Shown here one piece after another: positions 1 to 64,000 of a stretch of 64,000 nucleotides of DNA. The position numbers and the translations under genes are program-made. Source of the stretch: Morinoia aosen (Eukaryota > Arthropoda > Malacostraca > Amphipoda > Talitridae); contig CM059575.1 of the NCBI GenBank assembly GCA_030386875.1, positions 20,546,293 to 20,610,292 of the forward strand. The letters are read 5' to 3'. A model generated the notes under the pieces. It was not told where the DNA came from, ran no database searches, and saw only the letters and a program-made list of their open reading frames with translations. How positions within the stretch are numbered: the first letter of the stretch is position 1; the number at the start of each line of letters is the position of its first letter.

Positions 1-306
1 CGTGCTGCGCGTCATGTGCCCCAAAGCCTCTCCACATTCAAATGACTGCACGAGGCTCACCAAAAGAATTGCGATTGCCAATCTCCACTGCATCAAACGC
101 TGCGACTGGGGCCACTACGCATTGCATGCAATAGATCATATTCGAAATAGGATAAAACGAATGAAATGTCATTTATGGCAGAACTAAATGCCAGAGTGAA
201 CGCTCAGTTCGCATCAAATATCATCTCTAAAGACGCTGTATTCCAATCAAACTGATTCATGAAAAATGCCTCACGAATGTCAGTATGGAATGAGAGATGC
301 CGCTAA
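1..306. other. No gene seen; left flank of 29-bp array
   Basis: Unique, moderately AT-rich sequence. I see no exon signals, inverted repeat or tandem structure before the minisatellite starts at about 307. Confidence 0.4.
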
Positions 307-835
307 TCGAGCCAGTGTCCAATTACCAGTACCAGTCAAGCCAGTACCCAATTACCAGTACCAGTCGAGCCAGTACCCAATTACCAGCACCAGTCGAGCC
401 AGTACCCAATCACCAGTACCAGTCGAGCCAGTACCAAATTACTAGTACCATTAGAGCAAGTACCCAATCACCAGTACCAGTCGAGCCAGTACCCAATTAC
501 CAGCACCAGTCGAGCCAGTACCCAATCACCAGTACCAGTCGAGCCAGTACCCAATTACTAGTACCATTAGAGCCAGTACCCAATCACCAGTACCAGTCGA
601 GCCAGTACCCAATTACTAGTACCATTAGAGCCAGTACCCAATTACCAGCACCAGTCGAGCCAGTACCCAATTACTAGTACCATTATAGCCAGTACCCAAT
701 TACCAGCACCAGTCGAGCCAGTACCCAATTAATAGTACCATTAGAGCCAGTACCCAATCACAAGTACCAGTCGAGCCAGTACCCAATTACTAGTCCCATT
801 AGAGCCAGTATCCAATTACCAGCACCAGTCTAGCT
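307..835. repeat. 29-bp minisatellite, about 18 units
   Basis: Tandem repeat of a 29-bp unit built from AGCCAGTACCCAATTACC followed by AGYACCAGTCG or AGTACCATTAG. The two variants partly alternate, giving a 58-bp higher-order pattern. Because 29 is not a multiple of 3 and the unit has no stop, a 126-codon open frame crosses it and cycles through all three frame translations (Gln/Ser/Pro-rich). That frame is a repeat by-product, not a gene. Copies near 760-835 are more diverged. Confidence 0.93.
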
Positions 836-2180
836 AGTCCCCTAAAAATTCGTGTATAAATTACAAATGCCTCAAAATTAAAATGTCAGCATGTAATGAC
901 AGAGGCCACTAGCCAAGCCAGTTCCCAATAACTAATTTTTATTTCCTTCCCGACAGGAAGAAACCGTAAACGCACGGGAAAATGAACTCAGATCTTCTCC
1001 AAGGAAGGCTAGTATCGCGCTATCATTCGTGTAGATCATATTTCAATACATGAGAACAATTACGAGATTGCTAAAACTCTTCGACATGATCAACTGTGAC
1101 GTATTTGCGCTACCACCACTTACACTGAGCAGGAATATTACCTACATAACTTTAGTTGTTCATTCAACGATCATATCCAATTTGAACATTAGGTAAGCGT
1201 GCCGTCGAGGTCAACTAAAATCCTATAATCGGAACATGGTTCTCATTCGCTTGTTTTAGTTTCTTCAATAAATATTTTCATGGTTTCCATCATTTCTCCC
1301 TCTCTTCCATCTCTTTTTCGCCGTATCTTTATCTCCCCTCTTTCTTAGTAATGGAGAATGACAGAAACTTAATAAAATTTAAATATTCCCTGGCCTCGAA
1401 AACATGAGCTCGATGATACACATTGTTACACAAACTAGCATTGTTAGTCTTTGCATAATATAGGAACTCATCTGTGAAGCCCAAAATCATGTCAATGATG
1501 ATCATGCATATTAACGAAGACGAGTATACAACAGACAAGACAAGATCAAATTGAACGTTATTTGATTATGAGTGATTTAACCTACCATCCTTTGAAGCTA
1601 ATTCGTGGTGGGTGAATTTCACCTTAATTAGCTTAAAGATCTGCGCCAACAAAGCTCAATCGAACTGAATTTAAAGCACCTCAAGGAATACAAGATCATC
1701 ACCAAAGTGGCGATGCCCAGCTGGAACATTGCCTCGTTTGTTCTTTCTTTCCGACGGTCAGTCGTACACTACTTACGAGCAACGGTGTTCTATGCACACT
1801 CGCTCTTTACGAAAGTAGCAAGGAAATTACACGCTACAAACCTCTTCCTAAACAAAAATGAAGCATCCATTAATTAACGTATACAATATTCTCTATACCC
1901 CTAATCATTAAATAAGATGAATTCGATGTTTATTCTTTATTAAAGAAAACCACCTGAAGCCAGCAAGTGTATAGAGACGTTGAAGTAGATGCTTCAGAGA
2001 AGTGTGGCTTGTGAGGAGGATGTACTGTTGACGAGTGTGGGGCGTGTGCAAAGAATGCGAATCTGTAGCGGACGAGTTCGGTACACCCACGGGAGTTGAG
2101 GTCCTTTTGTAGTGATCGTTTTGGAGCATAGCAAATGCATGTGAAAAATTCGCTGAACAGATTGTAGGTGCTACAATTTT
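836..2180. other. No gene seen (AT-rich single-copy DNA)
   Basis: No convincing exon, transposon end or tandem array. Short pyrimidine-rich tracts occur near 1290-1345. The open frames here are under 120 codons, lack family resemblance and have no good splice or start context. Confidence 0.35.
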
Positions 2181-2234
2181 TTCAACAAGGACTTTTCCTT
2201 CAACAAGGATTTTTCCTTCAACAAGGATTTTTTC
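2181..2234. repeat. 18-bp tandem triplicate
   Basis: Three consecutive near-identical copies of TTCAACAAGGATTTTTCC; the first has one substitution and the third ends TTTTTTC. It is a small local duplication in otherwise single-copy DNA. Confidence 0.85.
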
Positions 2235-4221
2235 AAGGGTCTCTCGTAACATGCAAAAATGATTTTTCTTTTATAGCCCAGCACGAATCTCCCATAACAT
2301 ATAGAAGAGAGAGAGGGAGGCATAAGCTAGACCTATTTCCCGATCGCAGCGTTGTTTTTATCTAGTTGATTAACTGTAGGTAGTTATGAAACGAACGAGA
2401 ACACGAGAGCTTTTATCACTAGGCCACGGACCTCAAAGACAAAAGCGACTGCCCTGTAAATGAATGCCAGACGTGTTGCTCGCAGCTCCAGTTCATCATG
2501 TCAAACTTGTGTTATTTAAATTAGTTTTTGTGATCGTGACAAGAAACGCAATTAAGTTTGGGGAGATACCTTGAGCTACAACTCGTGACCGCAATGCCAA
2601 TTACGGTTGTCGAGACGTGTCGACAGGAAAACAAGAGGATTTTTTGTTGAAGTCTTCCACGAAGGACAAGCTGGAATTTGTTGTTCGGCAACGACTGGAG
2701 CTGCACCAATTTAATTTGAAAATTGGGGTTTGTATGAATTATTAGTTACACAAGTTAACATTTGAAACGATACTCCAGCGTACACTATGACGTTTATATC
2801 ATACTAACCTATTCCTATGTCATGACAGATGAGATTATTCAGGAGAGTTGCTGAGTGCTTTTTACGGTCAATTTATTTCCTTAAAAGTCTAAGCTTTAAA
2901 ATTTTGTCCAGAAAAGAAATAATCTGGCAGATCTGTTCCGTATAAATTCGCCTTCATGGCCGCAGCGAGAAAACCGAAAATTTTTCTTCTCCGGAAGTAA
3001 AATATTCATCCAAAAATAATTATTTTCTGGCGCAGGAGATGCACGCCAGGCTTTATCATTTACGTCTCTCAAAATAAATATTGCTGACAAAAAGAAATTC
3101 AGTGCCAAAAAAATGAAATTAGTTGAGTATTTAAGCATTGAAGGGGGACTGCAGGAAGTATTGACTTGACCGAACTAACAGTTTCTCAAAGTGAACACAC
3201 ACAATATTCAGATCATGAGCTTATTTCAGTTACATTGTAAAATAGTGCTGAATGAAGCCAAAAAGATATCTTAACAAACGAAAATCTAAGAAAAACTAAG
3301 CACGAGAATTGTGTGATCATATCTTCACTTACCGACAAAAAAAGACCAATTTAAGAAAACTAGACATGAAGGTAATTACGAGGAATAGATGAAATCCTTC
3401 AATTCTAAGGATGCGGGCCAATACCTTTTGGTTTATCGGGAATCAGAAGTGAATCCAATAGCATACGACACAAAACTTCCGGTGGGCAGTACCAAACACG
3501 TCGTTTTTTTCGAATTTAAAAGAAGAATGTGACACGATAAAATGGAGGAATATGAGATAGAATGAAGGGAGAAGAAAAAGAGCACCTAAAGAAAAACAAA
3601 ATCAAATGAAGAAATGTTGTAGACAGAATAAGATCAGGAACAAAGAAATAGGTGAAGAAGGATAAGTTGGATAAGGAAAAAGAGAAATGAAGACAGAGGA
3701 AGAATGAAAAGGATGAAAAACCTTGGGCAGATAAGGGCGCATACCACACCGTATCGGTCAGATTTGTTTGCTCGATGGCCGTTATCAGCAAGACTATGCT
3801 CACACCCACGCTCCGAAGTTCATCGCGTACAAGGAACAAGTTGCGAAAGGTCGTAAGGATGAACGTCATGAATCAAATCATGCCAAAGTGGAATTGAAAA
3901 AGAAAAAAGAAAGTGATAAATCAGTAAGACAGAAAATTGAAATGTTATTCTGCTTTATAAAAGAAAGTAGAAAAATTAAAATAAGATCACACGAATACAA
4001 TATTAGAGAGAAAAACAGGGAGTGACCCAAAGAGGCATCTAGAAAATGTGAGGAATTTTTTTATAGTGTTCTCCATATACACCCGTCAAATTCAGCTCGC
4101 ATGATTTCTATTTTTTGATTATTAGGATATCCAATGAACGGACTGAATTCATGATTCATTTCTCAACGAACAGACAAAGATATAAGGTGTAATTTTGCTG
4201 AGGAAACGCCTAAAGCACTCT
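2235..4221. other. No gene seen; purine-rich tracts
   Basis: AT-rich DNA. About 3535-3725 is strongly purine-rich on the plus strand (GAAGGGAGAAGAAAAAGAG and similar), and another A/G-rich stretch runs from about 3850 to 4020. The small frames across these tracts are low-complexity Lys/Glu or Phe/Ser translations and are not supported as genes. Confidence 0.35.
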
Positions 4222-4450
4222 TTAACACTTTGACTGCGACTACTAAATATTAAGTTCGATGCCAAACTCAAATTTAAAGTCAATTGCAGTGCACTATTTT
4301 GAAAATGCCCCACATAAACTGGATCGTGCCTTCATTTAGCTTTCAATAGGTATTTATGAATATTGAATTTGTAACTTCTGGTCAGTCAGCAGCATTATGA
4401 AAATTACCTCCATGTACCAACGGTGGCGCACGTCGCAGTCAAAGTGTTAA
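4222..4450. mobile_element. piggyBac-like MITE with TTAA ends
   Basis: A 221-bp non-coding element (4226-4446) has perfect 15-bp terminal inverted repeats, CACTTTGACTGCGAC at the left and its reverse complement at 4432-4446. It is flanked on both sides by TTAA (4222-4225 and 4447-4450). TTAA target duplication is the hallmark of piggyBac-superfamily transposition, so this is probably a non-autonomous piggyBac derivative; no transposase is present. Related diverged copies are at 29790-29862 and 42550-42747, sharing the internal segment around AGCAGCATTATGAA. Confidence 0.75.
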
Positions 4451-5460
4451 TTCGACTACAAAACTTGTACCAAAATTTGATACGCTGGGTGCGGTCGAGC
4501 TTAATTGCATGACGCCAAGTTCTTCAACACTTTAAAAATGAACTCGTAAGAACTCTGGAAGGTAAGATGGCGATGGCAGTGTTTACTCACTAAGCTTCAT
4601 AATTCAAGGTGAAGTTTTCTAACTTCTTGTAGTTCTAAAAATACAAAAACTGTAGATTAGACCAACTCTATATCCGAAGCCTAATGTACAGCTCAAGAGG
4701 CGTCACTGAGCGTACAACTTCGCTGAGAATAAGTACGGGCAGAGTGGGATTAATTTTTTTCTTTGACTGATAAAACAGAGAATAACTTAGTTTCGGTGAA
4801 AAAGAAAATAACTTTTGTAACATACTAAAAGAGCATATACCTACACTGTACTCAATAATTACTCGATATGTTACCTATGTCAACTTCTACCGTATTCAGT
4901 TATTACTCAATGTTTTTCCTTGCGGCCCGAACTACAATTTCGACCCGCCTAAAAATTTGCGTTACCATGCGGCAGGTCTTGAGGCATTTTACTCCATGCA
5001 GGGAGCGCTTCAGGGCTCCACCTGCTGGACGCGAACAAACGCTGAGTCGGACGAGATTCGGCTAAACAAAAAAGTTCTTAGAGCTGAGATCAGCCAATGA
5101 GGAGGACCAAAAGGCTTTTCATAAAAGCTTTAAATATAGTCTTGACACAACCGTTTTGTTCAATTTGGTGATAAGGAGACGGAAAATGCACTTTCCTGTT
5201 GAAAGGGAACTTGCTTAGGTCTTAAGTCTTCTAGCTCCTTCAAGTCCAGAAGTCAAATTTATTCAATATGCGAATTTGCGTTTAGTTTCGTACATTGTTG
5301 AATACTAACATTCGAAGTTTAAAATTTTTTGCAGTGGTAGTGGTTTTCATAAACGGAATAGGTTTTCCATCTCAACACAATCGCTTTTTGGGAGATGGTG
5401 AGATGTCTGTTGTGCACTTCCTAGCATTACATAATGTAAGCAGTCGGACGTCACCTGAAC
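4451..5460. other. No gene seen
   Basis: AT-rich single-copy sequence with no exon-like, transposon or tandem signal recognised. Confidence 0.35.
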
Positions 5461-5630
5461 AGTGAAGCGTTTCCTAACAAAAACTAGTGAAGAGTTTCCT
5501 AACAAAAACCAGTGAAGAGTTTCCCAACAAAAACCAGTGAAGAGTTTCCCAACAAAAACCAGTGAAGAGTTTCCTAACAAAAACCAGTGAGAGTTTCCTA
5601 ACAAAAACCAGTGAAGAGTTTCCTAACGGA
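5461..5630. repeat. 25-bp minisatellite, about 7 units
   Basis: Tandem copies of AGTGAAGAGTTTCCTAACAAAAACC, with a CCC/CCT variant and one unit shortened by a base near 5590. The overlapping small open frames on both strands are products of the array. Confidence 0.9.
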
Positions 5631-6946
5631 AAACATCATTTATCGAAGTACCCTGATTCAATTCATCGAGAGCAGCCTTTACTCCTGCCAGCTGTATTCC
5701 CTTTTGATCATCGAAGAGTCACTGACGCTTTTCCATCCCAAATTAGACAAGCTGATGTCTTTTCTGATGCCCGGAATGTTTTTCCCTAACATTTATTTCT
5801 CTGGCAAACATGTACATAGAACTCTTCGAATTTCGTGTAACGCTAAATTCAAGATAAATTTACTGATGCTAGAAATTCGACCTGTTTGAATAAAATATTC
5901 AGCAGTTCCAAATTCGTTGGCACGACGCATTGTGATGACCCGTAGATTTTTGGACCATCAGCAATTCGGCGGTCTGGTTTTGCCATACCCGCATGTTGCT
6001 GCTGAGCAATACTTCCATGTTTATCACTCATTCATCTAAATCGGCTAAACAAATGTAACTAACCTAAAAGAAAATCTTTGATCATACATTTGATTAACTA
6101 TTGTGATTATTGCCTGAAAGAGAAATTGGTTTCAGCGGTATTTCAATTTACGTAAAAAGTAAGTTCTAGAACTCCCATTTTAGTATTTGTCGAAATTACC
6201 AAAATTTTATTTCACACTTCCAGTAGGGCGTCAAGCGATCCAACTGCCAATACGTAAGATTTTTTACATTTAAAATGCCTTTTGCAACTTTTAACTCTCC
6301 GTACGAATCACGAATCAATGCATCGCCCTCATGCAGACACAATACGTAGGCCTTTTCTATCAGATTAATCAATTCGCCGAGTAAGGCAAACAGAGGAAAA
6401 TTTTAATTTTGCAGCAATCATGCCTAACACATAGAAATTGTATTCGATGGAGTCGTGCAGTGAACTTCGCAGTAGAAAACGTTCGACATGATCTGAGAAG
6501 TCATGTTTAAATTACAATAAATCGCTATTACGAAAGGCAAGCCAAATTGTGGTACAATGTCGTGACTTATTGATCAAGGTTTAGTATGTTTATCAATGAG
6601 TAAGACATTAAATTGATGCTATCAACACTATCTAAAACTTCATGAGCGAAAGTAAAATAGCAAATTTTATTAAATTTACCTCTCTTCTTGTACAGTTAAA
6701 AACATTGGGCTCATATAGTCTCAATACCATAGAAACTCTCACGATGACTTGTGTCCAGGCTAAATGAACACAAGTTTGCGCAATTTTTTAAAAATAAACC
6801 GTTACTCTCCTTTGCGTGGTCTCAAATTTCGTTAAAATCTAAGTGTATAGCTCCCACTAAGATCGTTATGACACACATTAAGTACACAAACGTCAGCAAA
6901 TACTAAACAATACATACAAATATAAATATCCTACGTCATTGAATAC
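5631..6946. other. No gene seen; downstream intron or flank of VWC gene
   Basis: AT-rich DNA lying 3' of the 6947-7506 exon on the minus strand. The next exon of that gene should carry a Gly-Cys-x-x-Cys-x-Cys continuation, but I could not find one here, so it is probably outside the window or too short to recognise. Confidence 0.35.
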
Positions 6947-7506
6947 CTTGTATCCATACGGACAGCTTTTCCCGCAGTCAGCTTCGCAGTCTGTGAAGCC
7001 GTCAGATGAGCTCACGCCGGGACCTCCCGCCTCCGATCCCGGATTGACGGCTGAAGAAAAACTGTGGGGCCTGTTGGGCTGTTCATAGTCGTGGTCCCCA
7101 TGGTCATGGATCGTATTGACCGAAGGCAGCAAATCTAAGCTGTTATCGTAGTTTTCGTGGCGGTCACTGTAATCTTCCTGATCGTAATCGTCAAAGTAAC
7201 CGTCTTCATCATCGCTGTAGTACCAAGGAGGCATACCGGAAGATTGCAAGTCGTATTCGTAGTCGTCATCGTCAAAAGCAAGTAATCGTTCGATCGCTTC
7301 GCTCCTCGTCTCAATTGAGGAAGATTTGGTGGATTGTTCTTCCGGCTGCGTTACTTCATTTGAAACAGTATTGTTTCTGGCTTCCTCTGGGCTCTCTTCT
7401 TTGCTCCTGGCGCGGTCCTTTACATTTTCTGAGCTGCTGCCCACAACGTCTTCTTGGGCCGACGGAGTTTTGGCAGATGGAGGCGTGATGAAACCAAGCT
7501 CCGGAC
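6947..7506 (-). CDS. Acidic linker exon of a VWC/antistasin-type secreted protein (partial gene)
   Basis: An internal exon of 560 bp on the minus strand. It is bounded by an acceptor at 7508-7507 (reads ...TTTATATGCACAG|GTCCGG) and a donor after 6947 (TACAAG|GTATTC). It enters in phase 1 and leaves in phase 0. It encodes about 186 residues: a Ser/Glu/Lys-rich stretch, a strongly acidic Asp/Tyr-rich block (FDDDDYEYDL, YYSDDEDGYFDDYDQEDYSD), a His/Asp-rich stretch, then a cysteine cluster ending DCEADCGKSCPYGYK. CPYGYK is how antistasin-like modules of CRIM1-type proteins begin, which would continue in the next exon. With the upstream VWC exon this suggests a secreted or membrane-tethered BMP-modulator or matrix protein. 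The family call is an inference from cysteine spacing. The N-terminal and C-terminal exons were not found. Confidence 0.6.
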
Positions 7507-8203
7507 CTGTGCATATAAATAAAACAACTGTAATTCAGTAGATTGGACATAAGAAGATTGTATAACTTACTGATCACGAGAGCACATCATTAGCAGAAAT
7601 GCAGTAAGACTGCTGAAATTAAAAATTGGGGAGGTTTGAAAAGTCAAATTTAGGACGAACCACAAGCCTGGGAGGACATAAAGGATATCTGAGGATTCAA
7701 TTAAAGCGCCTTCCTAAGTCCTCATGGAGTCTGGAGCCTTTGGCTCGGCTCCACATTAGCATGGGAAGCCTACGGCTTCCGGAAGGCCAAGAAGGGGCTG
7801 GAATCTTGAAGACAATTTCAGTAGGCACGGATCTCGCACAAGCATTATGCGCAAGAAAATGTCTTATGAACAATCAAAATTCATTTATCAACATTCAGTG
7901 GGATTACTTCAATGTGTTTGAAAATAATTCTGAATCAACAAGAAGAATTCGGAAAATCAACCAAAAATTTATGAGCATCAAAAGAGGCGGCCACGAAGTC
8001 TGATAAGAAAGGAATTCATCTGGTATACTGAACACCACACGAGGAAATTTATTGTTGAGGTGGATGAAAGTAAATTTTCTCTCACTCATCTCATTTCAAC
8101 GTTTTTCAGCCTTCTAATTTATGACAGAGTTCTTAATTGTCTGTACAGTATAAACATGAGCATGCACTGACTTGCAAGTTATTTTCAGAGCAAGCGTCAT
8201 CGT
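7507..8203. other. Intron DNA of VWC gene, left of BEL insertion
   Basis: Single-copy sequence between the acidic exon and the BEL element. The frame at 7626-8003 has no recognisable domain and no splice support, and I do not call it. Confidence 0.4.
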
Positions 8204-8207
8204 CAGC

Positions 8208-9173
8208 TGTTGAAAATCTTCCGCATTACTGATCGTGGCCTGGCCCTGTGGAAGAAGAAGCTCTCTTCCGATCGCCTGGCTTAGTGGCCAGGGAGAGATT
8301 TTGAAGCCGTTGAATTTAGTTCTTTCTGTTCTTCGTTTTTTGTTTTGCAGCTGCAACTTTTCTTTTCGTTTTATTGTGTTCAAATTTGTATCTCTAGAAT
8401 TAAGCATGTTTGAACCTCTTCTGGACCCACTGTAACATTAAATGCATTAATTAATTAAACCTAAAACGGGACGCGTTTGCGTGTACCCATTAAACTAACT
8501 TAAACTTAACTTACTGCTTGGGCAGCATGTCGCCCTTTTAAAAGTGGGTCTGGTTCCTTAAACTATTTTCTCTATATTAAATAAGCGGGTTTTTCGCCCA
8601 TTAACTTCCTCGACCCGGCTCGTGCAGCCTCTTGAATAGGGATTTAATATTCAAGGTAAATAATGTTTTCTTAAAATCTACCTGATAAATATGTACTTGT
8701 AACTTTGAAACTATAAAGCAGCTAAATATTATTCTGTTACTATAATTAGTGTTATATAGCCAGACTTCATAAAGCCCTGTCTCCTTGTTCAGAACGACTC
8801 TGTGCTTCCCTTGGAGTACCGTATTGCTGGCCAGTGGTGGTCTTATTGGACGAGCTGCCGTCTTTCTATTTGTCGTCTTGGAACTCTGGCGAGTCACGTT
8901 TCGTGGACCCCGCGTTGAGAGCTTCGCGTTTCTGGCCGTTTTTAAGGAGCCTTAAATCAAACTGCTACAGAGGAAACTAAGAATTTCGGAATCCGCTGGA
9001 ATCCTCAGGATGCCCCTAACTTGAGTGCGGTTACTGTATTTCCTCTTTTGGAGAAGCTACTCATTGTTGTTGCAACTCTGTATTTCCTCTTTTGGAGAAG
9101 CAACTCGTTGTGGTTTTGTTCCAAAAACCATAATAAACGTTTAAATTATTGCACTCTAGTTTAAATCCTAAAA
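8208..9173 (+). repeat. 5' LTR of BEL/Pao element
   Basis: 966 bp, starting TGTTGAAAATC and ending TTAAATCCTAAAA. A TATA-like TCTATATTAAAT lies near 8569 and a polyadenylation signal AATAAA at 9132-9137. A 38-bp segment (TGTATTTCCTCTTTTGGAG...) is tandemly duplicated near 9034-9110. A 98-codon antisense open frame (8601-8897) occurs in both LTRs but starts with GTG and shows no known domain. Confidence 0.95.
9132..9137 (+). promoter_or_regulatory. AATAAA polyadenylation signal in 5' LTR
   Basis: AATAAA sits 36 bp before the LTR end; the same hexamer in the 3' LTR (15542-15547) would direct 3' end formation of the genomic RNA. Confidence 0.55.
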
Positions 9174-9180
9174 TAAGTTC

Positions 9181-12100
9181 TTGAATATTAAATTTCTTGA
9201 GGATTCCAGCTTTCCTCTGGTTGGGTTCTTTTCTTTAACTAAAACTTGCCCCGCCAATTTTCGTCATGCTTATGACGATAAGGCTTACCGCGATCTTGTC
9301 CGTCAGCGCGCTGTTCTTAAGCGAAAGATAACTTTTACCCTTGCCAAGGAGGGTGCGGCTGGCGTTTCTTCAGAGAGCATCACGCAGACCGTAGCTGATC
9401 TTCTGAAGAGGGTGAGTAATCTGGATGAGCAGATTAACCTTAATTTAATCGGCGATTCCGACGATTTGTCCGAGCAGCATTTGGCTGAGCTTGACAATCA
9501 AACTTGTTATAATTTGGAAATTAAAGCTAAAATCGAAGCAATTACGGCAAAGCCGAAATTCGATGAAGTACGTCATGATCTTAAGCTGCCGCATCTGTCG
9601 TGCGAGTCCTTTTCTGGCGAAGGTTCTAGTAGCTTGGATTATCATAAGTTCATTACCCAGTACAATAACATCATTGGTTTGCGTACTACTCTCTCTAACT
9701 CTGTCAAGTTTACCTATCTTAAAAGTTTCTTGAGCGGTTATGCTTTGAAACTGGTGCAACATTTCCAGGTCACCGATGACAATTATTGTGTAGCCATAAA
9801 TTTGTTAGAGACAGAGTTCCTGAACAAGAGGTCTCTGATAAGTGACTTGTACAAAAAGTTACTAGAAAGTAAGGTTAAGTTCGATTCCTCATTCATGCAG
9901 ACAAAATTGTTCATTAATGAAGTTCGGTGTCTGCTGGCTGACTTGAAAACTTACGATAGGGATTTGCTCGAGAGGGAAACTAGTAAAGATTTTGTATCTC
10001 ATATTATTTTTAATAAGCTGCCTCTGGTTGTGCGACAAGAGTTCGTTCGTAAATTGAACGACAATTATCCTAGTATCGATCTTATTTTCGAGCACTACGT
10101 AGAGGTAATTAAAACTTTGACTATGCGAAATGCTAGCAGAGATCAGCCGGACAAAGTCTTCGATCTCATGCCTGTCAAGCAAAGAGATTCATCTTGGTCG
10201 GTAGGAAAAGTCGATCCTAAACCTGTCTTCCTCAATTCTAACTCTACTGCTAGGAGGTCTTGTAAATTTTGTGCTTCGAAAGATCATTCCATGTTTAACT
10301 GCAATAATTATTCTTCCTTCAAATCTAGAGTTTCTCGCTGCAACGAGCTTGGACTTTGTAAACAGTGTTCTAGCTCGAAGCATGCGTCGGAGAGATGTCA
10401 ATCTGTCTTAGATTACCCGTGTACTATTTGTTCCTCTAAAAAGCACATTTCAGCTTTGTGTTCTAGGTTCATGTGCGGTAAAACTTCGAATAGCTTTTGC
10501 CTGAATAATTCAACCTTGGGCGGTGGACATTTACTTCCAACTCTCTCGATTAAAGTAGCTCGTGGCGGTAAGGTAACCAGTGTGAGATGCTTGATTGATA
10601 CGGGGAGCCAGAGATCCTACCTTGCTGCTAAGGTGTTAGATAGGTTGAATTCCCACAACAAGGGTACTGAGAAGCCTTACCTTGTAAACTCTTTTCTCAA
10701 TTCCGGCATCAGGAAATTTTCTGAAGCCAGTTTGTCTGTTGGTTTTTGCGATCAGTTAGGTTTCTTCAACCTTATATTTCTGATCGATAAAGACTTTTCT
10801 CTAAAATTTGAAGTTCGTGGCTTGAAAGAAGCCTTGTTAAATCTTTCTCAAAATTTTAGGTTAGCTGATGAGGCTTTCAAGGGCTGCTCAGAGTCTGATA
10901 CTTGCGAGCTTGAGGGATTGCTTGGCGTTGATGCCATCCAGTTTTTCAGGGATTTTTCTTTGATTTCTTGCATGAAGGGAGCTGCTTTTAGTTACAGTGG
11001 TGGCATAATACCCTTTGGGCAGGTGGAAAATTTCCTGTACAAAGGTCAAGTGTGTGCGCTGAACTCACAGGCGGACACAAGCTCCGAGAAGGTGGAGCAT
11101 AGCTCAACTAATTTCTTGCTCGAACCTTTGGGACAAAATTTTGATCCTATAACTGGCGTTCTTGATGATAGCGACGTGGAGGGTCGTTTAGAAAATTTGT
11201 TTGAAATTGAATCTATCGGGTTGAAGGAAGAGTCTTCGAGCTTCGATGAGGAGCAAGTAGCTAAGTTTTCAGAGACTGTTGAACTAGCCAACGGTAAATA
11301 TCAAGTAGAGCTTCCTTGGTATCAAGAAAAACTTGCGAAGGTTGAAAGCGGGTTCAATGTAGCTCTTGCTGTACTCAATAGGGTTGTGGAAAAACTCCAC
11401 CATAATTCCTTGTACGAAGCTTATGATTCTGTTTTTAAACAACAAATTAATGATCAAATCCTTGAACCTTTGAACTTAAATGAAATTAAAAGGGAGGAAC
11501 ATGTTTGGATTCCTCATAGACCTGTGGTAAAAGAAGCTGAGCAAGTAACGACGAAAGTAAGACCAGTTCTTAACTGCAGTATTAAAACAAGAGATTCCTA
11601 TTCTTTAAACCAAAGCGCTTATCCTGGCATTAATTTGTTCCAAACCATTTTGTTCCTCTTGCTAAGCATTAGGTTCAACAGTTACTTAATGATTTCGGAT
11701 ATTAAGCAAGCGTTTTTGCAAATCCAACGTAAAACTAATTTCGATCGTAACAAATTTACAATTTTGTGGTTTGACGATGAAGGGAAATTGGCTGCGTTTA
11801 GATATAAAACGTTAGTGTTTGGATTCATATCGTCGCCCTTTGTTTTGAATTTTGTTATCAAATGGCATGTGGCCAAGTACCCTAAAGACGTTTGTTCTAA
11901 AATTTTGTCGGAAAACTTTTACGTAGACAATTTGTTCATTACTGGGAACAATTTGCAGACTCTGCATGACTTGTACAAAGAATCTTGTCACCGAATGAGG
12001 CAGGGAGGGTTTGAACTGCGCTCATGGGTTTCTAACAACTCGTTTCTTACTAACTGTTTTCATACAGATGGGATCGGCGCCGATCACGCGTCGAGCTACG

Positions 12101-13524
12101 AGAAGCTCTTGGGTTACCGTTATTTCACTAACTCTGACCAAATTAGTCTTGCTGAAATTACTGCTCCGACAGGTAAGCCTTGTAAAAGACAAGTGTTGTC
12201 CTTTCTTGCTAGGGTGTTTGATCCGTTAGGTCTGTTTTTTCCTGTTATTGCAAGGTGCAAGATACTGCTTAGAGATCTTTGGATCAGTAAAATTGGTTGG
12301 GATGATAGCTTGCCTGCGGAAATTTTGTCCAGGTGGCAACGGCTTGCACCTGAAGTGCTACAATTAAACTCGGTATCCGTTGACCGGCAGGTTGCCAAAG
12401 ATGGTGACGCTGTTACGCTGATTAATTTCACGGACGCTTCTAAGGATATGTATGGGTTTTGCACCTATTTGAAAACAGACGGCGAGCCTAATCTTTTTTT
12501 CGCGAAGGGCAAAACTGCTCCTATTAAAAGTAAATCTATTCCCACTTTAGAATTGTTGGCAGTGTATTTGTCTTTTAAATGCCTGTTTTCTTTGCTGGAT
12601 GCCTTAAAAAATCTGAAGATTGAAGAAATTTACTTTTGTGTAGATTCTCAAGTAGTCATTTCATGGATTTTAACAGGTAATGTAAAGTCTAAAAATGTTT
12701 TCGCTCGAAACAGAGTGAGAGACGTCAGAACTTTCATGGGTGAGGTATCGAAACAAACGGGAATTGTTCCCAAGTTCAGGTACGTGGCATCTAGCCTTAA
12801 TCCCGCTGACTTGGTATCAAGAGGTGCTAGACCAGCAGAATGGTTGGGGAAGATGAAATTTTGGCTGCATGGGCCCGAGTTTCTTCATGCCAATGTTATA
12901 GATTGGCCTGATAGTAGTTTGAAATGTTTTTCGGAGGTAACAAAAACCCTCGTGTCTAGCATCAGTCTTCCTCTTGAATCTCCTCCACTTTCTCTTCAAA
13001 ATTATTCAAAGCTTAAGACACTGTTGTCGATCACCGCGTTTGTTTTCCTTTTTATAGCAAAACTCAAGCGGGAAATAGCGAGTTTTTTAGCCTGCTTTGA
13101 AAAAGCTCGTCTTTATTGGATTAAGTACGAGCAGTCGGTACATTTTGCCGAAGAATTGGCCTTTTTAAAGAACTCTTCTAAAACTGTCCCTAATTTAGTT
13201 TTGAATCTTAATCTCTTCATAGATGAGAGAGGCTTACTACGTTCGAAAGGGCGTATTAATAGGTGCATGGTTGTGAACGAAGAGGTGCGCAATCCTGTTT
13301 TGTTGCCCAAAAGCAGTCACTTGACAGAGCTCTTTATTTGGGATGCTCATCAGCGATGCTGTCACATGGGGGTCAAATCCACTTTGAATAATATTAGGAA
13401 TAGCGGTTTGTGGATCCCTCAAGGTAGGTCGGCGGTCAAAAGCGTATTAAATAAATGTGTAATCTGTAGAAAAATAAACTCCTCTGCTTTCAAATATCCG
13501 AAATTTACGGATTTTCAGAGATAG
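9181..13524 (+). CDS. BEL/Pao Gag-Pol polyprotein, 5' part (gag, protease, RT, RNase H, integrase N-terminus)
   Basis: A 1,447-codon open frame. Gag: DUF1759-like segment at about residues 130-320, then three CX2CX4HX4C zinc knuckles at about 361, 393 and 414. Protease: LIDTGSQRSYL with the active-site Asp near 473. Reverse transcriptase: ISDIKQAFLQIQ (Asp about 840) and FYVDNLF (Asp916-Asn917). RNase H: catalytic-type residues in DASKD (1085), LELLAVY (1124) and VDSQ (1155), then NPADLVSRG. Integrase zinc-binding HHCC region at about 1380-1433. The frame opens after a TAA at 9169-9171 and has no in-frame ATG until about residue 238, so the TTG at 9181 is only nominal; a non-AUG or spliced start is possible. 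The frame ends at TAG 13522, inside integrase, because of a frameshift. Confidence 0.93.
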   Translation: MNIKFLEDSSFPLVGFFSLTKTCPANFRHAYDDKAYRDLVRQRAVLKRKITFTLAKEGAAGVSSESITQTVADLLKRVSNLDEQINLNLIGDSDDLSEQHLAELDNQTCYNLEIKAKIEAITAKPKFDEVRHDLKLPHLSCESFSGEGSSSLDYHKFITQYNNIIGLRTTLSNSVKFTYLKSFLSGYALKLVQHFQVTDDNYCVAINLLETEFLNKRSLISDLYKKLLESKVKFDSSFMQTKLFINEVRCLLADLKTYDRDLLERETSKDFVSHIIFNKLPLVVRQEFVRKLNDNYPSIDLIFEHYVEVIKTLTMRNASRDQPDKVFDLMPVKQRDSSWSVGKVDPKPVFLNSNSTARRSCKFCASKDHSMFNCNNYSSFKSRVSRCNELGLCKQCSSSKHASERCQSVLDYPCTICSSKKHISALCSRFMCGKTSNSFCLNNSTLGGGHLLPTLSIKVARGGKVTSVRCLIDTGSQRSYLAAKVLDRLNSHNKGTEKPYLVNSFLNSGIRKFSEASLSVGFCDQLGFFNLIFLIDKDFSLKFEVRGLKEALLNLSQNFRLADEAFKGCSESDTCELEGLLGVDAIQFFRDFSLISCMKGAAFSYSGGIIPFGQVENFLYKGQVCALNSQADTSSEKVEHSSTNFLLEPLGQNFDPITGVLDDSDVEGRLENLFEIESIGLKEESSSFDEEQVAKFSETVELANGKYQVELPWYQEKLAKVESGFNVALAVLNRVVEKLHHNSLYEAYDSVFKQQINDQILEPLNLNEIKREEHVWIPHRPVVKEAEQVTTKVRPVLNCSIKTRDSYSLNQSAYPGINLFQTILFLLLSIRFNSYLMISDIKQAFLQIQRKTNFDRNKFTILWFDDEGKLAAFRYKTLVFGFISSPFVLNFVIKWHVAKYPKDVCSKILSENFYVDNLFITGNNLQTLHDLYKESCHRMRQGGFELRSWVSNNSFLTNCFHTDGIGADHASSYEKLLGYRYFTNSDQISLAEITAPTGKPCKRQVLSFLARVFDPLGLFFPVIARCKILLRDLWISKIGWDDSLPAEILSRWQRLAPEVLQLNSVSVDRQVAKDGDAVTLINFTDASKDMYGFCTYLKTDGEPNLFFAKGKTAPIKSKSIPTLELLAVYLSFKCLFSLLDALKNLKIEEIYFCVDSQVVISWILTGNVKSKNVFARNRVRDVRTFMGEVSKQTGIVPKFRYVASSLNPADLVSRGARPAEWLGKMKFWLHGPEFLHANVIDWPDSSLKCFSEVTKTLVSSISLPLESPPLSLQNYSKLKTLLSITAFVFLFIAKLKREIASFLACFEKARLYWIKYEQSVHFAEELAFLKNSSKTVPNLVLNLNLFIDERGLLRSKGRINRCMVVNEEVRNPVLLPKSSHLTELFIWDAHQRCCHMGVKSTLNNIRNSGLWIPQGRSAVKSVLNKCVICRKINSSAFKYPKFTDFQR

Positions 13525-14590
13525 GGTTAATTTTGTAGTACCCTTCAAATTCACCGGGGTTGATTTCACGGGTTCACTGAACGTTAAACTAGGGGATAGC
13601 TGTCGCAAAATGTACATCCTTATTTTTACTTGTCTTAATGTGCGGGCAGTACATCTCGAACTTCTTCCGGATATGACAACTAGTTCATTCTTACTTGCGT
13701 TCAAACGGTTCTGTAATGTTCAAAATATACCCGACTCGATTTATAGTGATAATGCCCGTACCTTTTTGCAGGCGGGCACGCTTCTTGAAAATTTGCCTTT
13801 AGACGATTGCTTTTCTAAATATTTGCTGCACCACAATATAAAACACGTGAAAATTCCTGTGTATTCGCCTTTCGTAGGGTCCCTGTGGGAACGTTTAATA
13901 CGAGTAGTAAAGGGGTGTTTGTATAAAAGTGCAGGTAGAAAAAGAATGGAATATTTTGAATTAATAACTTTATTGTCGGATATTCAGCTGACAGTGAACT
14001 CGCGCCCTTTAACTTACCTTGACGATGAGTCTTCTCTTAATTTCTCGATCTTGACTCCGAATTCGTTTTTGAAAATCAGTAATGCTAAAAGCGCAGTGGC
14101 CCTTCCTTCTTCTGAAGGCGTGGTTTCTCCATCTCGTCGAGATGTAGTGAACTCTTACAAATCCCGTGTTGCTGTATTTGACGAATTCAAAAGACTCTGG
14201 TATGAAGATTATCTTTTGTCTTTGCGTGAGTTGGAGCGAGATTTGTTCCAGTCGGACTGGATAGACAAAATTAAGCGTAATGATGTTGTGCTAATATTTT
14301 CTCCCTCTGTACCGAGGCCCTTTTGGCAGCTCGGCAGGGTATTAGAATTAAATTTGGGCAATGATGGGCACTATCGATCAGCCTGTGTCAGACGTGTTGA
14401 TGGTACGGAAGGAATATACTCCATAATGCTCTTGTACCCACTTGAATTGTCCCTTGCAGAAGTGGAGACGCGCGACGAGGGTGGCGCGGTTGGGGCTGAC
14501 CAAGAGGGTCAACCAGATGTGGGGCCTTCTAGACCTCAGCGCGCGGCTGCGTTGCGTTGTCGAGCGAAATTGGCAGAGAATGCTAGTTAA
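13523..14590 (+). pseudogene. BEL/Pao integrase catalytic core and C-terminal domain (frameshifted continuation)
   Basis: The integrase continues in the next frame. This frame is open from 13478, and its first ATG (13610) is internal, not a true start. The first catalytic Asp lies in the GVDF motif at about 13562, before that ATG. The second is in YSDNARTF (13748) and the Glu is in GSLWERLI (13889). The C-terminus (about 14270-14450) resembles DUF5641 of BEL/Pao elements. A +1-type frame change between 13478 and 13521 separates it from the upstream frame; the simplest cause is one inserted base or two deleted bases. With near-identical LTRs the lesion is either very recent, was present when the element copied, or is a sequence error. 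Confidence 0.88.
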
Positions 14591-14610
14591 ACTAGCATTT
14601 TTCGCTGGCT

Positions 14611-14617
14611 GGGAGTG
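14611..14617 (+). promoter_or_regulatory. Putative polypurine tract of BEL element
   Basis: GGGAGTG lies immediately before the 3' LTR, where the plus-strand primer of an LTR retrotransposon is expected. It is short and interrupted by T, so the call is positional. Confidence 0.4.
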
Positions 14618-15583
14618 TGTTGAAAATCTTCCGCATTACTGATCGTGGCCTGGCCCTGTGGAAGAAGAAGCTCTCTTCCGATCGCCTGGCTTAGTGGCCA
14701 GGGAGAGATTTTGAAGCCGTTGAATTTAGTTCTTTCTGTTCTTCGTTTTTTGTTTTGCAGCTGCAACTTTTCTTTTCGTTTTATTGTGTTCAAATTTGTA
14801 TCTCTAGAATTAAGCATGTTTGAACCTCTTCTGGACCCACTGTAACATTAAATGCATTAATTAATTAAACCTAAAACGGGACGCGTTTGCGTGTACACAT
14901 TAAACTAACTTAAACTTAACTTACTGCTTGGGCAGCATGTCGCCCTTTTAAAAGTGGGTCTGGTTCCTTAAACTATTTTCTCTATATTAAATAAGCGGGT
15001 TTTTCGCCCATTAACTTCCTCGACCCGGCTCGTGCAGCCTCTTGAATAGGGATTTAATATTCAAGGTAAATAATGTTTTCTTAAAATCTACCTGATAAAT
15101 ATGTACTTGTAACTTTGAAACTATAAAGCAGCTAAATATTATTCTGTTACTATAATTAGTGTTATATAGCCAGACTTCATAAAGCCCTGTCTCCTTGTTC
15201 AGAACGACTCTGTGCTTCCCTTGGAGTACCGTATTGCTGGCCAGTGGTGGTCTTATTGGACGAGCTGCCGTCTTTCTATTTGTCGTCTTGGAACTCTGGC
15301 GAGTCACGTTTCGTGGACCCCGCGTTGAGAGCTTCGCGTTTCTGGCCGTTTTTAAGGAGCCTTAAATCAAACTGCTACAGAGGAAACTAAGAATTTCGGA
15401 ATCCGCTGGAATCCTCAGGATGCCCCTAACTTGAGTGCGGTTACTGTATTTCCTCTTTTGGAGAAGCTACTCATTGTTGTTGCAACTCTGTATTTCCTCT
15501 TTTGGAGAAGCAACTCGTTGTGGTTTTGTTCCAAAAACCATAATAAACGTTTAAATTATTGCACTCTAGTTTAAATCCTAAAA
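14618..15583 (+). repeat. 3' LTR of BEL/Pao element
   Basis: 966 bp, collinear with the 5' LTR at an offset of 6410 bp, with one substitution seen by eye (A at 14897). It is followed directly by the CAGC target duplication. Confidence 0.95.
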
Positions 15584-15587
15584 CAGC

Positions 15588-15951
15588 GCTTCTCAATTGA
15601 CACCATGGAGCCTCCACGATTGACACACTCCGGATTTGGAATGACTCGCTTCTTTCTGAATTTGGAACGACTCTCCTCACTCTCAATTAAGAAAGACTCA
15701 CCACATTTTGGATTCGGAAAGACTTGCTAAATTTGGAATTCGGAATGACAGACTAAATTTAGGATTCAAAATGATCAATAACTAGCATTGAAATACGTTT
15801 GCCAAGAATTTTGGTTAAATTTTCGCTTGGAAATTTGTGCTCAGCGCAAAAGAACAACCGAAACAATTAATTTAGATAATTCGCATATTAGCTGACAACA
15901 CACCAGTGGTGGTATGGTAGCACCACATATGAAACATCCACCGTTGCAATA
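15588..15951. other. Intron DNA between BEL element and 30-bp array
   Basis: Contains a loose repetition of 'gattcggaatgact' and 'tttggaatgact' variants at about 15620-15770, an old degenerate tandem. No exon is seen. Confidence 0.4.
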
Positions 15952-16593
15952 GTGGTACTAACACCACCCACCGTTGCAGTAGTGGTAGTAACACCACCTA
16001 CCGTTGCAGTAGTGGTAGTAACACCACCTACCGTTGCAGTAGTGGTAGTAACACCACCTACCGTTGCAGTAGTGGTAGTAACACCACCTACCGTTGCAGT
16101 AGTGGTAGTAACACTACCTACCGTTGCAGTAGTGGTAGTAACACCGCCCACCGTTGCAGTAGTGGTAGTAACACCACCTACCGTTGCAGTAGTGGTAGTA
16201 ACACCACCTACCGTTGCAGCAGTGGTAGTAACACCACCCACCGTTACAGTAGTGGTAGTAACGCCACCCACCGTTGCAGTAGTGGTAGTAACACCACCCA
16301 CCGTTGCAGTAGTGGTAGTAACACCACCCACCGTTGCAGTAGTGGTAGTAACACCATCCACCTTTGCAGTAGTGGTAGTAACACCATCCACCGTTTCAGT
16401 AGTGGTAGTAACACCATCCACCTTTGCAGTAGTGGTAGTAACACCACCCACAGTTGCAGTAGTGGTAGTAACAACACCCACCGTTTCAGTAGTGGTAGTA
16501 ACACCATCCACCTTTGCAGTAGTGGTAGTAACACCACCCACAGTTGCAGTAGTGGTAGTAACAACACCCACCGTTGCAGTAGTGGTAGTAACA
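15952..16593. repeat. 30-bp minisatellite built from a VWC exon end plus its splice donor, about 21 units
   Basis: Tandem 30-bp units. On the minus strand each reads TGTTACTACCACTACTGCAA followed by CGGTGGGTGG or CGGTAGGTGG. The unit at the upper end is the true end of the VWC exon (Cys-Tyr-Tyr-His-Tyr-Cys-Asn) plus the donor (AACG|GTGGGT). Most other units repeat both the coding end and a donor-like motif, and several distal units (about 15980-16210) carry a stronger GTAGGT. The VWC frame hits a TGA in the fourth unit (about 16486). Another frame is open throughout as a Thr/Val-rich translation, and the plus strand is also stop-free; I regard those as repeat by-products. Confidence 0.9.
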
Positions 16594-16706
16594 CCGCTGC
16601 TCCCCGTCATCACACTGGCAGATGGCGCAGCGGTCGTCCCCCTCGCTCCAGGAAGATCCGTGCCTGTGGACGCCCACCAATTCGTTGCCGACGAACACTG
16701 CGCAGT
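16572..16706 (-). CDS. von Willebrand factor C (VWC) domain exon (partial gene)
   Basis: A 135-bp internal exon. The acceptor is strong: TTTTCTTTTCTTTCAG|ACTGCG. The proposed donor is AACG|GTGGGT at 16572/16571. Entry is in phase 1 and exit in phase 1, matching the next exon at 7506. The reading has the VWC cysteine pattern: Cys near the start, Gly-Ser-Ser-Trp-Ser, then RCAICQCDDGEQRCYYHYC (C-x2-C-x-C-x6-C-x4-C). VWC modules in chordin, CRIM1 and Kielin-type proteins bind BMP ligands or build extracellular matrix. The exon's 3' end is the first unit of the adjacent minisatellite, so alternative donors in later units could lengthen it by 10 residues each until a stop. The upstream exons are not visible. 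Confidence 0.72.
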
Positions 16707-16777
16707 CTGAAAGAAAAGAAAAAAACAGTGATTTTCAAACGTAGATGATACAAAATGCATCATTGGCTTCTTTCAAA

Positions 16778-17142
16778 TTATTATTATTATTATATAAGAA
16801 AGTTTTAGCCTCCCCTAATTGCACGACAAAGATGTTCTAAGAGAGGAAAGAGGAAGGCACCATTTAGTATGGAGTTGAGGGAACACGGAATCTATGCACA
16901 AGGTGCAAAGAAACAGGAAGCTAAGAAAGAAGTTCATGAAGCAAGAAAAAGTTGAAGAAGAAAGTAGTAGGTGCTGAAAAACAGGACAGCAGTGAACCGA
17001 AAAAAGATGGTCCGTAACAAAACAAAAACCTATTCTATTTCAACAAAAGGAGGCCTACCTGACCTTTAGCTCAGGCCCTCACATAGTCCCCCTGGGAGCG
17101 CTAATTCCCATAGATACAATAATTGTATCCCCTTGAGGGGTA
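16778..17142 (-). mobile_element. SINE-like element, family A, copy 1
   Basis: About 365 bp on the minus strand. It begins CCCCTCAAGGGGATACAATT (near 17142) and ends in a simple TAA-rich tail (16778-16795). It is flanked by a 12-bp target duplication GCTTCTTTCAAA (16766-16777 and 17143-17154). Long duplications plus a microsatellite-like 3' tail indicate target-primed reverse transcription. It is non-coding, and I see no clear pol III A or B boxes. It lies about 70 bp upstream of the VWC exon acceptor. Other copies: 21828-22191 (+), 55969-56357 (-) and 61319-61690 (+). Confidence 0.82.
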
Positions 17143-17154
17143 GCTTCTTTCAAA

Positions 17155-17395
17155 AATGAAGAAGAAAAGAAGTTTTATTTCAGTTAAGTTGACTTCTTGC
17201 GTCATCTTGTGTATCATCTTTTTCAATTTTTTACAAAAAAACACCAGAATGACGTAACCTTCGGTCTTGCCGGTGCTCGTTTCAGACACCTGGGCCGAGT
17301 GCTGAATTATTTCCAAGTTTTCCTTTTTTACACTGAAGAAACCGAGGGTTGGCGTTGCCGGGAACACAATAACACAAATTGTGAGAAATTCAACA
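17155..17395. other. No gene seen
   Basis: Short AT-rich spacer between the SINE-like copy and the first units of the 29-bp array. Confidence 0.4.
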
Positions 17396-17447
17396 GTAAC
17401 AATAACAATACGACACTTGCATGAGGGTCAATAACAATACGGCACTT
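17396..17447. repeat. 29-bp minisatellite, left fragment split by LTR insertion
   Basis: Just under two units of ACTTGCATGAGGGTCAATAACAATACGGC, the same unit as the array at 19121-20221. It ends in ACTT, the duplicated target of the LTR that follows. Confidence 0.85.
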
Positions 17448-17958
17448 TGTGGGGAAATACTTCACTCGTGCAATTTTTGGAAAATACTTCGCTTTAGGAA
17501 ATGTCTAAAAAACCGTTATCACTGTTATTCTTGAGCGTTCTTGAGCGTGAGAATGTCGACCAAAGTTTATCCGTGTGTGTAAGGACAATTCGTCACTGTT
17601 CGGTCGGAAAAACAAGCGGCGATTGTTTGGGGTAGAGGTAGGCGTGTCATATTTCGCGGCCTCAAGTGCGGCGAGCGCAGGCATAGAGAACGACGCACAC
17701 ACGAACACACGCACGATACAAGCGTACCCAAGCCGAGGCTTTGTAGAGCAAGGAGGCGGGCGTGACGGAGTAACAGAGGCCCGCACGACCTGAGCCAATC
17801 ACCGCTTGCCAGAGGAATGACGCAAGAAGGTGTGTCTGAGAACACACCAATGAGAGTCCCAGACGTCAGAATAAGCAAGGATTCCGCCAATGAGGTTGCA
17901 GATGCTGCCTCTGTAGAATGGATATTTCGAGACTGATCTCGAAACAAGGAAGCGAAAC

Positions 17959-17968
17959 GTATATAAGG
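17959..17968 (+). promoter_or_regulatory. TATA box of solo LTR
   Basis: GTATATAAGG, preceded within 170 bp by CCAAT motifs. Transcription would start about 30 bp downstream and run right towards the polyadenylation signal at 18974. Confidence 0.55.
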
Positions 17969-18973
17969 AGGGTAAAGGAAGCCTCTAGAGGGATTTTGGG
18001 AACGCACGTGAGATACTGCGTACGACATCTGAGGGTAGACCACACCGCAGGTCGGCCTCACTGGCTGGCCTTCTTCTACCAAACTGCAATTTGAAAGTAC
18101 AAGAAACTATAAACCAGCCTCGCATCGGTGATCGTCATGGATAAACGCGTCGGAGATTCAACCAAGAGCATTCAACATCTGTGCATCGGGATCGAACTCA
18201 CAGTCAACTTCAGCGGCAGTCGTCAACATTGCAAATGGCAAACAGTTAAGTTCGTCCACCAACCATGCGAAGAGCGACGCGCAAATCTACAGTGAAGTGG
18301 CTTACCATCGAAACCCTTAAGACACTCCAGGCACCACGGCGGTTGTGAACTCGAGTTGGAATGCAGGCAGCACGAGGAGGTAGCGGCCGAAGGCACCGCT
18401 GCAGCGCGGGCAAGACATCAGCCTATGCCAGCAGCAAGCCTGGGCTACAGCGTGGAACATCAGCAGTGAGCAATGGCATCGGCAGTGAATATCCATCAGT
18501 GAGTCGTTTGTTATCAAAAGGGCGAGTGTTGTATAGTTGTGAGAGCTCTTTTAGGTGGTGATTGAAGTTCAATTTCAGATGTAGATCAGCACACAGAAAA
18601 GTGCTTCTCAAAGTATCGCGAAGAATCATCCAATTTATAGGCAAGCGATTTCCTGTGTTTGTTGAGTCGAGAATCGACTTCCTGTTGTATGATTCGACAC
18701 CGTGTCACAAATTCCAGGTTAAATCGTGATGTGTTATTCTCGCAAATATTATGATTTGTGTTACTGTGGAGCCGGCAGTCTGTGTATGCGTAAATCGTTG
18801 TCTACGATGGAGTATTGGTAACTTGAATTCCCGGTAAGCATCACATTATATCGTGTCATGTTTAGAGTCTTAAAAACGGTAGAAATGTGTGTGCCTTTCA
18901 TTAATGCAGTTGTGCCCTTTCAAATCATTTCGTTTCAATGCCTTGTATGACTTGATCCACGTGTTTTCCCAAA

Positions 18974-18979
18974 AATAAA
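18974..18979 (+). promoter_or_regulatory. AATAAA polyadenylation signal of solo LTR
   Basis: AATAAA followed within 80 bp by T-rich and TG-rich sequence (TTTTATTCTCCATGTCTGG), consistent with an LTR R/U5 boundary. Confidence 0.5.
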
Positions 18980-19120
18980 TTCATGTAAATCTTCAATCCT
19001 TTTATTCTCCATGTCTGGTATGCAGGTGTACGCAAGCATGAAGGACAATACTATAACATGTTTGGGGGTTGAGACTCCCCCTGCGTGCGTGATTAGTAAC
19101 CCTTTTCACGTATCGCGACA

Positions 19121-20221
19121 ACTTGCATGAGGGTCAATAACAATACGGCACTTGCATGAGGGTCAATAACTATACGGCATTTGCATGAGGGTCAATAACT
19201 ATACGGCATTTGCATGAGGGTCAATAACTATACGGCATTTGCATGAGGGTCAATAACAATACGGCATTTGCATGAGGGTCAATAACAATACGGCACTTGC
19301 ATGAGGGTCAATAACAATACGGCACTTGCATGAGGGTCAATAACAATACGGCACTTGCATGAGGGTCAATAACAATACGGCACTTGCATGAGGGTCAATA
19401 ACAATACGGCACTTGCATGAGGGTCAATAACAATACGGCACTTGCATGAGGGTCAATAACAATACGGCACTTGCATGAGGGTCAATAACAATACGGCACT
19501 TGCATGAGGGTCAATAACAATACGGCACTTGCATGAGGGTCAATAACAATACGGCACTTGCATGAGGGTCAATAACAATACTGCATTTGCATGAGGGTCA
19601 ATAACAATACGGCATTTGCAAGAGGGTCAATAACTATACGGCATTTGCATGAGGGTCAATAACAATACGGCATTTGCATGGGGGTCAATAACAATACGGC
19701 ACTTGCATGAGGGTCAATAACAATACTGCATTTGCATGAGGGTGAATAACAATACGGAATTTGCATGAGGGTCAATAACTATACGGCATTTGCATGAGGG
19801 TCAATAACAATACGGCATTTGCATGAGGGTCAATAACAATACGGCACTTGCATGAGGGTCAATAACAATACGGCACTTGCATGAGGGTCAATAACAATAC
19901 GGCACTTGCATGAGGGTCAATAACAATACGGCACTTGCATGAGGGTCAATTACAATACGGCACTTGCATGAGGGTCAATAACAATACGGCACTTGCATGA
20001 GGGTCAATAACAATACTGCATTTGCATGAGGGTCAATAACAATACGGCATTTGCAAGAGGGTCAATAACAATACGGCATTTGCATGAGGGTCAATAACAA
20101 TACGGCACTTGCATGAGGGTCAATAACAATACGGCACTTGCATGAGGGTCAATAACAATACGGCACTTGCATGAGGGTCAATAACAATACGGCACTTGCA
20201 TGAGGGTCAATAACAATACAA
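19121..20221. repeat. 29-bp minisatellite, about 38 units
   Basis: Highly homogeneous tandem copies of ACTTGCATGAGGGTCAATAACAATACGGC. Sub-variants (CATTTGC, AACTATAC, AATACTGC, TGCAAGAGG) occur in interspersed blocks, suggesting higher-order duplication. The right end runs directly into a truncated hAT-like MITE. Confidence 0.95.
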
Positions 20222-20468
20222 CACTTTCTATGAGGAACACACCTCCTCTTGTTCGGCTAGCCAATACGAAAGCATCATTTTAAACACACTGGATGACGTC
20301 ATCATCGCGACATTTTGTTAGGCCAATGGTGGTGCTTGATTCTGGGATAGCAGTTTTGCCAGAGGCAATATGAGCGCTGCTATTGGTCCCTTGCCATGAC
20401 GCCAGCATTGTGACACGATCGACTGAAAAAGAATTGGTTTGACCCTATACTTTGTTTCTTCTACCGTG
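20222..20468. mobile_element. hAT-like MITE, 5'-truncated copy
   Basis: About 245 bp homologous to the complete element at 63693-63964. Shared landmarks are TTGTTCGGCTAGCC, GACGTCATC, the CAATATGAGCGCTGCTATTG core and the right terminal inverted repeat ending TTCTACCGTG (20468). The left terminal repeat is missing; the 29-bp array lies where it should be. The element's subterminal AGGGTCA also occurs in the array unit, so the array may have grown out of this MITE end. Confidence 0.7.
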
Positions 20469-21213
20469 GTGGATACGGATCGTTCTGGTAAACACAGGAC
20501 TGGCCATCAGAAGCGAAAGAACTGAGAAATCAGTCTCTCCATAACAAAGACTCCAATCACTCTATAAACCTGACTAGTTTGCTCATATGGAGTCTGAATT
20601 TGAGTTCAACCCATAGACCCTGTTCACACCGCGCATAAAATTTACTCCGACCACAAAATTCACTTAACACGCGTAATTTAACCTGACACAAAGTTCGCAC
20701 CACCCACAAAGTCAATTCTACACTCACAGTTGACCTCCGACACATCACACACAACGTTCATCCCATGCAAAATTCACCCCACCACCAAATTCGCCACGAA
20801 CGAAAAAGCGAAGCTAAAACTAGGGTAATTTGAACACAAAAGCCCAGGAGGCCGGGCTTCAAAGCGCGGGCTGTAGCCTGCCTTAATTTAATATGGGATG
20901 AGCAAAAACGCGGCCTCGGAAGCGGGCCGTTCATAGCACGGGCAAAAAATCGGACGGGAATATTCAGGCGGGCCAAAGAGGCGGACCGGCAAAGAGGCTA
21001 ATTAAATTAATGGCGTAGCCAATTGGGGGCGCTAATTATTGTTTAACGCGGGGCCATCCATCGCGTGCCAATTACGAGCACTAATGAGGTTAAGCTGAGG
21101 GCTGCAGGGCTCTCAAGGAGGAGCTCGGCGGATCACAAGACTCCAATCAGACGCTGCAAAATGACTGATTGCATAGGACAGCGGCCGTGCAGGTGAGGTG
21201 TCCTGAAGGGTGG
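20469..21213. other. No gene seen; possible regulatory DNA near 20990-21130
   Basis: No exon is recognised. The stretch 20996-21110 has clustered TAAT/ATTA core motifs (GCTAATTAAATTAATGG, GCTAATTATTG, CCAATTACGAGCACTAATG) in a less AT-rich background, like a homeodomain-binding enhancer. This is a pattern-based suggestion only. Confidence 0.3.
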
Positions 21214-21505
21214 AAAGTGGTAGTCTGTATTGCACGTGATCTATTTCAGAGTGGTGGTCTTCATTGCAGATGATCTATTTCTGGAAGGGGGTCTTCATTT
21301 TAAATGGTCTGTTTTAGGGAAGTGGTCTTTAGTTTAAGATAGTCTATTTCAGGGAGGTGGTCTTTATTTCAGATAGTCTGTTTCAGGGAGGTGGTCTTTA
21401 TTTCAGATAGTCTATTTCAAGGAAATGGTCTTTATTTCAGATAGTCCATTTCATGGAGGTGGTCTTTATTTTAAATAATACATTCAGGGAGGTGGCTTTC
21501 ATTTG
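21214..21505. repeat. 34-bp minisatellite, about 8 units
   Basis: Tandem copies of GGGAGGTGGTCTTTATTTCAG followed by ATAGTCTATTTCA, more diverged at the left end. Confidence 0.85.
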
Positions 21506-21539
21506 AGAGGGGTGCATATTTCACGTGTGTCCAGTGAGG

Positions 21540-21811
21540 GCGGCACACTACGCAACAGGACAGAAAATGCCACACAAGAACACAACATAAGACAGAATGG
21601 CAAAAAACGCGACAAGAAAGTACGATACGCCACAGTCATACACAAAGAAAGGCATGAAATGCCGCAGAAAATTACAATACACCATAGAAATACGCACTAC
21701 GTTACAGAAAGTCACAATACGCCACAGATGAGCAGAACGTGCTATGAAAAGGCACAATAAACACAAGAAGGGCACAATATGCACAAAACATTCCATGCAA
21801 AGCGCCTTACA
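21540..21811. repeat. Degenerate ACAATACGCCAC-type repeat, left flank
   Basis: Irregular repetition of motifs such as CACAATACGCCACAG. The same motifs recur at 22230-22370 and in the 71-bp array, so these look like decayed parts of one satellite-like tract. Confidence 0.55.
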
Positions 21812-21827
21812 TAGTACGCGACAGAGT

Positions 21828-22191
21828 CCCCTCAGGGGGATACAACTATTGTATCTATAGGAAGTAGCGCTCCCAGGGGGAAAATATGAGGGCCCGAGCT
21901 AAAGGTTAGGTAGGCTTTCTTTTTGTTAAGATAACATAGGTTTTTGTTTTGTTACGGATCAACTTTTTTTTCGGTTCACTGCTGTCCTGTTTTTTCAACA
22001 CCTACTACTTTCTTCTTCAACTTTGATCTTGTTTCATGAACTTCTTTCTCATCTAACTGTTTCTATGCCCTTTCAGCATAGATTCCACGTTCCCTTAACT
22101 CCATACTAAATGGTGCCTTCTTCTTTCCTCTCTTTGGATCTCATTTTTTGAGGATAGGAAGGCTTAAACTAACTAATAATCTAATCTAATC
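21828..22191 (+). mobile_element. SINE-like element, family A, copy 2
   Basis: 364 bp on the plus strand, from CCCCTCAGGGGGATACAACT to a TAATC-repeat tail (AATCTAATCTAATC). It is flanked by a perfect 16-bp target duplication TAGTACGCGACAGAGT (21812-21827 and 22192-22207). The head can form small hairpins (GATACAACTATTGTATC). It is inserted within the degenerate ACAATACGCC tract, so that tract predates it. Confidence 0.87.
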
Positions 22192-22229
22192 TAGTACGCG
22201 ACAGAGTTTCTCCCATACAATCGACTAAA

Positions 22230-22465
22230 TTTAAATACTCAAACCAAACCGCAATGCTACGCAAAAAGCCAAAATAAGCTGCAATATCATCGCACAATAT
22301 GCCGAAATGCGCCATAATATTCTCCACTGTACAATGATGAGCCACAACATTAGCGCAATATGCATAGATACGTCATGATTTAATATTTTTTATAATAATA
22401 AAAATTTTTTCCCGTGATATACCACAATACGCGACGGTATCTCACAATGGGCATTATGCGGAAAT
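22230..22465. repeat. Degenerate ACAATACGCCAC-type repeat, right flank
   Basis: Short diverged motifs (CCACAATATGCC, GCCATAATATTC, CGCAATATGC) lead into the homogeneous 71-bp array. Confidence 0.5.
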
Positions 22466-23118
22466 GCGCCACAATATGCGACAAATCCTCGGAATATGCA
22501 ACAATATGCCGCAGTTCTCCGCAGAAAGTTATAAGTGCGCCACAATATGCGACAAATCCTCGGAATATGCAACAGTATGCCGCAGTTCTCCGCAGAAAGT
22601 TATAAGTGCGCCACAATATGCCACAAATCCTCGGAATATGCAACAGTATGCCGCAGTTCTCCGCAGAAAGTTATAAGTGCGCCACAATATGCCACAAATC
22701 CTCGGAATATGCAACAGTATGCCGCAGTTCTCCGCAGAAAGTTATAAGTGCGCCACAATATGCCACAAATCCTCGGAATATGCAACAATATGCCGCAGTT
22801 CTCCGCAGAAAGTTATAAGTGCGCCACAATATGCCACAAATCCTCGGAATATGCAACAGTATGCCGCAGTTCTCCGCAGAAAGTTATAAGTGCGCCACAA
22901 TATGCCACAAATCCTCGGAATATGCAACAGTATGCCGCAGTTCTCCGCAGAAAGTTATAAGTGCGCCACAATATGCGACAAATCCTCGGAATATGCAACA
23001 GTATGCCGCAGTTCTCCGCAGAAAGTTATAAGTGCGCCACAATATGCGACAAATCCTCGGAATATGCAACAATATGCCGCAGTTCTCCGCAGAAAGTTAT
23101 AAGTGCGCCACAATATGC
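22466..23118. repeat. 71-bp minisatellite, about 9 units
   Basis: Near-identical units starting TGCGCCACAATATGC and containing CTCGGAATATGCAAC and CCGCAGTTCTCCGCAGAAAG. Successive units are exactly 71 bp apart. Stop-free 60-70-codon frames recur on both strands at the same spacing and are by-products. Confidence 0.95.
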
Positions 23119-25282
23119 GTCGAGAAAACATGACAGTGAAAAAGTACGAGAAAGAGGGCCTAAAAAAACAGCTTTTGTCCTGAAGTTTGTGAAGTTGAAT
23201 AAAAATTGCTGGCAATTAAGAGTGAGGCGATTTTTTTGCGGGCAAACGAGCATCGAAAGCAAGGCATCTTGCCGAAGAAACAGCAATACTGCATAGAGGT
23301 TGTAAAAATGTCTAGTCATTTTCATATCTACCACAAAAATATTAACTAATTTTCCTCAAACTAGTAATAAAAATTAGTCTATCTTGCAAATTAAACGTTA
23401 TGACAAAAGACTTTCGCATTTCAACACACAGTGCGCATTAATAACTAGTTATAATCATAAGAAAAAAATTAATCTTTCTGTCAACTTGCAAATCAAACCT
23501 TATGACAAAAAATCAACGAGGCCCATGCTTGGGTAATATAGAGTGGTTAGACATGCTGTTAAATTTGGCACTTTATTGGAACGTCTGGTTCCTTGAATAA
23601 AGTTAATTAACAAAACACATAATCCACAATGATGTTTCTAACCTAGTTAATTCATAGAACAGACCGTTTTTCTGAATTATTTCATTGTTAAACAAACTTA
23701 TTTATTAAACATACAAGTTAGTAGTGATATTGATAACAGAATTCATTAAAATACAATTATTTAACTCTTCATACTTTTCCTAAAAACGAAAAAAAAACTT
23801 TGTTCCGTCTGCTTCTTTTCAACAAAAACCAACTCACCAAAACCGAAAGTACATTCACTTCTATGAACAAAATTAATAAATAACCGAACGAGAGGAGACA
23901 CATGTGCAGTTGACATAAGTGATCGCTTTTGACTTATACAAGCGCACTCTAACTGAAGTTGTAACAAAAAGCTTATCAATGAACTCTCTACTTCCCCTTA
24001 TCCCACCTGTGACCCTTTAGATTTATTAAATTCGCGCACGCACATTGCTCATTATCAAAAAAGTTTTCCTATTTCCACAACCAATAACGACAGCACTCGT
24101 CAGAAATAAAGCATAAATAACGCAAGTCACCCCTCAAGCGGTAACTAAATTGGGACTGGGCGAATTAAGCCACCGCAGGATCTGGTAGCGTCTAGTGCTC
24201 TCCAGGCCACAGCCTCAGGTGCCTCATTCTCAATCCCATGTATTTTATAATTGAATAGTGCCGAGTGGAAACGATGAGGTTTGACGTTGCGATGAACAAG
24301 TTTAACACAAAATTTGTCTAACTAATGTATTGTAATTATCTATCACTAGATATGACATACACACATTATATATGTAATGTTACATGTGCTTTATGTGTAG
24401 TTGTATAATCGTTTTTACTTCGGAATTCTTTAAATGCTTAAATTTTAGGAATAATCAAAAAATTTCATTATTCGAGGTGCCAGAATGATCCGCAAACTTT
24501 TATGTAATAGAATAAATAAGCGAATGCAATATTGCCGGAGTTTCATATTTTTGAACAATTTAAATTATTTATATCCACAAGCAATGCATAAGTGGAATCG
24601 TTACTGAGAACTGTGAAAATCAACACAAAGACACATACCTATTTCGCATCACATAAAATAACAAAATCAAATACTATCTAAAAATTGTACCGATTCGGAA
24701 GTGCACTGAATAAGTATTCAAAATAAAAGTGCAATAGATGCTACAACGTCAATTAATATTGTTACCAAACCTATAGGTAACGGAAAATTAGCTATTGAAA
24801 TCATGTAAAAAAGAAGCAAGAAATGACCTCAGAAAAGATTCTGCTTGTGTCCAGCTGGTAGTAATTGCATTAACAGAGAAAACTTCAATTAATCGGAGAG
24901 AAAAGAGGAAAATTCAGTCCAAATTGAACACCACAAAATCTAGAAATAAGAGAACTACATTGGGCCTGAAGCAAATAAAATGAGACCAATTTGATATAAG
25001 CTATACAGACAGCTGGAAAAGATATCAAGCCAATAAAATAGGAGTTTCACTCGTAATAAATTCGATAAAAGAAAAGTATAGACAGCCAAAAAGCAAAGTT
25101 CTCTGTAAGAAAATCCGGAATAAATAAACCCTGTCCAGCTTGGACCAAATATGCCACTTCTGAACAAGCTTTAAAGTAGCAATATCATTACGCTAACTGA
25201 ATTTTCGCGTCATAAAATGCAAAATTTCCCTAACTTCCTTTCACGATTCGTTACTTCCCGTGCACGAGGCAGCGTTCTCGTA
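23119..25282. other. No gene seen (AT-rich single-copy DNA)
   Basis: Long AT-rich stretch with no exon-like or transposon signal. A weak pair of similar segments, CTTGCAAATTAAACGTTATGACAAAA (about 23383) and CTTGCAAATCAAACCTTATGACAAAA (about 23485), shows an old local duplication of about 100 bp. Confidence 0.35.
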
Positions 25283-26012
25283 AAATCAACATTAGCAAGC
25301 CGGTAAAATTAACATTAGCCAGCAGGTGAAATCAACATTAGCAAGCAGGTAAAATCAACATTAGCAAGCAGGTAAAATCAACATTAGCAAGCAGGTAAAA
25401 TCAACATTAGCAAGCAGGTAAAATCAACATTAGCTAGCAGGTAAAATCAACATTAGCAAGCAGGTAAAATCAACATTAGCAAGCAGGTAAAATCAACATT
25501 AGCAAGCAGGTAAAATCAACATTAGCAAGCAGGTAAAATCAACATTAGCAAGCAGGTAAAATCAACATTAGCAAGCAGGTAAAATCAACATTAGCAAGCA
25601 GGTAAAATCAACATTAGCAAGCAGGTAAAATCAACATTAGCTAGCAGGTAAAATCAACATTAGCAAGCAGGTAAAATCAACATTAGCAAGCAGGTAAAAT
25701 CAACATTAGCAAGCAGGGAAAATCAACATTAGCAAGCAGGTAAAATCAACATTAGCAAGCAGGTAAAATAAACATTAGCAAGCAGGTAAAATCAACATTA
25801 GCAAGCAGGTAAAATCAGCATTAGCTAGCAGGTAAAATCAACTTTAGCAAGGAGGCAAAACCAACATTAGCATCATGTAAAATCAACATTAGCATGCATG
25901 TAAAATCAACATTAGCTAGCAGGTAAAATCAACATTTGCAAGCAGCTATAATCAACTTCAGCAAGTAGGCAAAATCAACATTAGCATGCATGTAAAATCA
26001 ACATTAGCACGC
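25283..26012. repeat. 23-bp minisatellite, about 31 units
   Basis: Units of AAAATCAACATTAGCAAGC plus AGGT. It is homogeneous from about 25330 to 25830 and decays at the right end (TAGCATGCATGT variants). Confidence 0.95.
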
Positions 26013-27029
26013 AGGTAATCGAAAACAACCCAAGGCATTTCCGTACGCCGGTAGCAGCGCTCGCGAACGACATTCTTTAGAGCACTCTGTAGTTATCGCT
26101 AATTACTGATTCTAATTTGCAAATGCTCATTGAACTCATTAGCTCGGCTCATTAGAGCATTTTTGGCGAATCATCAGTGGATCTAATTACGGTGGCTTTC
26201 ACTCGGCCCCATATTTGCGGTGACGTGAATCGACTTTCCCACAACGAAAAGTCATTACGGAATGACTGAATTTCAGGCAACGATTTTGGGGCTGCGGAGA
26301 GGCGAGTGAATCACGATGTGGTTGCGTCATCAAACGGTGCCGTCTTCTTTACTGCATATTAACGACAGTCTATCTAATTCTTCATCAATGAACGCCTTTA
26401 TCACGGCTGGCCTTGATCACAACATTTCTTCTTTGCACGGCTTTGGTCACTACATGCCTTCATCATCTCAGACCTTCATCACCAAATGCCCGGCTGCTAC
26501 ATCACCAAATGCAGTTACCCTGTTATTTCAGATCTACAACCCACCTTCATCAGTGTGTGTGTTGAACCCTCACATACCGCATAATACTGAAAAAAATTTG
26601 TGCAACGAATTCCATGCTGCCTCCATGCCAAATACTATCATTGTGCAAAAAATTCCATGCTTCTTCCATGCCAAATACAATCATTGTACTTTTCTCTAAC
26701 ATTTTGGCTCGAGTTAATCGAAGCGTGTAAAATTCCTAGGAATAAATTTCATAGTAGTAATATCCATGACAACGTGGTTTTAATTTTCCTCAAAACTTTC
26801 CCTTTTGAAGTTTCAATCAATGGCTGTGTATGCATAAGGAAAAATCATAAAGAAATTCGAGGACATGACCCTATTAAAATCAGCCACCAATTTAATACAC
26901 GCGTATAGAAGCACATTAGAAAATTTAGCACAATGAGTATTCAACAGTAGTAGTTCAAGAGCATTCCTGCGGAAGGATATAAAGTAAGAACAGCATGAAC
27001 AGCAATGCTGCTTCAAATAATCCTACATA
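26013..27029. other. No certain gene; possible conserved non-coding block
   Basis: 26090-26300 is less AT-rich, with several TAAT cores (GCTAATTACTGATTCTAATTTGC, CTCATTAGCTCGGCTCATTAG, TCTAATTACGG), resembling regulatory DNA. At 26610-26695 a 42-bp segment (ATTCCATGCTGCCTCCATGC...) is duplicated. The 127-codon plus frame 26316-26699 crosses these and has no recognised domain. Confidence 0.3.
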
Positions 27030-27227
27030 TCACACACTCATATGAGTAGACGTCTCCAGTGAATCATCAGGTTCGATGAGGTTGAGGTATAGGCGCGAGG
27101 GTAACGCTCCAGGCTCGGTAGGCGAGGCGCACATCGAGGGGGACATGAACGCTGTGTTGCTGAGGACGCGGCGCTTGTTTCTCCTGCGCCGAGTTGGAGT
27201 GCGCGGCTCCTGATCAAAGGAGCGAGG
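27030..27227 (-). CDS. Probable terminal coding exon of an unidentified gene
   Basis: A GC-rich island in AT-rich DNA. On the minus strand an acceptor with a pyrimidine tract (CCCCTTCTAG|CCTCGC) precedes exactly 66 codons in frame, ending in TGA at 27032-27030; a second possible acceptor (GATCAG|GAG) lies 18 bp further in. The translation contains a basic run TRRRRNKRRV, a Ser/Pro-rich middle (FMSPSMCASPTEPG) and an acidic C-terminus (NLIEPDDSLET). Codons are mostly G/C-ending, unlike the surroundings. The basic run could be a nuclear-localisation or proprotein-cleavage signal. I do not recognise the family, and the upstream exons were not found. Confidence 0.4.
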   Translation of the reverse strand, partial: PRSFDQEPRTPTRRRRNKRRVLSNTAFMSPSMCASPTEPGALPSRLYLNLIEPDDSLETSTHMSV

Positions 27228-28797
27228 CTAGAAGGGGCACTTGTGAGTTAACAAGCGGTCCTCGATGACGGCGCAGAGTGGGTCTGCGACGGCCTAATGA
27301 AGGCTGTTAAGCGAAATGATTACTACCTCCCTAATTTTGCGTCAACTTTCGAATGAATCGCAATTTCCTCGCAAATTTGGACAGCAAAGTTTCTCTCCTG
27401 CTTCACCTTCTCCTCCTTTAGAATTTCCTCGACTTCCCTTCCCGCCTCTCATGCTTCCCTGCTCTCCCTCTCCAAATAAGCCTGCATGTAATTGAGCCAG
27501 TGAAAGCAACTAGCCGACATGACGGCTATCCTTCACTACGTAACAAAAAAATAACATCGTTACGGGTATTCCAATACGAGACGCTCAGTATTCTTCTTAC
27601 TTGAACAAATAAATATTGAACACAAAAGAAGCGTCACTCAGGGACAACACTACTCGGCAAGTTGAAATGGAAGAGCAGAGTCGTCGGAGCTACGCTGCTT
27701 GCGTGGCAGATAGATGAGCCGCCAAATTGTCACGGTCCCAACAGATCGTCTGTTCTTTGGCGACTTTTTAAGCAAATGGGCGCCTCTGAAAAGCCCATTG
27801 TGCCCGTCTTGCTGCTGATGAATGAGGCCCCGATTAAAGCGGTGCCTCTGAAAGAGGGATGTGCGGCCCTCTATTCGCGGGGTTTGAAGGGCGCTCGCTC
27901 AGCAGCACTCCATCATGTCGTGTAGTTTTCAATCTCCCACAAAAAATGAGCTACAATCCCACGCAAAAAGTGAGCTACACCGAATTAAAAGTAACACAGT
28001 TCAAATTAGTAGTCCAAACGAAATATGGAACTCAAAGAGTAAAATGAGATGAAGTACACTTACAAAGAGCGGTAAATTACGACTCCAAGCGAGATCGGCC
28101 TCGCGCAAAATTGAGTCGAAACAGCCAAAATTTATGAAACCGCTACACTGCTGTGCGGTGCGGCCACACATTTGGCGCTTTTTCTCAAGAAGGAGCTGAA
28201 AATTCAAATGCTTTTCTTACTTGAAATTTTACCAAATTTAGAGAGGAAGTGTTGTTCTTAAAGTAATTAATAACGAACTCCTCTTTCCCTCCCGATTCTC
28301 TCCTTATATAGATATACGGGTATAGAGGATATAGTATAATTAATAGAAGCTCTTGTGATATAGTAGAAGCACTTGGCCAGCTCGCACCTCACACTTTCAT
28401 CCTTAGGTTTAGAGGCAAAAACCATCCTCATTACAATGTGACTGTGAACCTGAAATTATCACTAAGGGCGTTGTGAGATGTTCATTTCCTGACACAAGCT
28501 CTCTCCCCAGTCCGAAGTAGCACAAGTTTCACTTAAAACACAAAAACGCAATCAAGCTTCAAGTTGACGCCGAAATCGAGCAACGTAACACGAAGTGAAA
28601 GTTAGGGAGTGAAATTGATAGGACTCTTTTTCTATAGTGCGTAATTTCGCTGGAAAAGGGTTATAGTGCTGGCGTAGCGATGGCGACGTAGTGGTGCAGG
28701 CGCTGTAATGCAGATGCAGTAGTAAAGACACTGAAGTGAAGACACAGTGATGATGATGCAGTGGTGAAAATCTAGAGATGAAGGCACAGTGGCGATG
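27228..28797. other. No certain gene
   Basis: 27660-27930 is relatively GC-rich and holds an 87-codon plus frame starting with TTG (VLLLMNEAPIKAVPLKEG region) with no recognised domain or splice context; it may be conserved non-coding DNA. The rest is AT-rich and featureless. Confidence 0.3.
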
Positions 28798-29432
28798 GCG
28801 CAGTGAACAAGACGCAGTGAACAAGACGCAGTAAACAAGACACAATGAACAAGACGCAGTGAACAAGGCGCAGTGGACAAGACGCAGTGAACAAGACGCA
28901 GTGAACAAGGCGCAGTGAACAAGACGCAGTGAACAAGACACAGTGAACAAGACGCAGTGAACAAGACGCAGTGAACAAGACGCAGTGAACAAGGCGCAGT
29001 GAACAAGACACAGTGAACAAGACACAGTGAACAAGACGCAGTGAACAAGACGCAGTGAATAAGACGCAGTGAACAAGACGCAGTGAACAAGACACAGTGA
29101 ACAAGACACAGTGAACAAGACACAGTGAACAAGACACAGTGAACAAGACACAGTGAACAAGACACAGTGAACAAGACACAGTGAACAAGACACAGTGAAC
29201 AAGACACAGTGAACAAGACACAGTGAACAAGACGCAGTGAACAAGACGCAGAGAACAAGACACAGTGAACAAGACGCAGTGAACAAGACGCAGTGAACAA
29301 GACGCGGTGAACAAGACGCGGTGAACAAGACGCAGTGAACAAGACACAGTGAACAAGACACAGTGAACAAGACACAGTGAACAAGACGCAGTGAACAAGA
29401 CGCAGTGAACAAGACGCAGTGAACAAGACGCA
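28798..29432. repeat. 14-bp minisatellite, about 45 units
   Basis: Tandem GACGCAGTGAACAA with GACACAG and GGCGCAG variants. A central block (about 29090-29225) is purely GACACAG. All three minus frames are stop-free, producing overlapping 230-297-codon Cys/Leu/Val/His-rich frames. Three simultaneous long frames from one unit show this is repeat geometry, not coding. Confidence 0.95.
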
Positions 29433-31149
29433 GCGGTGAAGGCAAGAGTTATGCAGGCTGCCACAGTAATATCACTAGCACCGCTTTAATATCCATGTTA
29501 ACTGCCCAGCATTTCGCAAACATTTGCATGCGTTAGATGACAGCGCACCGTCCCTGACAGAGACGGTACAGCCTTGAAGCTCCACTCGTCAGTCCTGCAA
29601 AATTTGTAGCGCCTTCTCTTCGCTTTTAAAATGAAGAGAAAATGGCCATTGCTCTGAAATCTGCTTTTGCACTTAGATGTGTGCCTTGGGATTGAAGAAT
29701 TACGAATGGGTTACCTCCGGAGAAATTTGCACATAAGCTTATAGTTATCGAAAAACTTATACTTATTGACGTGATGACTGCAGGTTGGTCTGCAGGCTGA
29801 TCAGCAGCATTATGAAGATCCTTCAGTGGCCCTAGTGAGTCCCTCCGCAGGAGACGTGTTAACTAGATTATCCTGCCTTCAAGATCACAGGAGCTTCTGA
29901 AACTAGAACTCTGGCCTGAGCATACGGGACGAACCTCGAATTCTGGCTGCCCAACACGCGAGAAATTTATAAAAAGCTAAGTGGACGAGCACTATTATTG
30001 TCCTACTGTAACTGTTTTAGATTCCTCAGCTCAAATTTGACGATAATTTTTTTTTTTGGTTTGTTTCTTGTTACTGTTATTTTTGTATATTTTTTGCAGT
30101 AACTCAACCGAAGTTTCAAAGTAACAAAATTTATTCAACATTGACTTAGATGCAAATAGCATTATTCGTTACATCCTGTAAACACTTAAACCACTGCCCG
30201 GCACTTTATAATTCAAAATTTGAGCAATTCCCCAGCAGAAAATGAAGAGGACATGCGCCCTCTGAGCTGAAATAGCAAATCCCTTTACACTGAAATTGAC
30301 GAAATTAACTGCTTAATCCCTTAATCAAATGGCAACTTTTATGAGCTTTCCTCTAGAGAAAGCTTGCAAAATTACACAGCATTCCTTTCGAAAAGATGAC
30401 AAACGCTGTGCTGGTGCGAGTGCATTCGATTCAAAGAGCCCTAATACTACAACCATTCGCGAAAAACACCTCATTCCTACTGCGTTGAAATTCTTTTAAT
30501 TAGAGCCTCCTAAAATAATAAATGTTTCCCCATTGGAGCAATGTTGAGCCTACCTTCTGGAAATTTGAACGTTTTTATAAACAAATTAACTAAATTAATA
30601 CAGTCTGTGCACAACCCTAGCTATGTTGATGTAATAACTTGTGCAGATTTCAGTCCGGGCTTCTCAAATATGGGAAATTGCGAAACAACCTTAAAGTAGT
30701 TGAAATCCTTCATCCCATTATGAGTGAACCAAAAATTTCTGTCTCACTAATAGCCATATATTCACCAAGCCTCCAACCAATGCTTTATTGTAATTCCGAT
30801 TTCTGGCATACCAGAGAATATTCCAACATTCATTATAAAAAAACATGTTCTTCATGAACAAAATTCCAATTTAATCGAGACAGTTTTGTTCTGTCACCCT
30901 AATTCACTTACCCCTAAAAGCATGATGAAACTCAATCAGAAGCTGAATTCAAGTCACGTTCAAAATAAAACTAACATTGACAAAACCATCATCAGCAAGA
31001 AAAATTAAAAAAAAAACATATCAAATAGATGATGTCCGATCATGCCCAGTACAGCTACACGCAAAAAAAGTAAAAGCTCTGGAACACCAGAGAAATTACT
31101 TAGAAAAATGACAGGCATATTTTGTCTTGTTTTGTGAGGGAAAATGTTT
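29433..31149. other. No gene seen; contains MITE fragment
   Basis: AT-rich DNA without exon signals. The only recognisable item is the piggyBac-like MITE fragment at 29790-29862. Confidence 0.35.
29790..29862. mobile_element. Fragment of the piggyBac-like MITE family
   Basis: Shares AGCAGCATTATGAA and the end GACGTGTTAA with the elements at 4222-4450 and 42550-42747. The right TTAA is at 29859-29862. The left half is too diverged to bound. Confidence 0.45.
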
Positions 31150-32275
31150 TTCTCGAAGTGTATAGGAGATTAGGAGTTTGTTATTGGCGAAATCAGAGCG
31201 TCCAAACAGAGTTATTTTGCCAAAAACAATTACTGAGTTCAAGAACAAAGCAAAAAATATGGGGCATTTAAACAATCAACAAAACACTTTCAAAACTATT
31301 TCACGAAGTACTGTGTTTCTACACGTTACCGAAGGTATTGTAGATATATTCAGGAATCATTTTAATAATATAAGTTGAAATATTGCTGCAAAAATACAAC
31401 AATTATTCCACTCGTCAGTTACGTTACCTTGCAGATTTAAGCTCAAATCAGTCTTTCCATCGTGAACCTTCTTGTAAGTGCTGCAGATGTTTCTAGTTGC
31501 GTTAAAGCACTAAAAAACTAATCAGGAAGGAAACAATTTTCAGATGATATGCTAAAATACGTAGCACCTCTAACCTCGTTTTTATTTGCTGATGTTATAA
31601 CTAAATCTTTCTCGTTTGACATCTTATCTAGTCCGTTACAATGTGCGAGAGTAGCTCCAATCTTCAAAAGCGATGACAAACCTGCATCAATAACTGTTGA
31701 CTAATTTCATCATTGACGGTTATTGGTAAGAATTTCGACAGAATTAATAGTACCTATTCAAGCAAGTATACTTTTAACAGACGTGTAATTCACATCTCTA
31801 CACCATTTTTACAAGCAAATAGATTTTGTTTCAAAGAATCAACTCAGGCCATTCTAAATCATCTACAATTCTTACATTAAATTTTAAATGAGGTAATATC
31901 AGAACATTCTATTTCCCCCGACTCAACATTTGATTGTGCGCACCATAACTTACTTAGTCACAATTATACCACTAAACATAATGTAGGCGATCTTCACGAA
32001 TGGTTCAGATCTTACCCCCGTAAACAGTCTGTTGTAATTGGCAATTAAAATTTGGCGCTGGAAAACATAACCAATGAATTCCTCAAGGATCTGTTTTTGG
32101 GCCTCTTATATTCTGTATTTTGTTAGTGATATTTTGGAATCAATATATTTCTTCAAATTCATACTTTTTGTTAATGACAGTTTATTTTCGGGCTTCTCCT
32201 CCAAAAACGACTCAAGAACTGTTAATGAAATAAATCAAAAACAAAAATGTTTCAGTCTGGCTCGTGGTAAATGAA
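31150..32275 (+). pseudogene. Degenerate non-LTR retrotransposon (jockey/CR1-type reverse transcriptase relic)
   Basis: Across the three plus frames the order of motifs of a LINE reverse transcriptase can be followed. About 31640: CARVAPIFKSDDK (family form: VxPIFKxGD). About 31820: LQANRFCFKESTQAILNHL (QxGFxxxxST-AIL). About 31985: DLHEWFRSYPRKQSVVI (WFxSYLxxRxQxV). About 32080: PQGSVFGPLIFCIL (PQGSxLGPLLF). About 32155: ILFVNDSLF where the catalytic FADD box should be; the Ala-Asp-Asp has become Val-Asn-Asp. Many stops and frameshifts break it, so it is an old, inactive copy. Neither the endonuclease nor a 3' tail is recognisable. Confidence 0.7.
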
Positions 32276-34505
32276 ATCTGTGATGTCAGCAGGGCATTTA
32301 GACGAAAAAATCACCCTCTTGCGTTACGAGCGGCGATGAGAAATTCTAAAAGACTTACTGCTCCTAATTTTTTAAAATTACATTTGATTTGCCCTTCAAA
32401 AACCAAATGAGTCACATTCGCACCAAATTTTCCAAATCTATCAAAATTTTGCAAGAAGTCAAGCATACCTTGTCGTAAGAAGCGCTAAAAATCCTTCACA
32501 GTACGCTGACTCATTCGTATGACCAATATGCCTTCGAAGCATGACAGGTCACCGGCAAAAATAAGTATGAGTGTTCACGTTACAAAAAAAGAGACCGAAA
32601 TAGACCTATCTCCAACATAGAAAACAAAGCACACACTAATGATTCATTCCTTCGAGAACCTAAAAATTTAAAAACTGATTGCTATAGAATTTCTCCTCAA
32701 AGTTTTATAAATACAACTTAATATTTTTACCTTTAAGAAGTACACAAATTTTTTACACGAAATTTACATTCGAATTGACTTCCATCACTGCTTGAAGGAA
32801 GAGAAGAGCATTCCTCATAATTTAAATCTCAAATTATAATTTTTGCTAATACGAAATTCTGGTATTCCACACTTGACGATACTTTGCGATGCATGACCTG
32901 TTCGGAACCGAAAAGAGGCCTTGAATCTTCCACGCTCTCAAAGCTCATGACCACTAAATAAAAGAAAATAAATGACAGAAGTGAATCTATAAAAATCTGG
33001 TAAAAAATCGTTTCAAAACTCTATTCTTTATCATAAATAACACAAAGGATAAAACAATGACAGTAAAATTACCAATATATGAATATGAAAAATACTTTTT
33101 ATGAAGAAAAACCTTGACAAGAATATCAAAGAATACTTTCAATGGTGTGCAGTAAATCTGTCGTATAAGCTAGGCCAATCATACGCTAGAAATGCTAATT
33201 CGTTAAATTATTTACCACTGGATAACTTGCTCTTCTCTCGATAGGTTGCCATAAAAGGCTATGTAATTTATTATATCCCCAATGCTGATATTGTTTAGTA
33301 GGGGATATTAAGATTTTTGCTATATATAAACTTGATAAAAAATAATTTTTATAAATCTCTCAAATATTATCAGAAAGAGAGCATCTCAAAGTTTTGATGC
33401 TTGAATAAAACTTGAAATAGGCGAAATGCAGATGAAATGTTTCGTTTGACCGAGACGAACAAAGTCTCTCAAATAATTCTTAGATCACAGCCATTTTATT
33501 TCTCTATGTAGTTAGATAATAGGTTGGTGGTGTTTACTTTCGATAAGATATCTAGGATTTGCAATTATTTCACCGCGGATTTATTTTTTTGCAGCGTCAA
33601 TGAGACCTAAGATATCGCTTGGAACGCGCACGAAAAACGAAACCTGATCAGGAGCGAAATTTTAGTCATTTCAGCCTACAACTCGGCCTCGAAATAACAC
33701 AGCCAAAAATGACGTCTATCTGAACCAAGGAAATCTCAAGTCTTCACAAAGAGTCCAGCCCAAGCGAACCAAGCCTCTCGCTGACTACAGCACCTTATCG
33801 AACAAAAACAAGTAATCATTTTGGACCGCACTAAAATGGCCACAATGGCCCGAGCCGAACACTTCCGCTCAAAATAAAAAGAAAAATGGTTGCCTTGACC
33901 AGACCCCGAAAAAGGATGAATCGAAACAGAAAGTGAAAAACCGGACGCGGATAGAATGGAATCGGCGATCGAGGATCCGGAGGAGGGAATATCGAGAACG
34001 TGTAGATTGTGTGAACTTTGCCCACAGTCTCAACGTGCTGCTCGGTGAATCCATAAAATAAATTTCTTAAACGCGAAAAAAATACAAAAATATTGAACAA
34101 ATGAATGGAGTAATAAAACTACAGTAACTAAATACCTAGCAACATCAACAAATATAACAAGAAAAAAGGAAAAAATAATATAAATGGAGGAAGAAACGAT
34201 AGTCACTTATGAAAAAAATCCCGTATTATAATTCAATTTGTCAAAAAGAAAGGCACAAGATAATTATAATTGAGCACGCGAATCATAATAAGACTTGACA
34301 ATACTGAATCTAAGTTGATGGCCGCCACTCGCCCAGCGTGAGCTGATTATATCGATCGAATGTACAAGTAACGATGACATTGTATATTGAGAGAAAACTT
34401 TGTTACACGCAATAAACGGAAAATAAACCTTACGACATAGAAACTGCAATATCAGATCAGAAAGTTGGGCACGTCTGCAGATGATGTTTCCATCATCGAA
34501 CATGG
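32276..34505. other. No gene seen (AT-rich)
   Basis: Nothing recognised. 33860-34050 is somewhat GC-richer and carries short minus frames without domain or splice support. Confidence 0.35.
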
Positions 34506-34958
34506 TATTGGGAAAATTGTATGGAATTTATGGTTGAAACGTTTGCGTATGGTAGGACATGCTATTGAAAATATTGTATGGAATTTATGGTTGAAACGTT
34601 TGCGTATGGTAGGACATGCTATTGGAAATATTGTATGGAATTTATGGTTGAAACGTTTGCGTATGGTAGGACATGCTATTGGAAATATTGTATGGAATTT
34701 ATGGTTGAAACGTTTGCGTATGGTAGGACATGCTATTGGAAATATTGTATGGAATTTATGGTTGAAACGTTTGCGTATGGCAGGACATGCTATTGGAAAT
34801 ATTGTATGGAATTTATGGTTGAAACGTTTGCGTATGGTAGGACATGCTATTGGAAATATTGTATGGAATTTATGGTTGAAACGTTTGCGTATGGTAGGAC
34901 ATGCTATTGGAAATATTGTATGGAATTTATGGTTGAAACGTTTGCGTATGGTAGGGCG
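34506..34958. repeat. 57-bp minisatellite, about 8 units
   Basis: Nearly identical units starting ATTGGAAATATTGTATGGAA. The 57-bp length keeps frame, so two plus frames stay open (181 and 130 codons). The longer starts at TTG, has no upstream exon signal, and its only methionines lie in the repeat. I treat it as non-coding. Confidence 0.95.
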
Positions 34959-37167
34959 TGCAAAAAATAGATCTATGGAGAAAATCGTATTGGTGCTATT
35001 ATTGGGATAGGCGTAATTTTACCCCTGCTTAACCCAGACTCAAAGTTGAAGTAAATGTCTAGAAATTTAAGTTTTTAATTCAAATTTTGAACTTATAAAT
35101 GACAGTTTATCTGAAATTGGGTGTGAAATAATAATGGGAAAGAAACTGAAGCGTAGATTAAGAAAATGACATTTCATTGTTCAATTTTTTTCAAACTTTT
35201 GTGTGAAATTTACTGAAAATTTCACACGAATCACCTCGTCAGAAAAAAAAGGACAGCTCAGATGTGGTTCGTAAATAACACTCGAAAACAATACCTCAAA
35301 CCTTCCAGAAGAAGCTTTTCATTTCGGAGGTGTAGGGATTTCTTCAATTTGAAGTCCCTTTCTCATTTAAGAAAGCGCCTTTAGAAGTGACAGCCTCAAT
35401 TCAAGTGGAATCAACGGTCGAGGGAAGATGCAGTGCTCGGACCGCACCGACAAATCGAGTCTTGAAAGAGACTCGACGACTCAATTGCGCACTTCATGAC
35501 CAGAATACGGTTCCAGCGCAGGTCCCGCGAAATTACCTTCAATTGGATCGAAGCCTCCATCTCTGGCTCGGACTCGAGTAGTCCAGGCAATCGAGGCTCA
35601 GAATCATCTTCTGAAGTGTTCCACAACGCGCGGCCTTAATGGACATCAAGACTCGAATTCAGCAGCGTGAGGTCAGGGTAGAAACAAACGGGAACTGTTG
35701 AGCCGCGATTTTGGATTTGTGAATGGTAGAAATGCTTTTCAAGCTGCGATTATACTTTACCAATTGAAGAATTCCGACTTGATTTCGAGGTGAATTATTA
35801 ACGTGTATTTTGCACTTAAAGTTGTGTTACTTGAAGGTGAGCGAACATAATTTTGAAGTCACAATAATAGTGGAATTCTGCAGCGCATTTCTGTGCAAAA
35901 TGGAACAGAGTTGCAGCAGGCAAAACGATGAAGTTTGTGTTTGAGAAATGCCGACTTTCGTCTGCAATGACAAATCGTATGTGAAAACTCAAATTCAAAT
36001 GGAACGATCTCGAAAGCAATTTATTCATCCAAGGAAGGTGGAGTTAGATATTAATTCTTACGATAAATGAGTAATGAAATAAAACAAATAAATGAATCAA
36101 TTAACTGGTGAAATGGGGAAAGCGTGAATGGGTAAATGAAACAAGGAGTTCAGTGGACCGAAATGAACAAGAGACTACCTATAGGGATAAATGTGCTGAA
36201 TAAAAACTCACACACGCAAGCAGAATAAATAAAAAATATGAATAAGAAAGTGAATTAATAGACTAAAAAATATTTCGCAAATCAAAGCAATAAAATGAAA
36301 AATATCCATGCTGATTCTTTTCCTATATTTTTTGATTATTCATACATTTTATAACGCAATAAATATCTTCATCTCGTTTTCCTTAAAATCTTTAATTTTC
36401 AAAACATCTCGATAACCTTGAAATTCCATTTGATCTGTCTCAAGGTCAGAAAAACGAAAGTAAAGCGTGCCCTTGCATCCAATACATGTACAGATACATG
36501 CTGTTTAAAATAAAAAAATTTCCCGCAGAAATATTAATGGATAGATTTATTTAAAAAAATTGCGATGGGAAAAAATCGAAGCTACACAAAGAAGAGCAAA
36601 CAATTTTATAACGGAGGCGAGTTCATGGGAAATACATAGCGCTTTACCCAGCTCAACAAGTTCGAAAACTAACAACAATGACGATAATAAAAATCTAAGA
36701 CTCGTTGAAAATAAGAAAATAACGTAAAGACGTCTAAAAAAGAAAACAATAGATATGTCGGAAAATTGAGGATAAAAAACGAGTCAAAAGACAAGCTAAA
36801 ATGAAACACTAGAAATTCTAAAGTGGTGTTAAAAAGAAAAAAAAGAAATACGTACTCAAAAACAGCAAGAATCGTGAGAAGGAAAGCGAGAGCTGTGTAC
36901 ACTGAAAAACGAATCAGAAAATACTACGATCCAAAAAAACAACAAGAAGATAGGAAATCTAGAGACTTGTTGTCGTGCCGTCGCTGTAGGAGCACAACAA
37001 ATTTTGCCAATAAGTCGGTCAATTTAGTTCGCTTCAGCCGGCAAGCTGTTGTTGAATAGCGCGGACTCGGGCCGCGCTCATCCGCGCTGGAGGAAGACTG
37101 AACGTCTGTAGGTCCACGGCGGGCTGACAGCAGGGGATATTGGACCGCGTGCCAGGGTGAGGTGGTG
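34959..37167. other. No gene seen
   Basis: AT-rich DNA. 35380-35650 is GC-richer with a small hairpin (GAGTCTTGAAAGAGACTC at about 35457) but no convincing exon. Confidence 0.35.
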
Positions 37168-37435
37168 CAGGGTGCCACTTTGTGCGAGAAAGTGGTGGTG
37201 AAGAGTGTCACTTTGTGCGAGAAAGTGGTGGTGAAGAGTGTCACATTGTGCGAGAAAGTGGTGGTGAAGAGTGTCACTTTGTGCGAGAAAGTCGCGGTGA
37301 AGAGTATCACTTTTTGCGAGAAAGTGGTGGTGAAGAGTGTCACTTTGTGCGAGAAAGTGGTGGTGAAGAGTGTCACTTTGTGCGAGAAAGTGGTGGTGAA
37401 GAGTGTCACTTTGTGCGAGTAAGTGATGGTGAAGG
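37168..37435. repeat. 33-bp minisatellite, about 8 units
   Basis: Units of GTGGTGAAGAGTGTCAC plus TTTGTGCGAGAAA. The unit is a multiple of 3, so several frames are open on both strands. Diverged GTGATGGTGAAG versions continue into the hairpin arm beginning at 37477, which suggests that arm derives from the same repeat. Confidence 0.93.
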
Positions 37436-37476
37436 GTACCATTTCCTGAGAGGAGGTGTCCAATAATAGAGCTTCG

Positions 37477-38031
37477 AACGCTAGTGGGAAAGTGATTGTG
37501 CTATATATACGGAGAAGTGATGGTGAAGAGTAAAACTTTTTTCAGGGAAATATTGAAAGTGAAGAGTGAAGAAAGTGAAGTGAAGAGTATATATATATAT
37601 ATTGATATTTTATCATGTTACACCTCCCCCTTGGCACTTTCTTCACGGCTTGACGTTGCTATGCCTTCTTCTATGTCTCTTTTTTACTGTATAATGATTT
37701 CAAGGGTCCTAGCTGACCCAAAAAAAATAATAAAGAAAAAATTGAAATGGTTTAATTTTATCATGTTACACCTCCCCCTTGGCACTTTCTTCACGGCTTG
37801 ACGTTGCTATGCCTTCTTCTATGTCTCTTTTTTACTGTATAATGATTTCAAGGGTCCTAGCTGACCCAAAAAAAATAATAAAGAAAAAATTGAAATGGTT
37901 TATATATCTTTGTATATATATACTCTTCACTTCACTTTCTTCACTCTTCACTTTCAATATTTCCCTGAAAAAAGTTTTACTCTTCACCATCACTTCTCCG
38001 TATATATAGCACTATCACTTTCCCACTAGCG

Positions 38032-38033
<2 letters not shown>
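37477..38033. repeat. Large inverted repeat (about 125-bp arms) around a tandemly duplicated 148-bp loop
   Basis: The left arm (37477 to about 37603, from AACGCTAGTGGGAAAGTGAT) is repeated almost perfectly in reverse complement at about 37915-38033. The spacer is two copies of a 148-bp sequence (37609-37756 and 37757-37904), each starting TTATCATGTTACACC and ending in TTGAAATGGTTT. The copies look identical over most of their length. Such a near-perfect hairpin implies a recent foldback duplication or an assembly artefact. Confidence 0.88.

Positions 38034-38110
<77 letters not shown>
38033..38110. repeat. (TA)n microsatellite
   Basis: About 78 bp of uninterrupted TA dinucleotides directly at the right end of the large inverted repeat. 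Confidence 0.97.
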
Positions 38111-38111
<1 letters not shown>

Positions 38112-39935
38112 TACTTTAAACTTCATTCCATGGCCCAACCGTATCAGCCCTTGAAGAAAGATCGAAACACATTTGATCGAGGTTCGGGTCTTGAACCATG
38201 CATCAGCTGCCATTTTTACCGGCCAAGAAGCTCCCTAGTTCCCAATCGCCCGACGTTTATTGTCATTGGGATACAAACACAAGCCGGGTACTCAGTTTTA
38301 TCACTTGGCTCAGGGATTGAACGTGCAATCAAATAAAAAGCGCAAGATCATACTATTATCACCAAGCACCAGGTCGTTGTATAAAACCTGCCTGCAAAAA
38401 TAAGGCCGTGGGTTAAAACCAAAGTATTTCCACATTCATTTACTCTCAAATAATATAGCAGAATACGTACAAATGACAAAAAATATTAATCACATGTCAC
38501 AAAATTTTCAGCATCGTAAAAATTTAATTACATTAAATAAAATAAAGTTACATACCCAGAGTCGAAGAGAATTTTCCAAATAGCCAAAAAAATCAGCAAA
38601 AAAATTATCCCGAAAACCTCAGAACACGTCTTGAGATTTCAATGAGCCGAAACGACGATGAGCTCAATAGCAACGTTATAGTCCGGGGAAGCCTGTGATC
38701 AGAAATAACGTCTGAAAATATCCGCACCAAAAACTGAAGATTTTTACGAGCAAGAACCTATAAAAAATCCTGAGGATCCCTCGTAGACCCTCGAGTCTGG
38801 AAATCTGACGTAAAGAGCGGTTTGAGAGTCCTTGAAAGCAGCGCTCTACTGTGAAGTGAGAGACTTGGAAGACTGGAGCTGGGAAGGAGAGGGAACTACT
38901 TGTAGCAGACTTCTTAAGTAGTGAGAGGATGTTATTATTGATGTTCAAGGTCCCAGAGATCTAAAGTGTAATAAACATTTGAAGTCATAAATTGTATCAA
39001 TTATCGAGGGAATATGGGACATGAATACGACCAATATGAACCTCAGGACTAGCGCACATTGAGCCCAGGAACTTTATAGAGCCGCCGGGCAATATAGCGC
39101 CAGACATCAATATAGCGCCAGCCAACAGCCCCAGATCGTCCAAATGCATCGAACAAATCCGATATCTGGAGTGTGTTTGTTGAAGTCTACGGGATGCGGG
39201 CGCCGCATTCGATTGACTCTCCCGAACTGCGTAGTTGGTCAGAATAAGGTATGAACTACAACGTACGTGTGGCAGAAACAAAAAGATCCACATGTTTCTA
39301 TCAATCGTTCGTTTCTTTTGATGAGCATAAATCGACGTTCGTATGCTTACTGACAGTAGAATAATAATTCTTCAATGAGGCACAAGAAATGAAAAAACAA
39401 TCGTATTGATGTCTTCTCTGTTCACATGCGCTGAAGTTATCCGAACTCAGATATAAAATAGCTATAGAGATGTAAAAATAATAAAACATATAAACATATG
39501 AAATAGCAAAAAAATTTAGAGAGATAATACAACAATAAATTGATGCTCAAATGTGTCTACACCACGACCCTTAAAGGAAGCAAAACAACTTCATTTTAAG
39601 ACGGTTATTCCTCACACATTATTGATTCGATTTAACTCAATCAACTCACACGTATTTCGCCTCAGAGCGTAAGAATAGAAGGTTTAATTTTACCCATGTT
39701 TACAAGGACAGCAGGCTAATCACGGAACGCAAACAAGCAAGCATTCTCGTAAAACGCGCGTCAGACAACACACACGAATGTCCTTGGCGGAGATCACATG
39801 CAGGCAGGCGTGATGCGTTGTATGTATTAATTATAGCTCTGCACGTCACACACCAAAGAATTTGCATGCGATTGATCATAGCGATATCAATAAACGACCC
39901 AATATCGAAAATGTTAACCATTTTTAATGATAATC
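38111..39935. other. No certain gene
   Basis: 38150-38400 has a GC-richer stretch with GGTTCGGGTCTTGAACC; on the minus strand GGTTCAAGACC resembles a pol III B box, so a tRNA-derived SINE is conceivable, but no A box or tail is clear. The 98-codon minus frame 38997-39293 begins with ATG but shows no recognised domain. Confidence 0.3.
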
Positions 39936-40075
39936 AGGGTTCAAGGGTTATGTGAACTAATATGTATGACCGAGTGCGACAATATGAGGGTTCAAGGGTT
40001 ATGTGAAGTAATATGTATGACCGAGTGCGACAATATGAGGGTTCAAGAGTTATGTGAAGTCATATGTATGCTGAG
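39936..40075. repeat. 51-bp tandem repeat, 2.7 units
   Basis: AGGGTTCAAGGGTTATGTGA begins copies at 39936, 39987 and 40038. The third is truncated with small deletions. Confidence 0.88.
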
Positions 40076-41502
40076 TGTACAATGAAGGATCCAGTGTGTT
40101 AACGGATAAAGCTAATTTTACAAGGACGCTTCTTTGTCCGAACGCCATGATTAACCTGTTGCCCTTACAAACATGTGTAAAATTAATATAAGAAGGCATA
40201 TAACTCTTACCTACCTACCTACATGAATGAGAAACCACGAGTAAGACAGATGTGCGCGAGTCCACTTTGTTTCTACGCGCTTGCTGAAAACTCCAGTACT
40301 AATATGATACCTAATATACTAATCTAGTACTAATTGCTTATAATTTAGTAACACTTACTAATCCAGTACTAATCTAAAAACGAAAATTACTAATATAAAA
40401 ACTAAAATTACCAATATAATAACAATACCAATGTTAATTTTTCTCATAATTAGTTGAGGGTATCCACTACGTTAAAATTTTCGGGTTTATCATTGCTGCC
40501 CGCGTGTTTAGGTCCGAGAGAGCTATTTTAGTTCATTACAGCAGAGTGAAATTTTGTTTATACAGTTAACGTTAGGGTTAAACATAGGGATAAAATTAAG
40601 GTCAAGGTTTATGCGAAGGCTGAATTTATTTTAGGTCTAGGGGTGGCAAGGGGGGCTGTAACTCCATGGTATCAAACATGGTGTAACTCCATGGTATGCT
40701 TTTGAAAAGTTAATTATTATAATATAGAAATGATAATGTCTATGATATTTAATCAGTTATTGGTGCAGGCAAGCCGAAATGGAAATCCGATTATCATAAA
40801 TGCTATGACCAGTACAGAGTTCATCAGAAACCGTCGCTGAGCAGATCTCAGGAACGACTGTTAGAGGACGAAGGCCAACGTCCTGGTCAAAAAATGGAGA
40901 TAAAAAATTTATCTCACGCAAAAAAATGTCATGGCCTTCATATGAAATCAATGGCAATTTACGACAATTTATTGAAGCATACGCATAGATGAGAATATGG
41001 GAAAAGAAACGTTCGCAATAATAGTTAAATTTACGTAAAGCTATGAAACATTCTGAAATTTTGGAGCAAAATTATTGAAAATACCCGATATAATACGAGA
41101 AGCAACACAAATCTGCAAGCATATATACAATTCATGCGAATATGCGGCTGTAGCTGAATATCAATCACGCGATAACTGCGCATGAATTACGGAGCCTTGA
41201 CATGGGCCATTTAGACACCATATCTAGAGTTGAAAGCTACGCGCCCCAGCGTCACCAACACTTCATTAGTTTTTTAATCAGAGCGCTGTGTTTGCTCAAG
41301 CATGACCTCCGTTGCTAAGAGTTGTGCTCTTGTTTGTACAAATTTGATGAACGTTTGCGTAGGAGATGTGTATGTCTGACCCAGGCATGTCGAAATAGGC
41401 TGCGGCGCGCAGAGGCAGCGTCCGTTTGTCCAGATGCGGCTGCCGCAATGGTCGTCTCTCTTAACGCGGCGTAAAATGTGCGTTGTGCTCTTCGAAATGT
41501 CT
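40076..41502. other. No gene seen; TACTAA-rich low complexity at 40290-40440
   Basis: Short CTAATCTAGTACTAAT and ACTAATATAAAAACTAAAATTACC repetitions occur at 40290-40440, and GTAACTCCATGGTAT is duplicated near 40660-40700. No exon was recognised. Confidence 0.4.
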
Positions 41503-42000
41503 AATTCTAACAAGTGCTATTGGAAAATGCTTAATTCCAACAAGTGCAATTGGGAAATGCTTAATTCTAACAAGTGCTATTGGGAAATGCTTAATTCTAA
41601 CAAGTGCTATTGGGAAATGCTTAATTCTAACAAGTGCTATTGGAAAATGCTTAATTCCAACAAGTGCAATTGGGAAATGCTCAATTCTAACAAGTGCTAT
41701 TGGAAAATGCTTAATTCCAACAAGTGCAATTGGGAAATGCTTAATTCTAACAAGTGCTATTGGAAAATGCTTAATTCCAACAAGTGCTATTGGAAAATGC
41801 TTAATTCTAACAAGTGTTATTGGGAAATGCTTAATTCTAACAATTTCTTAAGTGCTGTTAGGAAATGCTTAATTCTAACAAGTGCTGTTCGGAAATATTT
41901 AACTCTAAGAAGTGCTGTTAGGAAATGCTTAACTCTAGCAAGTACTGTTAGGAAATGCTCAACTCTAACAAGTGTTAGGGGGAAATGTCTATTAAATGCC
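41503..42000. repeat. 30-bp minisatellite, about 16 units, decaying rightward
   Basis: Units of AATGCTTAATTCTAACAAG plus TGCTATTGGGA, with TTGGAAA/TTCCAAC variants partly alternating. After 41840 the units change to AGTGCTGTTAGG and become irregular. The 194- and 122-codon plus frames arise because 30 is a multiple of 3. Confidence 0.93.
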
Positions 42001-42290
42001 AATAGAAAAATGCGTTAACGTTAACTATTGATTACTGTTAAATAACTGCTTTTGAAAAAAGTGTACTAAGCGCCACTGTAAAAAGTGTGTTAAGTGCTAT
42101 ATAACAGGATAAAGCGCAATAAGCAATCTTGTAAAAAGTGCATTAAGTGCTAAAGGAAAAAGTGCAATAAGTAAACTTGTGAAAAAAGTCCATTTAGTGC
42201 AATAGGAAAAAGAATAACATGCAATCTTGTAAAAAAGTGCATTAAGTGATAAAGAAAAAACTTTAAGTAGAGCTATTGGGAAGCGTATTA
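42001..42290. repeat. Degenerate extension of the 30-bp array
   Basis: Loose repetition of AAAAAGTGCATTAAGTGC and GCAATCTTGTAAAAAGTG motifs; probably old, diverged units of the neighbouring array or a related tract. Confidence 0.6.
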
Positions 42291-42549
42291 AATACAGCCG
42301 CGTGAATAATAGAGGACTCACGAATATAGATTAAAAAATTCATCAATTTCGCGTTGAAGAAGCACACAACGAAGTGAAAAAGCGCAAGTATGAGAAGAAT
42401 GAATGGTTGGAATGGAATGAATTAGGCATAAAAATGTTGGCCTCATAACATAAACAACATTGTCGGTCTTACACCATCGCAGACATGACTCCAATTCAGG
42501 TAACTGAACACCCAGTTACAAAATAGTTGAAAGTCTCGAAAGCACAAGC

Positions 42550-42747
42550 TTAACACGTCGGTCGCGGTGAGAGCCGCCAGTGTACACGGACGGGATTTTC
42601 ATAATGCTGCTCACCGACCAGTAGTCACAAACTCAATATTTATAACTACTTAATCAAAGTTACTTAAATGAAGGCATTACTTGTTATTTTAAAAATTGCG
42701 TACAACACCTGAATTTAAATTTGGGTCGAATATTGAACTCCAGTTAA
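42550..42747. mobile_element. Diverged piggyBac-like MITE copy
   Basis: Starts at TTAA (42550) with CACGTCGGTCGCGG and shares TTTTCATAATGCTGCT, ACAAACTCAATATTTATAA and AAATGAAGGCA with the reverse complement of the 4226-4446 element. A possible right TTAA is at 42744-42747, but that terminal repeat is lost. Confidence 0.6.
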
Positions 42748-43079
42748 ACCCATCGCAATCAACGAGCTAAACTTACAAGCTAATCTAATTCAACTAAAAG
42801 TACGAAACTAAATCTAAAATAACACGCCATGCCTCTCACTTCTATTCACACGAATTTCCCAACAATAAAATAATACTGTAGGGGTGATTTGAAAAAATGC
42901 TGAAAATTTAGGCTATGGTAATGATTTTAGATTTACTCAGTCTTGAGTTTTGGGGCCAGCAAAGAAAATCCATGCCGTCGGCGCTCCATGTTGTTGTTGT
43001 GCGATATTGAGCACAAAATTATCGACACAAACAAAGTTAGTTCTCCTTATACTACTAGTACTAGAATTACTAATACTAC
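42748..43079. other. No gene seen
   Basis: AT-rich. ACTACTAGTACTAG and ACTACTAGTAGT palindromic low complexity occurs at 43055-43095. Confidence 0.4.
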
Positions 43080-43560
43080 TAGTAGTTTTACAGCACTAAT
43101 GAAAACTACTAAATGAAACACATATCTTGACTCAAAACACATTACTACTGCACTACTAACATAACAATAGTTCTTGATACAAACCAAACTAATAAAAACT
43201 ACGAATAATATACTTCATTGTGTCACAAAATAAAGGACTGCCAACCTTCTAAAACAACAATATACCTAAGCACGACCCAAACGACTGAAAACTACCAAAA
43301 ACACACATCTCTCGTTACAAAATAAGTTCCTTCTACAGTCTGATGCTAAGCGAACAGTAGTTCTATACAAGAACCCAACTATTGGAAACTATAAGAAACA
43401 CACATCTCTAGTCATAAAGAAAGTTCCTTCTAAACTATTCTGCTAAACTAACAATAGTTTTACACAAGAACCAAACTAATGAAAACTACCAAACATAAAC
43501 ACACATCTCTCGTCACAAAACAAATTACTATTAAACTATTATGCTATACTAACAATAGGT
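43080..43560. repeat. About 100-bp tandem repeat, 4-5 diverged units
   Basis: CACACATCTCTMGT recurs at about 43302, 43399 and 43500, and AACAATAGTT plus ACAAGAACCAAACTA blocks recur in the same order. The oldest units at the left are much diverged. Confidence 0.75.
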
Positions 43561-44799
43561 ATAAAGAAGAATTAAGCTTCTGAGAACAACCCAGAATAAA
43601 CACACGCGCAGACGCACACAAGGCGCAGACCGCAGCACCAGCAGACCAGAGCGCGTCACAGGCGCCTCCCAAAAACACAGCAAACTTGTCACCACCAAAA
43701 GCCAAATTCCCAACTTTGAAGCGAGAGAATAAATCGAATTTCCGGACTCTGGAAGTCCAGCAATCGGAAGTATCGACAGAAAGTCGATAACTGAAAAACG
43801 ACAATTTTTGTGAAAAAAATTTTTGGTATTATTTTCCATATTCAAGCCAAATAAAGTGAATAAAGATTTGAGAAAAATAACCAAGACAACGTGAGGCTAT
43901 TGAATGAAATACATTTCGGCGACGAACTCGGTACAACAACAAAAAACGTTTTCATCGTACTTCACAGTGCTGACACCTCGCTCTCTATTTCTTTTTTCCA
44001 TTTATCTCTCATCAGCTTTACCAAATGATCAAGTGGGTAATTAATTTAAATTGCAACGCATAAATCATGCTAAATTATATTTAAATATTCACGCAACTAT
44101 TTTATTGCCCTAATTTTCTTGTTTCTGTTTAGTTGTGTTTAATTTTAGCTCGTAACTTCTCGAGCTTCAGATCTATTTCATGCAATAAAATTTGTGAGAT
44201 TTCCGAATGTCGTACTGTTCGGTCGAGTGCTCTGCGAGAATTGAAAATCCCGATTATCATGCATAAACAGCATGAAAAAACGTGCAGTTAATTTATGACT
44301 AACAAAAAAGATAGCCATTCCGACCAAAAATGGTACTTATGTTGCACAAATTATTCCGTCACTACGATCCCAACGATTGAAAAATGTAATAAAAACAACA
44401 AATGACGATTATCACACAGAAACAGCACAAAAAACAAACGTAATTCATTCACACCTAACAAAAAATAACTATTCCCACATTATGTGACAAACAATGCCTA
44501 ACTATTCCGCCGCTTCAAATCCAAAGATGGAAAACCGAACCGAAGTTACCGTAAAAATCGAGCAAATTTGCACCAGCAGAAGTTCGAGGCCAGTCTCACC
44601 CGGCACGCATCGTACGCGCTCCAAAATTGTGAAGTGTTCAGCGCCCAAAAGAGAAATTAAAGACATGTTTCAATGGCCATTATTTCGTAATAATGGAGAA
44701 CAAATTTCCCGCGAAGAACTTCAAAACAAAACTTGACAGCGCTCTTTGTTGTCCTTGGGAGTCCTGCTGCAACTGCGCACGCATTCTTAGTGTCCTTAT
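43561..44799. other. No certain gene
   Basis: An 80-codon ATG-started plus frame (44494-44736) and two overlapping minus frames (43544-43884) are present, but none shows a domain, splice context or codon bias strong enough to call. Confidence 0.3.
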
Positions 44800-45075
44800 C
44801 TTTTGACTACCATACATTTTTCACGATTAGTGCACGTTTCTTACAACTAACTTACATTTTTCAAGACTAGCGTAATTTTCTTAGGACAAACGTACATTTA
44901 TTGCAACATGTGTACTTTCCTTACGGATAGCGCACTTATCTTGTTTTTCTGAGACTATCGTTCTTTTTTTCCGACGACGGTGCGTTTCTTTTACTAGCGC
45001 ACTTTTTATTCCGACATGCGTATTTATCAAACGACTAGCGTACTCTTTTGAGACTGACGTAATTTTCTAAGCATT
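44800..45075. repeat. Degenerate about 30-bp tandem repeat
   Basis: Loose copies of TTTCTTACGACTAGCGTAC-type motifs (ACTAGCGTAATTTTC, GATAGCGCACTTATC, ACTAGCGTACTC). Confidence 0.6.
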
Positions 45076-46329
45076 ATAACTACAACCAAGCCATCTTTAC
45101 CATTACCTTATTTTAACAACTAAAGTAGTGATCATCTCTACATCGCATAACCCCGCCATTCTAGGCACACCTGGAAGCATGTATGCCTCCTAAAGACACC
45201 TCTGGCCACTCTGCCGCCTGGATGCACAAGACCCGAACATTAGGACGACAAAGTGCACTGGCGCATCCCCCGACGCATAACTCTGGCACTGACGGAAGCA
45301 AAATACCTCGTGACACACGCAAGACAAACAACACTTGCAATTCCGGCGATTTTTGAACATTGCCTTGATGTCGGAGGTGCGCGGCTAGTGGCCTTATATA
45401 TGATGGAACTCTGTCGCGCATAAATGTGGTGTGTATGTGCTTTGGGGTTGTAAATGCGAATGTATGATTCTCAATACATGGGTCAGTGTTGCACAGAAGT
45501 GTCTGTTTTTGTGGACTTAAAAACGAATGAGTTATTTTCAATGCATGGGTGAATCTCATCCCGGCATTTTCGAATGAACAGGCGTGTGTAATATTGTGTG
45601 TATGATTATAACACCTGGCCTGCGTGAATGTAGTGTATTTTTCTGTGTTTCCGTATGATGGTAGGGGACAAGTACGGACAAATGTTGTACATTTTTTCTC
45701 TGTAGTAACACGACATGAGTAGACAAGCATGACTAAATTTTAGGTGTGTTTCAACATGATCGAAATGGACAGCCAAGCATAAATTCTGCGTACATTTTCG
45801 TGTGATTAATAACGGCATTGTTGAGTAGGCTTGTGTGAATGCTGTGCATGATTTTGTGAACTCGATTCGGCGTGGGTAAACGCATTTGAGATTGCTTTTA
45901 TTTTCGAGTTTTGAAAATCACAGAAACGTGATAAACCTTTACAAGTCACCCGCTGTTCAAGTAAAACGAGAACACAAGTTAAAAAATACAAGCAGATTTC
46001 AAAAAAGAGAGAACAAAAATAATTGAGAACGTCAAAAATGAGAAGACAAATTTACCATGAAAACTTGGAAAATAACACACGGCGATAAAGTTCTAGCGAC
46101 TCTGAACGCGTTATTTTAGGTTCATCGCAAAAGAACAATTGGGAGTCAAATTGACAACTCATTGCTCAACCTCACACGCGTGCTGTACCAAGACTGAAGA
46201 TCATCATTGCATGAACAATGATCTAGAGTTGACGCTATTTTGAGCGCCATCGAAACAAGTGAGAAAATTCGCAAGACTGTGCACGGGCTCGGACATTTTC
46301 TCTCTCTTCTCCTGCTGGAAAAATTCCTG
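45076..46329. other. No certain gene
   Basis: Includes a 189-codon minus frame (45161-45730) that crosses a loose repetition of GTGTGTATGATTNT and TGCATGGGTGAA motifs; it is not supported as a gene. The remainder is AT-rich. Confidence 0.3.
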
Positions 46330-46705
46330 ATCCAACGAGTTACAACTGCAACACTACTGCAGCGATACAACAGCAGCTTGACGACTACAACTGCATAACT
46401 GCGGGCCTACCAATGTCGCCTAAAACTGCAAATACGCAACTGCAGATGTACAGCTGTAGTTGGATAGACTGAAACACAATTGCAGCTGTACAACACCGGT
46501 GTGACGACAAACTATACAACTACGGACATACAAATGTACCCTGAAACTGCGGATGTACAACTGTAGTTGAATAGGCTGCAACCCTTCTGCCGATGCATAA
46601 CAGCAGCTAAATAGACTGGAACATAATTGTAGATATACAATTGCATCTGAATAGGCTGCAACACAACTGCCGATGTATAACTGCAGCTGTATAAACTTCC
46701 ACACA
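46330..46705. repeat. Degenerate tandem repeat (ACAACTGCAGMTGTATAAC type)
   Basis: Irregular units containing ACAACTGYRGATGTACAACT and GAATAGACTGCAACAC. The two overlapping minus frames reflect this repeat. Confidence 0.65.
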
Positions 46706-47699
46706 TTTGCAGTAGGGCTGGCGAAATAAAAGGACTCGGACGAGCGCGAGAAATTCTTGGATTTTCCGCGACTGCGGATATGACGCCGGCAAATAGAGGC
46801 ACTAAAGGACGCGTTCATCCCCTGTAATTATGGAAGCCAGAGGAGAAATGAGCGTTGCCGGGGATTGCAGCGCCCTCAGCTCCCCACCTAAATGAACCTA
46901 ATGTAATTTCAGTCTAAATGTACCCCGCTTAAGAGAATTGAGTGGCATTTCCCTCGCTTTGATGCTTCGCTTCTTTCGCGAAGTTTTCTGTGAGCTAATA
47001 AAGTTGGCTTTTAATGTTAGGTGATCTCCAAGAACTTCTATTATGCATTTTCTGTTGCGCAAAAAATAAGCTTGTTTCTTTTTTTCACGGAACATCATCC
47101 CTTAAGAGTTTTCTTTGCGGTGCGCATTGCATAATAAAATAGAATCGCCTGTTCGTCCAGAAAAATGTCTCACTCCCTGGCACTTCTCACTACATACTAG
47201 AGAAGCGGCAACTATGTGAAGGCATAAAACTACTCTCGCAAACATAGGAATTTTTGATCGGTTATTTTGCTCGCGAGTTTCAGTGTTATTTACACGGGAG
47301 AGAGAAAGATGAGGTCATTTTTGAAGACTAACTGTATTTTCAAGCGAATGTTTCCTGCGGCCTGACATTTTGTTGAACCTTTATTCTAATATAGCCATTG
47401 AGAGTGCGCGCTGCAGCACTCAACCACCACGCGAACGGTAAGTAACAAACATAATACATGCATTTCTAAATGTCTAGATAATGTAATAAAAACGAACTGA
47501 AAACTTACGCCCAGAAAAAAATACAGAACAGCATAAAGGTTGCGATACTTTCACGCACTCGTTTAAAATACTTTGTTTATTTGTGGACCACGTGCGCGGA
47601 ATAGAACTCGCTGTCGCAGGGAAGTCGAGCTCTGCGGGGCCGCGTACACCGAGATGAGGCTTCGTCTCACTCATGTCCCTGAACAGACTTCCAGTAACC
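46706..47699. other. No gene seen
   Basis: Mixed-composition single-copy sequence; no exon or transposon was recognised. Confidence 0.35.
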
Positions 47700-48140
47700 T
47701 AAGCGATGGTTGCTCTTTTCTGCAACCTGAGCCATGGCTGATACAACCATGGTTGTCCTTTTCTGCAACCTGAGCCGTGGCTGACACCTCCACCAACTTT
47801 TACCGCGGTTGTTTTTACGTCTAGCAACCACAACCACGGTTGTTCGTTTCTGCAACCTGAGCCGTGGCTGACACCTTCACCAACTTTTACCGCGGTTGTT
47901 TTTACGTCTAGCAACCACAACCACGGTTGTTCGTTTCTGCAACCTGAGCCGTGGCTGATACCTCCACCAACTTTTACCGCGGTTGATTTTACGTCTTGCA
48001 ACCACAACCACGGTTGTTCGTTTCTGCAGCCTGAGCCGTGGCTGATACCTTCACCAACTTTTACCGCGGTTGTTTTTACGTCTAGCAACCACAACCACGG
48101 TTGTTTGTTCTTTCCTGCAACCTTAGCCGTGTCTGCTATT
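47700..48140. repeat. 87-bp minisatellite, about 5 units
   Basis: Units of TGCAACCTGAGCCGTGGCTG, CACCTCCACCAACTTTTACC, GCGGTTGTTTTTACG and CTAGCAACCACAACC. Each contains the inverted pair CAACCACGGTTG. The 87-bp length keeps frame, giving a 149-codon minus frame (Gly/Ser/Trp/Val-rich) that I treat as a by-product. Confidence 0.92.
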
Positions 48141-48570
48141 GCCAGCAACTTTCACCGAAGTTATTATTTCCAGCAACATCATAAATTTCTGTTCTTTTCG
48201 GTAATCTCAGCCGTGACTACTATCTCCACCAAGTTTTACTGAAGTTGAAGTTTTACTGAAGAAAACTCCACCAAGTTTTACTGAAGTTGAAGTTTTACTG
48301 AAGAAAACTCCACCAAGTTTTACTGAAGTTGTTACTATGTATGTACCAGCAACTTCAACCATGGTACTTATTTCAGGAAAGTTTAGGTAAATTTAACCAT
48401 GGTTGATTTCTGCAACCTAAAACAAGGTTGTTTTATTCACCAACTTTAACCATTGTTTCTCTATTCTAAGACTTCAACCACACTATTTTCAGTAGCTTTA
48501 ACCTCAATTGTTGCATCTGGCAACGTCAGCCAAGGTAGTTACTTCTAGCGACTACAACCATGGTAGTTTT
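48141..48570. repeat. Degenerate extension of the 87-bp array
   Basis: Diverged pieces (CAACCATGGTTG, AACCTAAAACAAGGTTG, ACTTCAACCAT). It includes a 44-bp perfect duplication of AAGTTTTACTGAAGTTGAAG... at 48230-48330. Confidence 0.75.
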
Positions 48571-50777
48571 TAATGCAGCTAAGCAGATGATGGCAATCTG
48601 CTATGGAGACGATAGGTTTTATGGAAATTTTAAAATCAGACGTATATTTATTCCAACAGAACATGAGCAGAACAAAAAAAATACTAACGTCGAGTTCGGA
48701 AACCAAATCTCATAATCAACATTTCCAGCAATTTTAAACGATTTATCTTCAACGAGTGATTTCTCAGTAGAGTCCTTATTTAATCTTAATATAACGTAGT
48801 TTTATTAAGCCTAAGTTATACGGATTCGTAATTTGAGTAAATACTATTTATAATCTTTGCCACTGCATGAAACTACAACGCTAAAGCTGATGAAGAATAG
48901 AAATTTCAAGTACCTCTAGATATTTTATAAATCACTTGGAAGTGTATTGTTTTCAAAGTTTATTGTCGAGTTCAAGACTCTTTTTTGTAATAGAAAGACT
49001 AGGTTCTTTTCTGTTAGTCTTAGCCCCACTTCTATTCTGTGCCGCTTAAATGACTGGTCTGTTAGCCTACTCTACATTTTTAGGGCTTCGTAAGGGTCAA
49101 GTATCTTTCACTTTATTAAAAATTCCAGGGGATTTCGGTAGTTTAGAACAAACAAGGGATGTGCTTTTCGAAAGTAAAATTTCTATTCATAATAATTAAA
49201 AAAAATTAGATTGATCAATTTCCCCTATCTAGTCATCACCGATTTTAATGTTGAAGATATAAATTCCGTTTATAAGATGATAAGATCCACCAAACTTCAT
49301 CAGTATTGACGCATATTTCATTTGCTGTGAGCCACTTGAAAACTTTTTCAGTTCACCTTTTTATGTATTATTTCAACATAGTTTTGTAGGTTAGGGTTAA
49401 AGAAAGAGCACTAGCATCAGAAAAAGTGCGAATTTGAACAATAAAGTAAATTTAACAACATCATTGACGAAGGTCAAAAACAGCAGAGGTACCAAACCTG
49501 ATCCTCGTCGAACGCCATGGCTGCAGATATCGAGGAGATCTGACAGACGATTTTCAATTCAAATACATCACAATCTTTACGAGGAGTCAGGTATGACTAA
49601 AACCATGCATGAGCATGGTTTAAACTAATGCCAAAGTAACGGGGCTTTGAAAGCAACATGCTGCTACGAACACAGTTACATGTTTTGTGGAAGTAGAGAA
49701 ACACGAAGAAAAGTGAGAAAACATTTTCTCCGTCGATATATTGAAGTGGATTGTGTTTTCTTGAAAAACAGATTTTCTCTTCTTTGCCAAATTAGTTTTT
49801 GGCTCATTAACTAAACAGAATAGGTACCAGGTTTTTAATGTTTGGAACTTGGGAAATTCATGTGATAAATAATTTTCTTCGCGCTTTTATCTGATTTATT
49901 GCATAATATCTGAATTTCCTCTATAATACTGATATCATTTTACTTTTTTGAAGCCACCTAACCAAATCTTAGCATTTTTTACTGTTTATAGTTTTGTTAC
50001 GAGCTATCCAAGGCTACTGCTTATTTTTTACAGTAACTGCACGAGATAAGATCGGTAAACACTGATTACATTGCGGTGCTTATGACATTTGTTAGTTTGA
50101 ATCAAGCTTGTAGCTTCACTCTCTCGCTGATCGATGATAAATGAAGGGATAAAATGCGAGGTTATATTGTATTTTTTTAATTTAACTCCAACACGCATCG
50201 ATGTTTTGAAGTTTCAGCCTGCAGTGTGGGACTGACATCAAAGATATTCTTTTTACCTCGAAACACCGGAAATGGTCACATGAATCCGATGTTAGCATTC
50301 TTGTGAGGCAGCGAGCTAGGTCTGTTAAAAACACATTAGAAAGCAGCTGGGCTGGGCTTAAAAAGATATGAAGATATATGCGTTGATTTGTAAATACATA
50401 CAAATAAAATACGTAAAAAATGAATTAAAAAAAATTCGAAGTTGGTTAGCAATCTCTGCATTGGAGGTAGTATTTAGTAACAACAAATTATCATGTCACG
50501 GTGAAGAGAATTACTGAACATTTCTGCGATATTATTGAGCTCGCACAGGAAAAGTAATCGACATTCTGTAGAGGCCTGTAGTCTGTACGCAACAATACGG
50601 TGCCCTCTTGTTTATATTCTGGGAACGAAGTTCCGACGTAATGATGGCTTGTACAGGTAACCAGTTGTATCAGTTATTCCAGCATCGTCTTGAAGCAAAA
50701 ATAATAACAAAAATTAAATAAATAATATTCCACAATTGCTGCTCTCCTTTTCACTCTGAACACAACCATTTTTAAGG
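48571..50777. other. No gene seen (AT-rich)
   Basis: AT-rich single-copy DNA. A short stretch at 49430-49620 has a 64-codon plus frame with no domain I can name. Confidence 0.35.
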
Positions 50778-51068
50778 GATTCGAAAGTATGGCATCGGTT
50801 TCGAAAGTATGGCATCGGTTTCGAAAGTATGGCATCGGTTTCGAAAGTATGGTATCGGTTTCGAAAGTATGGCATCGGTTTCGAAAGTGTGGCATCGGTT
50901 TCGAAAGTGTGGCATCGGTTTCAAAAGTGTGGCATCGGCTTTGAAAGTATGGCATCGGTTTCGAAAGTGTGGCATCGGCTTGGAAAGTATGGCATCGGCT
51001 TTGAAAGTGTGGCATCGGCTTTGAAAGTATGGCATCGGCTTGGAAAGTATGGCATCGGTTTCAAAAAC
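50778..51068. repeat. 20-bp minisatellite, about 15 units
   Basis: TTCGAAAGTATGGCATCGGT and TTTGAAAGTGTGGCATCGGC variants. A second variant type dominates the right half. Multiple frames on both strands are open across it. Confidence 0.95.
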
Positions 51069-51639
51069 ACGGCATCATGAAATCGGTAAGTTTTATTTAT
51101 AATCAGCCAGTATCACACATACAAAAAACTCCTAGCATCCCTCTTCCATTTACACTGAACCATAAATTCGCACTTTGAAAATTTCCAGCGCAACAAACAT
51201 TTGAAGCGTTAAATCGACTTTTGAGCGCCTCTGAAGCTGCACAGCGCGTCTGCAAATAAAACATCGCTGAGTGATTCCCAGCCCGGAGACGAACCGTGAA
51301 GCTAACCGCAGCGTAACGCGAGTGAGAAAATAGAAAATTCCCTCGGCCGCGAGGGTAGGGCGAGCAGAGCATTGGGGATGTTTGGTCACGCAATGACCAA
51401 AGCGCTCGTCTCAAGGTAAATATTTGAAGGGGGTGCCAGTCCCGCACCCAACATGGCCGGGCAGGAATGTGAGCAATGTGGGAAGTGTAGGGGGAACAGA
51501 GGGGGTAACAATAACATGCAAGGAAACAACAGATACTGAGCATACTTCCCACACAAACTGCCGCGTGCGTGTGTAGCGCTCCGAGGTGATTCATGTGGTG
51601 AGTATGTGTGTGATGAAATGACTATACTTTGTTAAAAAT
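51069..51639. other. No certain gene
   Basis: GC-richer than its surroundings. The 163-codon minus frame 51103-51594 is Cys-rich but does not match a family I know, and has no clear start or splice context. Confidence 0.3.
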
Positions 51640-52715
51640 TGACTGGTACCTGTGTTATGAGTGACTGGTATCCGTGTAATGAAATATTGATATCCATGCC
51701 GTTGACATGACTTGTATCTATGCTATGAAATGACTGATATCGAAATGACTGATATCCATGCTTTAAAATCACTGGTATCCGTGCTATAAAATCACTGGTA
51801 TCCGTGTAATAAAATGACTGGTATCCATGCTGTTGAAATGACTTGTATCTATGTTATGAAATGACTGATATCCATGCTTTGAAATGACTGATATCCATGC
51901 TTGGAAATGACTGGTATCCTGTTATGAAATGACTGGTTTCCGTGCTTTGAAATGACTGGTATCCGTGCTTTGAAATGACTGGTATCCATGCTGTTGAAAT
52001 GACTGGTATCTATGTTATGAAATGACTGATATCCATGCTTTGAAATGACTGATATCCATGCTTTGAAATGACTGGTATCCTGCTATGAAATGACTGGCAT
52101 CCGTGCTTTGAAATGACTGATATCCATGCTTTGAAATGACTGGTATCTTGCTATGAAATGACTGATATCCATGCTTTGAAATGACTGGTATCCTGCTATG
52201 AAATGACTGGTATCCGTGCTTTGAAATAACTGATATCCATGCTATGAAATGACTGGTATCCTGCTATGAAATGACTGGTATCCGTGCTTAGAAATGACTG
52301 GTATCATGCTATGAAATGACTGATATCCATGCTTTGAAATGACTGATATCCATGCTTTGAAATGACTGATATCCATGCTTTGAAATGACTGGTATCCTGC
52401 TATGAAATGACTGGTATCCATGCTGTTGAAATGACTTGTATCTATGTTATGAAATGACTGATATCCATGCTGTTGAAATGACTTGTATCTATGTTATGAA
52501 ATGACTGATATCCATGCTTTGAAATGACTGATATCCATGCTTTGAAATGACTGATATCCATGCTTTGAAATGACTGGTATCCATGCTTTGAAATGACTGA
52601 TATCCATGCTTTGAAATGACTGATATCCATGCTTTGAAATGACTGATATCCATGCTTTGAAATGACTGATATCCATGCTTTGAAATGACTGATATCCATG
52701 CTTTGAAATGATTGG
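51640..52715. repeat. 23-bp minisatellite, about 48 units
   Basis: Units GAAATGACTGATATCCATGC plus TTT, with GGTATCC, TGCTATG and GCTGTTG variants forming a longer-range order; a block such as TCCATGCTGTTGAAATGACT recurs several times. It is most homogeneous at 52500-52710. Confidence 0.94.
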
Positions 52716-53639
52716 TATCCATACTGAGTAGTACTTACAACACAAAACAGTTGGTACCTATATTGTTAAAAATAATTAACTATGCACATTCTTTCAAGCA
52801 GCCCGCGTTTACTATTTCACGTGAATTACTTTTTGCCTTGCGATTCTTTATTTTCAAGCAGTATCTTCAGCTTGGCCTACGCCAATAATACTGCATTTTC
52901 TAGCGACAGGTAAATTCTAAGATTGACTGATGAAGAGTTCATTGTAAATTTGTGAACATTCCATGACCGACTGAATAGACTTCAAATTTAGCGTCCTAGA
53001 GGTACAGGTAAATAGTCTCGGTCAAAACAGCCTCAGGGGAGCAAACAGCCGTTTCTTTTGACGAATGAGAACGCGTTCTTCCTGTAAACAGCTGACAGAA
53101 GCAAACAGCTGTGAAACATCAGAACGCACAACACCTGCATAACATCAGCAGGCACAAACAGCCGCGTAAGCAGCTAGGGAATAATTAATAAAATAGCCCA
53201 CAGTACAGCCCCGTCAACTGATCATTCGTTTTTCTCAAAGGACATTTTGTGCGCACCTAGAACGATCGATAAGATTTTGAATTAAGCTAAGTGCTGCTCG
53301 TTTTATTAAGTAACTATTCTAGCAAGCATCTTTGTTATGAGTTCCATAAAGTGTTTACCCGCATAATTCTTCAACTTAGCATGTTCGTGAGGAAACACAC
53401 CGCATTTAAATTGCGCGAACAAAAAAAAAAAGATCGAAAAGCTATCTTGCGTGTTGTCCTTACGTCCAGTCAACAAAAAATATATTTCATACATTGCGTG
53501 CGTCAGTGCGCATGAGCATAGCTACTGTATGCACGAACGCAGTACATTTTATTTACTCGCCAGAATCCGTTCCGAAAATTTATAATTAATAACCAATTTT
53601 CACATATCAATTGCGGGCGAGTGAAGCTGATGAATTGTG
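52716..53639. other. No gene seen
   Basis: A loose repetition of CAAACAGCYGT and ACATCAGMA motifs occurs at 53030-53175; otherwise single-copy AT-rich DNA. Confidence 0.4.
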
Positions 53640-53870
53640 AAACTGATCAAGTGTGGAACTTTTAGACAGATGGTTGAATAGTGAAACAGTTGCACAGTGA
53701 AATAGTTAGTGAAACAGTTCGACAGCGCAACAATTAGGTTGGGAAACAGTTGGACAGTGAAACACTTGGATAGTGAAACAGTTATAGTATGAAGTTGTTT
53801 AACTGTTAAACTACTTGACTGTTGAACTGTTTTACTGTTAAACTGACAGACTGTTAAACAGTTGGAGTCC
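53640..53870. repeat. Degenerate GTGAAACAGTTGGACA repeat
   Basis: About 14-17-bp irregular units of the type AGTGAAACAGTTGGACA, ending in TGTTAAACTG variants. Confidence 0.75.
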
Positions 53871-54309
53871 GAAAAACTTAGACTGCGCCTCACACATCAG
53901 CCATGCACTAAGGGGACGCTACACAGCGCATCACACGATCGCCTCAGTTGCACCAAATTCCAACACGCGGCAGAAAGTCCCAACTCAGAAGGCAGAGACC
54001 GCCCAGTTTTATCCTCCGAGAAGACACAAAAACTCCCGGCATTTCGGACGAGTCAGGCTTGTCTTATTTAAAAAAACAAGCGTAGAACATTAAATAAAAT
54101 ATAAGACGACGCTCCAGCCCACACCCCGAATATTAAACAAAGGCGAGGCTCTCAAGACAGAAATTCGACGCCGTAGACACTAAAACCACGCGTTTCTTCA
54201 CTAAATTAAACGCCAGAAATGTGGCGTCATGCAGTAAGTTCAAATGTTCATTGAAAATATAAGAAAAAGAACCTAACTGTTATAAATAAATTAATTTTTC
54301 GACGTTGTA
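53871..54309. other. No gene seen
   Basis: Unremarkable single-copy sequence between two arrays. Confidence 0.35.
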
Positions 54310-54690
54310 CACCTATATAAGTTGATATTTCAACGTTTAAAACCTATTTAAGTTGATATTTCAACGTTGTAAACTTATATAAGTTGATATTTCAACGTTT
54401 AAAACCTATTTAAGTTGATATTTCAACTCTTTAAACTTATATAAGTTGATATTTCAACGTTTAAAACCTATTTAAGTTGATATTTCAACGTTGTAAATCT
54501 ATATGTTGATATTTCAACGTTGTAAACCTATATAAGTTGATATTTCAACGCTCTAAACTTATGTAAGTTGATATTTCAACGCTCTAAACTTATATAAGTT
54601 GATATTTCAACGCTCTAAACTTATATAAGTTGATATTTCAACGCTGTAAACCTATATACTTTGATATTTCAACGCTGTAAACCAATATTA
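54310..54690. repeat. 31-bp minisatellite, about 12 units
   Basis: Units of GTTGATATTTCAACG plus TTGTAAACCTATATAA. Each contains the dyad GTTGA-TATT-TCAAC. Variants (GTTTAAAACCTATTTAA) alternate in the left half; CGCTCTAAACTT units lie on the right. Confidence 0.94.
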
Positions 54691-55104
54691 ATGCTCACGT
54701 TTTTACACAGTTTGCTAATTTAGGCATTATAATAAGTTGGTTTGCCTTTCTTAAAGCCTCGCAATTGAAATTAGCCTCAAAAGTGAGGTATTCACACTAA
54801 GATTAGTTGTTTCTCTGAAGCAATGATATTAAAAAAAGGTTCTAAAAAATGCGATTTTCACGTTAAAGGAAACCAGAATTCGACTCGTAGAGGAAAACAA
54901 AGGACCTCCACGGCCGCACGATTGTAAGATAACAAAAAAGTTAGGGAGTTAATCGCCGAACTTTCTGAACTGCAGGACAGAGTACAAGAATTTCCCAAAC
55001 TCCACAGGAAATTTCAAGGCAAAACCTCGTGTCAGCATCTCTTAACTCGACGTGAACTTGTTAAATCTAGCGAACGTTGCGGCAGCTGCTGGATGTTCTG
55101 CTCA
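54691..55104. other. No gene seen
   Basis: AT-rich spacer between two arrays. Confidence 0.35.
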
Positions 55105-55480
55105 CGGAACTGATCAGGCGTTCAGTGGGCTGGTCAGGCGTTCAGTGAGCGGTTCAGGCCTTTATTGAACAGATCAGGCGTTAAGTGAGCTGTTCAGGCG
55201 TTCAGTGAGCGGATCAGGTGTTCAGTGAACTGATTAAGCGTTCAGTGAACTGATCAGTTGTTCAGGGAGTGGATAAGGCGTCCCGTGAGCGGATAAGGCG
55301 TCCCGTGAGCGGATCAGGCGTTCAGTGAAACGATCAGACGTTCAGTGAACTGATCAGTCGTTCAGTGAACTGATCAGCTGTTCAGGGAGTGAATAACGCA
55401 CTCAGTGAGCGTATCAGTTACGCATTCAATCTGTCGATCAGTCGTTCAGGAAGCGGATGAGACGTTCAGTGAGTGGATAC
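55105..55480. repeat. 20-bp minisatellite, about 18 units
   Basis: Units of TGATCAGGCGTTCAGTGAGC and close variants (ACTGATCAGTCGTTCAGTGA). A larger period is hinted by recurring TTCAGGGAGTGGATAA. Confidence 0.92.
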
Positions 55481-55959
55481 AGCTTTATCCAGTTATTCCG
55501 TCCGTTGATCACTCGTTCACTTCACGGAAGAGCTATTTGCAAAGTTCCCGCCCCAACTCCTACTCCCACGCACCGTTTGGTGGACACGGACTGCTACAAA
55601 TGTTCAGCTTACGAACGATACGTCTCGATTTTTCCTCCATAAGTGATAAAAAAATTGTTTCCCGTCGATGTTGAATAACTCCTAACTTCGTAAAAATGGT
55701 CAATAAGTAATTGTAGGAATAAAAATTAGTTACCTAAATAACAGGGTCCAGCAGGGCACGGTCAGTTTAGAAAAATGTTTATTCATAAAATATCTGAATA
55801 AAACGCGCGACTCCTATTGTAAGGGCATGGCCAACCCAGCTGCAATACTCACCTCGCTGCGATGCACACGAGGCAGTTTCTTATATTTCTTTCAACAACA
55901 CATTAGTGTGATTGTGTTTTGTACTGGATCATGGAATTAGATATAAAATGTTCGTTTTT
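55481..55959. other. No gene seen
   Basis: Single-copy sequence. An 89-codon plus frame spans the array end and this spacer but has no domain. Confidence 0.35.
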
Positions 55960-55968
55960 TTCAACACG

Positions 55969-56357
55969 TAATTAGATGAGATTAAATTAAAAATTTCAGC
56001 CTCCCTAATACAACAAAGATGTTCCAAGAGAGAGAAGATTAAGGCAAAATTTTGAATGGAGTTAAGGGAACGCGGAGTGTATGCACAACATGTGATCTCA
56101 CACAAGATCCCCTGCGTGTAGAAACAGTAAGTTGAGAAGGAAAATTATGAATCATGATAAAAGTTGAAGAACAAAATTGGAGGGAAAAGAAAATCGGACA
56201 GCAGTGAAGCGAAAAAGATCGTTATCAACAAGACAAAATTCCTATTCAATAATTATTTCACACAAAAAAGAAAGCCTCCTGACTCAGCTCGGGACTTTAC
56301 ATTTCCCCCTTAAGAGTGCTACTTCATAGAAATGCAATAGTTTTATCCCCTGAAGAG
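55969..56357 (-). mobile_element. SINE-like element, family A, copy 3
   Basis: Minus-strand copy, more diverged than copies 1 and 2. It is flanked by TTCAACACG at 55960-55968 and 56358-56366. It shares AACAAAGATGTTCCAAGAGA, AATGGAGTTAAGGGAAC, GGACAGCAGTGAA and the TATCCCCTGAAGAG terminus with family A. Confidence 0.75.
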
Positions 56358-56464
56358 TTCAACACGCACTGCACAACGACTGTAAATCGCACGACCGACA
56401 AACAGATTCCAGAATAAGAGGCACACCACAAGAAACCCGAACCGTGACATTTAATGGCAGTGGT

Positions 56465-56875
56465 TCAGTAATCAATTGTAATAGTGCACACGTGCTGGTC
56501 CGCATTAATCTGAAGAATTTCATCCCTTCTTTCTTGAGTTAAATTCGATTGTGCAAGTCGATGCAGTTCGGCATTAGTCTGAAGAATTTCACCCCTTCTT
56601 TCTTGAGTTGAATTCTCTCGTGCCACTCGATGTTGTCCAGCGCTATGCCGAAGAATTTCTTCGCTTCTTTCATGTGTTCAGCTCTCTCTAGCTACTCGGT
56701 GTTGCTCTGCATTATTCCGTAGAATTTCCAAACGCCAGTCAAGGGTCAATTTAGCTATAGATTCTCGTTGGCGAACAGCACTGCTTCGTCTTGCCATTTC
56801 GAGTGGTTCATCCGATCGTCTTCGGCGTTTTTCTTGCTGTCGAAGTCTTGCTACTTCTCTCTTGCGGTTGGACAC
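56465..56875 (-). pseudogene. Relic of a repeat-containing, probably Helitron-associated protein
   Basis: 137 in-frame codons on the minus strand with a single internal TGA (56680-56678). After a basic N-terminal part (KREVARLRQQEKRRRRSDEP) there are four 23-residue (69-bp) repeats of the type TQERRxEILQxNAxxHRxAR. The internal TGA replaces a Ser/Asn position of a repeat and is probably a one-base change. Arg/Gln-rich tandem repeats of this style precede the domains of Helitron-type proteins in arthropods, so I infer a Helitron remnant; no helicase or Rep motif is present. The nominal start is GTG, with no ATG in frame upstream. Confidence 0.45.
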
Positions 56876-57552
56876 ATTTCTATCCTTGGTGGCCTCTTTT
56901 GCCGGAATTTCATTCTGATATGTCTTCTACGAGTATTATCTCTTCGAAACTTTTCAAGAAAATCACAATTTCGAAAACGATAACTCAAGTTCCAAAATCT
57001 TGGGCTTTAGGGCTTTATACTTTAAGTGGTAGCCAGGTTACTGGTCAAACGAATTTAAAACATTTCTTTTCGCATTATCAATTAAAAATATCAAAGCAAC
57101 ATGAATTTCAACAGAGAAAGCTCCAAAGAAAATTTCTATTTGTACAAATAAGCCGATTGCGTACTCTGGATACCATAATAATTCAAGTGAAATGGAATTG
57201 AATCGCCACAGAAATTAATGCAATAGAATAATTTCTTGTATTTCTTAAGCTTTATCCTTGTTGCTATCAAAGCTTTCGATTATAAGAGGGGGTCCCACGG
57301 AGGGCCGGACGGACGCGGCTGCTTTTATAATAGTGATTATGATTATTGTCGTGCGTTCTCTAGTATTAATGTATACGACCCATGAAAAATGATGGGATTC
57401 GACGGGAATAAGTCTCAAGATATGGATGACAAACAAATATTTCTATCCTAATAGAAACCGCAATTAAAATATTCTTGTACTTGTGCACTGGTGAAACTCG
57501 TATCACAGATACGGTCACTAAGCATCCTTTAGAACGTCACAGACACACGCAC
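56876..57552. other. No gene seen
   Basis: A 136-codon plus frame (56791-57201) lies mostly opposite the Helitron-like relic and shows no domain; it is not called. The rest is AT-rich. Confidence 0.3.

Positions 57553-57583
<31 letters not shown>
57553..57583. repeat. (CAAG)n microsatellite
   Basis: Seven consecutive CAAG/AAGC tetranucleotide repeats. Confidence 0.95.
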
Positions 57584-57586
<3 letters not shown>

Positions 57587-57828
57587 CTGTTTATTATAAT
57601 TTAATTTAATCATTATTAGCCAAAAAGTTTGTGTAAAAATTTGCTATATCGTTCTCATCGCTATAAGCTGCATTTTCTTGACAATGGATTTAATTTTCAC
57701 GCAATATTTTTCACATGTAAACGTAAGTGAGCAGATCCCATTGTTATTACATGGGAGAAATTACGCACAAAAAATACAGTACATTTATTAATAGATATAT
57801 TTATGGCGACACCTCGCGTTTTAATATA

Positions 57829-58014
57829 CAAAATGTCCCACAAAAACCCGAACCGAGTATTCATTTTCCCGTATCAGTAATACCATCATAAGAACACCCG
57901 TATCAGTAATACCCTCATAATTTTGTTTGAAATGCAATGCGTATGGTATTCATATGATGGTTTTACTGCTACGGTAAAATAAGTACTCGGTTCGGGTTTT
58001 TGTGGGGCATACTG
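57829..58014. mobile_element. Short MITE with long terminal inverted repeats (Tc1/mariner-like)
   Basis: 186 bp. The left end CAAAATGTCCCACAAAAACC and the reverse complement of the right end (CAGTATGCCCCACAAAAACC) match over about 55 bp, including ACCCGAACCGAGTA and ACCATCAT. The CAGT/ACTG end type and TA-rich flanks suggest a Tc1/mariner derivative; an exact target duplication is not clear. It contains an internal tandem pair CCCGTATCAGTAATACC. No coding capacity. Confidence 0.72.
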
Positions 58015-58739
58015 CATATATTGTTGATTAGAAGGAGTGTATCGGTGATACGTAGATTTCCAATATCATGAACGATTGCTATAAGAGTTTCCTCGGCGCA
58101 CCCCGCGTTGCCTCCACATGGCCGACTGGCTCAAAAACTCCAAAGAAAACTTCAGTAACTTCGGCAAAGAAATAATGTGACGCTGACGAGCGCTAAACAA
58201 AGGGTAATTAGAACTTTATCAGGGAAGTTGGTCGCTGCGTCGAACTCTTGGTGAACTACAGTACAAGGTCTGCAGGTAATGGCAGAAACTAATAAGAGCA
58301 AGAACTATTAATCTGCAGTATGTACTCGCGTGTAGTAATTATTTAGAAGATAAGTTTTTTACGATGAACGTATGTTGCACGTGTTGTTTTGATGACGATT
58401 GGTTTCATAGAGTCAGAAAACACTCGAAGCGGTAAAAATATATACTGAATTGCCCCTACATTAACATGACTGTTTCCTATTGCCAACTAATTTGGGATTA
58501 CAATGTGAATTTAAAGCATTTTTCGTATCAAGACGTTTACTTTACTATTTTATTCATTTATTTACATTTCCACAGTCAATGCTTATTTATGCAAATCTAT
58601 GGGCTGGATTTTTCAGTTCTGCAGTACGTGAGACTCCTCTTCTACGCCTGGACGATTTATTTTTTTTATTCACACTATTACAGATAATAAGTATTTAAAG
58701 ACAATACTGTTGCACGAAGTTCATTTAATTTTTGTGTCC

Positions 58740-59084
58740 TATACCATATGGACCATGAAAAAAGTAAACCAACTTAAAATGGTAATAACCTTGGATCAAG
58801 ACATTTCAGTTTCATTTGTTGCATTACACACAGAGATTATACCTATATCCTGACCACAAAGCTTTAGGTCTGAGCATAAATAAGATCTAAGTCGTCTGAA
58901 AACTTATATTTAAAGGTTAATTTTAAAACGACTAGGACCCTACTTATACTCAGACCTAAAGCTTTGTAGTCGGGATACATATCGCCGTGTGTAGTTGTAG
59001 TACAACAAATGAAACTGAAATGTCTTAACGCAAAGTTCTTAACATATAAAGTTTGGTTTAATTTTTTATGGTCCATACGGTATA
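58740..59084. mobile_element. Foldback MITE (imperfect palindrome)
   Basis: 345 bp in which the left half (TATACCATATGGACCAT..., to about 58905) is the imperfect reverse complement of the right half (about 58915 to ...ATGGTCCATACGGTATA). Conserved blocks include AGACATTTCAGTTTCATTTG and AAAGCTTTAGGTCTGAG. Ends TATACC/GGTATA would fit a TA-target element. The 89-codon minus frame inside it is a by-product. Confidence 0.75.
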
Positions 59085-60239
59085 TGTCATAGGTAATCTG
59101 CCTCCAAATTGTATGATTTCGTTCAAGTGACAAGCAGAGAGCACCTTATTACAGTGATGATGCATCCTCAAATAAAAGACAGCGTGCTAAAGACAAGAAT
59201 AAAGCCACCTTGGTCGGTATTTCTAGCTCAAGCTAAAATTAACGAGGAACGACTGCATTTCTGTAGGGTTTATCAATAAAGAAAATAAAGGAAGACTCGG
59301 TGAAATCATTCGCTGATTGTTTTTCCTATGACTCAATTAAATCAAATTGTTATGACCCAAGCTATCGGCTATTTGCAGTCGGCTTAATACAACAGCGCAG
59401 AAAGCTCATGATGTCGCGTATTTGTAACGGTGAATTGATATAATGAAGATTCTTGTGTACACCAGACACCAGGCACTTGTACTACAAAAAAATTGTAAAA
59501 TATACATCTGTCCCTGAATACAATTAAACCAAATTCACCCGAAAGCATCGGCTATCACAATTTTGATATGCGCCGTCCTACGAAAACCAATTAAAGAAAG
59601 AGTTTGTTGACACTGTGTCCCCGTTCAAACTTCCAATTCAATAACATCACTAAAGCCGTGCTTAAAAACTACGGTATGAGAGATTGGAGTTCGGTTAACG
59701 ATACTGCACTTCGTAAACAATAACAGGTTAACGAACCTTGTTAACGATAAAAAACATTGTTACTGAAGCTATGAAATCTTAAAGGAGACCACGTCGAGGG
59801 CGCATCCAACTTTAAGCATAGGGAAGGTACATCTCTGTATAGAAGTTGTGTTTCATTGGTAAGCATTGTTGTTGTCGAGAAAGCTATTGCGCTCGTGATC
59901 GAAAGTTTAGGGTAAGTTGTAAATCTAACACAATACTACTTTGAATAGATAGATTTAAAAGTCTTCGGACTAAAGTTTATTCATTGGTTAAAGATAAAGA
60001 AAAAAACAAATGGTGTTTGTCTCAGCAATTTTTCCAACAAATGGTGTCTAATTCATATTTTAAGAAACTGAGTTGCTAGCCAGCTGGTCCAAATTTTAGT
60101 AGCAGCAAATATATAAAAACAAAAAGTCTTTACAACAAAGTTGAAGTTAACAAATTAAAGGCTAAATAATAATTCATGTTTTAACTTTTGTCAACAACCT
60201 GTGCAATTCCTTGCTGTTTGCTTGAAAGAGTGTTTTCTA
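59085..60239. other. No gene seen
   Basis: AT-rich DNA. It may include the 3' end of the Tc1 relic that follows, but no terminal inverted repeat was recognised. Confidence 0.35.
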
Positions 60240-61090
60240 CACCGTTATGGGCAAAATGACAAAATAAAAATTACTTACTATGTCAAATTGTTGTCCATTT
60301 CAGTAAACATTCTTTACCATCTATCCCCAAACGAATTTTGTGACATTGATATCTGGAAAAATAACTGGATGATGGGAAAGAGGATTATCATTTTCCTGAA
60401 AAGGAGTCTTGGTCACACGGGCATTGTGGATCGCTGCATTATTCTGGAAGAAGAACCATTCGACAGCACATTAACGAGTGTACTTCGCCGTTATGGACGC
60501 TCTTTGCAACATGTCAACATAACCAGGCACTGTTTGACGTCCCTGCACAACGTGTAGTTCCACTGCGCTTATGGAAAAAGGCACCCCACACCATGACAGA
60601 ATGTGTGATTTTGGGCCTCGTCGAATGTGTTACAGTGGACAACTCACTGTTGGGCCAGTAACATGGGAAGCCATCACGGCCGACTACGTTGAATTTTCTC
60701 TCGTCAGAGATTGAAACTCTCTTCCAATGTTGAGCGATGCTCTCGGAGAAACTTTTGACTTCTCAAATCCGGTCGCTTCAGGTTATTGGACTCCATTTGG
60801 CATCAGTGAGTGCCATGATGTCTTAAAGATCCCTGTCTCAACAGACAACGCGGCAGATTATCTAACCAATGCAGACGAATTTTATTTTCTCTAATCTGCC
60901 ATTAAATTTCGCTGCTTTACAGCTGTAAGGGTCTTTCAGGAAGTCACCAGCCCCTGTTTTGTAGGGTTTAACAACAGCTGTTATTGCATTATGAGGCAAC
61001 CTTCCCGATGCAGCTCAGTGATCTGACCACGGTCAAAGGATGATAATTTGCTGACAATTGGCTTCATAATATCTTTACGCAGCGAATAAT
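60240..61090 (-). pseudogene. Tc1-like transposase relic
   Basis: Minus-strand remnants in the order of a Tc1 transposase. The N-terminal helix-turn-helix part SKLSSFDRGQITELHREG lies at about 61070-61000. The central HSVMVWGAFFHKRSGTT is at about 60600-60560 (family form VMVWGxFS). FFFQNNAAIHNARVTK is at about 60450-60400, where the second catalytic Asp of FQQDNA is Asn. FPDINVTKFVWG at about 60350-60310 corresponds to SPDLNPIENVWG. After that, NGQQFDIVSNFYF continues the usual C-terminal part. Several frameshifts and stops make it inactive. Inverted terminal repeats were not found. Confidence 0.75.
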
Positions 61091-61318
61091 AACCTCTAAC
61101 TGAAGTGAAATTCAAGAATTTTTCTCTACCTAAACATTTTTGCGACATGATCTTAATTTTTTGATCTGCTGGCAAGCAGCCCAGTTACTTGATATAGGAT
61201 TTTTCAACTAAGTTGATTAAACTGAAGTCTTCTCTATTTTTCATCCTTTATCTTCACAATCAGTAGACTAAAGTAGAAAATTATATTCATACACAATAGC
61301 ATTTTTCTTATTTATCAA
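61091..61318. other. No gene seen
   Basis: Short spacer between the Tc1 relic and a SINE-like copy. Confidence 0.35.
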
Positions 61319-61690
61319 CCCCTCAGAGGGATACAATTAATGCATTTATGGGAATTAGCATTTTTTAGGGAAAATATGATACGCAGGATGGGCACTAAAG
61401 TTAGGTTAGTTAGGTTTGTAAATCCTGGGTTGAGTGGACTGCCACCCCTAGGAGGGATACAGTTGGGTTACCTAGCTGTAGATAAGCCTTAGGGATTACC
61501 TTTCGCGTCCATTTCACTTCTTTTTGCTTACATGACTTCTTCGTTATCTCTTCTTTGTCTTTTTTCTCCTTCTTTCTTTTTCACTTGCTGTTTCAATGCG
61601 TAGGATATGTTGTGCACAGATTCCCCGTTTTCTGAAGGAGCTCTTCTTTTCGCTCTTTTGCGATTTCCTTTGTTTTTGCTATGGAATTTA
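61319..61690 (+). mobile_element. SINE-like element, family A, copy 4 (diverged)
   Basis: Starts with the family head CCCCTCAGAGGGATACAATT. A second head-like GGAGGGATACAGTTGG follows near 61451, as if two copies or an internal duplication overlap. The distal part (TGTTTCAATGCG, ACAGATTCCCCGTTTTCT) still aligns with family A. No target duplication was found. The 102-codon minus frame (61528-61836) overlaps it and is not called. Confidence 0.55.
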
Positions 61691-62725
61691 AAAACACTAT
61701 CATAAAAACGACCACCCTCTACACAATAACATTTAAACATCAGTAAACGCGAACCGAAATCCAGCATTCCACACCGCGTCATGTCACCAATATGAAATAC
61801 GCTCTCTCCCATCTCCTTTCGGACGAAAACATCCATTCTTCAATGCATAAAACAGTCCGGTCGTCAAAGCTGGCGATGCCATGTCAACAAGCTGGAAGAC
61901 ATTAGGCTCCTCAGGAGCAGCAGACGATGCGGAATGAAGCGCTTCCAAGCCCCGCAGGAAATGAAGTAATCTCGAGCGCAGACCTCCGTTAAATAATGGC
62001 CGCTCTTGGCATAATGACGCGAGGATCTCATCTATTTTTTAGACGTTTCTCCGAGACACACAACAGAAAGTGCCTCGAATTAAATAACAAAGGTCGGCCT
62101 CTTAGATCCAGGACTGAGAACTGCTCATTACGCGAGCCCTGTAATGACTGCTGCTTTCTTCTAATGAAACACGTGGGTTTAAATGGAGTATTTTAGTTCC
62201 GGAAATTTACGAATGCTAATATTCAGGGGAAAAATTTACGAACATTTAGAAAACCTCGTACGCAGAAATTTTCGAGCAGTAAATTCATTTAGAAAAGTTA
62301 ACGGGTATGGAGATCCTCGTTGGGAAGAATTTTTGGGAGCTAAAATTGACTTGGAGAAATTCGGGAACGCCGAAATTCATCCCAAATTTAGGAATGTTCA
62401 CGCTGTAAATTCGGGTATGTTAATTTGAAGTTAATGAAGTTTTTGAAATAAGTTTACCACATCTCAAAGTAAGTGTAGAAGCTTTACGTACGCTTGCTGC
62501 ATAAATAACGTCAGGTACTTCACGGATAAACTTTCCTTTCATGTGCAAGTCTTTTAATTTAGCTCACGTAATTGGTAACACTGTGGTCGCTCTCTTCTTT
62601 TTTATCAGAATTGATGCCTCTGGTCGTGCAGCGCGCTGTGTAGCGTTGCTATATGTCACATAACATTTTCTTGTATCCTTCGTGTAACTAAAGGATTAAA
62701 TTAAATAACAAAAGTTGAAAAACTA
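61691..62725. other. No certain gene
   Basis: Two short plus frames (61996-62196 from ATG and 62183-62428) have no recognised domain. 62190-62410 repeats motifs like AAATTTACGAA and AATTTTCGAGC loosely. Confidence 0.3.
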
Positions 62726-63485
62726 TCAGATTGATTCAAAAAGTAATGTCCGATTGGTAGAACGTTTGTTTAAAATTACATTTGTCAATTATCGATATTC
62801 TGTTATAAGTTTAATATACTTCTGTAACTAAACTAAGCAATTTTCTTTCAAATTATTTGTTACATTCATATTTTTCATAAATATTGAAATCCATGTTTGG
62901 CTTACCTAAAGATCACACGAGATATGTTGTACCGCACGAGTTTCATGTAGGTGTTCATGCAAGTGCGGCACCAAAATCTGTCCAGAACACTTATGGGGAT
63001 GATGCGGTGAATGAAAGAAGTTGCAGGAGATGGTTTCCTCGTTTTCGAAGTGGTGATTTCACTTTGAAATGTGAGTCAAAGAAAGGTCGTCCAAGAACAC
63101 TTGATTCCGATCAGTTGAATGTTCTTGTGTCCTAGAATCCTAGTGTTACAATTAGGGAGATTGCAAGACAGTTAGACGTGGCCAATAAAATCTGCTTCTG
63201 ATTTCCATTATTTCTGAGGCCTACAGAACCTTTAGTGAAATTAGGTTAGCAACAAGGGATGAAATTGAAAAATAATTTATTCTGTATTTTGCTTCTAAAC
63301 CTACAGAATGTTATACTAAAGATGCCATTTTAAACCAACAGAATGGCATTTATAAGCTTGAAAAGTGGAATGAGGTAATTGAAAGCAATGAAGAGTATGT
63401 TAATGAATACAAATTTCTATAGTCATCGGCTTATTTATTTGTACCCATGATCTTTTAATCGGACATTACTTTTGCACCCTGCTGA
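62726..63485 (+). mobile_element. mariner element with internal deletion
   Basis: About 760 bp between imperfect terminal repeats: TCAGATTGATTCAAAAAGTA... at 62726-62755, and the reverse complement TCAGCAGGGTGCAAAAGTAA... at 63457-63486. Both share AAAAGTAATGTCCGATT and are flanked by TA. Autonomous mariners are about 1.3 kb, so several hundred base pairs of the transposase middle are missing. Confidence 0.82.
62893..63405 (+). pseudogene. mariner transposase remnant
   Basis: The ATG at 62893 starts the N-terminal paired HTH region: RYVVPHEFHVGVHASAAPKS, then DDAVNERSCRRWFPRFRSGDF and GRPRTL, the classic mariner signature WFxxFRSGDFxL. A TAG at 63133 interrupts it, after which NPSVTIREIARQLDV continues in frame to a second stop. 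The catalytic DD34D core is deleted. The last part, NGIYKLEKWNEVIESNEEYV (about 63330-63405), corresponds to the C-terminal mariner motif. It cannot encode an active transposase. Confidence 0.82.
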
Positions 63486-63486
63486 T

Positions 63487-63684
63487 ACTATTCGACACTC
63501 ATATGTTCACAACACATGGGACCAGGGAAACTAATATCCGGCACTCCGTAATCCATTCACAACGTATAAAGTGTTTTCAACCCGGAGACGTACGAAAACA
63601 ATCTACGATATTAAACTAAATGATTGTCGAAAAAGGTAAACAATAATTTTGCATCATCTATCTATCTTCTATATTATACAACGA
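63487..63684. other. No gene seen
   Basis: Spacer between the mariner and the hAT-like MITE. Confidence 0.4.
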
Positions 63685-63972
63685 GCCGCTCCCACGGTAG
63701 GGGAAACAAGGTAGGGTCATTTCTATGGGGGAAAATATAATCCTTCATGTTCGGCCAGCCAATAGAAAGGCTTTTTCAAACAAACTTTAAGACGTCACCA
63801 TACCACCATGTCGTTTAGCCAGTAGTGGTGACGGATTTTGGGGTATCAGTGCTACCAGATGTAATATGAGCGCTGCTATTGGTTCGTTGCCGTGACGTCA
63901 GCAAACCCACACGTTGTCGTCGAAAAAAAGACTGGTTTGACCCAACCTTGTTTCCTCTACTGTGGCCGCTTC
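63685..63972. mobile_element. hAT-like MITE, complete copy
   Basis: 272 bp (63693-63964) with 27-bp terminal inverted repeats matching at 24 positions (left CACGGTAGGGGAAACAAGGT...; right, reverse-complemented, CACAGTAGAGGAAACAAGGT...). Flanks GCCGCTCC (63685-63692) and GCCGCTTC (63965-63972) look like an 8-bp target duplication with one later change. Eight-bp duplications and CA-starting ends fit the hAT superfamily. It is non-coding; a truncated relative is at 20222-20468. Confidence 0.78.
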
Positions 63973-64000
63973 CGTCCGTACGTCCGTCTGTGTGTCACAC

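Follow-up and report, generated by a model that had tools for sequence, protein, structure and literature searches.

The stretch of DNA analysed here (hereafter the window) comprises 64,000 nucleotides of contig CM059575.1 (C20) of the talitrid amphipod Morinoia aosen, forward-strand positions 20,546,293 to 20,610,292, and all positions below refer to it unless marked otherwise. Its minus strand carries a 135-bp exon (16572..16706), phase 1 at both ends, which encodes six cysteines in VWC order and follows a pyrimidine-rich acceptor (TTTCTTTCAG|AC, 15 of 16 positions). The predicted native donor, AACG|GTGGGT, lies at its 3' end (ACG|GTGGGTGT, 16564..16574, GT at 16571-16570). Against the Pfam VWC profile (PF00093) its 44 whole codons score 20.5 bits (E 5.9e-4, profile positions 7-37 of 57), which misses the curated cut-off of 27.6 bits, and the CCxxC second half of the domain is absent from the exon; a scan of the predicted intron for the pattern CC-x(1,2)-C found none either. 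We call the exon VWC-like because its score stays under the cut-off and the CCxxC half is missing. A preliminary description of this DNA, which had assigned a VWC exon with the donor above, was right about an exon end with its predicted donor; its VWC label is soft. No second copy of the exon was found genome-wide at E <= 1, and two matches among solved structures (E 0.44 and 0.96) were taken as chance.

Further along the same strand, the predicted next exon (6947..7506) opens at a phase-1 acceptor (ATGCACAG|GT, 11 of 16 pyrimidines) and ends AAG|GTATTC within an antistasin motif (CEADCGKSCPYGYK); no Pfam family matches this exon itself below E 0.06. The rest of the motif, ITPGAGCPTCKC, lies 2.1 kb to the left of the window in a further exon (PF02822, 36.4 bits, over cut-off; C20:20544089-20544169, minus), and about 3 kb past this antistasin exon, again on the same strand, a full VWC domain scores 29.0 bits, also over cut-off. 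From their order, strand and phase we infer that the VWC-like, next, antistasin and full VWC exons form one gene. Joining the next exon to the VWC-like exon raises the score on a home-made VWC profile to 21.9 bits (vs 18.4 for the exon alone), a value reached by 88 of 2311 random open continuations of the window, which lends the join weak support. On the minus strand of the window no convincing upstream exon emerged from a scan which was itself weak: part of its training set were these two exons, and of the 18 loci used for training, 6 (L014, L022-L026) had been taken in the wrong orientation. The predicted intron between the VWC-like and next exons also houses two direct 966-bp repeats (8208-9173 and 14618-15583; 99.9% identical) that flank long plus-strand open frames (9172-13521, 13478-14587); together these make up a young LTR-element-like insertion.

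At its 3' end the VWC-like exon runs into a minisatellite of 22 units of 30 bp (15935..16594, minus strand), unit 1 of which is the exon end itself. Each unit consists of the last 23 exon bases plus the first 7 intron bases, and positions 1-23 of the array consensus equal the last 23 bases of the exon, so that the tandem units span the predicted exon-intron boundary (as placed by donor strength and phase). Tandem Repeats Finder reports a period of 30 bp, 21.9 copies and 93% matches for 15938-16595; cut in register from 16594 to 15935, the array falls into 22 exact 30-bp units, 11 of them distinct, with a mean pairwise identity of 0.926. These counts confirm the roughly 21 tandem copies of the exon-end/donor segment that had been described, namely the exon's own unit and 21 more. 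Unit 1 has no mismatch to the consensus and unit 22, the most diverged, has three; beyond the latter, at the intron-side edge, lies a degenerate further copy containing a 2-bp gap (15904..15926, minus), with a local alignment score of 25 that none of 500 shuffles reached. Local alignment found no leftward extension of the repeat into the exon (348 of 500 shuffles scored as high). Unit pairs 2/5 and 3/6 are identical and units 4 and 7 differ by one base; since units 2-4 and 5-7 are thus near-identical trios, a 90-bp block has probably been duplicated.

The GT of the donor is intact in all 22 units, which match the 9-position donor consensus at seven (17 units) or six (5 units) sites. Duplex energies with the 5' end of U1 give the native donor -10.5 kcal/mol, a strength equalled by only 0.15% of 7207 background GTs. 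At -9.5 or below we count 14 of the 84 minus-strand GTs in the array vs 23 of the 7207 other GTs of the window on both strands, and among the 22 unit donors, native included, 14 reach this level. Units 2 and 3 are weak (-5.8 and -6.1); units 5-8 range from -4.8 to -6.1, unit 15 has -7.5 and unit 22 -4.8; unit 4, whose donor is identical to the native one, stands at -10.5, units 9-12 and 21 at -9.7, units 13, 14 and 17-20 at -10.1 and unit 16 at -10.6. A second measure, a donor matrix, was drawn from the exon ends of chaperonin-family genes (40 of 72 matches, with C26, C27 and terminal exons left out). In a first pass, 35 of the 40 ends had a donor matching at least 6 of 9 positions (mean U1 energy -7.2, 2 of 35 at -10.5 or below; +3 G in 17, A in 9); a stricter pass left one clear donor in 26 of 40 (+3 G 9, A 9, C 5, T 3), and both passes picked donors by consensus count with A and G at +3 treated alike. 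On the matrix from these 26 donors, which themselves average 9.0 +- 1.9, unit 1 scores 9.5 and the GTAGGT copies 8.8, as against 2.5 for unit 2 and 6.9 for unit 3. The seven GTAGGT donors (units 13, 14, 16-20) had been thought closer to consensus than the native donor. Instead, they tie with it at 7 of 9 positions and pair with U1 at -10.1 in six cases and -10.6 in one (unit 16), and the native donor is about equal to them or slightly better, except for unit 16 by U1 pairing.

What splicing from each donor would mean for the protein follows from the unit length. As a multiple of three, the 30-bp unit keeps the frame, so that every one of the 22 donors leaves phase 1, which the acceptor of the next exon suits throughout. 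Splicing at donor 1, 2 or 3 would add 0, 10 or 20 residues; with any later donor, an in-frame TGA in unit 4 (16486..16488, minus; VWC frame) would be read first, which puts the donors of units 4-22 behind a stop, and further stops in this frame lie in units 7, 16 and 22. The ten codons per skipped donor and the capping of in-frame isoforms by a TGA in unit 4, as set out in the preliminary description, are both borne out, with donors 1-3 as the limit. Transcripts using units 4-22 would carry their stop far ahead of further junctions and be candidates for decay, if the later exons are as predicted. Reading the exon peptide on through units 1-4 abolishes its Pfam VWC match, and no family is found at E <= 10.

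How might such an array have arisen and what, if anything, does it do? In the reading that we prefer, a 30-bp tandem duplication across the exon-intron junction (23 exon and 7 intron bases) would have created the founding unit, which would then have expanded to 22 units that now open the intron on its 5' side. Functional mRNA would come from the donor nearest the exon (unit 1), and the array would be near-neutral, one of the many minisatellites of this genome that chanced to include an exon edge. We put the probability of this reading at about two in three. What suggests use of unit 1 is that almost no copy exceeds it in strength, that the two further in-frame donors are weak and that units 4 onward lie behind the TGA. 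Counter to the preferred reading stand the marginally stronger U1 pairing of unit 16 (-10.6 vs -10.5), the half-domain VWC match below the cut-off and the lack of a convincing upstream exon in the weak scan. As for the source of the repeat, nine other matches to the array exist genome-wide at 67-71% identity, and the seven examined turned out to be arrays with units of 24 or 32 bp rather than copies, which makes a local birth likely; an origin from a dispersed repeat was rejected on the same count (7 of 9).

Between donor 1 and the truncating donors lies what to our minds is the live question. A different role could be envisaged in which the array acts as a decoy: U1 would settle on the many downstream donors, some pre-mRNA would be spliced behind the TGA and lost, and copy number would thereby lower gene output. 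That 14 of 22 array donors pair with U1 at -9.5 or better, and that units 4-22 all sit behind the stop, speaks for such competition; lancelet arrays of comparable build (see below) are reported to leave normal splicing undisturbed, and we hold the decoy role to be unlikely. A good deal less credit goes to the proposal, made in the preliminary description, that copy number tunes protein length through isoforms with +0, +10 and +20 residues from donors 1-3 and cysteines added per unit. The phase 1 common to all donors and the open units 1-3 would permit it, and in human IFI6 two downstream repeat units are reported to serve as donors. Yet an isoform ladder is unlikely because donors 2 and 3 are weak by either measure (U1 -5.8 and -6.1; matrix 2.5 and 6.9), the stronger ones come past the stop and read-through of the units costs the Pfam VWC match, so we do not uphold the proposal. 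Just as improbable in our view is a non-working exon (a pseudogene or a chance VWC-like frame) beside which the array would be a plain intergenic or intronic repeat. The half domain under threshold fits this, as does the failure of our weak scan to find an upstream exon; it is opposed by the strong acceptor and donor, the six-cysteine pattern and the orderly succession of the next and antistasin exons on the same strand.

Ten of the 13 other VWC loci of the genome show the C6 motif (L009 and L010 being near-duplicates). At none of them does a strong donor lie 0-25 nt past C6; one site stands at -2, and at six loci a phase-1 donor follows at +67 to +91. An exon end such as the focal one is thus not typical of VWC exons, which counts against the preferred reading. 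A further possibility is that the array arose within a longer VWC exon and expelled its second half (FICGATIPPLVCCQLIC, behind the array) from the mRNA. Past the array, cysteine spacing in the VWC frame does resemble the missing half. However, with CNGGCFICGATIPPLVCCQLIC added the Pfam score drops to 17.3 from 20.5, with two of seven shuffles higher, and the local profile gives 11.7 vs 18.4 without it, 144 of 300 shuffles being as good or better; among 2311 open stretches in the window, 2220 score as well as the candidate or better, and the stretch overlaps the degenerate repeat copy. Having failed the profile and shuffle controls, this CC-x3-C candidate for a second VWC half hidden behind the array was rejected, and expulsion of a second half is highly improbable. 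Still less credible is a coding role for the repeat in another frame, a Thr-rich one (GVTTTTATVG) that stays open over 294 codons and across all 22 units. The array is also open in two plus-strand frames, as expected of a stop-free 30-bp unit, and with 3 of 6 frames open across it the openness of the Thr-rich frame means nothing; moreover, that frame disregards the cysteine pattern.

Arrays of this kind have precedents. In lancelets, minisatellite-like duplications of exon-intron boundaries, termed 'mirages', are described for Adh3, the globins BflGb6 and BflGb9, troponin C and PGBD5; many copies carry a splice signal, and splicing is reported to stay intact (PMC3087553, PMC3902484). The focal units resemble them in spanning a predicted exon-intron boundary and keeping the splice signal, and differ in the animal group, in number and size (22 units here vs 6 and 3 units of 150-160 bp in BflGb6 and units of 10-72 bp in Adh3), in the donor-side position and in the frame-keeping 30-bp length. 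On the escape of edge units from homogenisation, a further mark of mirages, the focal array points both ways: unit 22 is the most diverged and has a degenerate copy behind it, yet unit 1 equals the consensus. In the human gene IFI6 (6-16, G1P3), two downstream units of a minisatellite are reported to be used as donors, with three mRNA species as the result (PMC4526556). Like it, the focal minisatellite offers several predicted donors; unlike the IFI6 copies, whose use is reported, these are predicted from sequence, and the genes are unrelated. Variable internal tandem repeats at exon-intron boundaries of human duplicated genes, with units of 30 bp on average, are similar in being minisatellites at an exon edge that change gene structure, but have about four copies on average and are proposed to help form introns (PMC2812944). 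As lancelet mirages and human IFI6 have been described, the kind is already known, and the focal array is not the possibly undescribed type that it had been suggested to be. It is, by its predicted junction, a further mirage-type case in another lineage, and at least one other clear example is present in the same genome. Arrays named in lancelets thus occur more than once in another animal. Near-identical donors beside one exon amount to a natural experiment on how the spliceosome chooses a 5' splice site, and in minisatellite-rich genomes gene prediction can misplace exon ends.

How often minisatellites meet exon edges here was approached in two ways. Counting arrays of five or more copies with periods of 10-150, we find 15 in the window, where they cover 8060 bases, and 10 in nine 10-kb samples taken at round coordinates, where they cover 5989 bases and are confined to 4 samples; under random placement, some 330-1400 arrays with a founding unit spanning a junction are expected, assuming 100,000-200,000 junctions. 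For exon edges, the survey took in 80 donor sides, of which 40 belong to chaperonin-family exons and the others come from lists of 150 matches per family (LDL-receptor-A 20, I-set 16, fn3 4), together with 60 acceptor sides, those of the latter 40 exons and of 20 of the 40 chaperonin exons. The places were hand-picked from match lists before any sequence was seen rather than sampled at random, and the match edge marks the splice site only approximately. An array of 2.5 copies or more lies within 40 nt of the match edge in 4 of the 80 donor and 3 of the 60 acceptor cases, and anywhere within 301 bp in 8 of 80 and 7 of 60. With no preference for donors (4/80 vs 3/60), minisatellites seeded by donors as a rule were rejected.

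Individual cases are nonetheless telling. On contig C26, an LDL-receptor-A exon (C26:16305908, L093/L124, minus strand; 51.1 bits; L124 spans G000:C26:16304200-16306500) adjoins a 59-bp array of at least 29.5 copies with 97% matches, each unit of which holds the exon end (...DLSDELHHSCP) and the donor CAG|GTGAGT (U1 energy -13.3). Exact CCAGGTGAGT sites number 29 in the stretch examined, and the array runs past it. As the 59-bp period breaks the frame and brings stops at once, only the first donor can give protein, so that with at least 29 copies of CAG|GTGAGT alongside, a working gene would need the first donor to win. On the acceptor side of the same exon there is a CCCCTCAC-type array too (L135). 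Judged by its predicted exon end, the C26 array is an independent twin of the focal one on a larger scale. At L027:4208-4718 (C20, minus, about 5.3 kb left of the window) the full VWC exon of the predicted focal gene ends TCG|GTGGGTGT, and a 16-bp minisatellite of 32.1 copies with 24 GTGGGTG cores starts exactly at intron base +1 behind it. Elsewhere, a short 33-bp array of 2.9 copies begins exactly at the donor GT (L089/L125), and another array begins 13 nt beyond the donor (L077). Suppose that donor arrays at exon edges were frequent and recurrent in this genome and that copy number decided how much of a host gene's mRNA is productive and how much truncated. Each array would then pit 20-30 near-identical 5' splice sites against one another and provide a heritable, fast-mutating dial on gene output; we consider this generalization quite doubtful.

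A few observations concern the surroundings and the assembly. Right of the window (L029:1100-5700) lies a long tandem array that is rich in Cys codons in at least two frames (CCDLLCVQV type). Near 20.5-21.0 Mb, contig C26 contains a mitochondrion-like COX1 and a full-length Cpn60 frame, for which reason the contig may be composite. Many COX1 and Cpn60 matches free of internal TGA in G000:C27:55-72 Mb suggest bacterial sequence collected in that contig. Mitochondrial sequence is also found on G000:C28 (L042/L043), with COX1 18.4 kb apart, and COX1 copies of equal score lie in G000:C26:20.75-21.03 Mb; these mitochondrial COX1 copies on C28 and C26 are either nuclear copies or assembly joins. The mitochondrial COX1 gives a good reading when TGA codes for Trp and AGA for Ser, and the order nad2-cox1-cox2-atp6-cox3, with nad5, nad4 and nad1 on the other strand, is arthropod-like, so that these data by themselves make an arthropod the most likely source.
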